Shown: positions 1-64,000 of the stretch, in pieces
How positions within the stretch are numbered: the first letter of the stretch is position 1
Layout: each line of letters opens with the position of its first letter
Source of the DNA: Ktedonobacter robiniae
GTDB taxonomy: Bacteria > Chloroflexota > Ktedonobacteria > Ktedonobacterales > Ktedonobacteraceae
DNA: 64,000 nucleotides
NCBI RefSeq assembly: GCF_016587375.1
Contig: NZ_BNJG01000001.1
Location: forward strand, 1,984,001-2,048,000
Direction: 5' to 3'
Translations under genes and position numbers: made by a program
The notes under the pieces: model-generated
Database searches by the model: none
What the model was told of the DNA's origin: nothing
The model's input: only the letters and a program-made list of their open reading frames with translations

Positions 1-1
1 C

Positions 2-529
2 CTGGCCATGCCCACCGTTGACGTCAAACACCCCGACTACTACGCAGCCATGCTGGGTGGTAGCATCCTGGGCGATAGCGATGGCTCGCGCCTCTTCTGG
101 AACATCTACCAGCGCGGCCTGGCCGAGTCGGCCAGCGCGGGCATCTGGTCCATGGAGGGCACCGGAATTATGATCATGGAGTCCAACACGACTCCTGATA
201 GCGCCCCCCGCGTGCTCAAGATGCTCCGCGATGAGCTAAACAGCCTGCTGGCAGACGGCGTCCACGAGGACGAGCTACGGCGCGCCAAGGATAAGCTGAT
301 CAGCAGCATCGTCATCAGCAATGAGTCCACCTTCGTCCGTATGCGGGCCCTGGCCAGCGATTGGGTCATCGAGGGCCGCCTGCTAAGCGTCGAAGAGGAG
401 ATTGAGCGCATCGAGAAGGTCACGCCAGAGGACGTCATGCGCGCCCTGCGCAGCTTCCCCCTGCGGGAGAAACAGGTGCTCACCGCGCTTGGTCCCCTGA
501 ACGAAGAGGAACTGCTGGCCGAAGTTTAG
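2..529 (+). CDS. M16 (insulinase/pitrilysin) family peptidase, C-terminal part
   Basis: The reading frame is open to the left edge of the window, so this is the 3' end of a longer gene. About 175 residues are visible. They match the C-terminal inactive-lobe domain of M16 zinc peptidases: a segment like GGSILGDSDGSRLFWNIYQRG (read as two pieces, GGSILGD and SRLFWNIYQR), then the acidic helix with LRDELNSLLADGV and DELRRAKDKL, and the closing segment around VTPEDVMRAL. The catalytic HxxEH half would lie upstream, outside the window. The gene ends 2 nt before a 32-bp-arm hairpin shared with the convergent WD40 gene. Family call is good; substrate cannot be told. Confidence 0.85.
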   Translation: MAMPTVDVKHPDYYAAMLGGSILGDSDGSRLFWNIYQRGLAESASAGIWSMEGTGIMIMESNTTPDSAPRVLKMLRDELNSLLADGVHEDELRRAKDKLISSIVISNESTFVRMRALASDWVIEGRLLSVEEEIERIEKVTPEDVMRALRSFPLREKQVLTALGPLNEEELLAEV

Positions 530-531
530 TA

Positions 532-606
532 GGTACTGACTGTGAGTATGGTGCAGTAGCCGCTACTTGCGTACGCGGCTACTGCACCATACTCACAGTC
601 AGTACC
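532..606. terminator. Long perfect hairpin between convergent genes
   Basis: Two perfect 32-nt arms (532-563 and 575-606) surround an 11-nt loop. The left arm starts 2 nt after the M16 peptidase stop and the right arm contains the stop codon (599-601) of the WD40 gene on the other strand. It fits a bidirectional transcript-end hairpin, although there is no clear T-tract on either side. The arm tips AGTAGCCGC/GCGGCTACT recur at 12273-12297 and 62329-62389. Confidence 0.7.
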
Positions 607-1516
607 AGAGATAAATATCAGAGGCGCTGGCCGAGGCCAGGCATGTGCCGTCGGGCGACCAGGCCAGGGCTCTTATCCAGGCGCGATGCTCGGTAAAGGT
701 ATGCAGCGTCGCGCCTGGTTGGGTCGCGAACGGCTCATAGACATTCACCAACTTGTCCTCGCCCGCGCTAGCAAGTCGCTCGCCGCCTGGCGACCAGGCC
801 AGCGTTTTAATGGGACGCGTATGCATGGGCAGGACACACGGCTCAATGATTGCCGGGGCCGGAGCAGGCTGATGGCCGATTCCTGGCACGCTCCAGATAT
901 GCACCTCCGCATCCTCCCCAGCCGAGGCCAGGTAGCCATGAGCAGGCGACCAGTCAAGCGCATAGACTGGGCCACTATGGCCGCGATAGATGAACACGGG
1001 CACTCCATCCGGCGCCGACCAGACATGCACGCTGCCATCAAAGCTGGCCGAGGCCAGATAGCCTCCATCTGGCGACCAGCCAAGCGAGAAGATGCGATAT
1101 TGAGCGGTATATGTTGTGAGTAGCTTCCCCGACGTGGCTGACCAGACCTGCACCGTATTATCCCCAAAGTCACCACCAGAGGCCAGGTAACGCCCATCTG
1201 GCGACCAGACCAGGCAGCGCGTAAAGCGCCGATGTCCACGATAGATTAGCTGGGGTTTGTCGGATCCTGTCGCCACATCCCAGAGAAAAACCGGGCCAGC
1301 GGTCGAGCCAGCCGCGAAGTAGCGCCCATCCGGCGACCAGGCCAGGGAGAGGAAACAGGTGGCCGAGGGTTCATGATAGGTATATTGAAGCCGCCCCGAG
1401 GTGAAATGCCAGAGATGCACCTTGCTGTCACGGCCAGCGGAGGCCAGGAATTCACCTGTAGGAGACCAGGCCACAGCAAAGATATTATCGCTGTGAGCAT
1501 CGAGCAATGTATGCAT
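599..1516 (-). CDS. Seven-repeat WD40 beta-propeller protein
   Basis: The protein of 305 residues is made almost entirely of seven WD40 repeats of about 40 residues, recognisable by the recurring core AWSPDGRYLASAG...VHLW. Seven repeats close one beta-propeller, so this is a single-domain interaction scaffold, probably cytoplasmic since no signal peptide or membrane segment is seen. The ATG at 1516 is preferred because GGAGG lies 4 nt upstream; an ATG at 1534 has no ribosome-binding site and lies in a hairpin flank. The frame stays open further upstream only because it runs antisense-like through moaB. Partner and pathway are unknown. Confidence 0.85.
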   Translation of the reverse strand: MHTLLDAHSDNIFAVAWSPTGEFLASAGRDSKVHLWHFTSGRLQYTYHEPSATCFLSLAWSPDGRYFAAGSTAGPVFLWDVATGSDKPQLIYRGHRRFTRCLVWSPDGRYLASGGDFGDNTVQVWSATSGKLLTTYTAQYRIFSLGWSPDGGYLASASFDGSVHVWSAPDGVPVFIYRGHSGPVYALDWSPAHGYLASAGEDAEVHIWSVPGIGHQPAPAPAIIEPCVLPMHTRPIKTLAWSPGGERLASAGEDKLVNVYEPFATQPGATLHTFTEHRAWIRALAWSPDGTCLASASASDIYLWY

Positions 1517-1535
1517 ATGGCCTCCATTTATCATT

Positions 1536-1588
1536 GTAGGTGAGCTATGGATTGGCGGCCGAAGGCTGCCAATCCATAGCTCACCTAC
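1536..1588 (-). terminator. Hairpin after moaB/mog, upstream of the WD40 gene
   Basis: Arms of 25 nt (1536-1560, 1564-1588) pair with one G-U and a GAA triloop. The right edge is 1 nt from the moaB stop codon. It separates two codirectional genes, so it may end moaB transcripts or reduce readthrough into the WD40 gene. Confidence 0.6.
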
Positions 1589-1589
1589 T

Positions 1590-2075
1590 TTAATGTTCCT
1601 TTGGGCCTTCGATGAGCAGGTTGATGGCATGGGGCAGGACGGGCAGGATATATTCCAGGCATTCTTTGACGGCCTTGGGGCTTCCTGGAAGGTTGATGAT
1701 GAGCGAGTTGCCACGCACGCCTGCCACGCCTCGGGAGAGCATCGCCATAGGCGTATATTGCAGGCTGTTGAAGCGCATGGCTTCGGCGATGCCGGGAGCC
1801 TCGCGCTCGATAACGTCAAGTGTGGCCTCGGGGGTGACGTCTCGTGGCGCCAGGCCAGTCCCGCCGGTCGTCAAGATAAGGTTCAGGCGTTTCTCATCGG
1901 ACCACTCGCGCAACAGGGCTGAAATCTGGTCACGCTCATCTGGCACGATTGCGCCCGCTTGAATAAGCGCCTCTGGGAGCTGCGTCACCAGGGAACGGAT
2001 TCGCGCCCCGCTCAGATCCTCCCGCTGCCCATGCGAGGCACCATCGCTGATCGTCAGTACACCAATGGTAATCAT
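1590..2075 (-). CDS. moaB: Molybdenum cofactor biosynthesis protein, MogA/MoaB family
   Basis: 161 residues with the MoCF-binding fold. Visible motifs are the N-terminal [16 protein letters not shown], the molybdopterin-binding loop [17 protein letters not shown], and the C-terminal [17 protein letters not shown]. Family members adenylylate molybdopterin before molybdate insertion, so the gene links functionally to modA-modB at 37-38.7 kb. Length is usual for the MogA/MoaB group. The two subgroups cannot be separated by eye, so the symbol is tentative. Start at ATG 2075 has AGGAT upstream. Confidence 0.88.
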
Positions 2076-2098
2076 GGTATTTATCCTACTCTATCCTG

Positions 2099-2167
2099 TA
2101 AAAACATAATTGATGGTGTGGATGACGAGGCAAAGCCTCGTCATCCACACCATCAATTATGTTTTTA
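2099..2167 (-). terminator. Perfect 32-bp hairpin after the CpXC gene
   Basis: Arms 2099-2130 and 2136-2167 are perfectly complementary around a 5-nt loop CAAAG. The hairpin begins 3 nt beyond the stop codon of the CpXC gene (2171) and ends 23 nt before the moaB start. The ends are A/T-rich (AAAACATAATT...), so a U-rich tail follows the stem on the minus strand. Confidence 0.75.
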
Positions 2168-2170
2168 TGA

Positions 2171-2821
2171 TTACCCTCCAGGGGCGAGTTCGCGCATAAG
2201 GGCACCGATCTGACGCCGTGAGCCATAGAGCCAGACAACGTATTCGTCGGGGAGACTCTCCACCTCCACGCTACAGTCCATCTCGCTGGCAAGCTTGCGC
2301 GCGATACTGTAAAACTGGCCGCGCTCCGCATCATTCCGGCTCTGAGTGCTCAGTGCGAGCTTACCCAAACGCTCTTCCGGCGCGAGTACTCCACTGATAA
2401 GTTCTGAGAGCTGATCCAGGCCAAAGACCACCTGCAATGGGGGCAGGTCCTGGGCCTGGCGAGGGGAGAGCGTCGCGATATGATCACCAGCCCCATCGGC
2501 TCTATCACGAGCCACGAGCAGCGCCTCGACGTTCTCATAGGCCGAGCGCAGATTCTCTAAGATGAGCAGCCGCGCCTCCTGAGGAGCATCGCCACGTGGA
2601 TGGACATAGGCCAACAAATTGTGGGCCGGGTCTGAATATATGAAAGGCGTCGAGATAGCCGCTTTCAGTCCACAATTGGGGCAGACGGAGACGTTGAGCA
2701 GGCCCGCGAGCACGGTATAGCGGAGACCGGCGTCTTTAGCGACGTTGACATACTCGTATATTGAACTGGAAAACACTTCGCCACAGGGGCAAGTGAAAGT
2801 GTGTGTTGTTGAACGAGACAT
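2171..2821 (-). CDS. CpXC domain protein
   Basis: About 216 residues. The N-terminal part carries FTCPCGEVF and, some 35 residues later, VCPNCGLKA, two CxxC-type pairs (CPC and CPNC) that match the CpXC domain and would bind one zinc ion. The rest is alpha-helical (LILENLRSAYENVEALLVARD) without membrane segments. CpXC proteins have no settled biochemical role. ATG 2821 is preferred over the upstream extension because the domain starts directly after it, though its ribosome-binding site is weak. It lies between moaB and the NurA gene on the same strand but is isolated by hairpins on both sides. Confidence 0.75.
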   Translation of the reverse strand: MSRSTTHTFTCPCGEVFSSSIYEYVNVAKDAGLRYTVLAGLLNVSVCPNCGLKAAISTPFIYSDPAHNLLAYVHPRGDAPQEARLLILENLRSAYENVEALLVARDRADGAGDHIATLSPRQAQDLPPLQVVFGLDQLSELISGVLAPEERLGKLALSTQSRNDAERGQFYSIARKLASEMDCSVEVESLPDEYVVWLYGSRRQIGALMRELAPGG

Positions 2822-2869
2822 ATGTGTTAGGTTCTGTTTCTCACTTCTCGCGCCTGCGGCGCTAGTTAT

Positions 2870-2920
2870 ATTGTGTGATATGGTTTGGCAGCCGAAGGCT
2901 GCCAAACCATATCACACAAT
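2870..2920. repeat. Perfect 24-bp inverted repeat with flanking direct repeat
   Basis: Arms 2870-2893 and 2897-2920 are perfectly complementary with a GAA triloop, the same tip (GCAGCC-GAA-GGCTGC) as the hairpin at 1536-1588 although the arms differ. The segment ATCACACAATTGACT on its right edge is repeated about 90 bp further on (from about 2999), suggesting a local duplication. It lies in the leader of the CpXC gene. Confidence 0.6.
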
Positions 2921-3092
2921 TGACTCTGGTTTACGTGTGTGATGGGTATCTTCGGATAATGTATGCGATGGTTGCCTGGCTCTCTCTGCCAACCTCCATC
3001 ACACAATTGACTCCAGGTTAATGACTCTTCTCTCTATTGTAAGTTAGTATAACACATGAGCGAGGGAGAACCTTTCCTCAAAGAGGGGTAAA

Positions 3093-4367
3093 TTAAGGAT
3101 AGCGGCGGCGTCCCTTGCTCATGGACTTCTGTGAGTAGGTAAATGTCATGCCCTGGTGCTGGATAAACTCCTGAAACTGGTTGTAGAAGATATCGCGGTC
3201 AACCGAGCGAATGACCGAGACCTGGTCGGCGGTTTCAATCGCATAGGGGTAGCCCTTGCCAATAATAATCTCGGCACGTACTACATCCATCACTGGCTCT
3301 ACAAGTCCGTCATCAAGCATCCAGCGCGGGAATTCCAGGCGAGCAGGCGGGCGCGTAGAGGAAGTTTGCAGATACGAGAAGGCGACGCGATCGCGATAGG
3401 GTCCATAGCTATCAAGGATATCGTTACGCGCACACAGCATGGCAGGAGTGCGATCACCCCAGCTCATATGTCCCTGCCAGAGCAAGGCGTCGTGGATCTT
3501 CTTGGTATCACGCAGAATGGGTTGACGGTCGGCCCCATCCACACGGCGCAGCATGGTAATCATATCGCGGGCATAGCTGGTATCGATATACCCAATCAAG
3601 GGAACGCGCAGGTCCTCGGAGAGCTTTAGGAGCATTACCGCTGAATCAACATATTTCTGGCGATACTGCGGAAGCATAGTCAAGGCGAACGAGACCACCA
3701 GCGAGCCATCGAAGAAGACCACGGGGCTATGCGCAGGATCATCGACACGACGGTTACGCGCCTGCTGTTCCATCAGATTACAAAGCGTCTCAATCTCCAG
3801 CAGATAGCGGCGTAGCGTCACCTGCATATCGGAGTAGGGATAGCTATCGGGGTCATCCCCTTCTTTGCGCGCATCCTCCATGATCTCATCCGGGGCTAAC
3901 ACTTCAAGGCGTACATCCTTCGTGTAGGGACGGTTGTGCCCGTGCGGATTGACAAAAAAGCCCACCTGGACCAGCGCGACTGGAATCGAGGCATCGCGCC
4001 AGGGAAGCAACTGGCTGCCATCCACGGCAATCGTGGTGACGCCCTCGATACACTCGGCCCACTGATTGGCCTGTTCATGATTGGCAAAGGCCTGACCAAA
4101 GGGATAGTGGGGCGCACGGTATTCACGCAAAGCGGCCTCAGCCAGCCAGTGGTCAAACTCGATGGTTGGGCGAGCACCAGCAGAGGGCATCCCCGGCTCA
4201 GCGGGCGGCAGAATTTGCTCCAGCGCGGCGCTGGAGGGATAGCGATGATAGAGGTTCTCCAGCACATGGCGATAGGACTTGAGCTGGTCGCCAAAGTTGC
4301 CGTCATAGAGCGAGAACTGACCACGCTTCAAGTTCAGGGCAGCGAGCAGCTTGCCTTTGTGCAGCAT
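3093..4367 (-). CDS. NurA-domain nuclease
   Basis: 424 residues. The NurA fold is indicated by VTTIAVDGSQLLPWRD (first acidic residue of the active site, in DGSQ), VVFFDGSLVV (second acidic residue), the helical block LLKLSEDLRVPLIGYIDTSYARDM, and the C-terminal ETADQVSVIRSVDRD. NurA is a 5'-3' single-strand exonuclease and ssDNA endonuclease used in end resection. The start ATG 4367 has AAAGGAG 8 nt upstream and lies 28 nt after the stop of the Rad50-like gene, so the two form an operon. HerA, the usual archaeal partner, is not seen here; the SMC-type ATPase takes that place. Confidence 0.85.
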   Translation of the reverse strand: MLHKGKLLAALNLKRGQFSLYDGNFGDQLKSYRHVLENLYHRYPSSAALEQILPPAEPGMPSAGARPTIEFDHWLAEAALREYRAPHYPFGQAFANHEQANQWAECIEGVTTIAVDGSQLLPWRDASIPVALVQVGFFVNPHGHNRPYTKDVRLEVLAPDEIMEDARKEGDDPDSYPYSDMQVTLRRYLLEIETLCNLMEQQARNRRVDDPAHSPVVFFDGSLVVSFALTMLPQYRQKYVDSAVMLLKLSEDLRVPLIGYIDTSYARDMITMLRRVDGADRQPILRDTKKIHDALLWQGHMSWGDRTPAMLCARNDILDSYGPYRDRVAFSYLQTSSTRPPARLEFPRWMLDDGLVEPVMDVVRAEIIIGKGYPYAIETADQVSVIRSVDRDIFYNQFQEFIQHQGMTFTYSQKSMSKGRRRYP

Positions 4368-4395
4368 GAGCGAACTCCTTTTTGTTGTGTCAACA

Positions 4396-7300
4396 TTAGA
4401 CATGCTCCATAGAAGGCTCGTTGGATCCATTGGGGTAGAGCGCTTCGTCGCTAAAGGATGACTCGGATAATCCCTCGTGTTGGAGCTGGGTCTCGCCGCT
4501 GGCCTTGCGCAGACGAATCAGGCTATCCAGCCCCTGCTCAAATGTATCGTCGTGACTGATGACGATTAGCTGCTCAAAGCCACGCACACGGCGGATCTGC
4601 TCGGCAAGGTTCATGCGGCGTAGCTCGTCCATGTTCTGCGTTGGCTCATCGAAGAACGCGAGATTGAGCGTCGAGAGCTTCTTGAGCAGGGCCAAGCGCA
4701 CAGCAAGGGCGGCGCTCATCTGCTCGCCACCGCTCAACTGTGCGAAGGTGCGCGATACACCCTGACGGCGTAGCACCACCTCGTAATCGTTCTGCCAGGA
4801 GAGTTGGGCGCTACGGTCACCCATGATCTCGCCAAAGATACGATTAGCCTCGGCTGAGATATCGTTGAGCATGGCCTTGAGGACGTAGGGCGCGGCCTCC
4901 TTGATCACCTTGCGGAAGTATTCCATCATAGTGTGCAGGTCTTCCAGCTCGCGGTACTCCTGGCGCATCCCCTCCAGCTCGTGCAACTGCTGCTCAGCGT
5001 TCTGGATACGCTGCTCGGCCTCGTTGATGGTACGTTGGATCTGCTGCATCTTCTCCGCAAGGCTGCTAATCTCACCGTGCAGGTCGCGTCGCTGCCTGCG
5101 CACCTCATCAAGCTCCTGCTCATTGAAAGTGGCTCGGGCCTGCATGTATGCCTGCTCGGCCTCACGCATACGCTGGTGGGCCTGCTCGGTCTCCTGCTCC
5201 TGCTGGCGGCAGACACGCTCGCGCTCGGGCAAGGCTCGCGCCTGCTCGATGTGCTTGAGGTAGTTCTGATGCGCACCCTGGGAGCGCTGGCGTAGCTTCT
5301 CCTGCCCCTCGATATGGGCATCAAGCTCATAGTAGGCCGCGAGCTGTTCATGCAGGGCGGCGAGTTGGGTGTTTAGTTCCGCAAGCTCCTGCTCCGCCTC
5401 GACTACTTCCATCTGAAACTGGGCAGCTTGTGCGACGATATTTCGCTGCTCACGCAGTTGCGCGCGTGGATCGTTGAGGGCCGTCAATTGCTCGTTGACC
5501 TGCTGTAGACGCGGCTCACTATCGCGTAGCTGGTTGGCGCGTTCGCGCATCGTCTGGATATCGGTCTCGTACTGCGTGATGAGCTGCTCGTTTTGCTGGA
5601 GCTGATCGCGCAGCCCTGGCAGGGTGGCGACCTTCTCGCTTGCCAGCTTACTCTCTTTATACTGTTCTTCGTTTTCACGCATCCGACTATCATGCTCTTT
5701 GAGCATCTCAAGCTGGGCTTCCAGTTCAGCACACGCCTCCTCAAGCTGCTCCATTTCGCTCTCTAGCTGCTGCATCTGCCGCTTGAGATCATCGCGCTTC
5801 TCGACATAGAGGCTATATTTCCCCAGGGCATCGGCATATTTTTTGATCTGCTCGATGCGAGTCTCAACGTTCTTGCGCTCAGTGAGGACCTGCTGCCGCT
5901 GCGCACGCTCCTCGATGAGCAGGTTCTCGAAATAGGACTCCAGGCTGACCATACCCCGATTCTTGATGTTGAGGCAGGGTTCGCGCAAGAGGGGACACTG
6001 CCCGCCCGCCGACTGCTTGAGGGAATCGCTATAGGCCTCGATATTGCCATCCAGGCGATGAAGGCGGGCGTTGATTTCGTTCAAGCACTCCTGAAGCGCA
6101 GGCATCTCTTCCGCTTCAGCACGATTCTCGTCGATAAGCTGGACATTGCGCTCGGCCTTTTGGAGTTTGGTGAGCAGGGGCGCATGCTGATCGCGTCGCT
6201 CATGCAAGGCGCGCCGCTTCTCATTTAGTTGCTGAAACTTGTTCTTGCGCTCGACACTCTGTACTTGCAAGCGCGAGCGGGCCTGGTCAAGTTCTGGCAG
6301 GCGTTGCGCCAGCTCTACCAATGGTTCAATCACCGCGATACGTTGTTCCAGCACACCGCCAGTCTTCTTCGTGCTCTCCAGGCGTTCACGCTGATTCTGT
6401 CCCTCTTCACAAATGGATTTATAGAGCTTGACATTCTGAAGTAGCTCATCGCGTCGCTCCTCCAACTCTTGCTGGCGCAGTACATCTGGCTGAAGCATAT
6501 CGATACGCTGGCGCGCCTGCTCTACCTCCTGCAAACGCGTATGCAGCCCCTTCGCCTTCATCTCAATCGAAGCGTGTTTATTACCTAGACGTGCCTGCTC
6601 CTTAAGCAAGCGATTGCGCTGCTGCTCCTGCTCGCGCAGTTGCTCAAGCGCCCTCTCAGCCTGAAGATACTGCTGATACCCCTTCTCTGCCTCGCGGGCA
6701 ATCTGTTCGGCGGCCTGAGCCTGTGCCAGAGCTTGCTGATAGTTTGCCAGGATGCTACGGGCAGAATCATACTGGCTAGCACGCGCCTCGGAAGAGCGGC
6801 GTAGATCCTGGAGCTGGTTATATTGCGCATTCAGCTCCTGCTCGCGCTTCTCCAGCTGTGCCAATGTTGTTGTAAGCTCGGCATTACGCACCTTCTGCTG
6901 CGCGTCCTCCTGACGAGACTGCTTCAACTGCTCACGCCACTGCTCAAGCTCGCGCGTCTCATACTCAAGCTGGTCAATGCGGCTCTGATGCTGCTGCATC
7001 TGTTCGCGGTAATCTTTCTGCGAATCCAACAGATACTCGGCGGCGGCCTTGTAATCTTCAATCTGGAGCAGCGCATCAAAGGTCTGCTTGCGCTTGCTCG
7101 CCGCCTCAAGAAAGATGGAGGTAAAGGTTCCCTGGGGGACGCCCAGGGCGTCGCGGAAGAGCGAATCGAGCGGACGTTCGCGATCAATGCCGAAGAGTTC
7201 ATGTAGTTTATCCAGCACATCCGCGCCCTGCTCGATGCGCATATTGGCCTCTTCATCGTGAATCAGCCAGCGCGAGCCGGAGCCACAGCGACGCTCCACG

Positions 7301-7542
7301 ACATACGGACGCTCATCTCCGCCCAGCAGATGGACAAGTACCCGGCCCCACTTCTCGCCCTCGCGCACGAAACGCGCCTGGCTGTAAGGAAGGTAATCAA
7401 AAAGGGCGAAACCAATAGCCTCAACCAGAGTGGTCTTGCCGGCTCCGTTTTCGCCACTAATGGCCGTCGTCCCACGGCGAAAATCTACGCTAAAATGACG
7501 GTAGCTCTTGATATTCTCTAACTCAATACGCGTAATGAGCAT
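4396..7542 (-). CDS. SbcC/Rad50-like SMC ATPase
   Basis: 1048 residues in the order expected for Rad50/SbcC: Walker A GENGAGKTT at residues about 30-38, a long coiled coil, a central cysteine pair CPLLREPC near residue 515, a second coiled coil, the ABC signature LSGGEQ near 935, Walker B LAFFDEPTQ near 960, and the switch region VISHDD. It would clamp DNA ends and drive resection with the downstream NurA nuclease. The hook is CX6C rather than the usual CXXC. The upstream region holds three hairpins that end copA. Function within double-strand break repair is inferred from family and pairing. Confidence 0.9.
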   Translation of the reverse strand: MLITRIELENIKSYRHFSVDFRRGTTAISGENGAGKTTLVEAIGFALFDYLPYSQARFVREGEKWGRVLVHLLGGDERPYVVERRCGSGSRWLIHDEEANMRIEQGADVLDKLHELFGIDRERPLDSLFRDALGVPQGTFTSIFLEAASKRKQTFDALLQIEDYKAAAEYLLDSQKDYREQMQQHQSRIDQLEYETRELEQWREQLKQSRQEDAQQKVRNAELTTTLAQLEKREQELNAQYNQLQDLRRSSEARASQYDSARSILANYQQALAQAQAAEQIAREAEKGYQQYLQAERALEQLREQEQQRNRLLKEQARLGNKHASIEMKAKGLHTRLQEVEQARQRIDMLQPDVLRQQELEERRDELLQNVKLYKSICEEGQNQRERLESTKKTGGVLEQRIAVIEPLVELAQRLPELDQARSRLQVQSVERKNKFQQLNEKRRALHERRDQHAPLLTKLQKAERNVQLIDENRAEAEEMPALQECLNEINARLHRLDGNIEAYSDSLKQSAGGQCPLLREPCLNIKNRGMVSLESYFENLLIEERAQRQQVLTERKNVETRIEQIKKYADALGKYSLYVEKRDDLKRQMQQLESEMEQLEEACAELEAQLEMLKEHDSRMRENEEQYKESKLASEKVATLPGLRDQLQQNEQLITQYETDIQTMRERANQLRDSEPRLQQVNEQLTALNDPRAQLREQRNIVAQAAQFQMEVVEAEQELAELNTQLAALHEQLAAYYELDAHIEGQEKLRQRSQGAHQNYLKHIEQARALPERERVCRQQEQETEQAHQRMREAEQAYMQARATFNEQELDEVRRQRRDLHGEISSLAEKMQQIQRTINEAEQRIQNAEQQLHELEGMRQEYRELEDLHTMMEYFRKVIKEAAPYVLKAMLNDISAEANRIFGEIMGDRSAQLSWQNDYEVVLRRQGVSRTFAQLSGGEQMSAALAVRLALLKKLSTLNLAFFDEPTQNMDELRRMNLAEQIRRVRGFEQLIVISHDDTFEQGLDSLIRLRKASGETQLQHEGLSESSFSDEALYPNGSNEPSMEHV

Positions 7543-7640
7543 TGCAGGTCAGCCAGCCTTCCCAACAAACGACACAGACGATCAAACTCTCCCAATTTGC
7601 TTTTCTTGCTCAGCGGGGCAAAAACGGAAAAGAAATACAA

Positions 7641-7772
7641 ATGTACCGCCAGATTATAACATAATCTGGCGGTACATCTTATGGCTACAGGGCGAGCGCC
7701 TGCGGCGCTCGCCCTGGTAAGGGTGTGGAGGGTGCTGGCTGCCTGCGGCAGCCAGCACCCTCCACACCCTTA
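7641..7772 (-). terminator. Three consecutive hairpins downstream of copA
   Basis: Three separate perfect stems stand head to tail: 7641-7677 (17-bp arms, AAC loop), 7688-7716 (13-bp arms, TGC loop) and 7718-7772 (26-bp arms, TGC loop). The last ends 25 nt from the copA stop codon. They would end copA transcripts and insulate the Rad50-like gene that starts at 7542. No T-tract follows, so the mechanism is uncertain. Confidence 0.65.
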
Positions 7773-7797
7773 CCCGACTGAGGTGAAACCCTACCCA

Positions 7798-10449
7798 TTA
7801 TTTAACGCGGAAGCCGCGCAGACGCAGGGAGTTTGTCACTACTGTGACGGAGGAGAGCGCCATTGCGCCGGCGGCAAAGATGGGGGCCTGGGTCTGTAGG
7901 AAGGGGATCAGCGGCGAGAGAATGGCCGTAGGAATCAAGAGCACATTGTAGGCGAAGGCCCAGAAGAGGTTCTGCTTGATCGTACGCATTGTGGCCCGCG
8001 AAAGCTCCAGCGCGCTCACCACGCTTTGCAGATTGCCCTTCACGAGAGTAATATCCGCCGCCTCCATAGCGATATCGGTTCCGGTTCCCATGGCAATGCC
8101 GGCATCGGCCTGCACCAGGGCGGGCGCGTCATTAATGCCATCACCCACAAAGACCACGACCATGCCCAGGTCTTGCAGGCTCTTGACCTGCCTGGCCTTC
8201 TCTTCGGGCAGAACATCGGCCAGTACATGCTCGGCATCGATGCCCACCTGCTCGGCAATGGCCCGGGCTGTGCGTTCGTTGTCGCCGGTAATCATCCAGA
8301 CCGCCAGACCGCGCTGCTTCAGTTCGGCGATGGCAGCGGCCGAACTCTCCTTGACCGTATCCGCGACGGCGACCAGGCCCGCCAGCCTGCCATCCACACT
8401 AATCAGCATTGCTGTCTTGCCCACCTGCTCCAGGGCTTCAAGTTGTGACAGTAGCGCGTCAAGGGCAATCCCGCGCTCCTGGAGGAGACGCCGATTCCCA
8501 ATCAGCAACTCATGCCCCTCAACCAGGGCCTCGACGCCCCGTCCTGGAAGCGCGACGAAGCGCGTGGGATAGCCCTCCGGGGCCAGGGCAAGGCCCCGCG
8601 CCTTCGCCCCCTCGACGATGGCCGCCGCCAGTTGATGCTCTGACCCCTGCTCGGACTGCGCGACCAGCCGCAGCAGCGTCTCCTCGTCCAGGGTCTCATC
8701 CAGAACTAATACATCCGTCAATTCAGGCTTGCCTTGCGTAACAGTACCGGTCTTGTCGAGCATGACGGCCTCGATGGCCTGAATGCGCTCCAGGCTCTCA
8801 CCGCCGCGGATGAGAATGCCCTGCTCGGCACCCTTGCCTGTTCCAACCATAATCGCCGTCGGGGTCGCCAGACCCAGCGCACAGGGGCAAGCCACCACGA
8901 TGACCGTGATCGCCGTTACCAGGGCGTTGACGGTGGGGTCCATATGCATGAGCATGTTCATCGGGTGACCGCCCATATACATCGGCATCATCATGGGGGG
9001 CAGAGAGAAGAGGTTGCCATAGATCAACCAGCCAATGAAGGTGAGCAAGCCAACTACGAGCACTGCTGGAACAAAGATACCCGAGACAGTATCGGCCAGG
9101 CGCTGGATCGGGGCTTTTGAGCCCTGGGCCTGCTCTACCATACGTACGATCTGGGCCAGCATAGTATCGGCGCCCACCCTGGTCGCCCGGACCTGCAACA
9201 GCCCCTGCTGGTTAAGGGTTGCGCCAATGACCGTGTCGCCCTCAGCTTTCTCGACAGGCAGGCTCTCGCCGGTCAGCATCGACTCATCGACAGAGGATTG
9301 GCCCCCCAAAACCTCGCCATCCACGGGGAGCTTCTCACCAGGGCGCACGCGCAGGATATCGCCCACGCGGACCCGCGCCACGGGAATATCCATCTCCTGG
9401 CCCTTGCGCACAACGTGGGCCACGTGAGCCTGTAAGCCAATCAGCTTCTTCAGAGCATCATTCGTGCGTAAACGCGCGCGTGCCTCCAGGTATTTACCCA
9501 GGTAGATCAGGGTAATGATCAGCGCGGTCGTATCGTAAAAGGTCATAGTTCCCAGCGAGGGATTAAAGGTGATTGCGATACTGAGAGCAAAGGCCGCCGT
9601 CGAGCCAAAGGAGATCAGGGTATCCATCGTGGCACTCAGATGGCGTAGATTCTTCAGCGCGTTGCGGTGGAACTCCCAACCAACCATGCCCCAGACCGGC
9701 GCGGTAAACGCCAGCAGCATGGTATTCATATTGCCCATGCCGGGCATGCCAGCACCCATAAAGAACATATTGAAGAAGACCACAAGCGCGCTCAGGATGG
9801 CACCTACAATCAGCAGGCTGCGTTTACGCTCAAGCTCGGCGCGGTGGCGCGCTCTCTGCTCCTCCTGGCGCTGGGCAATGAGCTGCAGGGGATCGAGGGC
9901 CTCGCCCTCCTCCTCTTCCTCGTCTGCAGGACGAACCACCACATCGGCGCGAGGAATGGCCTTATAGCCCAGGGCATCTACCTTCTGCACCATCTGCTCC
10001 GGCTGCGCCTGCGTGGGATCATAGACCACTGTTGCCTGCTCAGATGCCAGATTCACATTGGCCGTATGCACCCCTGGCAACTTCTTCAAGCCCTTCTCTA
10101 TACGCATCGCGCAAGAGGCACAGGTCATTCCCTCCACCGCGAAGAGGATCTGTGCCTCCTGCGGTTCGGCCGTCACAGCGGCCACAGGTGGAATAGCCTT
10201 ATAGCCCAGGGCATCTACTTTCTGTGCTATCTGCGCAAAATCGACCTGCTGGGGATTGAAGGTCACGCTTGTCATCTCAGAGGCCAGGTTGACGCTGGCC
10301 TCATTCACACCCGGCAGCTTCTTCAAGCCCTTCTCTATACGCATCGCGCAGGCGGCGCAGGTCATCCCCTCCACCGCGAAGGAGAGCTGCTCGGATGTAT
10401 ATGTCGTCTGAGAAGAACTCTCAAGCGGCATATGCATTTTCATATTCAT
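7798..10449 (-). CDS. copA: Copper-exporting P1B-type ATPase with two heavy-metal domains
   Basis: 883 residues. Two N-terminal heavy-metal-associated domains carry GMTCAAC (near residue 29) and GMTCASC (near 109). The ATPase core shows the intramembrane CPC motif in [13 protein letters not shown] (near 518), the phosphorylation motif DKTGT (near 566), MITGDN (near 720) and GDGINDAP (near 770). It exports Cu(I) from the cytosol. The very N-terminus (MNMKMHMP) and the loop before the CPC helix, with [20 protein letters not shown], are unusually rich in Met and His, likely extra copper sites. It is divergent from csoR-copZ, which deliver repression and chaperoned copper. Confidence 0.96.
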
Positions 10450-10503
10450 AAGAACGAACCTCGTTCTAACAAACGAATCAGATCACACCAAATTTATACT
10501 ATC

Positions 10504-10622
10504 GTAGGGTCCATGCTGGCATGGACTCAAGATCCATGATTTATCTTAGGTATGTCCGCAGGTTGATACTCCTGCTTGGGGAAAGTCGCTTCGCTCAGAG
10601 CCCATGCCAGCATGGACCCTAC
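10504..10622. repeat. Inverted repeat in the copA leader
   Basis: Perfect 21-bp arms at 10504-10524 and 10602-10622 flank 77 nt. Each arm itself contains the palindrome TCCATGC-TG-GCATGGA, so the pair can form one long stem or two small ones. It lies between the copA promoter (10692-10720) and the copA start (10449), hence in the copA 5' leader. Confidence 0.6.
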
Positions 10623-10663
10623 ACATAGCATACGCATTACTACCAGGGTATAGATTGCTATCC

Positions 10664-10737
10664 ATACCCCCCCGGTAGGGGTATAGAAGACACTATATAT
10701 CACAAAAAGAGAGAAGTCAACCCCTACCCGGAGGGTA
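10664..10737 (-). promoter_or_regulatory. copA promoter with CsoR-type operator
   Basis: On the minus strand, TTGACT (10715-10720), a 17-nt spacer and TATAGT (10692-10697) form a strong promoter. A palindrome ATACCCCC...TAGGGGTAT (10664-10684) lies just downstream of the predicted transcription start. This is the form of a CsoR operator. A smaller TACCC-GGA-GGGTA element lies next to the -35 box at 10725-10737 and may be a secondary site. Copper would relieve CsoR repression. Confidence 0.85.
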
Positions 10738-10856
10738 CAATTCATGTTTTCACGCATTCAACACAAACTGGAGAGACGCTCCCCACGCGGTAGGGACCAG
10801 CCTGTCCCCGAATGGGGCTTCAGCGCGTCCAATACCAAAAATTTTATCGGCCTAAC

Positions 10857-10912
10857 TTGTAGACATCAATAACACATGTTATAATACACCCCATACCCCC
10901 GGTGTGGGGTAT
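10857..10912 (+). promoter_or_regulatory. csoR-copZ promoter with CsoR-type operator
   Basis: TTGTAG (10857-10862), a 17-nt spacer and a perfect TATAAT (10880-10885) are followed 7 nt later by the palindrome ATACCCCC...TGGGGTAT (10893-10912). The operator therefore covers the start of transcription, the same layout as at copA. This implies autoregulation of csoR. Confidence 0.85.
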
Positions 10913-10989
10913 AGATAAAACAGATCAAGCAGGCCAGCGGCTAAGGTGACCAGTCGTGTTGCTGAGATGAAGAAGCAGGAGAAAAAAGA

Positions 10990-11256
10990 ATGAAAGCCGA
11001 AAAGCAAGATGTCCTGAAGCGGCTCAATTACATTGAAGGTCATGTCGCGGGTATTCGCAAGATGGTCGAAGAGGACAAATACTGTGTAGATGTGTTGCGT
11101 CAGACACATGCTGTCCGCAAGGCCATTGAGAAGCTTGAGCAATTAATTCTCAGCGGACACCTGGAATCATGCGTTGTGGAGGGCATCAAGGAGGGACGGG
11201 AAGAGGCGGTTATCGATGAGCTGCTCCAACTCTACAACGTCGCTGGCAATAAATAA
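10990..11256 (+). CDS. csoR: Copper-sensing transcriptional repressor
   Basis: 88 residues, the usual CsoR length. The all-helical fold is shown by RLNYIEGHVAGIRKM, and the three Cu(I) ligands of the family are present: Cys32 (in YCVDVL), His57 and Cys61 (in SGHLESC). As a tetramer it would bind the two GC-palindromes at 10664-10684 and 10893-10912 and release them when Cu(I) binds. It is followed 38 nt later by copZ, with which it forms an operon. Confidence 0.95.
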   Translation: MKAEKQDVLKRLNYIEGHVAGIRKMVEEDKYCVDVLRQTHAVRKAIEKLEQLILSGHLESCVVEGIKEGREEAVIDELLQLYNVAGNK

Positions 11257-11294
11257 ATCCACCTTATTCCGCATTAAAGATAGAGGAGTACAGC

Positions 11295-11510
11295 ATGAAA
11301 GAAATTACGCTTTCAGTGCCTGACATGAGCTGTGAGCACTGCGTCAATGCCATCAACAAGGCCCTCACCGGACTGAATGGCGTCGAAGACGTCAACATCA
11401 GCCTCCCCACGAAGACCGTCTCCTTTGGCTACCAGCCTGAGCAGGTCTCCATGGAGAAAATCGAGGCCGCCCTCGACGACGCTGGCTACACCGTCTCCGG
11501 CGTACAATAA
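11295..11510 (+). CDS. copZ: Copper chaperone (HMA domain)
   Basis: 71 residues with one heavy-metal-associated domain and the Cu(I)-binding motif MSCEHC at residues 11-16. It carries Cu(I) in the cytosol to CopA and CsoR. A ribosome-binding site (AGAGGAG) lies upstream of ATG 11295. It is the last gene of the csoR operon and is followed by a 26-bp-arm hairpin. Confidence 0.93.
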   Translation: MKEITLSVPDMSCEHCVNAINKALTGLNGVEDVNISLPTKTVSFGYQPEQVSMEKIEAALDDAGYTVSGVQ

Positions 11511-11512
11511 GA

Positions 11513-11575
11513 ATAAGCGATAGTGGAGGGTGTGGTCAGCCCATGGGCTTGACCACACCCTCCACTATCGCTTAT
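11513..11575. terminator. 26-bp hairpin between convergent copZ and TMEM175 genes
   Basis: Perfect arms 11513-11538 and 11550-11575 enclose the small palindrome GCCCATGGGC. The right arm contains the stop codon (11572-11574) of the minus-strand gene, and the left arm starts 2 nt after the copZ stop. It fits a bidirectional terminator. Confidence 0.75.
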
Positions 11576-12228
11576 GCTGGCTTCTGGCTTGTCGAAAGTG
11601 CGATCCCTGGCAGCAGGAAGAAGATCGCCAGTAAGATATTCACCGCCAGGCTGATCCAGGGATTTACGAAAGCCAGGGCAAAAGCAATGGTGTAAAAAAG
11701 TGGTCCCAGCAAGTACTGCCGATCAATACGCCTGACTGCCTCCATATCTACATTTGGACTCAGTAGGCGTCCTTTATATGTGGCATAGAGCCAGAGCAGA
11801 TGATAGCCAAGCGCCACAAAGAGAAATACGCCATTATACAGAATGGTCGCCTGCTCAAAACTGACCTCATTCTTCACTACATCCACGCCATTCACCATAT
11901 CCGCGCCATATCGGCCCAGTAAAGCAGTGGGAAAGGGCACCACGGTTGCGGCCAGCAACAAGAGGAGATTGAGCACCAGCAAGGTATGATCGACACGCAC
12001 GATCAGCGTAAATAGTCTATGGTGATTTAGCCACATAATACCGATGGTAGCGAAACTCAGCAAAAAGGCCAGCAGCACCGTCCACTGTTGGCGAAGCAAG
12101 CCAAGGAGCTCAAGCTTTGATGCGCCACTAAACGCAGATGTTACATCCAAAATCAACAATGTAATAGCGATGGCAAACACGCCATCGCTAAAGGCCTCGA
12201 TCCTCGATGTTTCCTTCTTCTCATCCAT
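11572..12228 (-). CDS. TMEM175-family potassium channel-like membrane protein
   Basis: 218 residues with six predicted membrane helices. The first helix carries the TMEM175 signature FSDGVFAIAITLLILDV. Bacterial members have one six-helix unit and assemble as tetrameric K+-permeable channels; length fits. The spacer between helix 1 and helix 2 (LLGLLRQQWTVLLAFLLSF) and the WLNHHRLF segment are also typical. ATG 12228 is preceded by AGAGAGG. It lies convergent to copZ, with no sign of a shared function with copper handling. Confidence 0.88.
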   Translation of the reverse strand: MDEKKETSRIEAFSDGVFAIAITLLILDVTSAFSGASKLELLGLLRQQWTVLLAFLLSFATIGIMWLNHHRLFTLIVRVDHTLLVLNLLLLLAATVVPFPTALLGRYGADMVNGVDVVKNEVSFEQATILYNGVFLFVALGYHLLWLYATYKGRLLSPNVDMEAVRRIDRQYLLGPLFYTIAFALAFVNPWISLAVNILLAIFFLLPGIALSTSQKPA

Positions 12229-12272
12229 ACAGATACAACCTCTCTTTATTCATCGCCCCATATAGCACAGTA

Positions 12273-12297
12273 TAGCCGCTACTCACGTACGCGGCTA
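12273..12297. repeat. Short inverted repeat sharing a recurrent core
   Basis: TAGCCGC at 12273-12279 pairs with GCGGCTA at 12291-12297. The loop TACTCACGTAC resembles that of the hairpin at 532-606 (TACTTGCGTAC), and the element at 20451-20478 is similar again. A T-run (CCCCCTTTTTT) follows on the plus strand. Confidence 0.5.
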
Positions 12298-12372
12298 CTC
12301 CCCCTTTTTTGTACCTTTAGCTCTGTAAAGATTTTATTATTTTTCTTTAACCAATAATGTTTGAAAATAAAG

Positions 12373-12401
12373 TTGACAAAACGCAAAGTTAATGTTAATT
12401 T
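12373..12401 (+). promoter_or_regulatory. Putative promoter upstream of tRNA-Ile
   Basis: TTGACA (12373-12378), a 17-nt spacer and TAATTT (12396-12401) lie in an AT-rich tract 115 nt before the tRNA. No other gene starts between, so the tRNA is the likely target. Confidence 0.5.
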
Positions 12402-12516
12402 GTCAAATATAAAAGCAGTAACAACGCACCATTTCACTCAACACATCGAAAAAATACATACTATTAGCTTGGCGGCTGAATATAACATAGCGATATATTC
12501 AGTTTCTGCGCTTCCT

Positions 12517-12589
12517 GGTGGCATAGCTCAATGGTGAGAGCATCGTCCTTATAAGACGGGGGTTATGGGTTCGAATCCCATTGCCACTA
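12517..12589 (+). tRNA. tRNA-Ile (anticodon UAU)
   Basis: A complete 73-nt cloverleaf can be drawn: acceptor GGTGGCA/TGCCACT (first pair G-U), D-arm GCTC/GAGC with an 8-nt loop containing GG, anticodon stem TCGTC/GACGG with loop CTTATAA, 5-nt variable loop, and T-arm ATGGG-TTCGAAT-CCCAT. The anticodon is TAT (12550-12552), reading the Ile codon AUA. CCA is not encoded. Most bacteria read AUA with a lysidine-modified CAU tRNA instead, so this tRNA is unusual. Confidence 0.85.
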
Positions 12590-12729
12590 CTTCGCTCATC
12601 TATCATTTCCCACACCTTCATTGTCTCAAGTGCCGCGTGAAGTGCTCGCGCGTCCTTGATGAACCTGAAATAAATGTGTAAGCTCTATCAAAAGATGCTA
12701 AATTTACTTTAGATAGAGAAAGGTGAGAA

Positions 12730-13164
12730 ATGCAGAGAGAACATATCCAGAGGTTGACACGTCTATGGCCGTTATTACTTCTGGTCGCCTGGATCATCTT
12801 TCCCGAAGAATGGCTGGGTCTAAAATAGGCCACCTTTGGGCATGTGCTCTTTACGATCTTTGCTAACGACACTGAGCACGCGATAGGACACATAAGCCTC
12901 TTTCTTTTGTTAGGGCTAGGCACAATATATGTATTCCCTAAACTGCGGAAAAAGCCATTCTTCTATTTCTGCTTGCTTCTTGTAGGAGTAATCCAGGAGG
13001 CAGCACAACTCCTTTTTAAGCACAGGTGGCTGGCCGGGGACGACTGGCGCGACCTGGCAACAGACCTGGTAGGGCTGACGCTGGCATATGCGTTGGCATG
13101 GGGTGGGTATGCGTGGCGAAAATCGTGCATGAAACGCGAGAATACGCCATTCCCAATAGATTAG
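12730..13164 (+). pseudogene. VanZ-like membrane protein interrupted by an in-frame TAG
   Basis: An ATG at 12730 follows a good ribosome-binding site (AAAGGTGAGAA). It opens a frame with a first membrane helix (LLLLVAWIIFPEEW) that stops at TAG 12826-12828. The same frame continues with ATFGHVLFTIF, ANDTEHAIGHISLF, GVIQEAAQLLF and GDDWRDLATDLVGL, which are the VanZ-like core motifs, to 13164. One nonsense change thus splits an otherwise intact gene of about 144 codons. A GTG at 12844 could restart translation without the first helix. VanZ-like proteins are small integral membrane proteins of mostly unknown role. Confidence 0.75.
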
Positions 13165-13173
13165 TTAAAAAAC

Positions 13174-13205
13174 TTATCCACAACTTATCCACATATTTAT
13201 CCACA
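13174..13205 (+). promoter_or_regulatory. Cluster of three perfect DnaA boxes
   Basis: TTATCCACA occurs three times in the same orientation at 13174-13182, 13185-13193 and 13197-13205, spaced 11 and 12 bp start to start, in an AT-rich stretch. A related TTATCCCCA lies at 13243-13251. Such phased perfect boxes bind DnaA strongly. No dnaA or dnaN is in the window, so this may be a DnaA-titrating or regulatory site rather than the chromosome origin. Confidence 0.7.
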
Positions 13206-13434
13206 AAAGTTGAAGAACAACATTTCGCTTTGATACATAATGTTATCCCCAAGGAATGGTCAATCTCTTGTGAAATGGAAACGCTAGATAGCAAAAGACA
13301 CAGCAGCTTTGGGCCTGGAAAGAAATATTACGCTTCATATATCTAATTTTAAATCTGTTACACAAATAATAATGAACTACCTCACAGCACATGACTTAAA
13401 CTTAGTCTATACTGTACCTTGCTTACCGAACACA

Positions 13435-13471
13435 GAAGGAGAAGTAGTAGAAGGAGAAGTAGTAGTAGTAG
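13435..13471 (+). repeat. Purine-rich tandem repeat in the lipoprotein leader
   Basis: The 15-bp unit GAAGGAGAAGTAGTA occurs twice in exact tandem (13435-13449, 13450-13464) and is followed by further GTA units. It ends about 20 nt before the lipoprotein start. Slippage here could change spacing of the promoter or ribosome-binding site. Confidence 0.7.
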
Positions 13472-13492
13472 TTAGATGTGGAAGGTACACAT

Positions 13493-14017
13493 ATGAAAAA
13501 GACACTCGTATTCCTCGCCGGTCTCTTCATTATCCTGGGTACATTGTTGGCCTGTGGTGGTAGTTCTGATAACACCGGCACCTCAACCTCCAGCAGCACT
13601 ACCTCACAAACCTCGCAGCAAGTCAAACACTTTAAAGTTGGCGAAACCGTCAAAGTGGGTGATACATGGGAAGTGGTCGTTAGCAGTGCCAAAACCTCAG
13701 ACGGAGATGACTATACTAAACACGACGTCGGAAACACGTTCCTGATCGTCAATGTCACGGTCAAAAATATTAGCAATAAAGAGCAGGATATCAGCAGTCT
13801 GCTTAACTTCAAGCTGAAGGACAAGGATGGAACAGAAGGGAAAGACGCATTTCTCACCACTGGAGTCACGCCCGCGCCTAATGGCAAAGTTGCCGCTAGC
13901 GACCAATCCAAGGGCGATCTGACCTACCAGGTTTCCGCCAGCCAGAAGAGCTTCACACTTGCATTTGAAGCCGACCTTCTCTCCTCAGGCCAGACCGTCT
14001 GGGACCTGAGTGTCTAG
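13493..14017 (+). CDS. Secreted lipoprotein with DUF4352 (immunoprotective-like) domain
   Basis: The 174-residue product starts MKKTLVFLAGLFIIL and has a lipobox ending TLLAC, so it would be exported and lipid-anchored at the outer face of the membrane. A Ser/Thr-rich linker (residues 25-45) leads to a beta-sandwich domain of DUF4352 type, with GDTWEVVVSSAK, FLIVNVTVKNISNKEQDIS and QTVWDLSV. The start at 13493 is supported by GGAAGG 8 nt upstream; the upstream in-frame ATG is not. No enzymatic function is known for this domain. It is a single-gene unit followed by a strong terminator. Confidence 0.85.
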   Translation: MKKTLVFLAGLFIILGTLLACGGSSDNTGTSTSSSTTSQTSQQVKHFKVGETVKVGDTWEVVVSSAKTSDGDDYTKHDVGNTFLIVNVTVKNISNKEQDISSLLNFKLKDKDGTEGKDAFLTTGVTPAPNGKVAASDQSKGDLTYQVSASQKSFTLAFEADLLSSGQTVWDLSV

Positions 14018-14029
14018 TTCCCGCCCTGG

Positions 14030-14068
14030 GCGACTTCTCTGGGGTCAGAGAGGTCGCTCTTTTTCTTT
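14030..14068 (+). terminator. Intrinsic terminator of the lipoprotein gene
   Basis: Stem GCGACTTCTCT/AGAGAGGTCGC (one G-U) with loop GGGGTC, followed by TCTTTTTCTTT. It starts 12 nt after the stop codon. Confidence 0.85.
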
Positions 14069-14160
14069 ATTAGGAGCCACGTCCCTCATACCCTTTAGGA
14101 TAGCTACTGGGACATGATGAAGATATCCCTGGTGCCCCCGCCGATGTAGTAGAATAGCCA

Positions 14161-14206
14161 CAAATAAAAAACACCCCCGACCTGCTCTAAGAGCTAGTCG
14201 AGGGCA
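14161..14206 (-). terminator. Intrinsic terminator of the tRNA-Met cluster (minus strand)
   Basis: Read on the minus strand, a stem CCCTCGAC...GTCGGGGG with an inner GCTCT/AGAGC stem is followed by GTTTTTTATTTG. It lies 7 nt beyond the 3' end of the last tRNA. Confidence 0.8.
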
Positions 14207-14212
14207 ACTGAG

Positions 14213-14285
14213 TAGCGGCTACTGGACTCGAACCAGTGACACAGGGCTTATGAGTCCCTTGCTCTACCACCTGAGCTAAGCCGCC
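14213..14285 (-). tRNA. tRNA-Met (CAU), elongator or tRNA-Ile2 type
   Basis: 73-nt cloverleaf: acceptor GGCGGCT/AGCCGCT (first pair G-U), D-arm GCTC/GAGC, anticodon loop CTCATAA, T-arm ACTGG-TTCGAGT-CCAGT. The anticodon stem AGGGA/GCCCT lacks a 31-39 pair (A-G). It lacks the initiator hallmarks (three G-C pairs next to the loop, C1 mismatch), so it is an elongator tRNA-Met or a lysidine-modified tRNA-Ile. CCA is not encoded. Confidence 0.85.
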
Positions 14286-14343
14286 ATATGTTTCGTCCAT
14301 CATATTACCATATGCTGTCAAGCAGGCATATTGGACGATTTAC

Positions 14344-14375
14344 GAAAGTTCACTGCACGTGTGCAGTGAACTTTC
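14344..14375 (-). terminator. Perfect 15-bp hairpin between tRNA genes
   Basis: Arms 14344-14358 and 14361-14375 pair perfectly around GT. The stem sits 2 nt beyond the 3' end of the first tRNA-fMet gene, possibly a processing or transcript-end signal. Confidence 0.55.
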
Positions 14376-14377
14376 TT

Positions 14378-14453
14378 TGGTAGCGGGAGCAGGATTTGAA
14401 CCTGCGACCTCCGGGTTATGAGCCCGACGAGCTAACCACTGCTCTATCCCGCG
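14378..14453 (-). tRNA. Initiator tRNA-fMet (CAU)
   Basis: 76 nt including encoded CCA. Initiator features are present: C1 opposite U72 (unpaired first position) and three G-C pairs beside the anticodon loop (GGG-CTCATAA-CCC). T-arm GCAGG-TTCAAAT-CCTGC. It is a complete structure and the better of the two initiator copies. Confidence 0.92.
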
Positions 14454-14477
14454 TCAATTTATTAAGGTCTTGCGACC

Positions 14478-14552
14478 TGGTAGCGGGGGAGGACTCGAAC
14501 CTCCGACCTTTGGGTTATGAGCCCAACGAGCTAACCACTGCTCCACCCCGCG
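14478..14552 (-). tRNA. Initiator tRNA-fMet (CAU), copy with shortened acceptor strand
   Basis: 75 nt with encoded CCA, C1 mismatch and GGG-CTCATAA-CCC anticodon arm, as in the neighbouring copy. With T-arm GGAGG-TTCGAGT-CCTCC, only CCCGCT remains for the 3' acceptor strand, one C fewer than needed to pair with CGCGGGG. Either the acceptor stem is 6 bp or this copy is decaying. Confidence 0.85.
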
Positions 14553-14755
14553 TCGGTGTTTACATAATACTACAATCTTTGTTTCCTGTCAAGTATCTAG
14601 ATTTTCTCGTTTGTGTAGGCCATCATGATGCTTGCCGATAAGGAACTCAATTGCACTGGACTATTATAGTCCAAAATGTTATGGACAGGCAAGCTCTTAG
14701 GGAATACAATATGCACATCACCAGATTGCTCCATATTCTTAAGACGATTCTTAGA

Positions 14756-14822
14756 CGAAAACCAACGCTACTCTCGTGGCTAGCGCTCCCCCCATTCGGG
14801 GACAAGCGCGCTCAGGTTTTCG
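14756..14822 (+). repeat. Dispersed imperfect palindrome, copy 1
   Basis: The element starts CGAAAACCAACG, contains CTCTCGTGGCTAGCGCT and a CCCCATTCGGGG stem, and ends GCGCTCAGGTTTTCG. Related copies lie at 56221-56268, 56337-56389 and, inverted, 60913-60981. It is in the 480-bp region upstream of ftsH, which otherwise holds only a CGTCTTC-TTTT-GAAGACG hairpin at 14984-15001. Confidence 0.7.
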
Positions 14823-15066
14823 AGAGGCAGTATATCCTTAGAGATGGCAGGAGGCAGGACTGCCAAACTCTGCGGTGTAACCTTTCCTTACCCACGACGT
14901 ATCACAAAGTAAGAGGTTACTTTCTTGCACGCACGATACGAAATTTTGCCACGTATCGTTTTACATACAATTACTCTTTCAGGCGTCTTCTTTTGAAGAC
15001 GTAGGAAGCATCCGGCTTCATCCTATCAAAGACATGTCGTCAGACAAAGAAAGCAGGTCTGAACAT

Positions 15067-17073
15067 ATGGACGCTCAGGCTATATATATGTACCAGAACA
15101 ATAACTCAAATGATCAACGCACTCCTGGCAACCATCAGCCGGATAACGGTAGTAATGGGAATACTCCAGGAGGCCCCCGCGATGGCGGTTCCTCGCTCTT
15201 GATTCGCGTTGTTTTGCTCGTTGTCCTCTTGCTGGGAGTCTGGTATTTCTTCCAGTTCTTCGTCTCCGGTTCCGGCGGTGCCAGCCCTAATGCGATTGAG
15301 GTCCCCTACAGTAAGTTCTATCAGCAGGTACAGAATGATAACGTTAGTTCTGTAACCTTCCAGGGACAGGACGCCTTTGGCAAATTCAAAAACGCAATCA
15401 CGATTGTTGATGCCAATGGGCAGAGCAAGACTGGCCAGGACTTTCACTTTACCCAGCTCCCCAATGGAGACCAGCAGCTGACACAACTGCTGATACAACA
15501 TAATGTCACGTTCTCGTCGAAGCCCAATAGCGATAATAACCTCTTCTGGACCTTCCTGCTCAACGTCGGTCCCTGGATTGGTTTGATTGTCGTCTTCTTC
15601 TTCATCCTGCGCCGAGCCAATCAGAGCCAGCAGAACATCTTTAGCTTCGGCAAGAGCCGAGCGAAGATGGTGCTGGAGGATCGTCCCAGCACTACCTTTG
15701 GGGATGTCGCGGGCGTAGATGAGGCCAAGAATGACCTGGTTGAGGTGGTCGAGTTCTTGCGTACACCTCAGAAATTCCAGCGCCTGGGCGGTAAGATTCC
15801 TCGCGGTGTCCTGCTGGTAGGCCCTCCAGGAACTGGTAAGACCCTGCTGGCACGCGCAGTCGCCGGTGAGGCCAGCGTCCCCTTCTTCTCGATGAGTGGC
15901 TCCGAGTTCGTCGAGGTACTGGTGGGTGTCGGTGCCAGTCGCGTACGCGACCTGTTTGAACAGGCCAAGAAGGCGTCCCCAAGCATCATCTTTATCGACG
16001 AAATCGACGCTGTTGGTCGCCAGCGTGGTTCTAGCATTAACAGCAACGACGAGCGTGAGCAGACCCTGAACCAGTTGCTGGTCGAGATGGATGGCTTTGA
16101 TACTCACCAGGCCGTGGTCGTGATCGCGGCAACCAACCGCCCTGATGGCCTGGATAAAGCGCTCCTGCGACCTGGACGCTTCGACCGTCGCGTGACGGTT
16201 GACCGCCCCGACTGGAATGGTCGCCTGGCGATCCTGAAGATACACTCGCGTGACGTTCCCCTGGCTTCAGATGTGGATATGATTACCATCGCACGCGCCA
16301 CGCCTGGCATGGTGGGTGCCGACCTGGCGAACCTGGTGAACGAGGCGGCACTGCTAGCGGCTCGCCGCAACCTAGATGCCGTGACTCAGCGCTGCTTTGA
16401 AGAGGCCCTGGACAAGATCCTGCTCGGCGCCGAGCGCCCGCTGATCTTGAGTGAATCCGACCTGAACGTGGTTGCCTACCACGAGGGTGGGCACGCGCTC
16501 ACGGGTATTCTGACCGAGGGCGTCGATCCCGTCACGAAGGTGACAATTGTGCCTCGCGGCCAGGCCCTGGGCGTTACCCAGTATACGCCGCTTGACGACC
16601 GCTACAACTACTCGAAGGATATCCTGGAGGCACAGCTAGTAACCATGCTGGGTGGACGCGCAGCCGAAGAGGTCGCGATTGGTCGCATCACCACAGGCGC
16701 GGAGAACGATCTGCAACGGGTGACAGCTATCGCCCGCCAGATGATCACGCGCTGGGGTATGAACGAGCGCCTGGGCCAGATCTCTTACAGCGAACGCGAA
16801 GATCCCTTCTCGGGCACGGCCCTGGCGAGTAATTCTCGCGAGTATAGCGAGCGTACAGCCACCATCATCGACGAGGAGGTTACGCGTATCGTGAAATGGG
16901 CGCATAACCAGGCCGTCACGCTGCTGCGTGAGAACAAAGAGGCGCTTGACCGCATCGCCAAATCGCTCCGCCTCTATGAGACAATTGATGCCAAACAACT
17001 GCGCGAGATTATGGTCGAGACTGGCTCAATTAATGCCGCTCCCGAGTCATACCGCGCGGAGGTTACGGCCTAA
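15067..17073 (+). CDS. ftsH: ATP-dependent zinc metalloprotease FtsH
   Basis: 668 residues from ATG 15067. Two membrane helices ([20 protein letters not shown] and, later, [19 protein letters not shown]) flank a periplasm-side domain. The AAA+ module has Walker A GPPGTGKT (near residue 253), Walker [12 protein letters not shown], and the second region of homology [20 protein letters not shown]. The zinc site is HEGGH near residue 471. It degrades membrane and short-lived cytosolic proteins as a hexamer. The N-terminus is Asn/Gln/Gly-rich before helix 1. The ATG at 15034 is in frame but has no ribosome-binding site; 15067 has AGCAGG upstream. Confidence 0.96.
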
Positions 17074-17088
17074 CACCCAAGGAGCGAG

Positions 17089-17136
17089 AGCAGGCAGGCT
17101 GGAAGATGTGTATCCTCCAGCCTGCCTGCTTTTCTT
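17089..17136 (+). terminator. Intrinsic terminator of ftsH
   Basis: Perfect 15-bp stem (17089-17103 with 17116-17130) followed by TTTCTT. It lies 16 nt after the ftsH stop codon. Confidence 0.9.
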
Positions 17137-17183
17137 GTCTCAATCTTTCACAGGTGCCATACATTCTAGAATTCATTGCGCGC

Positions 17184-18095
17184 CTATGAGATTGGAAATG
17201 CGTACACACTCATCAGCGCCAGGAGTGCCATCGTCACAATGACGATCACGACAACGGTGGCCTTCTTCTGGGACATGTGGCTGCGAATGATACGCGTAAT
17301 ATTCTCTGAGAGCGAACGCGCATCGCGTTGCTCAATTGCATGTTTGCTTTCATCCACCCTGCTTAACTGGTCTAACTGAAGCGTCTCCTGGAAAAATTGT
17401 TTTGCCTCACCTGGCGATGCAGATGCTTGCGTATCGCCTCTTACGCGCTCTTCAACCAGGGAATCACGAGGAAGAGACACTACGGGGAGCGAGGGATCGG
17501 TTGTGCGCAGTTGCTCGCTGGTAAGAGTTGGCGTAGCCCAGCCAGAAGGTGCGCGTTGGGCGCGTTCATTTGCAAACAGGAAATGGGGAACGGGTTGTTC
17601 GGGGTCTGTCTCGCCCTCACGAGGATGCGTCATCACGGCTCGCAACTCGTCGAGGATAGTTGCGAGCACAGCGGAATCGAACTTACCGCTCTCGGGCCTG
17701 AGGAGCACGCCTCCCTGCGAGGGCAGGGGACAGAGATTGCCGAAGCTTGTTGTCACCCAGGATGTTTTGCGCACTACTATTGGATAGACAGAGACATCAC
17801 CGCGCTGCTCCCGCTCTAGAATACGCTGTATTTCACGGGGATTGCCAAGGCTCAGCGTCTTGAAGTGCTCGCTTACCAGCAAGAGAATGATGTCAGCCTC
17901 TGTGATCTGGACCGCGGCCTCAACCGCCTCGTAGCGACCAGGGCTCAGATTTAAGCTCTGCCAGGTAGCAGGCACCTGCTCGCGCGAGAGACCATCGAGG
18001 AGATACGTTTCAAGCCGGGCCTGGATCAGCCGGTCCTCTTCTGCGTAACAGCACAGAAGACGATAGTTTTTCCCAGAACGTGTAAGCATCTGCAT
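17184..18095 (-). CDS. TIR-like domain protein with C-terminal membrane helix
   Basis: 303 residues. Residues 10-150 resemble a TIR domain: YRLLCCYAEEDRLIQARLETYL as the first strand and helix, ADIILLLVSEHFKTL as the central strand, then PREIQRILEREQ with a candidate catalytic Glu, and VSVYPIVVRKTSW. A charged linker of about 100 residues follows, then one helix near the end (TVVVIVIVTMALLALMSVYA) that would anchor it with the TIR part in the cytosol. Bacterial TIR domains often cleave NAD+, in defence or signalling. No partner sensor gene is adjacent. ATG 18095 has GGAAGGGG upstream. Confidence 0.7.
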   Translation of the reverse strand: MQMLTRSGKNYRLLCCYAEEDRLIQARLETYLLDGLSREQVPATWQSLNLSPGRYEAVEAAVQITEADIILLLVSEHFKTLSLGNPREIQRILEREQRGDVSVYPIVVRKTSWVTTSFGNLCPLPSQGGVLLRPESGKFDSAVLATILDELRAVMTHPREGETDPEQPVPHFLFANERAQRAPSGWATPTLTSEQLRTTDPSLPVVSLPRDSLVEERVRGDTQASASPGEAKQFFQETLQLDQLSRVDESKHAIEQRDARSLSENITRIIRSHMSQKKATVVVIVIVTMALLALMSVYAFPIS

Positions 18096-18826
18096 TCTTT
18101 ATCCCCTTCCTTAGAAAAGTGGTTCAGGTAGGCTAATTTCTACTTTTCAGTTCGCCAGTCCAACCATGACTGGCGTCGGCAATGACTCGTATTGCCAAAT
18201 CTTTATGGCGACGAGAGTCAATTCAGGGAGACGCGTTCTCAATGACCTTCTTAGACGAAAGCCTGGATGACTAGATGACGAACCCGATGTTTTTTTACCA
18301 GGCTCAGCACTAGCGATATCTTCAGCTCTCCTTGACCACCGTTCGCGACACTGCAACAGGCACGCTTCTCTCCAGAATCATGCACGGCGTGCATCAAGTA
18401 TGTATGACACACGTCAAGTAGAAATAAAGAATGCAGTGAAGGTACTTTATGACCAGAAAATTTATACTTTGTAAAACTACAAATTTACAATTGTAACATT
18501 TAGCATATAGACGACAAAGGAAGACAAAGTATAAAACAGTTGAGGCAAATGTTGCTCTATCTAAACAGACCTCATTACGCTCCAATCGTCTGACAAGACA
18601 TTGTTCAGGCAATCAAAAATGTCGGAAGGTTGTTGGAAAGCGCCCCATCTATACACAAGCCACAGCATGACCACGCACCACTTAGACGTCCTCTCTCCCC
18701 TGAAATTAAAGGTGTTCATAATGTCCGCGGAACAGGAAAGTGTAGTACAATGGAGCAGGTTTGCCAGTATTTTTATAACCACAAAGGAGTGAAGCGGCCT
18801 GGAGCAGTGTGCAGGAGCAATGAGCC
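18096..18826. other. Intergenic region without a supported gene
   Basis: This 730-bp stretch between the TIR gene and coaA has only overlapping short frames with no ribosome-binding sites or recognisable product. Its middle (18420-18560) is AT-rich and probably holds promoters. No long inverted repeat was found. Confidence 0.5.
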
Positions 18827-19846
18827 GTGATGGCCGGAAGCAATGAATCAATCTTTCTGCACCCTCGCCCAGGCCGTTATATCGATATGCATCTATCAAA
18901 AATCACACCCAAGGAGCACTCACGGTTTCTCACATTTTCGCGTGAAGCATGGGCCAGCCTGCGTGCCAGTACGCCTCTAACCCTTTCAGAAGAGCGCCTG
19001 AACGCTCTGCGTAGCTTGAATGACCGCATTGACCTCAACGAGGTTGAGCAGGTCTATCTGCCACTTTCCCGGCTACTCAACCTGTATGTGGCAGCCGCGC
19101 AAAAGCTACATACCGCAACGTCGACCTTCCTGGGGCACCATACCGCCCAGGTTCCCTATATTATCGGTATCGCAGGCAGTGTCGCAGTTGGGAAGAGCAC
19201 AACCGCTCGTCTCTTACAGGCACTGCTCTCCGATTGGCCTTCACGCCCCAGGGTTGACCTGATTACAACTGATGGTTTTCTCTATCCTAATCGTGTCCTG
19301 TTGGAGCGTGACCTGATGCAGCGCAAGGGCTTCCCACAAAGCTATAATCAGCGCCGCTTACTGCAATTTATGCTCGACGTGAAGGCAGGCAAACCAGAGG
19401 TCAACGCACCCATCTACTCCCACCTGATTTATGACATTATTCCCGACCATGTGCAGACGATTAGCCAGCCTGATATCCTCATTGTTGAGGGTTTAAATGT
19501 CTTGCAGGCCAGGCGTCCCACTGGGCGCTCGGCTCAGCGCCTCTTCATCTCGGATTTCTTTGACTTCTCGATCTATGTCGATGCCGAAGAGTGCGATGTT
19601 GAGCAATGGTATGTTGAGCGCTTCCTCACCCTACGTGAGACGGCTTTCCGCGATCCTTCATCCTTCTTCACCCGTTACGCACGCCTCTCTGAGCAGGAAG
19701 CCATCGCCACCGCACGCGACATCTGGCAGCAGATCAATGGCTTAAATCTGCGTGAAAACATTCGCCCAACCCGTGAACGTGCACATCTTATCCTGCGTAA
19801 GGGGCGCAGGCATGCCGTTGAAGAGGTTCGCCTGCGGAAAATCTAG
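18827..19846 (+). CDS. coaA: Type I pantothenate kinase
   Basis: 339 residues. The P-loop [21 protein letters not shown] (read as [12 protein letters not shown]), then [12 protein letters not shown] and [16 protein letters not shown], and [12 protein letters not shown], are diagnostic of bacterial type I PanK, which phosphorylates pantothenate as the committed step of coenzyme A synthesis. The C-terminal [12 protein letters not shown] and [18 protein letters not shown] segments also fit. The GTG at 18827 is preferred because AGGAG lies 9-10 nt upstream; an ATG follows immediately. It is a single-gene unit. Confidence 0.95.
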
Positions 19847-19991
19847 CGCCTCCCCAGGCAGGTAGTTCACTGTACACAACTGGCGAACTTCTCTTTGTAT
19901 CGGAATTCGCTCACGATGCGTATTCAGAGTATGAAGAAGCTACGTTTTCCGTGTCATCTTCACGTGGTATGCCTGGCTACGCATTATAGCG

Positions 19992-20007
19992 TATACTATA
20001 TAGTATA
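19992..20007. promoter_or_regulatory. 16-bp palindrome TATACTATATAGTATA
   Basis: A perfect AT-rich palindrome about 95 bp upstream of the small membrane protein gene at 20100. It could be an operator or contain a -10 element; a matching -35 is not clear. Confidence 0.4.
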
Positions 20008-20099
20008 AACTCGCAGCACCTCTTCGTAGTCATTTGCGCGCGAATTTCGTTGCTTAGAGCATGGCTGTCTACCAGCCTGCCAGCAGGGAGGAATGCAAG

Positions 20100-20435
20100 A
20101 TGGGGCAAGAACGGGGTATCAATAGGCACCGCCTGCGCGTCTTTTACCGGGCGGTCAAGAGCAAGGCCAATAAGTATACGTGGAGTGGCCTGTTTATATT
20201 CGTCCTGGGAGTCGTGTTTATCGCAGCCGGCGTCAGCCTGAGCCGGGGAGTCTACTACTCTACGCCAGGGCTTCTGATTGGGCTAGGCGCTATTATCGCC
20301 ATTATCGGATTGATTCGCCTCGCAATCGGCTTTATCAATCCTCAGACGCCCGAGGATCTGCCACCATCACCAGAAGAAGAACTGGTAACAAATGCGCAAC
20401 ACACCATCGCTGTCGATGAGCTTTTCGAGGCGTAA
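20100..20435 (+). CDS. Small two-helix membrane protein of unknown function
   Basis: 111 residues with a basic N-terminus (HRLRVFYRAVKSKANKY) and two helices (GLFIFVLGVVFIAAGVSL and LLIGLGAIIAIIGLIRLAIGF), ending in an acidic tail (PEDLPPSPEEELV). The start ATG 20100 has GGGAGG 8 nt upstream, which is much better than the upstream ATG at 20061. Both ends are predicted cytoplasmic. No family was recognised. Confidence 0.75.
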   Translation: MGQERGINRHRLRVFYRAVKSKANKYTWSGLFIFVLGVVFIAAGVSLSRGVYYSTPGLLIGLGAIIAIIGLIRLAIGFINPQTPEDLPPSPEEELVTNAQHTIAVDELFEA

Positions 20436-20450
20436 TGATCATGAGTAGTG

Positions 20451-20528
20451 GTGCGCTACTTACGTACGCGCCTACGCTGGGGGCTTGCACACTGCCCGGG
20501 AGCGTAGGCACGTACGTAAGTAGCGCAC
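20451..20528. terminator. 28-bp inverted repeat after the small membrane protein gene
   Basis: Arms 20451-20478 and 20501-20528 match at 27 of 28 positions (the exception is a G-U) around a 22-nt loop. The arm contains GCGCTACTTACGTACG, related to the core seen in the hairpins at 532-606 and 12273-12297. It begins 15 nt after the stop codon. Confidence 0.65.
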
Positions 20529-20565
20529 TATTCTATATATCTCTAGTGCACAGGCAGGCCCTCTA

Positions 20566-20688
20566 CGGCCCAGATTGAAGACCCAGGTGCTTCTGGAACG
20601 CGCTCCCCAGATCTTTGTCGATCCGCGAGGCAAAGGTTCAGGTAACAAGCAGGGCCTTGCCGACCTGGAACGGATGGTCGATGCTTAA
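20566..20688 (+). pseudogene. Possible truncated reading frame
   Basis: An open frame without a start codon reads RPRLKTQVLLERAPQIFVDP, then RGKGSGNKQGLADLERMVDA and a stop. Its composition looks protein-like, and it lies in a 340-bp region otherwise without a gene, between a hairpin and the LLM oxidoreductase. No family was recognised, and it may be chance. Confidence 0.25.
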
Positions 20689-20777
20689 TGATGGATCTGG
20701 ACCAGCAAAAAAAGCCTTGAGGCCGCACCTTTGATTTCTGATCACCAAAAACGAGCGATAATATTCTTATGTCTGGT

Positions 20778-21725
20778 CTACATGATGAACGTCCGAGCGA
20801 AACGACGAATGTCATCCAGATGGGTTGCATCAGAGAAACTGATCACGAGTTCCTGGACACCAGCAGACTCATAGGCGGCTAGCCGCTGACGGATGGTCTC
20901 AAGGGTACCAATGAGGCCATATGATCCGACGTCTCCAGGGAACACAGCGCCCGCCCATCCTGGTATTAGAGCCCTGGCCTGCTCATCAGTCTCACCAATG
21001 ATACAAAGCGTGAGGGCTGTACGATGAATGCTCTCGTAGTCTCGTCCAACCGTCTCACAGTGCTGTTTGAGCACCGCAAACTTGTGCTTGAGCGTCGCAA
21101 GGTCGCCGCTCACATTACACGCATCGCCGTATCGGGCCACGAGCTTGAGCGTCACCTGTTCACCACCTCCGGCGATCATCATGGGAATATGTGGTTGCTG
21201 CACCCCTTTGGGCTGATTGATCGCACCCCGAATCTGGTAATAGTTCCCTTCAAAGGTGGCTTCCTCCTGGGTCCACATGGCAAGAATGACCTGCACCGCT
21301 TCTTGCAACTGGCGCAGGCGTTCCGGACCATCGGGATACGCGTAGCCATAGGCACGATAATCGGGTTCGTACCAACCTGCTCCAATGCCAAAAGTGAGCC
21401 GTCCATGCGAGAGGACATCGAGAGTTGAAGCCATTTTGGCTTGTAATGCGGGGTTGCGGTAACTATTTCCTGTCACCATCTGGCCGATACGCACCCGCTT
21501 CGTATCGCGCGCCAGAGCTGCTGCCATGGTCCAACACTCAAAGACCATTTCCTGCGATGGAGGAGCCGTTATAAAATGATCCGAGATCCAGACCGAATCA
21601 TAGCCAGACTGGTCAGCCGTTTGCGCAAGGCGGGTCAGCGTTTCATACGCTTCCACCGGATTCTTGATGCCAGCCAGTTCATGCGTAAACCCTTGGGGAA
21701 GGAAGAGACCATATTTGAGAGACAT
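20778..21725 (-). CDS. LLM-class F420-dependent oxidoreductase
   Basis: 315 residues of the luciferase-like (bacterial luciferase TIM barrel) family. Markers are YGLFLPQGF at the N-terminus, GYDSVWISDHF, the region RIGQMVTGNSYRNPALQAK, LSHGRLTFGIGAGWYEPDY, and PHIPMMIAGGGEQ. Most close relatives use F420. It is the third gene of the DGPF/sigma/LLM operon: its start lies 6 nt after the corrected stop of the sigma gene, with AAGAGG as ribosome-binding site. Substrate unknown. Confidence 0.88.
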   Translation of the reverse strand: MSLKYGLFLPQGFTHELAGIKNPVEAYETLTRLAQTADQSGYDSVWISDHFITAPPSQEMVFECWTMAAALARDTKRVRIGQMVTGNSYRNPALQAKMASTLDVLSHGRLTFGIGAGWYEPDYRAYGYAYPDGPERLRQLQEAVQVILAMWTQEEATFEGNYYQIRGAINQPKGVQQPHIPMMIAGGGEQVTLKLVARYGDACNVSGDLATLKHKFAVLKQHCETVGRDYESIHRTALTLCIIGETDEQARALIPGWAGAVFPGDVGSYGLIGTLETIRQRLAAYESAGVQELVISFSDATHLDDIRRFARTFIM

Positions 21726-21731
21726 ATGTAT

Positions 21732-22978
21732 TTACCTCTTTGAATTTAAATGACTCTGGAGGCGCTGATGAAGGAGGAATTGTTCGGCCTGGTTGCCTGT
21801 CAGTGCAAGGGCACGCAACTCGGCTGCGTGAGCCTGCTCGCGGCGACCGAGTTCCAGTAAGAAATCCCCCGAATGGCGTGAAAGAGATGATACCCCTCCA
21901 GATCACGCGCGAGCGTTTCGACTTCGGCCAGTGCTGCTTCTGGACCGGCCACATAGCGCAAGGCCACTGCACGGTTCAGTTGGATGACTGGCGAAGGCGT
22001 CATGCACAGCAGCAGATCGTAGAGCGCCAGGATCTGTGGCCAGTCAGTTGCCTGCCATGATGAGGCTTCCGCGTGGCAAGCCACTAAAGCCGCCTGGATC
22101 TGATATGGGCCTGGACGACCTAGCGCCGCCGCTTGCTCAATCAGGGCTCCCGCCTCAGTAATCATCCGCCGATTCCAGCGTGAGCGATCCTGATCGACAA
22201 GCAAGATCAGTTTGCCCTCGGTATCGAAGCGCGTGTCAGATCGCGCCAGGTGCAGACGCATCAGCGCGAACAACCCCAGAGGCTCCGGTTCTCGAGGATA
22301 GAGCCGCGTGAGGAAGGCCGCCAGCCAGGCAGCATCTTCGGCAAGATCGCGGCGCGCCGAGGCGTCGCCTCTGCTGGTAAGATAGCCTTCGTTAAACATC
22401 AGGTAGAGGGCTGCCAGTACTTCGCCCAACCGCTCATCGAGGTCCTCATCACGAGGGACGTGGTAGGGAATACCAGCCTGCACAATCTTCTGTCTCGCCC
22501 GCACCAGACGCCGCGCGACCGCCGCTTCGGAGGTCAGGAAGGCGTGGGCGATTTCTGCGGTTGTGAAGCCACAGACCGCTCGCAACATCAAGATCACCTG
22601 GGTCTCGCGCGAAAGCGCCGGATGGCAGCAGGTAAACATCAGCCTGAGGCGATCGTCAGGCTCTTGCATCACCGGGTGCTCCAACGCAGCAAGCTTATCG
22701 CGATAGCGTGCGTCGCGTCGGAGATGGTCGATAGCTCGACGACGGGCGACCGTCAGCAACCAGGCGCCAGGCTGAGTTGGAATACCTTCGACCGGCCAAC
22801 GTTCCAGCGCGACGAGCAGGGCATCCTGAACAATCTCCTCGGCGATCTCAAAGTTGCCCAGGATGCGCAGAAGTGCTCCCACGACTTTGCCCGCCTCTTC
22901 GCGAAAGACCGCACTGAGCGTGACCTGGATCTCGCCACTGGAAGCAGGTGGGAACAGGGTTCTTGAGGTATCAGACAT
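21732..22978 (-). CDS. ECF42-type RNA polymerase sigma factor, frameshifted near the 3' end
   Basis: Sigma region 2 (AEEIVQDALLVALERWP, TVARRRAIDHLRRDARY) and region 4 (ETQVILMLRAVCGFTTAEIA) are followed by the long helical C-terminal domain typical of ECF42 (VLAALYLMFNEGYL). The reading frame at its start would stop at 21800 after SCVPLH, but a -1 shift at a run of five G (about 21869) restores DFLLELGRREQAHAAELRAL, ending EQFLLHQRLQSHLNSKR at 21732. The restored frame is the family's expected C-terminus and its stop lies 6 nt from the next gene. Start ATG 22978 lies 7 nt after the DGPF gene stop, so they are coupled. Confidence 0.85.
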
Positions 22979-22985
22979 GGAGATG

Positions 22986-23344
22986 CTATTCCTCCACCAC
23001 TGGCCAGATCTCGACCACATTGTAGCCTGGAGCATGAACAGACCACTCCCTGGCAAGGTGCAACGCCTCATCAAGGTCTGCCACCTCTATCTCAGCTATC
23101 CCCCGATCACTTCTGTTCCCTCAAGGAACGGGCCATCGGTCACCAGCGGTTGACCGCCCGAGCCAACATGGACACTGGTAACGGTATGGGGCAAATGGAG
23201 TCCATAGCTCTTTCGGATCTGGGAGCGGTGTTCGTGTATCCACTGACTGGCCTGTACACGCTTCTGGGCACGATCCTCTTCAGACAGCTCCTGCCATGCT
23301 GCCAGATCCTGCGAGTTGTTACAAAACAAAAGAAGGTATTTCAT
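22986..23344 (-). pseudogene. YCII/DGPF-domain protein, frameshifted
   Basis: The N-terminal 82 residues (MKYLLLFCNNSQ ... VTDGPFLEGTEVIGG) carry the DGPF signature and then meet a stop at 23096. A -1 shift at a run of five G (about 23101) continues with IAEIEVADLDEALHLA, REWSVHAPGYNVVEI and WPVVEE to a stop at 22986, giving the usual 118-120 residues. DGPF proteins are the standard genomic partner of ECF42 sigma factors, which this gene directly precedes. Either the gene is broken, the shift is translational, or the assembly misses one G. Confidence 0.8.
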
Positions 23345-23403
23345 TGTTTCTTTCCTTTCCGTTCATGAAGTTGCGCTTCAAAGAATGCTCCGTATTTGTC
23401 CTT

Positions 23404-23685
23404 TATACATACGACGAAGAGGCCTGATCCGAAAAGGACATCCTTGATGCCGAATATAGAAGCACGACATTTTTAGGTATTGTCAACTTGGTAACGTAGC
23501 TGAACACTTTGCTAAAATAGCTTCATGAAAATAAATGCCATTGCCCCTCATTACAAAAGGTTCACAAAAGGTTCCACAAAAGACATTTCAAGAGATGCAT
23601 AGCGTACCCATCAACATTTTGACATGTTCAACTATTCGGCTTTAAAGATGTCCTTTTCGGATCGGGCCTCTTCGTCGTATGTATA
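23404..23685. mobile_element. MITE-like element with 39-bp terminal inverted repeats
   Basis: The termini 23404-23442 and 23647-23685 are inverted copies matching at 38 of 39 positions. They enclose about 204 AT-rich bp with no coding capacity. The outer ends read TATACATACGACG and CGTCGTATGTATA, so TA could be the target duplication, as for Tc1/mariner (IS630) elements. The inside contains short direct repeats of AAAAGGTTC. No transposase is nearby. Confidence 0.6.
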
Positions 23686-23742
23686 GAAGATCACAAGTGG
23701 TGATTTTCACGACACTGTCTCACATCACAAGAAAGGAAAAAG

Positions 23743-23802
23743 ATGAATATCCCATCAGTTTGGTTTCCCGATGTCTGGTTTCCTACAGTCTGGTTTCCCT
23801 AA
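23743..23802 (+). CDS. 19-residue peptide with three VWFP repeats
   Basis: ATG 23743 is preceded by AAAGGAAAAAG, a strong ribosome-binding site. The frame reads MNIPSVWFPDVWFPTVWFP and stops at TAA 23802. The unit VWFP occurs three times at five-residue spacing. It lies 58 bp after the MITE-like element and 11 nt before a hairpin (23814-23841). It may be a leader peptide, a small bioactive peptide or a RiPP-like precursor; no processing enzyme is adjacent. Whether it is expressed is unknown. Confidence 0.5.
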   Translation: MNIPSVWFPDVWFPTVWFP

Positions 23803-23813
23803 GCAACATGCCA

Positions 23814-23841
23814 GGCACAAATGATGGCCATCATCTGTGCC
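23814..23841. terminator. Hairpin after the VWFP peptide ORF
   Basis: Arms of 14 nt (GGCACAAATGATGG / CCATCATCTGTGCC) pair with one mismatch. It follows the peptide stop by 11 nt. No T-tract follows. Confidence 0.4.
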
Positions 23842-23956
23842 CCTGACAGCATTCATGTCGTCAGAGGCATCTCTGCCAGAAGACCAGGAGAAGGTGTGAT
23901 GAGGCTGTGTGCCAATTCTTGCGCTCTCCCTTGGTTATGGACAGAGAATTTATAAA

Positions 23957-23998
23957 GCAGAGAGTCTACCATTTCTGTCGAGATGGTAGACTCTCTGC
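23957..23998. repeat. Perfect 16-bp hairpin with a third half-copy
   Basis: GCAGAGAGTCTACCAT (23957-23972) pairs with 23983-23998; AGTCTACCAT occurs once more just after (from 24004). It lies between the peptide ORF and the tetR 3' end and could be a terminator for either. Confidence 0.5.
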
Positions 23999-24139
23999 GA
24001 AAAGTCTACCATCCGTCTGTGAGTCTTTTGCAGAATGCGATTGTCCCTCTTCTATAGCAGCTTCTGACTACGGGCAGTTACTTGAGAAATACACCGATGA
24101 CAGTGTATAGCTGGAAACCAGGCCTGGGTAAAGCTTTGC

Positions 24140-24757
24140 TCAACCAAGAAGAGGTTCAAGGTAACGCTGCAACGCGATTTTGAGTTCGTGTACAAGAGAT
24201 CTTCGATCAGCCTCCTCTGCCTCGAGTATGAGTGGGAGGACAGCCTTGAAGAGTTGAACGCTCATCGTGGCGCACAGAAGGCGTTGCGCTATCGGGAGGT
24301 TGGGGGCACGTACCTGAAAACCCCGCTCAAAATTGGCTTGCATATCTTTCGGCAAAGCTTGCGTAAGACTTGCTAGAGACATCGATGGAGTGGGAATTGT
24401 GAGAAGGATGTAAAAAGCAGGATGGGCCAGGTGAAATGCAATCAGGGCATCAATAACCTGATCCAGCCAGAGAGAGAAGGTACGTGATGCTGCCTCGCGC
24501 GAAAAAATAGAACCATATACCTGTCGCAGTTCCTCGGTATACCGAGCAGCCAGGGCCAGAGCAATCTCTTCTTTGTTAGAGAAGAATTGATACAGAGAGC
24601 CAGGCGAGATCCCAGCCTGCGCTGCAATATGATTGGTCGTTGCCTCATCGTAGCCCATTTTCGCAAAGACAATTTCAGCGGCATCAAGGATGGAAGCAAT
24701 GCGCTGTAAACCTCGCGCGCGCCGCTGAACAGGCCGTGCGTCTTTCTGCTGATCCAT
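24140..24757 (-). CDS. TetR-family transcriptional regulator
   Basis: 205 residues. The N-terminal HTH shows RIASILDAAEIVFAKMGYDE, ATTNHIAAQAGISPGSLYQF and FSNKEEIALA, the TetR pattern. The C-terminal ligand domain is helical and not assignable. ATG 24757 is chosen because GGAGG lies 5 nt upstream. The gene is divergent from the oxidoreductase cluster, and two copies of a CGAG-TTTTTA-CTCG palindrome in the intervening promoter are its likely operators. Confidence 0.92.
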   Translation of the reverse strand: MDQQKDARPVQRRARGLQRIASILDAAEIVFAKMGYDEATTNHIAAQAGISPGSLYQFFSNKEEIALALAARYTEELRQVYGSIFSREAASRTFSLWLDQVIDALIAFHLAHPAFYILLTIPTPSMSLASLTQALPKDMQANFERGFQVRAPNLPIAQRLLCATMSVQLFKAVLPLILEAEEADRRSLVHELKIALQRYLEPLLG

Positions 24758-24817
24758 ACGATCCTCCAAACATTCATTCCAAACAGCATCAGTATATTTT
24801 TTGCTCTAGCAAACCTC

Positions 24818-24872
24818 TTGACAATACGAGTTTTTACTCGTATAATTCTCCAAGAGGACGAGTTTTTACTCG
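24818..24872 (+). promoter_or_regulatory. Consensus promoter with twin operators for the oxidoreductase cluster
   Basis: TTGACA (24818-24823), exactly 17 nt, and TATAAT (24841-24846) form a perfect consensus promoter. The palindrome ATACGAG-TTTTTA-CTCGTAT (24824-24843) fills the spacer, and a second CGAG-TTTTTA-CTCG lies at 24859-24872, 32 bp centre to centre. TetR binding there would block RNA polymerase. Confidence 0.85.
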
Positions 24873-25048
24873 CCTATGTAGTATAGGATATCAAGGCTGC
24901 TTTGTCCACAAGAAGCGAGGCTTGCCGAAAGTTATCCTGAAGTATCGCCCATGGTATCCATGCTGATCCCGGCCGTTTCGACTTCAGGGCTTTTATCATG
25001 ATGACCATACGTCATGTTAGGTTGGTTGTTATAGAAGAAGGATCGCAT

Positions 25049-25816
25049 ATGAACACATCAGCCGAGACGAGGCGCTTAGATAGCAAGAGCGTGGTCGTCA
25101 TTGGAGGCAGTAGAGGTCTGGGACGCGCCATTGTGGCCGCAACTCAGGCTGAAGGTGCACATGTGCTTGCTGTAGCACGCCAGGAAGAGCCACTCAAGAA
25201 GCTCGTCGCAGAATATCCAGCCGTGCAAATGCTCAGACTCAATGCAAGCGACGAAAACGCTCCTGCGAAGGTCTTTGAAACGCTTTCGCCAGACGTTCTG
25301 ATTGTCTGCGGAGGTGCCATACCTCATAATGTGCCACTTTCGGAGCAAAGTTGGGAGCAGTTCTCGCGCAACTGGAATACTGATGTCAAAATGTCGTTGC
25401 TTTTCTCGCAAGCCGCGCTCACCAGGCCGCTTCCTGTGGGAACGAGTGTTATCCTCATCTCAAGCGGTGCGGCCATTGGTGGTTCTCCACTTTCGGGCGG
25501 CTATGCTGGCTCAAAACGTACACAGATGTTCATCGCCAGTTACGCCCAGAAGGAATCTGATCGCAGAGCACTTGGTTTGCACTTCTTTGCGCTAGCACCG
25601 GGAAGCATTATGCCAGAAACGGACCTTGGAAAAGCCGCGGTCTCGGCCTACGCTTCTTCGCTCGGCATTTCTGCCCAGGACTTCATCAAAGGCATGCCAT
25701 CTCCACAATCGCCGGAACGTGTCGCAAACGCGGTGGTAGAAATTGCGAGCAATCCAGGCAGCAGAGAGGGAAATGTGTTCCTGGTTTCTGGAAAAGGCAT
25801 TGAGGCTTTACCATAG
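25049..25816 (+). CDS. SDR-family oxidoreductase
   Basis: 255 residues of the short-chain dehydrogenase fold: SVVVIGGSRGLGRAI is the NAD(P)-binding TGxxxGxG-type loop, VILISSGAAIGG carries the catalytic Ser, and the GYAGSKRTQ segment has the Tyr-x3-Lys pair (YAGSK). ATG 25049 has GAAGGA upstream. It is the first gene under the TetR-controlled promoter, followed 70 bp later by the monooxygenase gene. Substrate unknown. Confidence 0.88.
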   Translation: MNTSAETRRLDSKSVVVIGGSRGLGRAIVAATQAEGAHVLAVARQEEPLKKLVAEYPAVQMLRLNASDENAPAKVFETLSPDVLIVCGGAIPHNVPLSEQSWEQFSRNWNTDVKMSLLFSQAALTRPLPVGTSVILISSGAAIGGSPLSGGYAGSKRTQMFIASYAQKESDRRALGLHFFALAPGSIMPETDLGKAAVSAYASSLGISAQDFIKGMPSPQSPERVANAVVEIASNPGSREGNVFLVSGKGIEALP

Positions 25817-25886
25817 TTTTTTTAGATTAAGAAAACGCTACCTGTGTTCATAGGAGTGTACAACAACTCATTGAAAGTGAGATAGA

Positions 25887-27068
25887 ATGACAATCACTTC
25901 TCTTCCAACTCGAGCAGAGCTCGTGAGCCGTGCGAGTGCTATTGTACCTCTTCTCCAGAAACATGCGCAATGGCACGAGGAGCATCGGCGTTTGCATGAA
26001 GAAACAATCGAGGCGATGGCACGAGCTGGCATCTTCAAATTGCGCATCCCCAAACGCTACGGAGGCTACGAAAGCGATATCCAGACCGTGGTGGATGTGC
26101 TTACCGAGATCGGGCGAGGGGACGGCTCATCCGCGTGGACGGGGCAACTCTGGTTGCATGGCGCATGGATAGTTGGCCTATTTCCCGATGCCGTCCAGGA
26201 GGAGGTCTTCTCCACCCCTGATGTTCGTGTGAGCGCGCTTTTAAGCCCAACAGCGACAGCGGTGCGCACAGAGGATGGGGTCGTCGTGAGCGGGCAATGG
26301 CACTTCAATTCCGGCGCGCTACACAGCCATTGGGACCTGGTCAATGCCATATCCATCACAGACGAAGGAGCACCGAAGCCGATCCTTGCACTCATTCCGA
26401 TGTCGCAGCTTGAGATCATCGATGACTGGAATACCTCGGGCCTGCGAGGAACCGGCAGTGTCACCACCGTGGCAAAAGAGGTCTTTGTTCCCAATGCCCG
26501 CGTGCTCTCGATCACCGCTTTAACGCAGGGGCAGTCCCAAAGTGCCTTAAACGCTAATCTCCCCCTGTACCGCAGCCCGGTGATCCTGACGGGCGCGACA
26601 CTCTCCAGCGTGACCGGGCTTGGTCTGGCGAAGGCCGCCCTGGAGGCCTTTCTCCAGCGGCTCCCTGGTCGACACATTGCCTACACAGCCTACGACAACC
26701 AGGCTGAGGTACAACTTACCCATCTTCAGGTCGCTGAGGCAGCGATAAAGATTGAGGAGGCTGCGTTCCATGCCTCACATGCGGCAAGTCTTCTGGACAC
26801 GAAGGCCGCGAGCGGTGAGACATGGAGTGTGGAGGAGCGCAGCCGTGTTCGTCTCGACGCAGCTCTGATCGCTTTGAGAGCCAAGGAAGCGATAGACATA
26901 CTCAACACAGCCAGCGGAGGATCGTCGGTTTACAGCAGCGTGCCCATCCAACGCATCGCGCGCGATGTTCAGGTGTTAAACCTGAACGGCCTGCTGCATC
27001 CCAATACCAATCTCGAACTCTATGGGCGGGTCCTTGTTGGCCTTCCCCCGAATACGCTCTACCTCTAG
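25887..27068 (+). CDS. Acyl-CoA-dehydrogenase-fold flavin-dependent monooxygenase
   Basis: 393 residues of the group D flavoprotein monooxygenase type (HsaA/HpaB-C2-like). Seen are the N-terminal helical domain (LRIPKRYGGYESDIQTVVDVL), the central beta domain (TEDGVVVSGQWHFNSGALHSHWD), SGLRGTGSVTTVAKEVFVPN, and the C-terminal bundle. Such enzymes use reduced flavin from a separate reductase, which is encoded next (27209). Together they probably hydroxylate an aromatic or polyketide-like substrate; which one is not visible. Confidence 0.85.
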   Translation: MTITSLPTRAELVSRASAIVPLLQKHAQWHEEHRRLHEETIEAMARAGIFKLRIPKRYGGYESDIQTVVDVLTEIGRGDGSSAWTGQLWLHGAWIVGLFPDAVQEEVFSTPDVRVSALLSPTATAVRTEDGVVVSGQWHFNSGALHSHWDLVNAISITDEGAPKPILALIPMSQLEIIDDWNTSGLRGTGSVTTVAKEVFVPNARVLSITALTQGQSQSALNANLPLYRSPVILTGATLSSVTGLGLAKAALEAFLQRLPGRHIAYTAYDNQAEVQLTHLQVAEAAIKIEEAAFHASHAASLLDTKAASGETWSVEERSRVRLDAALIALRAKEAIDILNTASGGSSVYSSVPIQRIARDVQVLNLNGLLHPNTNLELYGRVLVGLPPNTLYL

Positions 27069-27208
27069 ACGTGTTCTGGCCCTCGCCACACGACCCGGCA
27101 GCGATCGGCTAAAAGCAGGATTGAAGGCCATCGGGTATCCTTCACAAGGCCATTGGCGCAACACCCGATGGTACACCCCCTGGAGTCGCGTGGCTCATCG
27201 GAGAAAAC

Positions 27209-27739
27209 ATGGAACAGGCTGCATCGAAAACGCATCACAATGAGTCACGGCTGGTCGATCAAGAACGCTTTCGGAGCGTGATGAGCCGCTTCGCCAGTGG
27301 AGTGAGCATCATCACTACACGAAACGCAGGTGTTGACTATGGCCTCACCGCCAGCGCCGTCACCTCACTCTCACTCGACCCGCCCATGCTTCTCATCTGC
27401 CTCAACAAGGCCTCAAACACACGAGATGCCATCGCAGAGGCACAGGCTTTTGCAGTCAACATTCTGCGGGAAGATCAGAGCGAACTGGCGCGCCGGTTCG
27501 CCACCTCTCAACCAGGCAAGTTCGAGGGCCAGAGCATCTCCTATGGAGAGCTCGGTGTGCCTCTACTAGACAATATGCTGGCTAGCATGGAGTGCCGTGT
27601 TGTTGAGATCGTTTCAGGTGGCACCCACTCAATCTTTCTGGCCGAAGTGCAGACGGCCCAGGCCACAACAGAGATGCCATTGACCTACTTTCGAGGGAGA
27701 ATGGGCCGCTTTACCTTCCTGGGCGCCGATGCCAGATGA
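27209..27739 (+). CDS. Flavin reductase (FMN-binding split barrel)
   Basis: 176 residues. FRSVMSRFASGVSIITTRN, YGLTASAVTSLSLDPPMLLICL and the AFAVNILREDQSELARRFA segment are diagnostic of the flavin reductase partner of two-component monooxygenases. It would supply reduced flavin to the product of the preceding gene. The start has GGAG 5 nt upstream. The 140 bp before it contains no supported ORF. Confidence 0.92.
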   Translation: MEQAASKTHHNESRLVDQERFRSVMSRFASGVSIITTRNAGVDYGLTASAVTSLSLDPPMLLICLNKASNTRDAIAEAQAFAVNILREDQSELARRFATSQPGKFEGQSISYGELGVPLLDNMLASMECRVVEIVSGGTHSIFLAEVQTAQATTEMPLTYFRGRMGRFTFLGADAR

Positions 27740-27769
27740 GCAGCGATATAGTATGAAAGGGACTAAAAT

Positions 27770-28660
27770 ATGCTTCTCGTTACAGGAGCAAGCGGGCTAA
27801 GCGGATCCGCAATCATCCGCGAGTTTGCTCGCCAGGGGTATCCCATCAGGGCGCTCGTCCGAAATCGAGCAAAGGCACAGGCATTGGAGACGTTACCTAC
27901 TGTAGAGATTGTGGAAGGCGACATGCTGCGCCCTGGCACGCTCGCAGACGCGCTCTCTGGAGTAGAGCGCGTACTGCTAATCTCGACCGCTGACCAGCAG
28001 ATGGCGGAGACGCAATGTGCCTTCATCGAAGCTGCCAGGAAGGCGGGTGTCCACCACATTATCAAGTTCTCCGGGGCCGAATCGGGTGTTGGTTTCAACC
28101 AGAGAAACTTCCGCTTCACGCGGATGCACGAAGACGTTGAACACTACCTCGAACAATCTGGACTTGCCTGGACGCATCTGCGCCCCAGCCAATTCATGCA
28201 AGTGTATCTGCGGGAAGCTCCTACAATCATTGCCCAGGACGCGCTCTTCCTCCCCATGGAAAATGCCAGGCTCTCACCCATCGATATTGAGGACATCGCG
28301 AAAATTGCCTGTGCGTTGCTGCGCACTGGTAGAGAGCATGAGGGTAAAAGTTACGACATGACAGGCCCTGAGTCCTTGACAATGACGGACGTTGCCGAGC
28401 AGATCTCTCGGGCGATCGGGAGAAACATCCGCTATGTGAACGTCACTCCAGCGGAAAGAAGACAGGCTCTTTTGGCGAAAGGAGGAGTATCCGCCTATTT
28501 CGCTGACGCCCTCGATGAACAGGTTAGCGAGCGTCTGAAATGCGCTGAAGCACAGGTCTGCCTCGACGCCCACAAGGAATTTGGAATTGAGCCGACCACG
28601 TTCGCCGAGTTTGCGCGCCGGAATGCAGCCGTGTTTCGGGGCGAGCTGGCACGATCTTGA
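27770..28660 (+). CDS. NmrA-like NAD(P)-binding protein (copy 1)
   Basis: 296 residues of the atypical SDR/NmrA family. MLLVTGASGLSGSAIIREF holds the dinucleotide loop, followed by RALVRNRAKAQ (NADP-type Arg), VEIVEGDMLRP, GVHHIIKFSGAESG, and LAWTHLRPSQFMQ. The catalytic Tyr-Lys pair of classical SDRs is not evident, as usual for the family. It has a close paralogue at 29659-30549 in the same cluster. Such proteins act as NADPH-dependent reductases or redox sensors. Confidence 0.87.
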   Translation: MLLVTGASGLSGSAIIREFARQGYPIRALVRNRAKAQALETLPTVEIVEGDMLRPGTLADALSGVERVLLISTADQQMAETQCAFIEAARKAGVHHIIKFSGAESGVGFNQRNFRFTRMHEDVEHYLEQSGLAWTHLRPSQFMQVYLREAPTIIAQDALFLPMENARLSPIDIEDIAKIACALLRTGREHEGKSYDMTGPESLTMTDVAEQISRAIGRNIRYVNVTPAERRQALLAKGGVSAYFADALDEQVSERLKCAEAQVCLDAHKEFGIEPTTFAEFARRNAAVFRGELARS

Positions 28661-28722
28661 GAGAGGGTGCACCGAGCCTCGACCTACCAACGTTATCTGA
28701 GACAAAAAAGGATGTATGAAAA

Positions 28723-29487
28723 GTGATCAGAAACGATTACCAAAGCTATCCACTCGTTGATACTGCCGTGGGAACCCGGCTGCTGCTTGGCTTTATCGCC
28801 GACGCCACAGCTGTCCAAAAGCGTTTGCCTCCAGGGTGGAAGATCGCGTCTTTACCGGCTTTCGAGGCAGTAGGGTTGCCAGCGGAGCACCAGCCCAACC
28901 TGTTGCTCGCCTTCCATCACCTGCTGTTGGACCAGGATCCCCAGGGACAAATACTCACCGATGCTGGCTCGCGCTTCCTTGTGTTGGATATTCCGGCACG
29001 TCATCCAGACAGTGGCGAACATGGCCTGGTCCACTTTCAAATGTTCACCGGCGGAGCCATTCCTGGTCGCTACCGTGACTCTCTGCCAGCGCAGGTGACG
29101 CATGACTATCACGTCATGGAAGATAGCGCTTCCACGAGCACCAGAGAAGCCTATCGGGTGCAACCAGAGGCTGGGGGTTTGATCGAGGTGCAAGTGACCT
29201 CTCAAAGGGGACCTCTTCTGCGTCAGACAGCGTCCTCCCCGAACTTCCCCTTGTGGGCAGCAGCCGATCCAACCATCATACGCATCTATCAAGAAGATAG
29301 CGTGATGGAACTCCTGCGTAATGACTTCACGGGCTTCAACCACGTCCAGGATCTCACCTTTCGTGTGACAGTGCCAGCCCTGGCGGATCTCTTTGATGGT
29401 AACGAGCGACTCGTCGCCATCATCGGCAACCCGCATTATATGCGGAGAGTGTTCTCGCCACGCAGCGAACCAGCTTCCCGCGAATAA
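28723..29487 (+). CDS. Unassigned cluster protein, possibly acetoacetate-decarboxylase-like
   Basis: 254 residues from GTG 28723, with AAAGGA upstream. No membrane segment or signal peptide. The pattern of beta-rich segments (SRFLVLDIPARHPDS, HGLVHFQMFTGGAIPGRYRDS, GGLIEVQVTSQRGPLL) faintly recalls acetoacetate decarboxylase-fold proteins, but no catalytic lysine motif was identified. It sits between the two NmrA-like paralogues and is probably cotranscribed with them, so it likely serves the same pathway. Confidence 0.6.
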   Translation: MIRNDYQSYPLVDTAVGTRLLLGFIADATAVQKRLPPGWKIASLPAFEAVGLPAEHQPNLLLAFHHLLLDQDPQGQILTDAGSRFLVLDIPARHPDSGEHGLVHFQMFTGGAIPGRYRDSLPAQVTHDYHVMEDSASTSTREAYRVQPEAGGLIEVQVTSQRGPLLRQTASSPNFPLWAAADPTIIRIYQEDSVMELLRNDFTGFNHVQDLTFRVTVPALADLFDGNERLVAIIGNPHYMRRVFSPRSEPASRE

Positions 29488-29658
29488 GCGCCGTACAGAC
29501 AAAAGATCCTGATAAACATGGGCATAAGCGCACTTTTGTTCTTAAATGCCACCAACCAGGTGACCCATCTTACCGTGGTCGATTCGACTTCAGCCAATCT
29601 TAGTTATTATCTGATGTCTTTGCATACCTATGTACTAACGTAAGGAAAGGAATGCCTT

Positions 29659-30549
29659 ATGATTCTTGTAACTGGAGCGACCGGATTGAGCGGATCTGCC
29701 GTGATCCGCGAGTTCGCCCAACAAAAGGCACCAGTACGCGCGCTGGTTAGGAACCGCGCGAATGCACAAGCCTTGGAGGCGTTACCCACCGTGGAAGTTG
29801 TAGAAGGAGATATGCTTCGGCCTGAGACACTCGGAGCCGCGCTACGCGATGTAGACCGTGTCCTCATGATCTCTTCAGCTAGTAAACGGATGGTGCAGAC
29901 ACAATGTATGTTCATTGACGAGGCCCGCCAGGCCGGCGTCCGCCACATCGTCAAGCTTTCCGGCAAGGAATCAGGTATTGGCTTCAACCCGAATCACTTT
30001 CGCTCTACATGGGAGCACGAACACATCGAGGACTACCTCGAACACTCCGGGTTGGCATGGACACATCTGCGCCCCAGCCAATTCATGCAGTTTTACCTCC
30101 CACCAGCGCCGACGGCGGTGAATGTGGCCAAAAATGCGCTCTTGATTCCCATGGAGAATGCCAGGCTCTCACCCGTTGATGTTGAGGACATCGCGAAAGT
30201 CGCATTTGCGTTGCTTCACAGTGAAGGACATGAGGGCAAGAGCTATGACATGACGGGGCCTGAAGCCCTGACAATGGCAGAGGTAGCCGAGCAGATCTCT
30301 CAGGCGATTGGCAAACCCTTCCGCTATGTCAATATCCCGCTGGAGGAAATGAGGCAGGCGTGGCTGGCGGCAGGTATCCCCGCCGAGCGTGTTGACACCA
30401 TCAGCGAAGTGCTCAGTGAGCGCATCAGATGTGTCGACTCGAGAGTCACCCTCGACACACACAAGATGTTTGGGGTTAGCCCTACAACGTTCGCCGAGTT
30501 TGCGCGCCGGAATGCGGCTGTGTTCCGTGGGAAAACGATGCCGTTGTAA
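29659..30549 (+). CDS. NmrA-like NAD(P)-binding protein (copy 2)
   Basis: 296 residues, exactly as long as copy 1 at 27770-28660 and similar along its whole length: MILVTGATGLSGSAVIREF, VEGDMLRPETLGAALRDVDR, GLAWTHLRPSQFMQFYL, GKSYDMTGPEALTMAEVAEQ, and the shared end TTFAEFARRNAAVFRG. The ribosome-binding site AAGGAATGCCTT-ATG is good. The pair likely arose by duplication, with the unassigned gene between. It is the last gene of the cluster. Confidence 0.87.
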   Translation: MILVTGATGLSGSAVIREFAQQKAPVRALVRNRANAQALEALPTVEVVEGDMLRPETLGAALRDVDRVLMISSASKRMVQTQCMFIDEARQAGVRHIVKLSGKESGIGFNPNHFRSTWEHEHIEDYLEHSGLAWTHLRPSQFMQFYLPPAPTAVNVAKNALLIPMENARLSPVDVEDIAKVAFALLHSEGHEGKSYDMTGPEALTMAEVAEQISQAIGKPFRYVNIPLEEMRQAWLAAGIPAERVDTISEVLSERIRCVDSRVTLDTHKMFGVSPTTFAEFARRNAAVFRGKTMPL

Positions 30550-31004
30550 TTGCGTTGCTACCAACCTGACAACTGAGACACGCTTGCCACTATCTTGTGA
30601 GAGCCCAACGCGCTGTTTCTGAACAGAAGGCAAAGGGCTTTTCACGGATAGGTTCCTTTTTTGCTGCGACTGATGGGTTGGTTCCAATCGCAGCGCTCCA
30701 CGTATGGCCGTGGACAACGTGATTGGGGCCAATGTCACTAACGATTACAGAACGATTACAAGTTTATATGCAGTTCAGGACACTTCCTCATTGAGCGCTA
30801 GATTGCACCCCTTTCTTGAATGGGGGCATTGTGGCACACCTGGACGAGGTGTAGCAGCGGGCCAAAACCATAAAACTCCAAAAAGTATTCACTAGCCACT
30901 CTGGTCAATTTGTCACCCTTTTCATATGAAGGTCGTTTATCATTGATGAATTATTATTTAAGGATTCTTTTGTAGCCGCACGAAACAATACTTAGGAGAG
31001 AGTC
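30550..31004. other. Intergenic region without a supported gene
   Basis: 455 bp between the oxidoreductase cluster and the glycosyltransferase gene. Short frames on both strands have no ribosome-binding sites. The last 100 bp are AT-rich and probably carry the promoter of the next gene. A weak stem (CACCCC...GGGG) near 30807-30830 is the only structure noticed. Confidence 0.45.
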
Positions 31005-32663
31005 TTGCAATCTTTTAGCAAAGAGCTGCCTTCATCGCTTGAGAAGCAGCAGAATGAAGATGATGTGTCGACTCGCAGGCGTTCCTTGCCTGGACGCATC
31101 ATAATGGAGAGCTGGCTACCTGGCGTGCTCGTCGTGTGTGTCGCCCTCGGGCTTAATTTCTACCGGTTGGGAGACCCTAGCCTCTGGTTTGACGAGATCC
31201 TCTCGGTCACCAGGGCAATTCAACCATTACCTGTAGTATGGAAAATCATCTGGACAACGCAGCCCAATATGGCCTTGTACTATCTCCTCCTCCACTTCTG
31301 GCTGGATGTCACTAACGCGCTTGGCTTTGCGCCAACTGAGACGGTTGTGCGCCTCCCATCGGCCATTTGCGCGGCATTGAGTGCGCTAGTGGTGTTCCAA
31401 ATGGGGCGTCGCTATCTTAGCCTCTCGGTGGCACTCCTGGCATCTGGTCTCTACGTCATCAATGCCTTGCAGCTAACCTATGCCCAGGAGACACGTTCAT
31501 ATGGCTTGCAACTACTCCTGCTCAGCCTGGCATGGTACGCACTCTTGAACATACTGACACAGGAGAAGTTGTCCTGGCGCTGGCTCGTTGTCTATGGGCT
31601 CACGGCCACGCTCTCAGTGTATACCCAGATCTTTAGCTTGCTCGTCTTGTTGAGCCAGGTCGTAGCGGTTGTCTGTCTGCTTGTACTGCCAACCACCTGG
31701 CGCGAGCGTACACGCCAACGCTTCCGCCCCCTACTTTTCTGCGGAATTGTCATAGGCATCTTGATGGTCCCTATTTTGTTGGCGAGTCGGGGAAACGACA
31801 AAACTGGCTGGATTCCCATTCCTGATCTCGGGGACGCCCTCCATGTCTTCACCGTCATCAGTGGCGACAAAAGACTCTATGAGGTAATCCTGCTTGGCTT
31901 ATGCCTCCTGAGCATGATTGGCGCGCTCTGTGTACAGAGTACATGGCTACGCACGCCGCTTCTACGCCTTCCAGCCTTCGCGTCCCTTGATAAGCAACCA
32001 CGCCTACGCCAATTCTTCCCGGTCATTGTCGTGCTGGCTTGCTGGTTTGTGATTCCCTTTGTGCTCAGTTATATCATCTCGCAAGGCTCGACACGCCTGT
32101 TTATTCCCCGCTACCTTGTCACGATTGTGCCACCACTCATGTTACTGGCGGGCGCCAGTTGTATGCTTATCCCCTGGCGTTACCTGCGAGTAACACTCAT
32201 AGTAGGTGCGCTCTTTGTGGCAAGCTGGGCAGTACCGCTGTATTATCAGAGCGCCGAGGTTGAGGATTGGCAGACGCCTACAGCCTGGCTCCAGGATCAC
32301 TACCAGTCTGGCGATGGTATGGTCTGTTACGATAACGATCAAGGCTGTGAGGTAGGCATTGAATATTATCTGCGCGCTTATCCCACCGGTGTCACTTTCC
32401 CTGAAGATGCACCTGGCGCCTTTCCCTGGGTCCACTACGATACAACCAATCAGCTAGGGGACTCGGAATCCGCGCTTGATACAACCCAGTTGGCGGCCTA
32501 TATGAATCAACACAAGCGCCTCTTTTTTATTGTCGCGCGCCTCAGCAATGATGACCAGGTCGCACGGGTCAAGGCTACCCAGCAATGGCTTAACAGCCAC
32601 TATCAATACCAGGACCAGGTAACGACACCTACCGTGACGATCTATCTCTACAAAGTGAACTAA
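31005..32663 (+). CDS. Multi-span glycosyltransferase, GT-C (ArnT/PMT, family 39-like)
   Basis: 552 residues from a TTG codon with AGGAGAG just upstream. After a basic cytoplasmic start come about ten membrane helices. The first external loop carries the GT-C acidic motif in PSLWFDEILSV, followed by QPNMALYYLLLHFWL and YAQETRSYGLQLLLL, as in lipid-linked sugar transferases of the PMT_2 type. The C-terminal 130 residues form a soluble external domain. It would transfer a sugar from a polyprenyl carrier to a surface acceptor. It stands alone, without a visible sugar pathway around it. Confidence 0.82.
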   Translation: MQSFSKELPSSLEKQQNEDDVSTRRRSLPGRIIMESWLPGVLVVCVALGLNFYRLGDPSLWFDEILSVTRAIQPLPVVWKIIWTTQPNMALYYLLLHFWLDVTNALGFAPTETVVRLPSAICAALSALVVFQMGRRYLSLSVALLASGLYVINALQLTYAQETRSYGLQLLLLSLAWYALLNILTQEKLSWRWLVVYGLTATLSVYTQIFSLLVLLSQVVAVVCLLVLPTTWRERTRQRFRPLLFCGIVIGILMVPILLASRGNDKTGWIPIPDLGDALHVFTVISGDKRLYEVILLGLCLLSMIGALCVQSTWLRTPLLRLPAFASLDKQPRLRQFFPVIVVLACWFVIPFVLSYIISQGSTRLFIPRYLVTIVPPLMLLAGASCMLIPWRYLRVTLIVGALFVASWAVPLYYQSAEVEDWQTPTAWLQDHYQSGDGMVCYDNDQGCEVGIEYYLRAYPTGVTFPEDAPGAFPWVHYDTTNQLGDSESALDTTQLAAYMNQHKRLFFIVARLSNDDQVARVKATQQWLNSHYQYQDQVTTPTVTIYLYKVN

Positions 32664-32689
32664 TGGTGATTGCGTGGCTCACCGGGTAG

Positions 32690-32743
32690 GGTGTGTAATG
32701 GCAGGTTGGCTCCTCCAACCTGCCACTACACACCCCTTTTATT
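32690..32743 (+). terminator. Terminator-like hairpin between convergent genes
   Basis: Arms of 20 nt (32690-32709, 32715-32734) pair with one mismatch around CTCCT, followed on the plus strand by CCTTTTATT. It lies between the glycosyltransferase (+) and tetR (-) ends. Confidence 0.75.
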
Positions 32744-33482
32744 GGGCGGGTTCTTCCGTCTCGGAAACCAGGTCTTCTGAGAGATGTATAGGGGAGAGAG
32801 TAGGCTTTGCGTCTGCCTGGTGGCTGGCCAGACCGAAGAGTAGTATAGGCACAACCTGCTCAGCCTGTTCCAGGTAGCCAGGCTGATAAGAGGTCTCAGG
32901 CAATGAGGCATGGGATTCAGAGCCAGCAGGTCTGAGGCGCGGCGCGCGTAGAATAAAGCGTTTGAGCATATTCATAAACAGGTCGGCTGCCATAAGTGCA
33001 TCAACGCCATAGGTCTGCTCATTGCAAAGGAAGCCCTGGCGGATTCCATCCTCAAAAATAGAGGCAATAGGCATAAGCATACCCGCGTGAAATTCCTGAT
33101 GTAAGTCCGCACGCGCGCGCTCGTGCAGTTCATGCTCGATATCGTGCAGCATCATACCAATATCGATACGATTGGTGCTTACCAGAAAACGTGCCACCAA
33201 TCGCAGGCGTTCAGGCACGCTTTCATTACGATGCGCGATCAGCTCAAGTCCAGCCCGGGATCTGGCGATAGTCTCCTTCACAACCGCGAAATACAAATCC
33301 TGCTTATCGGAGAAATGGTGGTAGAGGGCGGGCTGTGTCAGACCACAGGCGTCAGCAATCTGACGCGTGGAGACAGCGCGAAATCCGTATTCCATGAAGA
33401 GCTGATGCGCTGTACGCAAAATCGTATTACGTGTCTCTTCTATATCCTCGCCTGTACTTGATCGCCTTTGACCGCGTGGCAT
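32739..33482 (-). CDS. TetR-family transcriptional regulator
   Basis: 247 residues. HTH: TRNTILRTAHQLFMEYGFRA, VSTRQIADACGLTQPALYHH and FSDKQDLYFA. The C-terminal domain is longer than average, with an acidic end (HLSEDLVSETEEPAQ). The start has GAGAGGAAG upstream. It is convergent with the glycosyltransferase gene and its own upstream region (33483-33640) holds no other gene start, so its target is not obvious from position. Confidence 0.9.
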   Translation of the reverse strand: MPRGQRRSSTGEDIEETRNTILRTAHQLFMEYGFRAVSTRQIADACGLTQPALYHHFSDKQDLYFAVVKETIARSRAGLELIAHRNESVPERLRLVARFLVSTNRIDIGMMLHDIEHELHERARADLHQEFHAGMLMPIASIFEDGIRQGFLCNEQTYGVDALMAADLFMNMLKRFILRAPRLRPAGSESHASLPETSYQPGYLEQAEQVVPILLFGLASHQADAKPTLSPIHLSEDLVSETEEPAQ

Positions 33483-33961
33483 ACGTATGACTTCCTCTCT
33501 AAAGTTGGCACAATGATCTATAGCGGGTGGAAAATTGTCGGGGCACTTGACTCTAATAGAACATCTTTACGTGTCAAAACTATATGACACGGCAGGGATA
33601 GTGTCAAGAGGTGAGGAGAATAAGCTGAGAGTACAAGAGGTACGCCTTCTAACCACCAGGAGCGAGAGGTTCGAGTAGGCAGACCTCTCGCTCGCTAACG
33701 AGCGCATCCTCTTGACCGCTAGAGCATGCGTCGTATACAGGAGTATGCCACCCCGTAGGGCAACATGGCTTGCGAGGAACACAAGGAGGGCGACAGGGGG
33801 TGCCGTAAGTAGTAGTCTGTCGATACAGGCCCGCCGTCCAGCGCGCTTCAATGTGCTCGTTTGTTTCCTTCAACGATACTTATTTTAACGAGGTCGTGTT
33901 AAAGGAAAGTTATATACATGTAAACATACTGCAAAGGATAGGTAAAAATGCGTATTAAGCA
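33483..33961. other. Intergenic region with one hairpin
   Basis: No supported gene. An 11-bp stem GAGCGAGAGGT/ACCTCTCGCTC occurs at 33660-33693. Its GCGAGAGG arm reappears in the hairpin at 33962-34007. Confidence 0.45.
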
Positions 33962-34007
33962 AGCGAGAGGAGCCAGAACCTTGACATTGGTTCTGGCTCC
34001 TCTCGCT
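33962..34007 (-). terminator. Perfect 19-bp hairpin after the small membrane protein gene
   Basis: Arms 33962-33980 and 33989-34007 are perfectly complementary around an 8-nt loop. It lies 39 nt beyond the stop codon of the minus-strand gene at 34047. Confidence 0.7.
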
Positions 34008-34046
34008 AGAAGCTCATCCATCAGAGTATTGATGGGTAAGCGCGGA

Positions 34047-34388
34047 TTATTGCTGAGGGTATGATGGATAGCCGGGGCCGACTGGTGGCTGCGGATAGCC
34101 AGGACCAGCCGGTGGTTGTTGCGGGTACCCGCCAAAACCAGGGCCACGCCTCAAGGCTGCCAGCTCCTGAAGCACTGGCCATTCAGCAAGCGCCAGGTAG
34201 AAAAGCAACACAATCTCCGCCAGGGGAACAAAAGCCACTAACAGGCTCAGCGCGCCGCTATAGCCTGCTTTCGAGAAAATCTTCCACCAGACAAAAAGCT
34301 TAATCGCAATACTGACAAGCGCAATAACCCCTACAATAACAAAATACGTTGTTAAAACAGCTATAAGCTGTGATTGACTATTGTCCAT
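34047..34388 (-). CDS. Small membrane protein with Pro/Gly/Tyr-rich tail
   Basis: 113 residues. One or two N-terminal helices (LTTYFVIVGVIALVSIAIKL and later LLVAFVPLAEIVLLFYLAL), with a KAGYSGALSL segment between as in DUF5684-type proteins, then a tail of GYPQQPPAGPGYPQPPVGPG type. ATG 34388 has GAGGAGG 6 nt upstream, so the in-frame TTG at 34391 is not used. Function unknown; such tails often lie in the cytosol and self-associate. Confidence 0.75.
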   Translation of the reverse strand: MDNSQSQLIAVLTTYFVIVGVIALVSIAIKLFVWWKIFSKAGYSGALSLLVAFVPLAEIVLLFYLALAEWPVLQELAALRRGPGFGGYPQQPPAGPGYPQPPVGPGYPSYPQQ

Positions 34389-34687
34389 CAATTGCCTCCT
34401 CAGAAATATCTATAGTAAAAACTATTCACTCTGTTAAACTCACCTTTTTGTTCGAGGTAACATATATCGTTAAGGCGTTCTCAGCATACCATGCCTCAGC
34501 GAGCACAACAATGAAACAACTCATAAGCCAAAAGTGAGTCTCCTCACTCAGCAAGCTATTTGTTGACAAGGTGGGGGTGGACTCGTACAATCTGAAAAGA
34601 CACATATTGGCAGTCATGTTACCGGATTGGTAGGAGTCAACACGTAGCGCAGGCTGTAGAGATAGTGCATCGAGTGTAGAGAAGAAG

Positions 34688-36715
34688 ATGAGCGAGAAGC
34701 AGCAGCACGAGGAAGCCCAGGCCCTCTATGCCCAGGGCCTATGGTATAGCAAACAGGCAGAAGGAGAGCGCCAGGACTACCTGGATAAAGCGATAGCCTG
34801 CCTGCAAAAGGCCCTGGAGCTTTATAGTATCCATGAGACACCCACAGAGTGGGGGCGCGCGCAAAACGCGCTGGGCGAGATCTATGGCAGCCTGGAGAGA
34901 GGGAACCGCCAGCTTAATCTCAGGCGGGCTATTGCCTGCTATCAGGCCTCACTAGAGATCTTCACGCGTGAGCAAGCGCCGGGCGAGTGGGCGCAGGCCC
35001 AGTATGGATTAGGCCTGGCCCACCTCTCACTGCCCGGAAAGGATACGCGCCAGAGCCTGGAAAAGGCCCTACTCTACTTCCAGAACGCACTCAAAGTCTA
35101 CACGCTACAGGACTATCCTCTGGCCTGGGCCATGGTCAACAATAGCCTGGGCAATCTCTACTGCCTCCTGCCAAACGAAGATCGCTACGATACCCTGAAA
35201 CAGGCCATTAGCTGCTACGAGAACGCGCTCAAAGTCTACACCAGAGATCGCGCTCCAGAAAACTGGGCCATGACACACCAGCACCTGGGCAATGTCTATG
35301 CCTTTCTCCCAGGTGGAGACAGGCAGACACACCTGCGCCGCGCCATAGAGCACTATCGCGCCTCCCTGGAAATCAATACCTATGAGCATACACCGGAGCA
35401 CTGGGGCGACATCATGCATAGCCTGGGCAATGCCTACCGTAATCTCCCTCCGGGCGAAGGCGAGGGCGAAGAAGCCAATCTTCGCCAGGCCATTGACTGT
35501 TATAGCCAGGCCCTGCGCGTTTACACCCGCGAGACATATCCCCTGGAATGGGCCTCCACTCAGACCAATCTCGGTATTACCTATAACCTGCTGCCGGAGG
35601 GCAATGAGCAAGAACGCCTGGAGAAAGCTATTCAACAATTCCAGAATGCGCTTGAGGTCTATACGCTTGAGGAACATCCTGTTGAGTGGGCCAAGACGAA
35701 TAATATGCTGGCCCTGACCTACCTGGACATGCCAGATGGGAATGAGCAGGAGAACCTGCGCCAGGCCATCACCTGCTTTGAAAACACCCTGCGCGTCTAT
35801 ACACGTGAGCAGTTTCCTATTGGCTGGGCCAATGTACAGAGCAACCTGGGACAGGCCTATAGCCGCCTGGAGAGTGGAGATATCCAGCAGCACCTGCACC
35901 AGGCCATCGGCAACTTTGAGGCCGCGCTCACCGTCTATAATCGTAAGGCCTACGCCTTTGATTGGGCGCGTGTACAATTCTCCCTGGGAGGCGCGTACGG
36001 CTCCTTATTAGAAGAGCGCCAGGAGCACCTTCAGAAGGCCATTGCCTGCTACCGCGCGGCTTTGCTTGTCTATAATAGTGAGTACACGCCCCTGGAGTGG
36101 GCCGCGGCCCAGACCAACCTCGGCACCTCCTACTGCCACCTACAAGATGAGAAACCCGAGGTCCGCCAGGAACACCTTGAGCATGCGATTGCCAGCTTTG
36201 AAGCGGCTCTCAAGATCTACCAGCCAGAGCTACACCCCCTGGACTGGCAGAAAACCCAGAGCAATCTGGGCTTTGCCTATGCCGAGCTACCCCATGGCGA
36301 TCATCAAAGTAACCTTTACCATGCGATATCGCACTATGAGGCTGCGCTCCAGGTCGACTTCGCCCAGGCGGCTCCCATAGAATGGGCCTCCCTGGTCTTC
36401 AATCTGGCCAACGCCTACCGCGAATATCAGGAGGGCAACCGGCAGAAAAACCTGGAGATGGCTATCGCCCTCTACCAGGCAACCCACAAGGTCTATACTC
36501 CCACCACCTTCCCTCTCGAATGGGCCGCGACACAGAATAACAGTGGCAACACCCTGCGCGAGCTTCAAATCGGCGACATCCGCGCCAATCTGCAAGCTGC
36601 CATCACCTGCTACGAGAACGCGCTCCAGATCTTCTCAGCCCTCAGCATGAACGAATACGCCCTGGCAGTACAGGAGAACATAGCCTCCGTCCAGAAGACA
36701 CTCCAGACGCTTTAG
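34688..36715 (+). CDS. Tetratricopeptide protein with 13 repeats
   Basis: 675 residues made of thirteen 46-50-residue repeats after a short N-terminal helix pair. The consensus is ALxVYTxExxPxEWAxxQxNLGxAY followed by LPxGxxQxxLxxAIxxYxxA. Each unit is longer than a plain 34-residue TPR; the EWA/NLG block and the AI-Y-A block are highly conserved. It would form a long superhelix for protein binding. No enzymatic domain, signal peptide or membrane helix is seen. The upstream 299 bp (34389-34687) is AT-rich and holds no gene. Confidence 0.9.
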   Translation: MSEKQQHEEAQALYAQGLWYSKQAEGERQDYLDKAIACLQKALELYSIHETPTEWGRAQNALGEIYGSLERGNRQLNLRRAIACYQASLEIFTREQAPGEWAQAQYGLGLAHLSLPGKDTRQSLEKALLYFQNALKVYTLQDYPLAWAMVNNSLGNLYCLLPNEDRYDTLKQAISCYENALKVYTRDRAPENWAMTHQHLGNVYAFLPGGDRQTHLRRAIEHYRASLEINTYEHTPEHWGDIMHSLGNAYRNLPPGEGEGEEANLRQAIDCYSQALRVYTRETYPLEWASTQTNLGITYNLLPEGNEQERLEKAIQQFQNALEVYTLEEHPVEWAKTNNMLALTYLDMPDGNEQENLRQAITCFENTLRVYTREQFPIGWANVQSNLGQAYSRLESGDIQQHLHQAIGNFEAALTVYNRKAYAFDWARVQFSLGGAYGSLLEERQEHLQKAIACYRAALLVYNSEYTPLEWAAAQTNLGTSYCHLQDEKPEVRQEHLEHAIASFEAALKIYQPELHPLDWQKTQSNLGFAYAELPHGDHQSNLYHAISHYEAALQVDFAQAAPIEWASLVFNLANAYREYQEGNRQKNLEMAIALYQATHKVYTPTTFPLEWAATQNNSGNTLRELQIGDIRANLQAAITCYENALQIFSALSMNEYALAVQENIASVQKTLQTL

Positions 36716-36778
36716 GCGGGTCAGGGTCCCCAAGCATATACATCCCTTGCAATCCTCATAGCACCTTCTAAACAAATT

Positions 36779-36833
36779 CTTATATGTGGCGCTGGCTGGA
36801 GGCATTCGCCCGCCAGCCAGCGCCACATATAAG
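36779..36833 (+). terminator. Perfect 21-bp hairpin after the TPR gene
   Basis: Arms 36779-36799 and 36813-36833 pair perfectly around a 13-nt loop, 63 nt after the stop codon. Confidence 0.65.
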
Positions 36834-36982
36834 AAACTCACCTTGACTTCCATAAGCTCGGCTCGTATACTCAATCATTGAGTACTTGTTTGATGAGTAT
36901 AAGAAGCTGGACGCGAGCTGACGGGCTAAGATGCAGACATTCCTATGTATCACGCCTGCGCTCGGATAAGGAGGTCCTCATC

Positions 36983-37816
36983 ATGGTGCGCAAATATCGC
37001 ATCTTATCGATCCTCTTGATACTATTTACGCTACTCCTGATGGCCTGCGGAGGCACGGACACATCGACAAACACCAAACAAAATACAGCGAGCGCCTCGC
37101 CTGTGACCCTCAATGTCTTCGCTGCTGCCTCGCTTACCGAGTCTTTTAAGGATATAGCCACCCAGTATAAGCAGGCGCATCCCAACGTGACTATTACGTA
37201 TAATTTCAATGGCTCGCAGCTCCTTGAGCAGCAGATCGTCAATGGAGCCAGCGCCGATATCTTTGCTTCGGCTGATCAGATAAATATGAAGAAGGCCAGC
37301 GATGCCAGCCTAGTCACCACCAGCCAGGTTTTTGCTCGCAACAAGCTGGCGGTCATTGTCCCATCCAGCAATCCTGGCAAAATTCAAGCGCTGAAGGATC
37401 TGGCACAGAAAGGCAAGAAGATCGTAGTTGCGGCCCCTTCCGTCCCGGTTGGAAAGTACATGTTGCAGGTCCTGGATAAGATGGGCAAGTCCACCGACTA
37501 CGGCAGCAGCTATGAGAGCGCCGTCAAGGGCAACTTTGTCTCTCAGGAGGAGAACGTCAAGGCCATCGTACAAAAGGTGCAGACCGGCGAGGCTGACGCG
37601 GGCTTTGTCTACCTGACGGATATCACGCAGGCAGTTTCGTCGAAGGTAACGATTATTGACATCCCTGATACCCTTAACGTCATCGCCGAGTACCCTATCG
37701 CTGTCACCAAAGACTCGAAATATGCTCAGGATGCGCAAGCGTTCATTGATTTCGTGCTCTCCACGCAGGGCCAGGCCATTCTCACACGCTACCACTTTAT
37801 CAGCGTGAATAGCTAA
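36983..37816 (+). CDS. modA: Molybdate ABC transporter substrate-binding lipoprotein
   Basis: 277 residues. The signal peptide ends in lipobox LLMAC, then a Thr/Ser linker. The binding-protein fold shows VTLNVFAAASLTESFKDIA, TITYNFNGSQLLEQQI, GASADIFASADQ and FARNKLAVIVPSSN, all typical of ModA. It captures molybdate outside the cell and delivers it to ModB (37911). ATG 36983 has AAGGAGGT 8 nt upstream; the in-frame upstream ATG does not. No gene for the ATPase ModC is adjacent. Confidence 0.93.
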   Translation: MVRKYRILSILLILFTLLLMACGGTDTSTNTKQNTASASPVTLNVFAAASLTESFKDIATQYKQAHPNVTITYNFNGSQLLEQQIVNGASADIFASADQINMKKASDASLVTTSQVFARNKLAVIVPSSNPGKIQALKDLAQKGKKIVVAAPSVPVGKYMLQVLDKMGKSTDYGSSYESAVKGNFVSQEENVKAIVQKVQTGEADAGFVYLTDITQAVSSKVTIIDIPDTLNVIAEYPIAVTKDSKYAQDAQAFIDFVLSTQGQAILTRYHFISVNS

Positions 37817-37875
37817 TAGATATAAAATAGGGTGGGCTGGAGTTGCCAGCCCACCCTATTTTATATCTATTAGCT
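37811..37875 (+). terminator. Perfect 30-bp hairpin between modA and modB
   Basis: Arms 37811-37840 and 37846-37875 pair perfectly around AGTTG. The left arm includes the modA stop codon (37814-37816). As it lies inside an apparent operon, it may cut modB expression relative to modA or protect the modA message. Confidence 0.75.
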
Positions 37876-37910
37876 TTACAACGATGAAGGCAGAACATAA
37901 GGAGGGGCAT

Positions 37911-38750
37911 ATGGAGCAACCGCACCAACAACATATCGCCAATAAAAAGTACCGGACAGGGCAGTGGCGGGGGAGCTGGGGAAACCTCCTCTTCCGCCTG
38001 GGCATTGGGCTGCTGAGCGCGCTTTTTCTCCTTTTTCTGGGTATTCCCCTGGTCGCGCTGCTCTTTCATGAGGCCCCTGCTGTCGTCTGGAGCGAGTTGC
38101 AACAGCCAGATATCCTCCAGGCCCTACAAATCAGCCTGTTGACAACCACGGTGAGTACCCTCCTGGCCGTTGTCTTTGGCCTGCCCGTGGCCTATCTCCT
38201 GGCGCGTGGTAACTTTCGCGGGCGCGGCTTTCTGGAAACCTTAGTAACCATGCCAACCGTTCTCCCACCTGTGGTCGCGGGCGTGGCCCTGCTATTGACC
38301 TTTGGACGCATGGGACTGCTTGGGAGCTATCTGCGCACCTTTGGCATCAGCATCCCCTTTACCACCGTCGCCGTCATTATGGCCCAGACCTTTATTGCCG
38401 CCCCTTTCTTTATCAATAGCGCCAAGGCCGGGCTGGAGCAAATGGATCGACGCTATGAGCAGGCGGCCTATACGTTGCGCGCCTCCGCCTGGTATACCTT
38501 CAGGCGCGTGACCCTCCCGCTGATTCGCCCCGCGCTCCTGGCGGGAGTTGGTCTGAGCTGGGCACGCGCGCTGGGCGAGTTTGGCGCGACAATCACCTTC
38601 GCGGGCAACTTTCCCGGCATCACCCAGACGATGCCTACCGCCATCTATCTTGCCTCGCAAGACGACCTGGATAAAGCTATCGCCCTGGCCGTAGTGCTGC
38701 TCGCCGTCTCCTTTGGCCTGCTGCTGGCACTACGCATCAGACGCGTATAG
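37911..38750 (+). CDS. modB: Molybdate ABC transporter permease
   Basis: 279 residues with five to six membrane helices. The EAA-type cytoplasmic loop (YEQAAYTLRASAWYTFRRVT, LPLIRPALLAG) and the preceding region TMPTVLPPVVAGVALLLTFG are typical of ModB/CysT permeases. It forms the channel for molybdate with an ATPase that is not encoded nearby. ATG 37911 has AAGGAGG 5 nt upstream, better than the ATG at 37884. It follows modA after a strong hairpin. Confidence 0.93.
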   Translation: MEQPHQQHIANKKYRTGQWRGSWGNLLFRLGIGLLSALFLLFLGIPLVALLFHEAPAVVWSELQQPDILQALQISLLTTTVSTLLAVVFGLPVAYLLARGNFRGRGFLETLVTMPTVLPPVVAGVALLLTFGRMGLLGSYLRTFGISIPFTTVAVIMAQTFIAAPFFINSAKAGLEQMDRRYEQAAYTLRASAWYTFRRVTLPLIRPALLAGVGLSWARALGEFGATITFAGNFPGITQTMPTAIYLASQDDLDKAIALAVVLLAVSFGLLLALRIRRV

Positions 38751-38924
38751 AAGAGGTATAGGCATGTAGGTAGATCCGGTTCGCTTGGTGTGGTGTGTAT
38801 GTTGATAGTAGCAGTGACAGGCGAGCAGCACAGCCTGTGCACAGGCACCACCAGGAAGAGATAACACATTAAGCAGAACCGGGGCTGTCCATCAGCCCTC
38901 CACGAGGAAGGGAAGGTTTTCACT

Positions 38925-39386
38925 ATGGGAGAATATGAGCGCTCTATTAAGATCCAGGCTCCCAGGCGCCAGGTAGAAGACTTTATGTCGGACGTGAGCA
39001 ATCTGCCCAAGTACCTGCCGACGACGAAGCGCGCGGAGCCACAGCAGGGCGAGCGTGTGCGCGTCGAGGGCGAGGCTCATGGGCACCACTACGACTCGGA
39101 AGGCTTCTTCCGCGTTGACAAGAGCAAGAACCGCATGGAATGGGGTTCTGAAGGCGAAGAGCGCTATCGCGGCTGGCTTGCAGCCAAAGGCGATGAAAGC
39201 AAAGGCCCGACTGAGGTCACTGTTCATCTATCTTTTGAGCCATCCCCAAAGGTGAGCCGCAGCCTGGAAGAACCAACTGGCTCGCAGGAACAGACCATCA
39301 ACGAGAGCCTGGACCACGCCCTGCAATCGCTCAAGAACCTCGTTGAAGGTACTGGCGGCAAGATTGAGGGCCGCGCTGAGCGTTAG
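38925..39386 (+). CDS. SRPBCC-family protein
   Basis: 153 residues with the START/Bet v1-like pattern: N-terminal strand YERSIKIQAPRRQVEDFMSD, then VSNLPKYLPTTKRAE, a middle GFFRVDKSKNRMEWGSEGEE strand pair, and the long C-terminal helix INESLDHALQSLKNLVEG. Members bind lipophilic ligands or act as coenzyme Q-binding/polyketide cyclase-like proteins. The role here is unknown. It is convergent with the aldehyde dehydrogenase and the two ends share a long hairpin. The 174 bp upstream is gene-free. Confidence 0.82.
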   Translation: MGEYERSIKIQAPRRQVEDFMSDVSNLPKYLPTTKRAEPQQGERVRVEGEAHGHHYDSEGFFRVDKSKNRMEWGSEGEERYRGWLAAKGDESKGPTEVTVHLSFEPSPKVSRSLEEPTGSQEQTINESLDHALQSLKNLVEGTGGKIEGRAER

Positions 39387-39393
39387 CAAATTA

Positions 39394-39465
39394 ATAGTTA
39401 GAAGAGCACCGAAGAGAGGGACCTGCCTGCGGGCAGGTCCCTCTCTTCGGTGCTCTTCTAACTAT
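39394..39465. terminator. Perfect 34-bp hairpin between convergent genes
   Basis: Arms 39394-39427 and 39432-39465 pair perfectly around TGCG. The right arm includes the stop codon (39458-39460) and last codons of the aldehyde dehydrogenase; the left arm starts 7 nt after the SRPBCC stop. Confidence 0.75.
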
Positions 39466-40948
39466 CTATCTGAGCTTTCTGGAGTTTGCCGCTGTAGTCG
39501 GTATAGACCACCTTCCACTCGGTGAAGACATCCAGTCCGGCGATGCCCGCCTCGCGGTGACCGTTGCCAGTGCCGCGCGTGCCGCCGAAGGGAAGTTGGA
39601 TCTCGGCTCCCGTTGTGCCGGAATTGATATAGAGGATACCCGTGGTCAGATCGCGCATGGCTCGCTGGGCGTTGTTGATATTCTGGGTATAGATCGCGCT
39701 GGAGAGACCAAAGGGCGTCTGGTTGTTGACTGCGATGGCCTCGTCGAAGGTATCGACCGCGATCACGGAGAGCACCGGGCCAAAGATCTCCTCCTGGGCG
39801 ATGCGCATCTCCGGGCGCACATCTTTAAAGAGCGTCGGGCGATAGAAACTCCCGGAAGTCAGTCCTTCGACTTCAGCACACGCTCCACCCGTTACCAGCG
39901 TCGCTCCCTCGCCCTGGCCAATCTCGACATAGGCATGAATCTTCTCAAGCTGGCTGGCATTGATCACCGGCCCGACATCGACCTGCTCATCCAGGCCATC
40001 ACCCAGGCGCAGTTGCTCAATACGCGGCAGCAACTTCTCTAGCAAGTGGTCATGCACGCCACGCTGTACGATCAGGCGGCTACAGGCGGTACAGCGCTGG
40101 CCCGTGGTGCCATAGGCACTCCAGAGAATGCCCTCCACCGCCAGTTCCAGGTCGGCATCATCGAGAACAATAACGGCGTTTTTGCCACCCATCTCCAGCG
40201 AGACGCGTTTCAGCGATTGCGCCGCCTCGACCGCTACATGACGTCCCGATTCAGTTGAACCGGTAAAGGAAATGACCGCCACGTCGGGATGGTGAATCAG
40301 GGCCTCGCCTACCTCCTGACCAGAGCCACACACGAGATTGACTACGCCCTCAGGCAGACCAGCTTCCTGAAGGATCTCGACCAGGCGCAAGGCACTCTGT
40401 GGTGTATCCGAGGCGGGTTTAAGCACAATAGTATTGCCGGCAACCAGCGCCGGAAACATCTTCCAGGTCGGGATGGCAATGGGAAAGTTCCAGGGTGTGA
40501 TGCAGGCCACAACCCCCACAGGATCGCGCAGAGCCATACCACTCTTATTGGGTAGCTCCACAGGCACGGTATAGCCAAAGAGGCGGCGGCCCTCACCGGC
40601 CATGTAGTAGGCCATATCTATGCCCTCTTGCACATCGCCGCGTGTCTCTTTGAGTACCTTGCCCATCTCGCGCGTCATAATACGCGCCAATTCCTCTTTA
40701 TGGCGCGAAAGCAGCTCACCGACACGAAAGAGAATCTCGCCGCGCTTGGGCGCGGGGACGAGACGCCAGTGCTCAAAGGCCTGGCGAGCCGAGGCGACAG
40801 CCGCATCTACGTCGGCCGTGGACGAGAGCGGGAAATGGCCCAGGGTTTCGCCCGTGGCGGGATTATAGTTGGCAAAGGTTCTTCCCTCACGCGCGGCCTG
40901 CCACTTGCCACCAATGAAGTTTTGAAATGTCTGCACAGTAGTCGTCAT
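39458..40948 (-). CDS. NAD(P)-dependent aldehyde dehydrogenase
   Basis: 496 residues, full length. FTGSTESGRHVAVEA binds the cofactor, SLEMGGKNAVIV carries the catalytic Glu, and GQRCTACSR the catalytic Cys. The C-terminal GAEIQLPFGGTRGTGNGHRE segment resembles the semialdehyde (ALDH7-like) group, but the substrate cannot be fixed. The start ATG 40948 is immediately downstream of the tnpB insertion sequence end; its ribosome-binding site (AAAGGCAGG) lies in that end. Confidence 0.95.
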   Translation of the reverse strand: MTTTVQTFQNFIGGKWQAAREGRTFANYNPATGETLGHFPLSSTADVDAAVASARQAFEHWRLVPAPKRGEILFRVGELLSRHKEELARIMTREMGKVLKETRGDVQEGIDMAYYMAGEGRRLFGYTVPVELPNKSGMALRDPVGVVACITPWNFPIAIPTWKMFPALVAGNTIVLKPASDTPQSALRLVEILQEAGLPEGVVNLVCGSGQEVGEALIHHPDVAVISFTGSTESGRHVAVEAAQSLKRVSLEMGGKNAVIVLDDADLELAVEGILWSAYGTTGQRCTACSRLIVQRGVHDHLLEKLLPRIEQLRLGDGLDEQVDVGPVINASQLEKIHAYVEIGQGEGATLVTGGACAEVEGLTSGSFYRPTLFKDVRPEMRIAQEEIFGPVLSVIAVDTFDEAIAVNNQTPFGLSSAIYTQNINNAQRAMRDLTTGILYINSGTTGAEIQLPFGGTRGTGNGHREAGIAGLDVFTEWKVVYTDYSGKLQKAQIDS

Positions 40949-40963
40949 GCAATACCTGCCTTT

Positions 40964-42169
40964 CTAAATGTGTTCAACATCTTCGATTGCGGTGAAAACG
41001 TCCGCACACCGCACGGAATCGTCCGTGTGTGGCCCAAGCCGGGCAAGAAACCTCATCAAGATGTTGACGGCACTGTTGTCGTCTCGATCTATGACGAGTC
41101 CGCATTCACTACAGCAATAGGTCCGTTTCCACAGTGGCATGTCTTGTTTGTGCCCACAGCCACTACAGGTTTTCGACGTATCGCGTTCATCTAGGATAAT
41201 GAGTTCTTTCCCAGAGAGGAAGCACTTGTAGAGCAGCATCTGAACAAAGCTATAGAGTCCCCAATCGTTGTAGACCGCTCGATTCAAATACCTGTTTCTC
41301 TCTCGATGCTCTTTCATGACCATCTGCCTTTGGGAAAGATCACCGATCACCACGGTTCTCTCAACCAGTGTGTGTGCGATGAGATGACTTGCTTTATGCA
41401 GACAGTCTTGTTGTTTGTTGCGCTTCCGCTGTGAGACGCGCTTGTAGACCTTACTCAAGTGCTTGTATCGACGTGAACCCTTCTTACAGCGATCTCGCTT
41501 CGAGCGGATCTTGTCTAGTTGACGATTATACCACCGATTGCCCTTGAACCCTCCAATGTGATAGAAGCGGCCTTGGTCGTTCACGCCGGTTGCCAATGTC
41601 TTCACACCTAAGTCAAGAGCAAGCACGCCATTATATTCATGCGTTTCTTCTTTTTTATCGTGGACAAAGGATGCATAGTAGTGTCCCTGTCCATCTCTGG
41701 AGATCGCGACGTCTCTGTAGCCGGTTGGGGCTTCTTCCGTCAGTTTGGCCACCACATCGGGGTATCGCTTGCTCTTGCCTCTGCCCCCTGTCGGAAGTCT
41801 GAGAGACAATCCTTCCACCTGGATGTACATGGACGGGTAGATGAGCGTGAAAAAGCAATGCCGTGGCCGCACCCTCGGAAATCCGGGTTTTCCTCCGTTC
41901 TTGATCCGCCGAAAGAAGGCTTGCATCGCGCCATCCAAGCGGAAATAGACTTCCTGTAAGAGCTTGCCATAGACAAAACACAGTTCCGGGTCGTGCAGCT
42001 TGCTCTGTTGCAGCGTCTCCTTCGCTTCTTTCCATCCCGGCCACCTCTCTCCATCCCGCAAGCGCATCACCCACCAATTGTACAACCCCCGACATTTCCC
42101 CTGCATGAATTCCAGGGTGGCGGCGTCTTGTGGGCTGACCTCAAGCCTGATCTTCTTACTGATCAGCAT
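40964..42169 (-). mobile_element. tnpB: IS200/IS605-family TnpB (RNA-guided nuclease-like)
   Basis: 401 residues from ATG 42169 (GGAGGAGAGG upstream). The N-terminal helical OrfB domain (RGLYNWWVMRLRDGERWPGW) precedes the RuvC core: LALDLGVKTLATG (Asp), VVIGDLSQRQM at the second site, a four-Cys zinc finger (TCSGCGH...CCSECG), and RDDNSAVNILMR (Asp). The second RuvC motif has Gly where Glu is usual; an alternative Glu occurs in DERDTSKTCSGC. No tnpA is present, so the element is a single-gene type. Its 3' end lies 16 bp from the aldehyde dehydrogenase start, and a guide RNA from this end would read into that gene. Confidence 0.88.
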
Positions 42170-42185
42170 CTCCTCTCCTCCGGTC

Positions 42186-43559
42186 TCAATAGGAAATGAA
42201 CACAAAACGGATATGCTGGACATCTGGCAGGGTCGTATTGGTGGAGAAGGACACCGACAGCACCCCTGGGTGTGCTAATAAAAGGCTCTTTGCCTCAGCC
42301 TGGCTTTTGCCTGCAATACTAGCCTTTAAGTGCTCCTGCTCTGCTTGGGAGAACTGATACACCCACATATCTGTCCCTGTCGCCTGGATGGTCATTTTCC
42401 CTTGTGCTGTAGTGGCAATGTGTACCTCCCCACTCGGCATGTACCTGGCTCCTAGCTGCTGCCTTGCCTGAGTGGTGAGTGCCTGGGTGATGAGTGTTTG
42501 AAGGGCTTGTGTCTGATAGACAATGCCTGTACATGTCTCGTCGAGGGTCACATGCACACTTGTCGCTTCGTACCCCGGCTTGCGGTCGGCACTCGTCTTC
42601 TGCTGGCAATGTAGCGGGGTGACAAGCGTTTCTGCGCTTTGAACTTGGGTTTGTAGTGCTGCGGTGGTACTCTGGTCAAGGCTGGCTTTCAGGCTCATGC
42701 CTGCGGTGTCGATGTCGTGTTGGGTCACAGTCTGGTAGTCGCGTGCGTCTTGCCCTCCGCTAAAAGCTCCGTTTACGGCGGAGATATTGACGCGACAGCA
42801 GGGGCCATAGATCGCGTCTGCCTTGATGTTGCCTGCTGATCCTGCCTGGGTCGTGTGGGCGCTGACACTCGCCTGTCCAAAGGTGGGATAGCTTGCCGCG
42901 CCTATATTCGCGTCTTGATCGGTTGTCACCTGGGTTCCGTTGGTTGCGGTCACGAGGGTTCCTGCGGGTATCGTCTGCCCATAGGTCGCGCTATTGTAAA
43001 ACGTGATGTACCCGTGTGCGCTCTGGGCGTCCTGGTGCGCTTTTCCCGTTGTGGCAACGGTATGTGCCTGGCTCATGGTGACGGTGGGTAATAATCTTCC
43101 TGGCACCTGGCTGTGGGTCGGGTCGGCGTTTCCGATTGTCACCGTCAGGCGGGTTTCTATTGTGCGTGAGATTGGAATAAACGTCACGATCATCGTCGCT
43201 GTCCAGAGAGGAAACAGGTACAGCAGGCAACCAACAAGAAGCGCACAGGCACATACGAGAAGGCTGATAGAGACAAGGGGGCGCGTGTGCTCACTTGTCC
43301 ACGCTAGAGGCTTCCTCCCTCGTGGCTCTGGCTCCTGGTCAATGGGTGGGACACTTTCAACGGTGTTGGCTAACTCCTCTAGCTCTGCTTCCTCCTTGGG
43401 ATAAATGTGGATCTCGATGTCATACAGACGGCGCTGGTGGTCGTACTCCTGGTTGGCTTCTATGGGTGGTATGTCGTCCGTCGTGCGCGTCTGTTGCTGC
43501 TCTTGGTCAAGCTCTCGTAGAAGCTGCTCTAGATCGTTCTGCATCTGTTTGTCTTGCAT
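42186..43559 (-). CDS. Membrane-anchored baseplate-J-like protein
   Basis: 457 residues. An acidic N-terminal region (about 100 residues, EAELEELANTVESVP) leads to one membrane helix (LVSISLLVCACALLVGCLLY). The outside part has the baseplate J/gp47 signature: GYITFYNSATYGQTIPAGTL, then VTATNGTQVTTDQDANI and AGSAGNIKADAIYG. The end HPGVLSVSFSTNTTLPDV fits the family's C-terminus, so it is near complete. ATG 43559 has GGAGGG 7 nt upstream. It closes a gene cluster running from 45750 and directly precedes the tnpB element, whose insertion point is within about 20 bp of its stop. Confidence 0.7.
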   Translation of the reverse strand: MQDKQMQNDLEQLLRELDQEQQQTRTTDDIPPIEANQEYDHQRRLYDIEIHIYPKEEAELEELANTVESVPPIDQEPEPRGRKPLAWTSEHTRPLVSISLLVCACALLVGCLLYLFPLWTATMIVTFIPISRTIETRLTVTIGNADPTHSQVPGRLLPTVTMSQAHTVATTGKAHQDAQSAHGYITFYNSATYGQTIPAGTLVTATNGTQVTTDQDANIGAASYPTFGQASVSAHTTQAGSAGNIKADAIYGPCCRVNISAVNGAFSGGQDARDYQTVTQHDIDTAGMSLKASLDQSTTAALQTQVQSAETLVTPLHCQQKTSADRKPGYEATSVHVTLDETCTGIVYQTQALQTLITQALTTQARQQLGARYMPSGEVHIATTAQGKMTIQATGTDMWVYQFSQAEQEHLKASIAGKSQAEAKSLLLAHPGVLSVSFSTNTTLPDVQHIRFVFISY

Positions 43560-43618
43560 GAGGTTCCCTCCAACAGGAAGGGGAAGAGCACAGGTTAATG
43601 AGACTCTTCCCTGAGACA

Positions 43619-44047
43619 TTAGGCGTTTGGGATACCATCCCACGGTGCTCTACAGGTGTCGAGGGGTCCGGCGCTAAAGGCCGTGTAGAAGAGAACCTCT
43701 TTGTTGAGCTGGTCAAGCTGGTCAAAGAAGCTTTCTGGAACGGTTCCACGCCAACGGATGACAATGTAGCCATCGCCTGATGTGTTGACTTTGCCATAGG
43801 AGACTAATACCGCTTGTACAGGGCGCTCTGCCTGAAACGAGGTTTGCAAGTTCAGGGCAAGGGTCGCCGTCATGGTTTCCTTGCAGGAGAGGACCACATA
43901 TTCATCCTCTCCACGAAAGGTGATGCCCTGAAGCTCGTGGACGCGTTGGGTCAACATGCGCATGGTTCGGCGTAGTCCCCTGGGGTCGCTCTCCTGGGGG
44001 TGCTGTGGCTGTGTAGTCTGCATGGGATATGCTGGTGTGGCAATCAC
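43619..44047 (-). CDS. Unrecognised protein of the accessory cluster
   Basis: 142 residues starting at GTG 44047, which overlaps the stop of the preceding gene by 4 nt (GTGA), so translation is coupled. Features seen are a helical segment (LRRTMRMLTQRVHELQ) and beta-rich parts (DEYVVLSCKETMTATLALNL, GDGYIVIRWRGTVPESFFDQ). There is no signal peptide or membrane helix. No family was recognised. Its place between the FG-GAP-like and baseplate-J-like membrane proteins suggests a common complex. Confidence 0.65.
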   Translation of the reverse strand: MIATPAYPMQTTQPQHPQESDPRGLRRTMRMLTQRVHELQGITFRGEDEYVVLSCKETMTATLALNLQTSFQAERPVQAVLVSYGKVNTSGDGYIVIRWRGTVPESFFDQLDQLNKEVLFYTAFSAGPLDTCRAPWDGIPNA

Positions 44048-44772
44048 GGTTTGACCTCTTTCATGGGGATTGGGCTAAACACATCGTTCTGGTTCTTAAA
44101 GGCGATGCTTTGTTCTCCAACAGAGACAATCATGTCCGTCTTGCCGTCTCCATCCAGGTCTTTGAATATCACCTGCGCAGGCGTCAAGTCTTGCCCACTT
44201 CCTAACAACGCGATGCCTGTCTTGTACACATGTGCTTTGCTTTGGTCGCCTGCTGGCATTTCTATGACGGTAATCTGACTATGCAGATTGAGCACAATGA
44301 AGTGGGATGGAGTCACGCTTGTATCGTGGTTGTGGCCGACAACGGCGTCGATCTGGTACGTGCGAGGACGTCCATAATGCAGGTCGTCTTGCCATGTCTG
44401 CCATGCCTGTTGTCCTATGCCAATGCCAAGCCATCCCCCAACCATCAACACGCCTGCCAGTCCTACATACGCAGGCCAACGGGGAACATGAAACGGCCTG
44501 GAAGTGCCAACCGGCAAGAGGGGTATCTGCCTCTGCTGCCTTGGTTGGTCGTGGACATACACATTGACCCTGCGCATTGCCTGCGCGTCTGACCTTGCTG
44601 GCTGGTAGGTGTTTTGGCGTACGACACTGGTATGAGTGCGCGCCTCATGCAAGGCGTCTTCATCGATCTGCTCTTCTGTGTCTCTTTCCTCTCTCGGTAC
44701 TCTGGTAACGCGCTTTGTGCGTGTAGACGGCTGCTCGGTTTCCAGGGTTGGGCGATAGCGAGAAGGGCGCAT
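44044..44772 (-). CDS. Single-span membrane protein with FG-GAP/VCBS-like C-terminus
   Basis: 242 residues. The basic and acidic N-terminal 125 residues are followed by one membrane helix (YVGLAGVLMVGGWLGIGIG). The outside domain contains SHFIVLNLHSQITVIEMPAG and a calcium-loop-like FKDLDGDGKTDMIVSVGE, as in FG-GAP/VCBS propeller repeats, though only one clear copy is seen. ATG 44772 overlaps the previous stop as TAATG, and GAGGAGGG lies upstream, so it is coupled to the gene before. Confidence 0.7.
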   Translation of the reverse strand: MRPSRYRPTLETEQPSTRTKRVTRVPREERDTEEQIDEDALHEARTHTSVVRQNTYQPARSDAQAMRRVNVYVHDQPRQQRQIPLLPVGTSRPFHVPRWPAYVGLAGVLMVGGWLGIGIGQQAWQTWQDDLHYGRPRTYQIDAVVGHNHDTSVTPSHFIVLNLHSQITVIEMPAGDQSKAHVYKTGIALLGSGQDLTPAQVIFKDLDGDGKTDMIVSVGEQSIAFKNQNDVFSPIPMKEVKP

Positions 44773-45194
44773 TAGCGTTCCCTCCTCTCGTCGTACACTG
44801 GCTTTGGAGGGCTGCCCTGTTCCTGTAGCTTGCGCATCGCGTATTGATAGAACTCCTCGTTCCAGCCGCACACATAGCCATAACGCCAAAGTGCCGGGCG
44901 TAAGGTGTCGTACATCGCCCATTGCAGGGCGTTCTCTACGTCCTGGGCAACAATCTCGCGCTTGGCAAAAGACAGGGCGAGGAACTCGCTCCGTCCCGAT
45001 TTCACGCCATTGTGAAAGGCTGGATCAGCACAGATCAGGATGGTATCAATGCCTGTAGGTTTCGTCTCATCTGTCAGCCTGAGAGTATCTTCTGGGTGAA
45101 TACCAAATGAGGCGCCGACGCGCTGGCATGATACATCTTGCTGCTGTGCTTCGCCATAGAGGTGGAAGGTGGTTTCCGTTCTGTTATGCTTCAT
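44772..45194 (-). CDS. Unrecognised protein of the accessory cluster
   Basis: 140 residues without signal peptide or membrane segment. Segments such as TGIDTILICADPAFHNGVKS and RPALWRYGYVCGWNEEFYQY are distinct but match no family I know. The stop codon overlaps the next start (TAATG), placing it in the same transcript as the FG-GAP-like and baseplate-J-like genes. ATG 45194 follows AGAGGAG. Confidence 0.65.
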   Translation of the reverse strand: MKHNRTETTFHLYGEAQQQDVSCQRVGASFGIHPEDTLRLTDETKPTGIDTILICADPAFHNGVKSGRSEFLALSFAKREIVAQDVENALQWAMYDTLRPALWRYGYVCGWNEEFYQYAMRKLQEQGSPPKPVYDERRER

Positions 45195-45255
45195 GCGTTT
45201 TCTCCTCTGCCACCCTCTTGTTGCCTGTAAGCAACAAGAGGGTGGTCATTCCCAG

Positions 45256-45750
45256 CTAGAGATGCTTCCCTGCTACATAGTCAATTGCTTCTTGTGGGGT
45301 AAGAAGACCGTCGCTCACGTAGCGAACAACCTCAGAAATGTTGCTCTGGTCCTCATGACACGGACATGATGGAGCATAACAAAATGGGTTGGTTATGCTG
45401 TGAAGCTGGTTGTCATTGGGGATCACAGGAAGAAAATTATCCCCGTAAGGAGCAGGTTCCTCACAACGCCTGCCAGGTGAAGTCGAGGGTGGCTGTTGAG
45501 GAGAAGAAACTTCAAGCAAACCTTTCACCCAACCGATGACCCAGCCTGTATTCTCACAGGTCGAATCAGGAAAAGCGAGGAGACGATGGACAAGGTGTTC
45601 GTACAGGTCATGTTCGCTCAGCGGGATTTGTTCATTCTGATAGGCTTGGTATCCCGCCTGCACACCGCGAAAGAAAGCAACGTTGGAAACGGTGACCGGC
45701 CCATCAACCAAATGGAAGGAATGTAACACCATAGAGGCTTGTTGAGACAT
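45256..45750 (-). CDS. Unrecognised protein, first gene of the accessory cluster
   Basis: 164 residues from ATG 45750. The N-terminal half is probably globular (VSNVAFFRGVQAGYQAY, HDLYEHLVHRLLAFPDS). After a proline-rich linker comes CYAPSCPCH, a possible metal site, then a helical end VVRYVSDGLLTPQEAIDYVA. No family was recognised. Two upstream Met codons exist (45759, 45801); 45750 is chosen for its spacing from AAGAGATG, but the start is uncertain. Confidence 0.6.
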   Translation of the reverse strand: MSQQASMVLHSFHLVDGPVTVSNVAFFRGVQAGYQAYQNEQIPLSEHDLYEHLVHRLLAFPDSTCENTGWVIGWVKGLLEVSSPQQPPSTSPGRRCEEPAPYGDNFLPVIPNDNQLHSITNPFCYAPSCPCHEDQSNISEVVRYVSDGLLTPQEAIDYVAGKHL

Positions 45751-45844
45751 ACGTATCATCTCTTTCTTGACCGAGGAGCCTCTATGCGCTATGCTGAGCA
45801 TAGAGAACTCCGGGACGACGCAACGTTTTGTGTGTTCTCACTCA

Positions 45845-45877
45845 CTGGCTCTCGTCGGCAAACGAGAGCCAGTTTTT
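45845..45877 (+). terminator. Intrinsic terminator without a known upstream gene
   Basis: Stem CTGGCTCTCGT/ACGAGAGCCAG with a 6-nt loop followed by TTTTT. It is oriented for a plus-strand transcript, but only the minus-strand cluster lies upstream of it, so it could end an unannotated small RNA or antisense transcript. Confidence 0.6.
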
Positions 45878-45994
45878 CTTGTCTGCTATCACCTCCTCTA
45901 AAAGGGCTTACCTAGGTAGAAAACTTCTAAGAAATTTCATGATCACATAAGCATAATAACCGAAAAAAATCAAAAAATCAAGGAAAATATTGTT

Positions 45995-46081
45995 AAAAAC
46001 CGGTTTTTGTGGTATTCTGATAAAGAACAGTGATGTGTTGCCCCTCCTGTTGACAGAAACCGCCATTTGTCGCAAAATACG
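45995..46081 (+). promoter_or_regulatory. Promoter and palindrome upstream of the small HTH gene
   Basis: The 14-bp palindrome AAAAACCGGTTTTT (45995-46008) and a TTGACA box near 46053 with a CAAAAT-like -10 precede the HTH gene. The palindrome is a plausible operator for autoregulation. Confidence 0.5.
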
Positions 46082-46104
46082 GTTAATATTTGTCAGGAGG
46101 CCAT

Positions 46105-46314
46105 ATGGAGACCTTAGACCAACTGCGTAAGCGTGCGGGCTTGCAAGTCAAGGAACTAACGGAATTAGCTGATGTTTCAGAAACTTCCTATCGCAAGATG
46201 GTGAGGGGTGAAGCTGTAGGCGAAGTGCTTGTTTATCGTGTATTGCGCGTTTTATCTGAACGCCTTAAGCGCGAACTAACGCCTGATAATGTGAGTGGGC
46301 TAAACCTTTTGTAG
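46105..46314 (+). CDS. Small helix-turn-helix (XRE-type) protein
   Basis: 69 residues, essentially one HTH domain: LDQLRKRAGLQVKELTELAD followed by VSETSYRKMVRGEAVGEVL. ATG 46105 has AGGAGG 4-5 nt upstream. It is divergent from the accessory cluster at 42.2-45.8 kb and probably regulates it or itself. Its small size and position resemble regulators of integrated elements. Confidence 0.8.
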   Translation: METLDQLRKRAGLQVKELTELADVSETSYRKMVRGEAVGEVLVYRVLRVLSERLKRELTPDNVSGLNLL

Positions 46315-46348
46315 GTTTCGCTTGTATTTGAAGCTAAATAATACTAGC

Positions 46349-46382
46349 TACATGCACCACCTTTGAAAAAGTGGTGCATGTA
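46349..46382 (+). terminator. Hairpin after the HTH gene
   Basis: Perfect 12-bp stem TACATGCACCAC/GTGGTGCATGTA around a 10-nt loop, 35 nt after the stop codon. No T-run follows. Confidence 0.6.
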
Positions 46383-46601
46383 CAATCAGAAGTAAAAAGC
46401 ATAATCTACGTTAAAACGTCTAAGATGGAGTGGCAAGCAATACCAAATATACGCACTTATTGGCCCTAGAGATAACACAATACGATATGTTAGTATAAGC
46501 GATGATACTCAATACAGATTTGTCACTCTTCACAAACAGTGGTCATTTTTTCGTCACAGTCAATGGCACTCTTTTTCCCTAGAGAAGGTTGGCCTAGGTA
46601 A

Positions 46602-46638
46602 TAAAATGGCCCAGCGTCGCGCAGGCTGGGCCATTTTA
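46602..46638. terminator. Bidirectional terminator between HTH and NUDIX genes
   Basis: Perfect 14-bp stem TAAAATGGCCCAGC/GCTGGGCCATTTTA with a 9-nt loop. The A-rich left and T-rich right ends give a T-run in both directions. It is 50 bp from the NUDIX stop codon. Confidence 0.8.
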
Positions 46639-46687
46639 AGCAAACGCCCCTCGGTTGAGGGGGACGCAGATGCAAAGTGAATTATTT

Positions 46688-47175
46688 TTATGAGCCGTGA
46701 GTATCAAAATATGCCCGGGAGTCACCACGCCAGACACGAAACGCTTCCGGGATACGTGTCGCATGACCCGGATCAAGATCATCAGGCAAAATATCCTCGG
46801 CGAACCAGCCCATTTCTTTTATCTCGTTAGCATACGTGGGAGGATCAATGCGCTCAACGCCAGGTTTGAGACGACAGAGAAAGAGGAAGTGGTAGAGTTG
46901 AGCATTTGATACTGTGCCACAGAGACGAGAGTCATGTACTCCGACCAGGACAACAGGCTCGCAGGCCAGTCTCCTCCAGCGCCTCGCGAACCGCGCCCTG
47001 AGCCGGAGTTTCTCCCACATCTAAGCCACCATCCGGCATCGCCCAGCGCAAAAATCTTTCCCTGCGCGATCTTGCACGTATCGGTGCGCAAGCGAAACCA
47101 GCGATCCTCATAACTGATACTGCTCGCAATGATGTGCAGGGCGCTACATCCTTTGGTATACTGCTTTTCCTCTCC
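46688..47175 (-). pseudogene. NUDIX hydrolase with two frameshifts
   Basis: Three frames together make one NUDIX protein: [19 protein letters not shown] then [14 protein letters not shown] in the first; [20 protein letters not shown] and [14 protein letters not shown], the full NUDIX box, in the second; and [17 protein letters not shown] to AFRVWRGDSRAYFDTHGS in the third. The breaks lie near a T5 run (about 47055) and near 46965. Each part is well conserved, so decay is recent or the assembly has errors. The original start is unclear. It would have hydrolysed a nucleoside diphosphate derivative. Confidence 0.75.
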
Positions 47176-47314
47176 ATTTTGTACTTTACTCCTCCACTTG
47201 TTGGGAAAAGAAAGCACCGTGTCCTCTCAGAAGGCACTTTGTAGAGCTTTTATTGTAGCATAGTTGCTTGTGAGGTTTCGATGTATTTTCGCTTGCATGT
47301 GTTTAATAACTGGA

Positions 47315-50300
47315 TCAATTCAATGGTTCAGATTCTAACTGTGAAATTAATATTTTTTGTCCAGAGGCATTTATGGTATAAAAGCCTATTGGCTCTTCTC
47401 TCCAGAACTCCTGATATTCGCCCTCGTATTTCTTCTGATCCTGAAAAAATGATACTACGCTTCTAATAGAGATATATTCTTTGCCATATGTGCGAATAAG
47501 ATTCGCGATCTCTTTTGCTTGTAGCGGCCCAAGGCCAACACGGAATGCGATTTCTAATGCCCAAAGGATCCGAATAACATATGAAATTTTCTTTGTTTTT
47601 AGGCCTTTGGGCAGTGATCCCAAAGATTGAACTGCATCTAGGATAACCTGCTCGTAGTCAATAGTCTCATCTTCAAATAAAGGCATCTGAAAGGGAGATT
47701 CTTTTGAAGTGTTCTGTATTGTCCAGCTTTTATCGTAAGTCTGCAGGTCCGAGTAGTTAGAATAAAATTCATCCAATAGCTCCTCGGAGTTTTCTAGTGA
47801 TTTACGTTTATTTGCTTGAATAAAACTTAAGTTGCTAAAATTTTCTCCAAATACTTTTCGTTCAACAAGGCTATTTATAACTTGTGCCCAGTCCTTATTA
47901 GTTTGGCGAATATTATTGGCTTGAACTTCTTCTAGCCATGACCATTTTAGGTAATCTATGAAGGTTTCTCTCGCATCGGTAGCTTGTAAAGTATCATCAT
48001 ACCCACTTGTTTGTGCATCAAAAGTATCTCTCAGGCATTCAATATAACGTTTTGCAAATTCTTCATTGTACCAAATCATATCTTCTCCAACTCGCGTTTG
48101 ATAGTAGCGGTTAGAAACTAGCTTTTGCAAGTAGTAATATCCTTTTGCTGAAAGTGCAATTTTTGTATCAGCAGGCAGAGGATCTGGAATTTCACTTCTC
48201 ATCTCTGTAATAGAGGTTGCAGGTAAGCTTGGCGAGATAAGTAGGCCAGCATATAACAACTTGAGTGTAGCGTTATTTACGTGATGACTTTGATAGCCAA
48301 GAAAAACAAGATCACTTTTTATCTTTTCGTACTTTACCGAGTATCTTGAGGATGTATAGTTAACCTTCAAGCTAAGATACGCTAGTATTCTTAGCATTAA
48401 AAAATGGCTAACCTTTTCAAAACGATCAACGGAAAAAATATTAAAAACATCCGACTTTTTCTCCTCAAACCACCAACCATCAGTTAGCATAAGGGCTTGG
48501 AGGAAACGATTGTTCTCAAGTTCATAATTAAACTTAAAATCTAAATTTAATGGTGTAACCTCTTTACACTTATCATAAAATTCATGAAAAGTAGCATGAG
48601 ACGAAGTATAATAGTTGGCTAGCATAGCAAGCCCGTATCGGATGTTATTTAGACTGAAAGCTGTAATAAACAGCCTTATAAAGTCATCTTCTTGAAGAAG
48701 AAGATGTTTTATATGCAAGTTTAAGAGATTTATGAGTTGAAAATAAGGCTTAAATAACTTAGGAAGCTCACCGCTATTTGTGATCCTATCTATGTACTTT
48801 CTTCGTTTGGAGATAATCTGTCGGAATTCAGGAGATTTCAATTGAAAGACAATATCTGTACTTCGAACATCTAAAAAACCCGCCTCTTGGGCTTCTAGGA
48901 AAGTATCTTGACGAAGGGTAATTAAAGTAACACACTTTGCATCATTACATAACTGATGAGCAAAAGAGTAAATAAATTGCTGATAAGAATCCGAACCTCT
49001 GTCTACATTGTCAAATGCAACCCAAACTTTATACCGTTTTTTTCGAGCAAATCTAATATAACCAACCAAGTGATCATATTTATCATTACTTAGGCCATAT
49101 AAGTAATCTTCTTCCTCTAAACTATATTTGTCTGGATCCTTTTGAAATAAAATCTGCTTTTGTTTTTTGAAACGACCTAGTCTATCTGCAAAGCATCCTC
49201 TTAATACGGCTGGAGCATAAGGATCCAATTTGTCTTGAAATTGTTGTGCTAAACTCGTCAAGACTTTATCCGCCAGTCGTTGCTCCTCTTCACGTCCCTG
49301 TGAAATATTGGCTATTGCATCATTAATAAGGTTCACTATTGTACAAATATGTTGTTTGGGTCTATCAAACTTAACAAAACGATGGACAAAGGTACTTTTA
49401 CCAGCGCCAACATTCCCGACAAGAAGGATTGTCTTGGGGTTACCAGAATCAGATTGTATTTCTAATTCGTTTTCTAAAGTTGTCTGGTCAACTTCCTCCA
49501 TAGAGAGATCAGACTCTTCAATTACAGCATCATATTGTAAAATTTGTTGCAACTCACGTGAAAATTCATTTAACTCATAGCTATCAACATAGCACTGCTG
49601 CAACATTTTGCTTTGACCTGGTTGAGTTATATCTGCCATGAAATTATTAAAAAATGCTCTAATAATTTGTTTTTGCTGTATTTGCTTAGTTTCAGGTATA
49701 GAGTCTATAAAATCTCGTGGATGTATTGCAACCGTTGGCTCTATAAGCATCATTTTTCCAAAATGTTCTTCAAGGCTGTTATTTTTAATAGCCTCACGAG
49801 AAAGCAATCCATAGAACTCTCCAAATTTATTACGGATGTCCTTTAAAGAGTGAAACACAAGGGATTTGAGTTTTCCCCATTCTTCACCAAGCTTAAAGCA
49901 AGGCATTACAATCCAAATCTCTCCAGTAGTTGCCAAGGCATATGGTATTCCGCAATGAATACAGTAATTTATACACTGATCTAAGAGCATTTTCATTTCT
50001 GGTCCATAGTTGTTAAAGAGAAAGGAGTTAGCATATTGGCGACTTTGAATATTTTTAGGAAGAGGATTAACTGCTCCTACACGTTTCGCTTCAACTATCA
50101 AGCGTGGCTGGCCATCTATAGTTAAGCGGTAATCAGTGTAACTTTTAATAGTTGTTACTTGCTCCGGTTCATATTCATCTTTAGACCAACCTAAAATGCT
50201 TAAAACTTCATCTATAATCAGTAGTCTTGTCTTTGCTTCATTGGCACCCTGTAACTTACGAATGACTTCGCTTTCAACTAAAAGGTTCATCTTTGCCGCA

Positions 50301-50320
50301 GCATCCTCTACTATAGACAT
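47315..50320 (-). CDS. Nuclease-NTPase fusion, candidate defence protein
   Basis: 1001 residues. The N-terminal region resembles type I/Mrr-like restriction nuclease domains: a PD-(D/E)XK arrangement with Asp63 (YTDYRL) and Glu77-x-Lys79 (RLIVEAKR). Near residue 303 a P-loop reads LLVGNVGAGKSTFVHRF, and near 430 a Walker B-like strand reads KVWVAFDNVDRG, suggesting a STAND/AAA-type NTPase. A long helical region follows; the end (LQAKEIANLIRTYGKEYI, then FYTINASGQKIL) resembles a winged helix. Base composition is far more AT-rich than its neighbours, indicating transfer. It is a single gene beside accessory DNA, a position usual for antiphage genes. The role is inferred. Confidence 0.7.
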   Translation of the reverse strand: MSIVEDAAAKMNLLVESEVIRKLQGANEAKTRLLIIDEVLSILGWSKDEYEPEQVTTIKSYTDYRLTIDGQPRLIVEAKRVGAVNPLPKNIQSRQYANSFLFNNYGPEMKMLLDQCINYCIHCGIPYALATTGEIWIVMPCFKLGEEWGKLKSLVFHSLKDIRNKFGEFYGLLSREAIKNNSLEEHFGKMMLIEPTVAIHPRDFIDSIPETKQIQQKQIIRAFFNNFMADITQPGQSKMLQQCYVDSYELNEFSRELQQILQYDAVIEESDLSMEEVDQTTLENELEIQSDSGNPKTILLVGNVGAGKSTFVHRFVKFDRPKQHICTIVNLINDAIANISQGREEEQRLADKVLTSLAQQFQDKLDPYAPAVLRGCFADRLGRFKKQKQILFQKDPDKYSLEEEDYLYGLSNDKYDHLVGYIRFARKKRYKVWVAFDNVDRGSDSYQQFIYSFAHQLCNDAKCVTLITLRQDTFLEAQEAGFLDVRSTDIVFQLKSPEFRQIISKRRKYIDRITNSGELPKLFKPYFQLINLLNLHIKHLLLQEDDFIRLFITAFSLNNIRYGLAMLANYYTSSHATFHEFYDKCKEVTPLNLDFKFNYELENNRFLQALMLTDGWWFEEKKSDVFNIFSVDRFEKVSHFLMLRILAYLSLKVNYTSSRYSVKYEKIKSDLVFLGYQSHHVNNATLKLLYAGLLISPSLPATSITEMRSEIPDPLPADTKIALSAKGYYYLQKLVSNRYYQTRVGEDMIWYNEEFAKRYIECLRDTFDAQTSGYDDTLQATDARETFIDYLKWSWLEEVQANNIRQTNKDWAQVINSLVERKVFGENFSNLSFIQANKRKSLENSEELLDEFYSNYSDLQTYDKSWTIQNTSKESPFQMPLFEDETIDYEQVILDAVQSLGSLPKGLKTKKISYVIRILWALEIAFRVGLGPLQAKEIANLIRTYGKEYISIRSVVSFFQDQKKYEGEYQEFWREEPIGFYTINASGQKILISQLESEPLN

Positions 50321-50764
50321 TGCATTACCTTTCTATCCAAACCTTTATTCTTCATAAATCAAGAATACTATTATCTAGCTTATCGTTTAAGGCGCCTTAA
50401 ATTAATGTTAGATGTGATAGTTAATATAATATTACACGCCTATACAGTCAAGGTGCATCTAAAAGGTTAAATGATAATTACGTTTGAAAGTAAAAAGAAG
50501 CTGTCAGTAAGTACCAGATCAGAACCCATGTAAGTAGGTTTCAAATCAAGGAAGATACGAAGGGAGCAAAAAATACAGCGCTCCACCATCTGGACCGCTC
50601 AAAGCGATGAGACGAGAGAAGACCAGTTCTGCTAGCTGGTATCCTACTCGTTGTGGTTCTACTAGCATTTAGTATGCTATGCCAAACCACCAATCAAGCG
50701 CAAGAGCAAGGTGAAGCGCTGTATACATCAGGGAATATGCGATTGTGAAGCAGTCAAACGACTG
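50321..50764. other. Intergenic region with a possible membrane peptide remnant
   Basis: The first 150 bp are AT-rich and hold the likely promoter of the nuclease-NTPase gene. From about 50620 a frame without a start reads PVLLAGILLVVVLLAFSMLC and continues QTTNQAQEQGEALYTSGN to a stop at 50746-50748. An ATG at 50606 opens MRREKT in another frame. Together they look like a small membrane protein broken by one frameshift, but evidence is weak. Confidence 0.35.
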
Positions 50765-52033
50765 TTACGAGATGCTCCCTTTGAGGGTCGCCAGGAACTC
50801 CATGTTATTGCCTGTCTTCGACATATGCTGCAAGAGAGCCTCCATGGCCTCCAGACCCGTACGACCGGGCTGATCGGACAGGGTCGCGAACATGCGGCGC
50901 ATAACCACAACAGCGCGCAGTGTCTTCTCGTCGAGCAGGAGTTCTTCGCGGCGAGTGCTGGAGAGGGAGATGTCGATGGCGGGGAAGATGCGGCGTTCGG
51001 CAAGTTTACGATTCAGGACGAGCTCCATATTGCCGGTACCTTTGAACTCTTCGTAGATCACATCGTCCATACGGCTGCCTGTATCAACCAGACAGGTACC
51101 GATAATGGTCAGGCTACCACCCTCTTCAATCTTACGGGCGGCACCGAAGAAGCGCTTGGGGGGGAAGAGCGCGCTGGGATCGAGACCACCAGAGAGGGTA
51201 CGTCCACTTGGCTGTACAGCCAGGTTATAGGCGCGACTCAGGCGTGTGATACTATCAAGCAGAACGACGACATCGCGTCCACCTTCCACCAGGCGCTTGG
51301 CCCGTTCGAGCACCATCTCAGCCACGCGTGTATGCGCCTCGGTTGGCTCATCGAAAGTTGAGCTAATGACCTCGGCCTTCACGGAACGCTTCATATCCGT
51401 GACTTCCTCAGGGCGCTCACCAATCAGGGCGATCATCAAATGCACATCGTCATAGTTCGCGGTGATGGAATTGGCGATGGACTTGAGGAGCATGGTTTTA
51501 CCGGCTTTAGGAGGGGAGACGATCAGGCCGCGCTGTCCACGACCGATGGGGGAAACAAGGTTGATGATGCGTCCGGAGATGTTGGAAGCACCCGTCTCGA
51601 GGTTGAACATCTCTCGTGGGGAGATCGGCGTCAGAACCTCGAAGTGGGGTCGCCGTTTAGCGACTTCCGGATCGACACCGTTGATCGCCTCCACGCGCAA
51701 CAGGCCATAATACTTCTCGTTATCCTTGGGTGGGCGAACCTGGCCTGACACCATATCACCGGTACGCAGGCCAAAGCGGCGAATCTGCGATTGCGAGACA
51801 TAGACATCCATATTCCCGGGCAAGAAGCGCTCTTGACGGAGGAAGCCAAAGCCATCTTCAACGATCTCCAATACCCCTGCGCTAAAGATGTTGCCTTGCT
51901 GTTCAGTGTTGGCCTGGAGGAGTCGGAAAACGAGGTCTTGTTTCTTGAGGGTGCTGTAGCCGGAGAGTTCGAGGTCGCGAGCGATATCACGTAACTCCGG
52001 CAGCGTTTTAACTTCTAACTCTGCAATGTTCAC
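50765..52033 (-). CDS. rho: Transcription termination factor Rho
   Basis: 422 residues, the common length. The N-terminal Rho-N helix region ([20 protein letters not shown]) precedes the RNA-binding cold-shock-like domain ([20 protein letters not shown]). The ATPase has P-loop [46 protein letters not shown] and the Q/R loops in [19 protein letters not shown]. It ends transcription as a hexameric RNA helicase. The start ATG at 52033 is followed by the usual NIAELE. A long leader with CA-rich, G-poor sequence lies upstream. Confidence 0.97.
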
Positions 52034-52120
52034 GGTATGTAGGGCGGCGAAGCATTCAATTGCTTGAGGAAAGCGCCCCTTCTCCTTTCTGGGTTGAACC
52101 TAGATGAAATTGGTGGGAAA

Positions 52121-52156
52121 GAAACAAAGCTTTTAATGGAAACAAAGCTTTTAATG
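52121..52156 (-). repeat. Exact 18-bp tandem duplication in the rho leader
   Basis: GAAACAAAGCTTTTAATG occurs twice in direct succession (52121-52138, 52139-52156), about 90 bp upstream of the rho start codon. Confidence 0.85.
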
Positions 52157-52294
52157 AAAGTACAATCATGAGGGAAGAGCAGACCTCCCCTGTAAAGCGT
52201 GGTTGTGGCATCGGGTAGCTTTGATGAAGTAAGAGGTGCCAGCTAATGGTCCAAAGAGCATGTACGACTTCTCAACACATAGCCATCGTTGGCG

Positions 52295-52365
52295 TGTAAA
52301 ATTTTGGAATTTGCACTTGGAATTTGTATTTGAATTTGTGTGCCTGAAATTTGCTTGGACCTGGT
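52295..52365 (-). promoter_or_regulatory. CA-rich, G-poor segment of the rho leader (rut-like)
   Basis: On the minus strand, the sense of rho, this stretch has four to five repeats of CAAATTC-like units with few G residues. Unstructured C-containing, G-poor RNA is what Rho loads on, so this could serve autogenous control of rho. The remaining gap 52034-52561 has no supported gene. Confidence 0.4.
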
Positions 52366-52561
52366 TGTTCACCAATGGTGGCGTGGCACACATCTTTGGA
52401 GCTAGCATGAATATATCATATGGTATAAAGAGATGTCAAGAGCTGGAGTACATATCTACCTTCACATCCACTGGAGCAGTGATCAAGGTTGATTGCCAGG
52501 ATCAGGAGTGTAGAAGAGAAAAGGGAGAAAGGATATCAACAGCAGCTACACTCACAGAGGA

Positions 52562-53086
52562 CTAGCGCGACCTACGACCACGACGCGCAGAATAGCGCGC
52601 ACTCAGCCAGCTCACCCAGCCAGCTTTCTGTTGCTTATCATAAAAGGGATACCACTCTTTGTCAATCCACTCATTACAAAGGTATAGCTGTTCACCCAGC
52701 GAGCGCTGCTCTAGCTCTTTATCAACGACGCTATTAGCGTGAGGATGCTGATATAGGCGCGGACGTGGAGAACCGAAGCCGTGTACATAGTGCACCAGTT
52801 CATGCGCAATTGTCGTGATTAGCACACATTCTGGCACTTGCGCAACCTGGAGCAAGGAATTAATGCCAATGAAGGATGTGTTCTCATCTAGCGTCATACG
52901 AATCACCCCCAGGCGCGTCTTCCAGGGATAACAGTAGGCAATACAAACCTCGTTGACAGGTTGAATATCAGCAAAATAACTCTTCCAGATATGCTCAAGG
53001 TACACATTTATATCCCGCTCAGGAGAAAACATGCTTACATCATTTATATAATTTATGGCAGGAGATGTCGCGGTCATTGAGAGCAT
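52562..53086 (-). CDS. SprT-like zinc metalloprotease-type protein
   Basis: 174 residues. The zinc motif HELVHYVHGFG (HExxH plus a third His) is preceded by a strand-helix unit (FIGINSLLQVAQVPECVLIT) as in SprT-like/WSS1-type peptidase domains. The C-terminus is basic (SARYSARRGRRSR), which might bind nucleic acid. ATG 53086 has AAGGAG 8 nt upstream. Substrate unknown; the exact peptidase family is not certain. Confidence 0.65.
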   Translation of the reverse strand: MLSMTATSPAINYINDVSMFSPERDINVYLEHIWKSYFADIQPVNEVCIAYCYPWKTRLGVIRMTLDENTSFIGINSLLQVAQVPECVLITTIAHELVHYVHGFGSPRPRLYQHPHANSVVDKELEQRSLGEQLYLCNEWIDKEWYPFYDKQQKAGWVSWLSARYSARRGRRSR

Positions 53087-53215
53087 TTAGGGACTCCTTA
53101 GGATGGTAACACACTAGGTACTTTAAGACTAGTATAGCAGCACTGCTCTAATTGTGAACATAAGTTTTTATATCTGTAAGAGGTAACCTATCAGGACTTC
53201 TCGCCATTACATGGC

Positions 53216-53294
53216 TCGCAGGGGTATAGGATGTGCGGTGGAGATGGGTCGGCTTCGCCGACCCATCTCCACCGCACATCCTATACCCCTGCGA
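53216..53294. repeat. Perfect 38-bp inverted repeat between divergent genes
   Basis: Arms 53216-53253 and 53257-53294 pair perfectly around a TTC triloop, the longest such repeat in the window. Unlike most others it lies between two divergent genes (starts at 53086 and 53606), so it is not next to any stop codon. The rest of 53087-53605 has no supported gene. Confidence 0.8.
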
Positions 53295-53605
53295 AGCGTC
53301 GCAGACGCTGAGAACACCATGTCTAACAAGAGCTCATCATGACTTTAGTCTTAAGGGAAAGTAGGGGACTTTCGAAGTGTGCGGATGGCAAGGGGAGAGT
53401 AAGGACAGCCAGAGAAAAGGGCGTGGTCTTCACCCTGAAAATCCTTGAGTCAAAAGCTTAAAGGCAGATTGTAGAAAATTAGATTCCACTTAAAGCTGCA
53501 AAAAGTGCGCCAAATCTGGCCAATATTGGCAAGTTTTTCGTCATATTTCCGATACTTCTACTCGTATAGAGAATAGATGTGTAGTAGGAATAAGGAGGAG
53601 ACACA

Positions 53606-54058
53606 ATGTCCTGTACATTGAGCAGCACAATCGAAGCCATTGAAATGCCCCTGTGGTCTCAAGAAATTCCGGCCACATCAGAGGCAGCATATAAGAGATA
53701 TGAGACAGCGCCTATGGTTGCGATCGCGCCAGTACCTGCCACCAGGATTTCTCCTACAACCGACAAATTGAGTGAAGAAGAGCTTCACAGCTCATTTGAG
53801 GAAGCGCTGGAAGAGCGCATCAACTCTGGAGAAATGCGCCGCATCAGCGCCTTGCTCGAGGAGCTGCCTTCTTCTCACCCATTGCCCCACACTGGGCCGC
53901 TGGCACCGAAACAGATGGTGCCATCCGAGTTGCAGAAGTTACTCTCCACCCTGGGAACACTAAGCGCGAAGAGCTATGCCTTGCTCATCGGCTTCGGACT
54001 CCTGTGTGTGCTGCTTGGCTTCGATCTCCTGGGTCTCCTCCTCCTCACGACACGCTAG
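53606..54058 (+). CDS. Tail-anchored membrane protein of unknown function
   Basis: 150 residues with a soluble N-terminal region, an acidic helix (DKLSEEELHSSFEEALEERI) and one helix near the C-terminus (SYALLIGFGLLCVLLGFDLL) that ends in TTR, so the bulk lies in the cytosol. AAGGAGG lies 7-8 nt before ATG 53606. No family was recognised. Confidence 0.7.
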   Translation: MSCTLSSTIEAIEMPLWSQEIPATSEAAYKRYETAPMVAIAPVPATRISPTTDKLSEEELHSSFEEALEERINSGEMRRISALLEELPSSHPLPHTGPLAPKQMVPSELQKLLSTLGTLSAKSYALLIGFGLLCVLLGFDLLGLLLLTTR

Positions 54059-54484
54059 TCGCCGGTGTGTAGGGGAAAGCGGCCCTCCTGCCATAGAATA
54101 GGGATAGCGCTTTTTCCCTCCTCCTTCTCTCGCTTCTGGAAATACTTTCGGTCCGTGAGACGTTGTAGTATATATAGTAGTGTTATTTCCTGAGTAGGTA
54201 GTGTGACTGACAGGGTCCACCACACATCACCTACCCAGGCAAACATCGCAGATGCGAGAAGTCAAGCTAAAACTTGCACCACTAAATTTCAGCAAATTCT
54301 AATAACCATTCGATACAAAGCTTACCTGCAAGCAAGTCTTTTCCCAGGCGCATAGAGGCTCAAACATAGCCTTCATATCATGGGACCGACAAAATGCTAC
54401 TTCTAGCGCGTTTATTTCGTATTAAGTATTAAAGGCAAGGGCGCAGGTAGTTACGCGGCGTCTCGCCGATTGAGAGGAGCGATT
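54059..54484. other. Intergenic region without a supported gene
   Basis: An imperfect hairpin (about 54190-54239, built on GTAGGTAGTGTG and CACACATCACCTAC) may end the preceding gene. The rest is AT-rich, presumably the promoter of the FtsB-like gene. Confidence 0.45.
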
Positions 54485-54967
54485 GTGCAGCGACGATCAA
54501 GGAAGCCACAATTTCCTGCACGCCCCGAGGAGAGTTACGGTCATGTGACCTCCGCCATAGGTCTGGAGGAGACCTTCGGTCACCAACGGGCCAGGAGGCA
54601 GTCTCTCTTCAAGCAAACGCTGATGTGGATTACGGGGCTGATCTGCGCGGTGCTCCTGCTAGGGACCCTGGCTCAGGCCTGGTCCAATAGCCAGTTGACG
54701 CGGACGGTACAGAGCGAGCAACTGCGCTTGCAGTCCCTGCAACAGCGCAATGACCAGCTCAAAAAAGACGTAAACAAATATAAAGATCCAGCCGTAATCG
54801 AAAGTGAAGCCAGGCAGCAGTTAGGCTATGTACGTCCAGGCGAGAAGCCAGTTGTGGTCGTACAAGCTGATACGACAACCACAACCAGGACAGCATCCAC
54901 CAGGACCACGAAGAGTGACTCAGGCTACTGGCTGGAGTGGTTGCAGGCCCTCTTTGGCAATGGCTAA
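54485..54967 (+). CDS. FtsB/DivIC-like septum formation initiator protein
   Basis: 160 residues from GTG 54485 (AGAGGAG 5 nt upstream). A basic cytoplasmic start of about 45 residues precedes one membrane helix (LMWITGLICAVLLLGTLAQA), then a coiled coil (LRLQSLQQRNDQLKKDVNKY) and the FtsB/DivIC box with YKDPAVIESEARQQLGYVRP, followed by GEKPVVV. This protein type links the divisome on the outside of the membrane. A Thr-rich linker and a short hydrophobic end follow. Confidence 0.85.
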   Translation: MQRRSRKPQFPARPEESYGHVTSAIGLEETFGHQRARRQSLFKQTLMWITGLICAVLLLGTLAQAWSNSQLTRTVQSEQLRLQSLQQRNDQLKKDVNKYKDPAVIESEARQQLGYVRPGEKPVVVVQADTTTTTRTASTRTTKSDSGYWLEWLQALFGNG

Positions 54968-55136
54968 GCCATCTCGATAAGCCAAAGGTCCTCTTGTAAG
55001 CGTCCAATTCTTGACATTACTTGTATGATAAATGTATAACATCTGTATAGAAATGTCATAACAAGCTTAAACGTCAGGTAACAACAGATGAAGCAGCAGC
55101 GTGTTCTTGCGACAAAATTTACCCTTATGATTATTC

Positions 55137-55260
55137 AGCTCCAGCATTGGCTGGAGCTTACAGGGTTTGTAGTAAGAACATTGCGTTTCGTGGAATGAGG
55201 AAGTAGCAGCTACCCGCTAGCGAAACGCACAAACGCAAGTTTGGTGTTTCGCTTTTTTTA
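55137..55260 (+). promoter_or_regulatory. Candidate terminator/antiterminator leader upstream of the amidotransferase gene
   Basis: A hairpin AGCTCCAG/CTGGAGCT (55137-55158) is followed by TGCGTTTCG (55182-55190), which can pair with CGAAACGCA (55221-55229). The same segment can instead form an intrinsic terminator: AGCGAAAC (55219-55226) with GTTTCGCT (55246-55253), an inner CAAAC-GCAA-GTTTG tetraloop stem, and a run of seven T. The two structures exclude each other, as in attenuators and riboswitches. No known riboswitch class was recognised. Its end merges with a tnpB remnant. Confidence 0.55.
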
Positions 55261-55261
55261 T

Positions 55262-55330
55262 TATCTTTCTTGCGGATCTTTTCACCGCAATCATCAATGT
55301 GAACGAGTTTGAACACATTTAGAAAGGCAG
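55262..55330 (+). mobile_element. Remnant of a tnpB 3' end / IS right end
   Basis: The frame LADLFTAIINVNEFEHI-stop (55270-55321) matches the C-terminus of the TnpB at 40964 (CADVFTAIEDVEHI-stop). The following AACACATTTAGAAAGGCAG is identical to that element's right end. The rest of the gene is gone. As at the aldehyde dehydrogenase, the end lies just before a start codon, here 10 nt from ATG 55340. Confidence 0.75.
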
Positions 55331-55339
55331 TAACTGGTA

Positions 55340-56119
55340 ATGCGTCCATTAATCGGTATACCTTGTCATGCAGGCGTGGGGGCTGAGTCGGATCGGCCCA
55401 TATTCTACAACAACATAGCATACATACGGGCAGTGGAAGCAGCGGGTGGCGTCCCTATTCTCATCCCTATTCTTGACGATCTCGCTGGCCTCCAGACACT
55501 TCTGCCTCGCCTTGATGGCTTGTTACTCTCAGGTGGAATCGACCTGCATCCACGTCACTATAATGAAGAGCCACATCCTATGCTGGGAAAAACCAATCCG
55601 CAACTCGATGATTTGGAGCTGGAACTGGTCCGCTGGGTTGTGCGGGAGAATCTTCCCACAATCGGTATTTGCCGTGGTATGCAGATGTTGAACGTGGCCC
55701 TGGGTGGCAGCCTCTACCAGGATCTGGAGGCGCAATATCCCCAGAGCTTGAAGCATCCTAACTGGGAGTTACCGCGCAATCAGATCGTCCACCGCATCAA
55801 CGTTCAGGAGGAGAGCCGCATGGCTACTATCCTGGGCAAGTATGATCTGGGCGTCAATAGCCTACATCACCAGGCGGTGAAAGAGCCTGGTTCCGGGGTC
55901 ATCATCAGTGGACGGGCAGAGGATGGTGTGGCGGAGTTATTGGAGATACCTGATCATCGCTTTATGCTCGCGGCCCAGTGTCATCCCGAAGAAATCTGGA
56001 ATGATGAGCCAGCATGGAAAAATCTCTTTGGAGCCTTTATTGAGGAATGCTCTCAGCCTGTAGTCAAGCAGCTTCATGCCATGGATACAGTACTCGAGGT
56101 TAGTGCCAGGACGGCCTAA
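55340..56119 (+). CDS. Class I glutamine amidotransferase, gamma-glutamyl-GABA hydrolase-like
   Basis: 259 residues of the peptidase C26/PuuD type. LIGIPCHAGVG, YIRAVEAAGGVPILIP, LDGLLLSGGIDLHPRHYNEE, the nucleophile elbow IGICRGMQMLNVALGGSLYQ and the His-Glu of AAQCHPEEI give the Cys-His-Glu triad. Members hydrolyse gamma-glutamyl-GABA or related gamma-glutamyl amides. It is alone, without other putrescine-pathway genes. Its ribosome-binding site AGAAAGGCAG is within the IS-derived end. Confidence 0.9.
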   Translation: MRPLIGIPCHAGVGAESDRPIFYNNIAYIRAVEAAGGVPILIPILDDLAGLQTLLPRLDGLLLSGGIDLHPRHYNEEPHPMLGKTNPQLDDLELELVRWVVRENLPTIGICRGMQMLNVALGGSLYQDLEAQYPQSLKHPNWELPRNQIVHRINVQEESRMATILGKYDLGVNSLHHQAVKEPGSGVIISGRAEDGVAELLEIPDHRFMLAAQCHPEEIWNDEPAWKNLFGAFIEECSQPVVKQLHAMDTVLEVSARTA

Positions 56120-56220
56120 GGATTTTTGACCCATGAGAGACGCCTGTACGTCTGAAGTCAGGGATTACGCCCTTCTTTATCTTCACTCGCACACACGTTT
56201 ACCTGAGCCTACCACTTATG

Positions 56221-56268
56221 CGAAAACCAACGCCACTCTCGTGGCTAGCGCTCCGCGCTCAGGTTTTC
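56221..56268 (+). repeat. Dispersed imperfect palindrome, copy 2
   Basis: CGAAAACCAACGCC, CTCTCGTGGCTAGCGCT and GCGCTCAGGTTTTC, preceded by CTTATG. It is the shortest copy, lacking the extra CCCCATTCGGGG stem of copy 1. Confidence 0.75.
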
Positions 56269-56336
56269 TGATAAGGCCTACAGTAAAATTGATAATAAAC
56301 AAAACTATGCCAATGTTGTCATACTTGATTCTTATG

Positions 56337-56389
56337 CCGAAATCCAACGTCGCTCTCGCGACTAGCACTTCGTGCTCAGGATTTCGGAT
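56337..56389 (+). repeat. Dispersed imperfect palindrome, copy 3
   Basis: CCGAAATCCAACG, CTCTCGCGACTAGCACT and GTGCTCAGGATTTCGG, again preceded by CTTATG. Both arms differ from copy 2 in a compensating way (GAAATCC with GGATTTC), so the pairing is conserved. It lies 116 bp after copy 2. Confidence 0.75.
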
Positions 56390-56401
56390 AGGTAGACACT
56401 A

Positions 56402-56449
56402 AAAAGTCGAAAGCGGCCACCCAGAGTAGAGTAACCGCTTTCGACTTTT
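56402..56449. terminator. Bidirectional terminator between amidotransferase and BMP genes
   Basis: Perfect 15-bp stem AAAAGTCGAAAGCGG/CCGCTTTCGACTTTT around an 18-nt loop, with T-runs in both directions. It lies 14 bp from the BMP gene stop codon. Confidence 0.85.
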
Positions 56450-56463
56450 GCGTTTGATCGTGT

Positions 56464-57561
56464 TTATTTGTCCGCAGGAATGTCAGCAGGCGGCGTCAGC
56501 GTGCCGCTCTTGATCATCTGCGCGAACTCGTCGGCCTTGGCCTTGGCGTCGGCAGGAACATCGCTCGAAGGCGTCGCATACCCAACACCATCCTGCTTCA
56601 GGTCGAAGACGGGAGGAGTGTTGGTGTACTGGTTCTTCGAGAAGTTGACAATCGTGCTGTAGACAGCGGTATCAACACGCTTGAGAGCGCTGGTGATGAC
56701 ATCGCTGTGCAGGTAACCCTGGTCGGCGTCGACACCAATACCATACACGCCCTTCTGGTTGGCGGCGTCCAGTGCGCCAATACCACAACCACCAGCGACC
56801 TGGAAGACGATGTCCGACTTCTGCTGGTCGATCTGGGTCAGGGCCATATCTTTACACTTGGCGACGTTGGCGAAATCCTGGGAGAAGCCAACCACAACTT
56901 TGACCTTGGGATCGACCTTCTGCGCGCAGTACTTGTAGCCCGCGATGTAGTGGTTCACGGGAGGGATCGCCTGGCCACCAACCGCGCTAATGACATTTGA
57001 ACCGGAGAGCTTGGGCAGCTTGCTCTTGCCATCAAGCTCCATCTGGCCCGCCATCGCACCTACGAGACAACCCGCCTCCTGCTCTTTGAAGAAGAGCGGC
57101 GCGACGTTTGGCAGGGTGGTGCAGTCAGACTGACCTGGAGCCGTGGCACAGCCATCAATGATAGCGAACTTTTTGTTGGGGAACTGCTTGGCCACCTGGT
57201 AGATAGGGGTCTGCATCAGGAAGCCAACGGCGAAGATGAGGTCAGCAGCCTGGGCAGCCTGGGTCAGGTTTGAGACGTAGTCGTTCTGTGATGTCGACTG
57301 GATGACGCGCTCGTCGAAGTTCAACTCTTTCTTGGCTTTGGTATAACCAACATATGAGAGGTGGTTAAAACCATTATCGTTCAGGCCACCAATGTCGGTT
57401 ACCAGGGAGACCTTGATGGGGGCAGTGGTGTTACCACTATTAGAATTGTTACCACCATTTGAGCTACCACCACAAGCAGAGAGTACCATGGCCACGAGCG
57501 AGAGTAGCAGAGTAATCTGGACGAACCAGCCATACTTACCACGCAAATACGGGCGACGCAT
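56464..57561 (-). CDS. BMP-family ABC transporter substrate-binding lipoprotein
   Basis: 365 residues from ATG 57561 (AAAGGA upstream). Signal peptide with lipobox VLSAC and a Gly/Asn-rich linker. The BMP/PnrA fold shows KVSLVTDIGGLNDNGFNHLS, AADLIFAVGFLMQTPIYQVA, LFFKEQEAGCLVGAMAGQM and QVAGGCGIGALDAANQKGVY. Such proteins bind nucleosides for import. Other transporter genes are not adjacent, though they may be elsewhere. The 350-bp upstream region has no other gene. Confidence 0.92.
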   Translation of the reverse strand: MRRPYLRGKYGWFVQITLLLSLVAMVLSACGGSSNGGNNSNSGNTTAPIKVSLVTDIGGLNDNGFNHLSYVGYTKAKKELNFDERVIQSTSQNDYVSNLTQAAQAADLIFAVGFLMQTPIYQVAKQFPNKKFAIIDGCATAPGQSDCTTLPNVAPLFFKEQEAGCLVGAMAGQMELDGKSKLPKLSGSNVISAVGGQAIPPVNHYIAGYKYCAQKVDPKVKVVVGFSQDFANVAKCKDMALTQIDQQKSDIVFQVAGGCGIGALDAANQKGVYGIGVDADQGYLHSDVITSALKRVDTAVYSTIVNFSKNQYTNTPPVFDLKQDGVGYATPSSDVPADAKAKADEFAQMIKSGTLTPPADIPADK

Positions 57562-57856
57562 TCGATAGGGTCCTTTCTCCTCTATAGATAGAGAAATATA
57601 AAAATGTGAACATAGCAACCAGTTATCACAGGTGGCTTGTACGATCACAAAATCGTCACATATAGATCCACTAATATAGAACTGGTATTCCTCAGTTTTT
57701 GAAGGGTGAAAAATGACCCGTACCAGGACATCTCTCCCCTGCTTATTCCCACACTCGCGCCCAGGGAGAGCGTGAATGCTTTTTTATTGCCTGCCAGTTA
57801 CGTAGTATAGCATTCTTATTGCTGTGAAGCAAAAAAATGCACCCTGAATCAGCACG

Positions 57857-57890
57857 AAAAAATGGCAGGGTTAAAAACCGCTGCCATTTT
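57857..57890 (-). terminator. Intrinsic terminator of the NYN gene
   Basis: On the minus strand a stem AAAATGGCAG/CTGCCATTTT is followed by a T-run (TTTTTTCG). It lies 22 bp beyond the stop codon. Confidence 0.75.
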
Positions 57891-57911
57891 AACATATTTT
57901 CTCTGAGATTA

Positions 57912-60665
57912 CTACGAGCGAATTTCTTCGAGCAACGAGAGGTTGACAAAGAGATCGCAGCTCTGGCGTAGAGTAGCAGACATCGCCTCATCAAAGGCGG
58001 CCACTTCAACGCGCACACCATGATCGGAGCAGTAGTCGAGCATAGGCATAAAGTCACTGTCACCACTGACCAGCACAATGCAGTCGACCGCGCGCCCCTC
58101 AACCAGGCGTACGACATCCATACACAGGTCGAGGTCCAGGTCGGCCTTTTTCGCACCACTGGAGAAGGTCTTGTAGTTCTTAGTGGTAATGCGATAGCCC
58201 AGACCCTTCACGGCCTGCAAGAACATCTGCTCATCACCGGCCTGGGGACTGGTGGGACAATAGGCCTGTGCACGCACCAGGCGGCGATTACCGCGCAGGA
58301 AGTCCAGCAGCTTGCCAAAGTCAACCGACATGCGCAGGGTACGCGCTGAGTAGAGCAGGTTGGCCACGTCGACGAAGACGCCTACGCGCTCGGTCGAGGG
58401 GAAAGGAGGCAGGGTGACCGAGACATTGGTGGGAGCCTGCGCTTGACGGCGCATCTCTGTCACCAGGCGGTCTGACTGCAACTGCAAGGCCTGCACTATC
58501 GAGTTGGTAAAGTGATTAAACGCGGCGGCGCTGGGCATACCCTCCTGGCCACGACCCGAGCCAGACGTTGAGACCGGGTAGGAAGGCGTGCGCTGAACCT
58601 CGGCACGGGCAATAGTGCGTCCTCCATCGCGGCTCACGACACTGCCACGCGCGGGCGAGGGATCAGGTCCCATAAATGGGCCGGGCAGATCGCCGCCATG
58701 ATTCATCTGGTTGATCGTGTAGCCCGACACGATGGAATATGCCATCCCTGAAGGAGACTGAGGCAATGAGCTCATTGGTGTCGCGAGTTCATTGCTCTGT
58801 CCACGCGCGGGCGCGGTTGGCTGCGCTAGCGCTGGTGCGGGTGTTGGCTCTGAAGGCGTTGGAGTAACCGGCGCGCTTGTGCTACCTGTCGTAGGGCGAT
58901 GGCGACGACGACGACGTGAAGATGCCGCCTTCTGCAATTCAGAATATTCCAGGGGTGGCAGATCTTCAGGCGCGATCTCCTCGACGGCCGCCGCCAGAGT
59001 TGTATATGTTGGTGTATTATCCGAGTTTGGCGCTACAGGGGATGTTGCCATAGTGCTTGTCACTTCTTTCTGGCGCTCATGCCCCCGACGACGCCCATTC
59101 TCTTTGGCGGGTGGCGTCGCTGTTTCGGAGGCAGTAGAATCCTGATTAGCTTTCTTGCTTGTCTGTACTTCGCGACCCGTTGCGGTCTCCGCAGCTTTCG
59201 GCGCCACTTCTGGCTGGGCTTCAGCTTCAACCGGGCGGATCTCCGGAGTCTCTTTGGTCTCTTTAGGCTCTTCGGCACTCATGGCTGGAGCTGAAGGGAC
59301 CGTCCCGTTGAGGGCACTGGGCGCGCCACTGGTGGCAGGCGCCGGCTTAGCCGCTGCTGCTTTTGAGGCAGAGGGACGGTCGAAGCGATAACGACGTGCG
59401 GGACGTGGCGGTGTGCTCTCAGCAGGCGCGGGCGCAGCTTCGGGCTGGGCCTCGGCTTCAGGCTGGACTGGAGCTTCAGCCTCATTTGAGGCGACTTTCT
59501 CCTTTTCGCGCTCCTCGCGCAGGTGACGGACGCTATGACGAGGGAAGCGAATGCGCGAGGCCGGGCGCAAGAGAGGTGAGACCGCCCGCTCTTTTACTGG
59601 CTGAGCGGCGCCCTCCTCTTCGCTCTTCTCCGACTCCACATTTTTCTTCTCTTCGCTCTCGCTCATGCTTGTAGGTACCTCTTCTGTCGTGCGCTCAGGC
59701 ACTGTCTCCTGCGTGTCAGCAGGGCTAGAAATCGTCTCGTCCAAACGCTCAGGCCCGGCAACGGGAGTAGAGCTAGCCGCCTCTTCTCCTGCTACCATAT
59801 CCTGGCTCGCTTCCTGCTCCTGCCCAGTCTGCGTACGCTCCACCTGGCGCTGAGCCAGGGGTGAAAGTAGCGCGAAGGCCTCTAGCTGCGACTCACGTAG
59901 CGAGGCATCAAAGCGCGCCTGGGCCTCGGCCTGGCGAAATTCTTCAATGAAAGAGGTAAAGGAACGAACCTCGTCTTCCTTTGACGGATGTAGCGAGGCA
60001 AAGCTTTCCTGACCAAATGGAGACAATTTCTCCTCGATGGCCTGGACATCTACTTCAATCACCGTCGGGGCCTGAGACTCAGGCGTCTCGGCCTCGCTGG
60101 AGCCTACTACAGGCAGCGGCTCTTGCTCAGGTGTCGTGGGTGCCTCCTGCGCCTGCTCTTCTGTCGCACGCGGGGCTTCGACCGTCTCCTCTTGAGCAGG
60201 GATCTCCGCATCAGCCGGTTGCGTTACCTCGGCGCGATTTGTGTCCGTCTCCGAGAGTGTCGGTAGCTCCTTCTGAGAAGCATCGGCAACGCTTTCGGCC
60301 TTCTCGGCAATGGGTGCAGCCTCTTCCTGCTCGTGTGCGGACGAGGCGGTGCTCAGCTCAGGGGATGATGCAGATGCAGAAACCTCACTTGATGTGGGCA
60401 AAGATGCCTCAGTATCAGTGGAGGAAGATGCTACTGGAGTTGTAGGCTCTTCAGCCTGCTGCTGAGCCTCCTCCTCAACATGCTGCTCCTGAGAAACAGT
60501 GTCAGCAACGACAGGAAAGGAGGGACCTGTCACAGCCTCGGCCTCAGAAGAAGTGGCGGTTTCAGATGCGGTCGGCTCAACCGTTGAGTTGGGGTCTGAC
60601 GGATGCTCTACAATGTTCGCATCAACGTCATTGTGATCATCAGAATGAGAATGTTTTGTTGTCAC
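57912..60665 (-). CDS. NYN/LabA-type ribonuclease-like protein with long disordered arm
   Basis: 917 residues from GTG 60665 (GGAG upstream). The last 160 residues form a NYN domain of LabA/DUF88 type: VGVFVDVANLLYSARTL, KADLDLDLCMDVVRLVEGRA and CIVLVSGDSDFMPMLDYCSD, with the acidic residues expected for a PIN-like metal site. The first 740 residues are low-complexity, rich in Ala, Glu, Pro, Thr and Ser, with two basic patches (SRIRFPRHSVRHLREERE and SRRRRRHRP). This architecture recalls RNase E, where a disordered arm gathers partners and RNA. An RNA-processing role is inferred. Confidence 0.88.
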   Translation of the reverse strand: MTTKHSHSDDHNDVDANIVEHPSDPNSTVEPTASETATSSEAEAVTGPSFPVVADTVSQEQHVEEEAQQQAEEPTTPVASSSTDTEASLPTSSEVSASASSPELSTASSAHEQEEAAPIAEKAESVADASQKELPTLSETDTNRAEVTQPADAEIPAQEETVEAPRATEEQAQEAPTTPEQEPLPVVGSSEAETPESQAPTVIEVDVQAIEEKLSPFGQESFASLHPSKEDEVRSFTSFIEEFRQAEAQARFDASLRESQLEAFALLSPLAQRQVERTQTGQEQEASQDMVAGEEAASSTPVAGPERLDETISSPADTQETVPERTTEEVPTSMSESEEKKNVESEKSEEEGAAQPVKERAVSPLLRPASRIRFPRHSVRHLREEREKEKVASNEAEAPVQPEAEAQPEAAPAPAESTPPRPARRYRFDRPSASKAAAAKPAPATSGAPSALNGTVPSAPAMSAEEPKETKETPEIRPVEAEAQPEVAPKAAETATGREVQTSKKANQDSTASETATPPAKENGRRRGHERQKEVTSTMATSPVAPNSDNTPTYTTLAAAVEEIAPEDLPPLEYSELQKAASSRRRRRHRPTTGSTSAPVTPTPSEPTPAPALAQPTAPARGQSNELATPMSSLPQSPSGMAYSIVSGYTINQMNHGGDLPGPFMGPDPSPARGSVVSRDGGRTIARAEVQRTPSYPVSTSGSGRGQEGMPSAAAFNHFTNSIVQALQLQSDRLVTEMRRQAQAPTNVSVTLPPFPSTERVGVFVDVANLLYSARTLRMSVDFGKLLDFLRGNRRLVRAQAYCPTSPQAGDEQMFLQAVKGLGYRITTKNYKTFSSGAKKADLDLDLCMDVVRLVEGRAVDCIVLVSGDSDFMPMLDYCSDHGVRVEVAAFDEAMSATLRQSCDLFVNLSLLEEIRS

Positions 60666-60912
60666 TAAGATCTCCAGTCTCAGTCACTACGGACAGAGCA
60701 CAGGGAATCATCATAGGAAGCACGACCGAGGGATGTGGGCGAAACACTGCACGATGGCTTCTAATGGGAAGGCTAGATAAGCCTATCAGCCCTGAGGCAG
60801 ATGCTTATCAACAAAGGCCTCTAGAAGTATCTCAATCAGATGCAGTTTCACAACCTACCTGGTGCGTCATCAGCATTTATGCGATTGTGCGTAAGCGAAT
60901 ATACTACCTATT
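60666..60912. other. Intergenic region without a supported gene
   Basis: Upstream region of the NYN gene. Short plus-strand frames here lack ribosome-binding sites. It ends in the inverted copy of the dispersed palindrome. Confidence 0.4.
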
Positions 60913-60981
60913 TGAAAACCTGAGCGTGTGAGCGCTAGTCACGCGAGCGGCGCTGTCCCCCGCATGGGGAGTTGGTTTTCG
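60913..60981 (-). repeat. Dispersed imperfect palindrome, copy 4 (inverted)
   Basis: Read on the minus strand it gives CTTATGCGAAAACCAAC, a CCCCATGCGGGG stem, GTGACTAGCGCT and CGCTCAGGTTTTC, like copies 1-3. Between it and the next gene (60982-61195) no gene is supported. Confidence 0.7.
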
Positions 60982-61195
60982 CATAAGAAGGTACCAGGGC
61001 GAAGTGAAGATCTTTTCTGATGAATCATCGTAGTCAAGTCTCCGCCCTCCATCAACTCTTAGCAGTCCTGCCCTATGGAATGATGTTTACGAACAAAGCA
61101 CGCAGGCCTTCACCATAAGTGTACACAGCCTCGTGTTATACACGCATGTGTTCTCTGTACTCTAATCCGATCTCGCAAAGTCTATGCCGTTAGAA

Positions 61196-61999
61196 TCATT
61201 CGTGTTTTATGCCCTCATTGAGAGGCGAAACGCTCGAGGGCAAGGGACGAGGGTTCGATTGAACGTTTTTGTCCGTCCCCGTGTTCAAGGTTGTATAAGG
61301 TATCGAATGACGCTGTTCGGGTTTACTGGTATCGTGTTGCTCATGAGATTGCTGTCGGGACGATTGCGCGACCTGAGCATGTGCGGACCGGCGAACAGAC
61401 AGCCAGACCGCGAGCATCCGCTCTATAGCGGTTACATTTGAGAGTACCGCGAGCAGGGCCAGCGCCCAGATACCAGTACCAGTAATAAGACCTAAAGCCA
61501 GTAGGATGACACGTTCCGGGCGAGCCAGAAGTCCGACCTTGCACTCGATACCCAGGCCTTCAGCGCGTGCTTTTGTGTAACTGACCATCAGCGATCCGAC
61601 AACAGAAACAAAAATCAGAGTCACCATCCAGCCTTGCTCAAAGGGAGCAGGCCAGACCACGTCATGTACATTGGGATGCTGTAACGCATAGATGAGCAAT
61701 CCCAGGAGAATGATACTCTCTGAATAGCGGTCGATGGTCGAATCGAGAAAAGCGCCAAAGGTGGTCGCGGCATTTTGGACGCGGGCCATTGCCCCGTCAA
61801 ACATGTCAAAAATGCCCGCAAACAGCACCAGCCATCCCCCAAGTACCAGTGATCCCTGCGCAATGACTACTGCGGTAAGAATACTCAGCACCAGTCCAAT
61901 GCCGGTCAACATATTGGGGGTGACACCCGAGCGGGCCAGGGGTTGTACGATGTACATTACCAGTTGCCTGGCTCGTTGCTGTATGCGCCTACTAAACAT
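61196..61999 (-). CDS. CDP-alcohol phosphatidyltransferase
   Basis: 267 residues with five to six membrane helices. The family motif D(x2)DG(x2)AR(x8)G(x3)D(x3)D is complete in DMFDGAMARVQNAATTFG and the following AFLDSTIDR. It transfers a phosphatidyl group from CDP-diacylglycerol to an alcohol. The YTKARAEGLGIECKVGLLAR segment resembles the phosphatidylinositol-phosphate synthase group. The C-terminal 55 residues are polar and disordered (VAQSSRQQSHEQHD). A specific product cannot be fixed. Confidence 0.9.
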   Translation of the reverse strand: MFSRRIQQRARQLVMYIVQPLARSGVTPNMLTGIGLVLSILTAVVIAQGSLVLGGWLVLFAGIFDMFDGAMARVQNAATTFGAFLDSTIDRYSESIILLGLLIYALQHPNVHDVVWPAPFEQGWMVTLIFVSVVGSLMVSYTKARAEGLGIECKVGLLARPERVILLALGLITGTGIWALALLAVLSNVTAIERMLAVWLSVRRSAHAQVAQSSRQQSHEQHDTSKPEQRHSIPYTTLNTGTDKNVQSNPRPLPSSVSPLNEGIKHE

Positions 62000-62328
62000 A
62001 TGTCTATTGTATCATACTTCGCCCCGATGGGACTAGCTCTTTTTGGTAGAAGATGGGTTTTCTCTAAAAAATGGTTGTCAAGCAGACAAATTTCCTATGC
62101 AGCATGGCTGGGGAGAACCTGGCTAGCAGCCATGGCTGACAGGTTCCGCGCTTTCTCGTCTCGGCTAGGTACATAGAGGGAAGAAAGCCGCTCCTTCGTA
62201 TCTTGCTTAACCGCCAAAAAGTCTTAGGAGAAAAGTTTATCCCTCTGCAAGCAGGACAGTTCTATAGCAACAGTCAATAAGCGGCCTATTATAGCAGAAA
62301 CTTGTGAGCAGCACCAGGGCGTAGCTCC
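62000..62328. other. Intergenic region without a supported gene
   Basis: Upstream of the phosphatidyltransferase gene. A GAACCTG/CAGGTTC stem lies near 62115-62146. No ORF has a ribosome-binding site. Confidence 0.4.
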
Positions 62329-62389
62329 TAGTAGCCGCGTGCGCCAGAAGCGGGCTCCTGGAGCCCGCTTCTGGCGCACGCGGCTACTA
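62329..62389 (-). terminator. Perfect 30-bp hairpin after the PHP gene
   Basis: Arms 62329-62358 and 62360-62389 pair perfectly. The stem ends 6 nt from the PHP stop codon, and its outer ends AGTAGCCGCG/CGCGGCTACT resemble the hairpins at 532-606 and 12273-12297. Confidence 0.7.
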
Positions 62390-62395
62390 TTTTGT

Positions 62396-63259
62396 TTAGG
62401 CGATTTGCGCGATATCGGTATTGATTCGTTCGCGACGGGCCTCGCGCCCTTGCTTGCTCATCAGGTAGCGTACCCATTGCGCGTACGCCCCTACATTCCA
62501 GAGCTTGCCGCCAGGGGCCGTCTGACCCGCCAGGATCATCGTGCGCAGGTCGGCCGCGTTTTCGCCCTCAAACCAGGTTACGCCGCTAGCGATGGCGCTC
62601 AAGGAGTGCGCGTCGCTATTGCCCAGTTCGGGCAGGCCATAGCGCTGGCGATTGATGCTCATAGCGACGCCATTGGCATAGATGCCACAAAAGCTGGCGT
62701 TCCAGGTCTCTGCGCCGTCGAACCAGACGTCTTGCGCGGCGTGGATACGATCCATGACGGTACGTTGACAGCTATGGCGGAAGAAGCGATGCAGGGGGTG
62801 CGCAATAATTGCCAGCCCACCCTGTTCGTGAATCAGATCGATGCTCCGCTCCATGCTCAAACCGGCGGGAATACGCTTCTCGATAAAGAGGCCTAGCAGG
62901 TGCCCCTCTTTCGTGGTCACCTCTTCGCCAACAATAAAGTCGAAGCGGTATGATCCCTCGCGCCAGAGGTCACGTGCGCGCAACGATCCCTCAATCACAT
63001 CATGATCGGTGATCGCGATGACATCTAGATCGGTGTTATGCTCGACATGTTGGAGTATCTGCTCAATCGTCGCGCTACCATCGCTATAAGTACTATGCAT
63101 GTGGACGTCGGCTTTGCCATGTTTGCCAGCGGCCTGCGCCTGCTGCAATGTCATTTGTTTGCGGCGCGCCAGCTCTGCGGTCCCAAGCGAGGCAATAGTG
63201 TTGCTATTAAGTGCTTTGTTCTCATTGCCAGTGCCATTGTAACCATCACGAGTAACCAT
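62396..63259 (-). CDS. PHP-domain phosphoesterase
   Basis: 287 residues. PHP metal-site motifs occur in order: ADVHMHSTYSDGSAT, VIAITDHDVIEGS, FIVGEEVTTKEGHLLG, LAIIAHPLHRFF and LPELGNSDAHSLS. These trinuclear metal sites hydrolyse phosphomonoesters or nucleotides. The first 45 residues are polar, without a signal peptide. The ATG at 63259 has AGGAG in its leader. It is followed by a 30-bp hairpin and preceded by a gap (63260-63522) without a gene. Confidence 0.9.
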   Translation of the reverse strand: MVTRDGYNGTGNENKALNSNTIASLGTAELARRKQMTLQQAQAAGKHGKADVHMHSTYSDGSATIEQILQHVEHNTDLDVIAITDHDVIEGSLRARDLWREGSYRFDFIVGEEVTTKEGHLLGLFIEKRIPAGLSMERSIDLIHEQGGLAIIAHPLHRFFRHSCQRTVMDRIHAAQDVWFDGAETWNASFCGIYANGVAMSINRQRYGLPELGNSDAHSLSAIASGVTWFEGENAADLRTMILAGQTAPGGKLWNVGAYAQWVRYLMSKQGREARRERINTDIAQIA

Positions 63260-63522
63260 GTAGCTCCTTCTATACCTTTCATATCACAAGTGCATACGTA
63301 CCGATTATCTCACTACAGACAGTACCATGAATGCGTTAAGTTTCCCTCTTAAGACAAGGTAAAATGCGCAAAGTTTTTGTAATATCAGGTAAATTTTGTT
63401 AAAAAATTTCCTCTTCTGCGCATACTCAACCTCGGAAAAAGCTCTGGGAAACGCACGTTATGCCGAAGCAAGGGTGGCATATCTGTATGATGTTGTCGAA
63501 ACGTAGAGTTTTTTAAATGCAT

Positions 63523-63924
63523 CTAGTCATTCATGCTCGCGTCGGCCTCGATGAGAGCACTCCCTACGGGAAGCACCTCTAGAATCTGAGAGGGATCTAC
63601 TAACCGTCCCAGGCGCTCAAGACACTGCTGAAAACGCGAGTGATTTAAAGAACAATACACCTGGCGACCCGTACGGCGCGTCTGAATCAGGCCCGCACGA
63701 CGCAATTTACGCAGATGCCATGAGACCAATGGCTGACTGATGTTGAGCATTGCGGTCAGGTCGGTCACCGAAATCTCAGGCTGGCGGGCCAGGTGATAGA
63801 CGATGGTGAGTCGAGCGACGCCACCCAGGGCTTTCGTCATCATTTTTAGATCGCGCCAGTCTTCCATAAACTGCCTATCGCTCTCCAGAGAAGTTGCTTC
63901 TCTTTCATCAACACTTACGACCAA
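63523..63924 (-). CDS. ArsR-family (winged HTH) transcriptional regulator
   Basis: 133 residues starting at TTG 63924, with AGGAGGAG 6-8 nt upstream. The winged helix shows ARLTIVYHLARQPEISVTDL, LNISQPLVSWHLRKLRRAGL and IQTRRTGRQVYCSLN. Metal-binding cysteines of ArsR/SmtB sensors are absent apart from the Cys in QVYC, so the effector is unknown. The C-terminal end is acidic (EADASMND). Confidence 0.88.
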   Translation of the reverse strand: MVVSVDEREATSLESDRQFMEDWRDLKMMTKALGGVARLTIVYHLARQPEISVTDLTAMLNISQPLVSWHLRKLRRAGLIQTRRTGRQVYCSLNHSRFQQCLERLGRLVDPSQILEVLPVGSALIEADASMND

Positions 63925-64000
63925 CTAGCTCTCCTCCTAAACTATATTATCGGCTAGGAGAGGTCCAGCCTTAACATATAAAGCTTTATTTATATTTTAT

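Follow-up and report, generated by a model that had tools for sequence, protein, structure and literature searches.

The window, by which we mean the whole 64,000-nucleotide stretch of Ktedonobacter robiniae DNA that was analysed, contains a solitary gene that we predict to be a horizontally acquired, single-gene anti-phage (or anti-plasmid) defence protein, with a probability of about 0.68. The role in phage defence is considered probable because relatives of the protein occur in many phyla, on prophages and plasmids, and beside antiviral genes. The active-site residues of a predicted nuclease and of an ATPase are both intact in one polypeptide, and the gene and its parts are arranged as follows.

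47315–50320, minus strand: nuclease-NTPase gene, 1001 aa; intact open reading frame with an ATG start
49751–50320, minus strand: predicted PD-(D/E)XK nuclease domain, residues 1–190, with E53, D63, E77, K79, Q115 and Y119; from conservation, the model, PDB folds and HSDR_N in homologues
48551–49480, minus strand: AAA+ NTPase and lid, residues ~281–590, with Walker A at G302–K308, Walker B at D437-N438-x-D440, a sensor-1-like R470 and a sensor-2-like R561; from profiles, conservation, the model and fold matches
48086–48523, minus strand: winged-helix region of the family core, residues ~600–745; from the model and alignment, by a secondary-structure reading
47318–47830, minus strand: C-terminal helical/HTH-like tail, lineage-specific, residues 831–1001; from the alignment, with low model confidence
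50423–50451, minus strand: promoter-like TTGACT and TATATT spaced by 17 bases, ~100 bases upstream of the start; a consensus match only

The reading frame, including its strand, start codon and length, is exactly as the initial annotation stated, and the chance of 1001 stop-free codons at the gene's own base composition is ~1e-33. The foreign composition that had been claimed for the gene was also recovered: its GC content is 36.1% against 54% for the window, and its GC3 is 0.30 against 0.66–0.68 in the adjoining rho and aldehyde dehydrogenase genes. There is no evident partner gene, and promoter-like sites near the gene are no more frequent than in shuffled sequence.

On both its residues and its fold, the N-terminal domain is a predicted HsdR/RecB-type PD-(D/E)XK nuclease. 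Among 72 aligned proteins, most of them 17–25% identical to the window protein, every one of the 71 homologues that cover the site has E28, D63, E77 and K79. D63, E77 and K79 had been placed at these positions in the initial annotation, and their absence from homologues, set beforehand as a refutation, did not occur. Y119 is found in 72 of the 72 proteins, while position 115 is Gln in 66 and Glu in the remaining six, which belong to one clade that includes the S1-tailed members. This mostly viral-contig clade (L014, L018, L020, L022, L032 and L093), in which the Gln of the QxxxY motif is replaced by Glu and E53 by Lys, is, as judged from the alignment, a predicted distinct nuclease subtype. 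When modelled alone, the nuclease domain reached a pLDDT of 93 and showed the PD-(D/E)XK order of secondary-structure elements. Its best PDB fold matches were BpuSI, DrdV and the HsdR fragment 3h1t, with modest E-values of 6e-3 to 9e-3 and probabilities of 0.96–0.98, and Cas4 ranked lower. The HSDR_N profiles match homologues but not the window protein itself.

The Walker residues, including K308 and D437, are conserved in 72/72 homologues, and the GNVGAGKST motif lies at residues 302–310 as previously given. R470, which follows the sensor-1 strand, is present in 63/72, and R561 is invariant (72/72) within a GN(I)R motif, which we take to resemble sensor 2 of ORC and RFC. Pfam searches with the window protein gave AAA_16, NPHP3_N and TniB near the cut-offs, together with an nSTAND_NTPase5 match that scored below its own cut-off. 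The full-length model (mean pLDDT 79) matched the folds of ORC/Cdc6, TnsC, CED-4, Apaf-1 and NOD2. The STAND motif hhGRExE, expected before Walker A, is absent from the window protein and from the seven homologues inspected. From the fold matches, the invariant R561 and the absent hhGRExE, we therefore class the NTPase as an ORC/STAND-type AAA+ domain. The resemblance to STAND-type proteins drawn in the initial annotation thus holds for Walker A and B, the Arg after sensor-1 and the CED-4, Apaf-1 and NOD2 folds, but not for the missing hhGRExE and the invariant sensor-2-like Arg.

The overall layout of nuclease, NTPase and helical/winged-helix parts was borne out by conservation, profiles and models, with one adjustment at the C-terminus. 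A winged-helix-like end had been proposed there and is weakly supported, as the last 100 residues have pLDDT values of 30–60, whereas a more confident winged helix lies earlier in the model, at residues ~640–735. The last 170 residues are modelled as low-confidence helices with an HTH-like pattern and are common only to the window protein, L034 and L035 (Myxococcota). L035 is the sister of the window protein in the tree with a support of 81, a placement that is uncertain because of the long branches. A weak match to PtuA at residues 744–804, being short and not within the ATPase, was judged to be due to chance.

Homologues were found on 28 plasmids, 24 viral contigs and in at least 80 species genomes. 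The tree spans 11 named phyla and contains more phylum changes than one origin per phylum needs. For the contigs of the species genomes, the protein query alone gave no match while the alignment query gave 80 loci. The family core is ~800–830 aa long, and the C-terminal additions to it include S1 in 7/56 and a cold-shock domain (CSD) in 5/56 homologues. Within Chloroflexota, 77 genomes were matched, mostly partially (nuclease only or P-loop only), and the relatives accepted besides the window protein are L115, which is full length, and perhaps L116, which has the N-terminal part and the P-loop. No other copy was found among 100 related genomes, the window gene being the sole match in 101. GenBank phages gave no match to three family members, and complete E. 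coli genomes gave no DNA match to two enterobacterial-type members. One viral-contig copy (L029), with 35% identity across the nuclease, falls into two reading frames, at 7971–8618 and 8666–10501 of its contig, and looks decayed or frameshifted.

The neighbourhoods of the homologues were compared with those of recA in the same 20 genomes, taking three genes on either side (115 proteins for the homologue and 119 for recA) and counting PADLOC models at an E-value of 1e-15 or better. The homologue neighbours matched 127 models and the recA neighbours 2; because many of the 127 models overlap on the same few proteins, the true defence neighbours are perhaps about ten of the 115 proteins. These neighbours include Hachiman HamA and HamB, an AriA-like ATPase, a Ppl-like protein, a type IV enzyme, PD-Lambda-1 and a type I specificity subunit, while some of the PADLOC matches are generic, as for a probable DNA polymerase A called RTasPolA. 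The viral-contig copies lie amid integrase, portal, replication (origin)-nickase and repressor genes, and some plasmid homologues adjoin integrases and RM genes. This analysis for defence islands, which the initial annotation had proposed as a check, supports the candidate defence gene indirectly, as does the carriage on prophages and plasmids.

In the window itself, the gene lies in a segment with the following features.

40958–50566: segment of 9.6 kb between the aldehyde dehydrogenase gene and rho, absent from the congeners G003 and G001
40964–42223, minus strand: TnpB of the IS605/OrfB type, at the segment's left edge
46688–47237, minus strand: broken (split) NUDIX gene downstream of the nuclease-NTPase gene; its pieces have matches elsewhere in congeners

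In both congeners the flanks are 92–98% identical to those of the window and the aldehyde dehydrogenase gene directly adjoins rho, with window positions 40957 and 50567 joined across ~6 bases. Since the flanks are contiguous in two congeners, the segment was either gained here or lost in them. A foreign origin of the window gene is supported by its composition, its absence from congeners and the visible empty site. No target duplication and no long inverted ends were found for the segment, and Rfam and tRNA scans of it gave no match. It is a patchwork of TnpB, DNA that is multicopy in the genus, the broken NUDIX gene and the nuclease gene, which agrees with the mobile or decayed neighbours noted earlier. 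No known defence gene lies beside the window copy, whose neighbours are transposon and repeat debris.

Several other observations were made along the segment. The ~6 bases at the join differ and include the probable ribosome-binding site of the aldehyde dehydrogenase gene: at 40940–40960, just upstream of its start, CCTCCT (minus strand) is changed to CCTGCC, and expression of this gene may be reduced for that reason. The left edge of the segment, at 40946–41000, shares ~60 bases with 55271–55330 on the opposite strand, where a small element ends and beside which the congeners also break (55263/55264), and the left edge of the segment and 55271–55330 look like the ends of one IS605-type element family. 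Beside TnpB, four reading frames at 42186–45194 have host-like GC and no Pfam match and are possible cargo or transfer genes of the TnpB element. The ~700 bases at 45200–45898, of which genomes of the genus each contain several diverged copies (71–83%), are probably a genus-specific mobile element and are overlapped by a reading frame at 45256–45801 that has no Pfam match.

For the way in which a defence protein of this kind would act, we propose a sensing-and-assembly mechanism, to which we give slightly less than an even chance. At rest, the nuclease would be kept apart or inactive by the AAA+ and winged-helix part. Some feature of the invader's nucleic acid would be recognised by the winged helix together with the lineage-specific tail (S1, cold-shock or HTH-like), whereupon ATP binding would lead to multi-subunit assembly, and the assembly would pair the nucleases to cut double-stranded DNA. 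The DNA cut might be that of the invader or, as in abortive infection, all of the DNA in the cell. A nucleic-acid trigger is our first guess, since those added domains that could be identified are RNA- or DNA-binding. More tentatively, the proteins may constitute an unnamed family of immune receptors that spans phyla, each receptor being a single protein in which an HsdR-type nuclease and the ORC-type AAA+ ATPase that switches it are joined to an exchangeable tail. This tail (S1, cold-shock or HTH-like) would bind nucleic acid and determine what is sensed. If so, the family would parallel the Avs receptors but sense nucleic acids in place of proteins.

Part of this evidence could be read in terms of type IV-like restriction, in which the protein itself would recognise a mark or structure on incoming DNA and cleave this DNA directly, the ATPase serving to load or clamp, with no assembly signalling or cell death. 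The nuclease is closest to those of type I/IIG restriction enzymes, related plasmid genes are annotated as 'type I/IV restriction endonuclease', and both the winged helix and the tails seem fitted for binding nucleic acids. However, the protein is without an SF2 motor or a McrB-type GTPase, its ATPase fold is of the switch or loader type, and no known modified-base reader domain was matched, so that we regard direct restriction as unlikely.

Carriage on plasmids and viral contigs would also suit a selfish or toxin-like gene whose role is to maintain its own mobile DNA and not to resist phage; it might, for instance, cut the plasmids of competitors, or host DNA upon loss. No antitoxin-like partner can be seen, though, and the gene stands alone on carriers of various kinds and also occurs on chromosomes beside unrelated defence genes, which makes such a role very improbable. 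We give even less credit to a part in Tn7-like transposition, that is, a TnsA-like PD-(D/E)XK nuclease joined in one chain with an AAA+ regulator like TnsC. The fold matches include TnsC, the Pfam matches include TniB and the gene lies within a mobile segment, but no transposon gene other than the IS605-type TnpB was matched there, the segment lacks duplicated targets and long inverted ends, and a tyrosine integrase is the only recombinase among the Pfam families most matched by the homologue neighbours. With no partner DDE transposase or target selector found in the segment, the TnsA/TnsC assignment was rejected.

The window protein had no significant PADLOC match, no PADLOC model matched the homologues repeatedly over the core, and profile searches did not assign the protein to a housekeeping family, an outcome that had been set as a refutation. 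No description of the family and no homologue with a tested function was found in the literature searched. Nor, as far as their text shows, is it described in papers that deal with an HsdR-N protein of Campylobacter, a Gifsy ATPase of Salmonella and restriction genes of Zymomonas. The proposal that the gene is undescribed is consistent with all of the libraries, including PADLOC 2.0, and the literature searched; it is provisional because DefenseFinder, preprints and most subscription papers were outside the scope of the search. The DefenseFinder profile FS_HsdR_like is a candidate match to the family. A nuclease effector on an NTPase switch is a known kind of protein, and the present combination is, provisionally, new as far as tested. 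If defensive, the genes would represent a broad family (11 phyla, viral contigs and plasmids) that is missing from PADLOC 2.0 and the literature searched, and would join a restriction-type nuclease and a replication-initiator-type switch in one gene. One gene per member makes testing easy, and the swapped tails provide a direct handle on the sensed feature.

Among known systems, CoCoNuTs likewise combine an NTP-driven switch, a PD-(D/E)xK nuclease and cold-shock/OB-fold nucleic-acid-binding domains in one defence module, but they use McrB GTPases, coiled coils and separate McrC nucleases, so that the likeness is in layout only (PMC11090510). The nuclease domain is like that of HsdR, with HSDR_N profiles in homologues, the 3h1t fold and the QxxxY motif, while an ORC/STAND-type AAA+ domain takes the place of the helicase motor. 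Assignment as a type I R subunit was rejected because the AAA+ domain is not an SF2 motor and HsdM and HsdS do not adjoin the gene, TnpB, the NUDIX remnant and rho being found instead. The AAA+ core, the lid with its sensor-2-like Arg and the winged helix are shared with ORC/Cdc6 and TnsC, the best PDB fold matches; unlike these, the window protein is fused to a nuclease, is ~11% identical and has a bacterial mobile-element setting. Membership in Avs/AVAST was also rejected, with no PADLOC Avs match and no C-terminal repeat profile in Pfam. The family differs from the Avs/AVAST and P4-hotspot STAND proteins in lacking hhGRExE, in its invariant sensor-2-like Arg and in its shorter C-terminal part. 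It nevertheless resembles them in being a single gene, carried by prophages and satellites, with an N-terminal nuclease (Mrr_cat or BpuSI_N in the P4-hotspot proteins), a central ATPase switch and a variable C-terminal part (PMC9122126).
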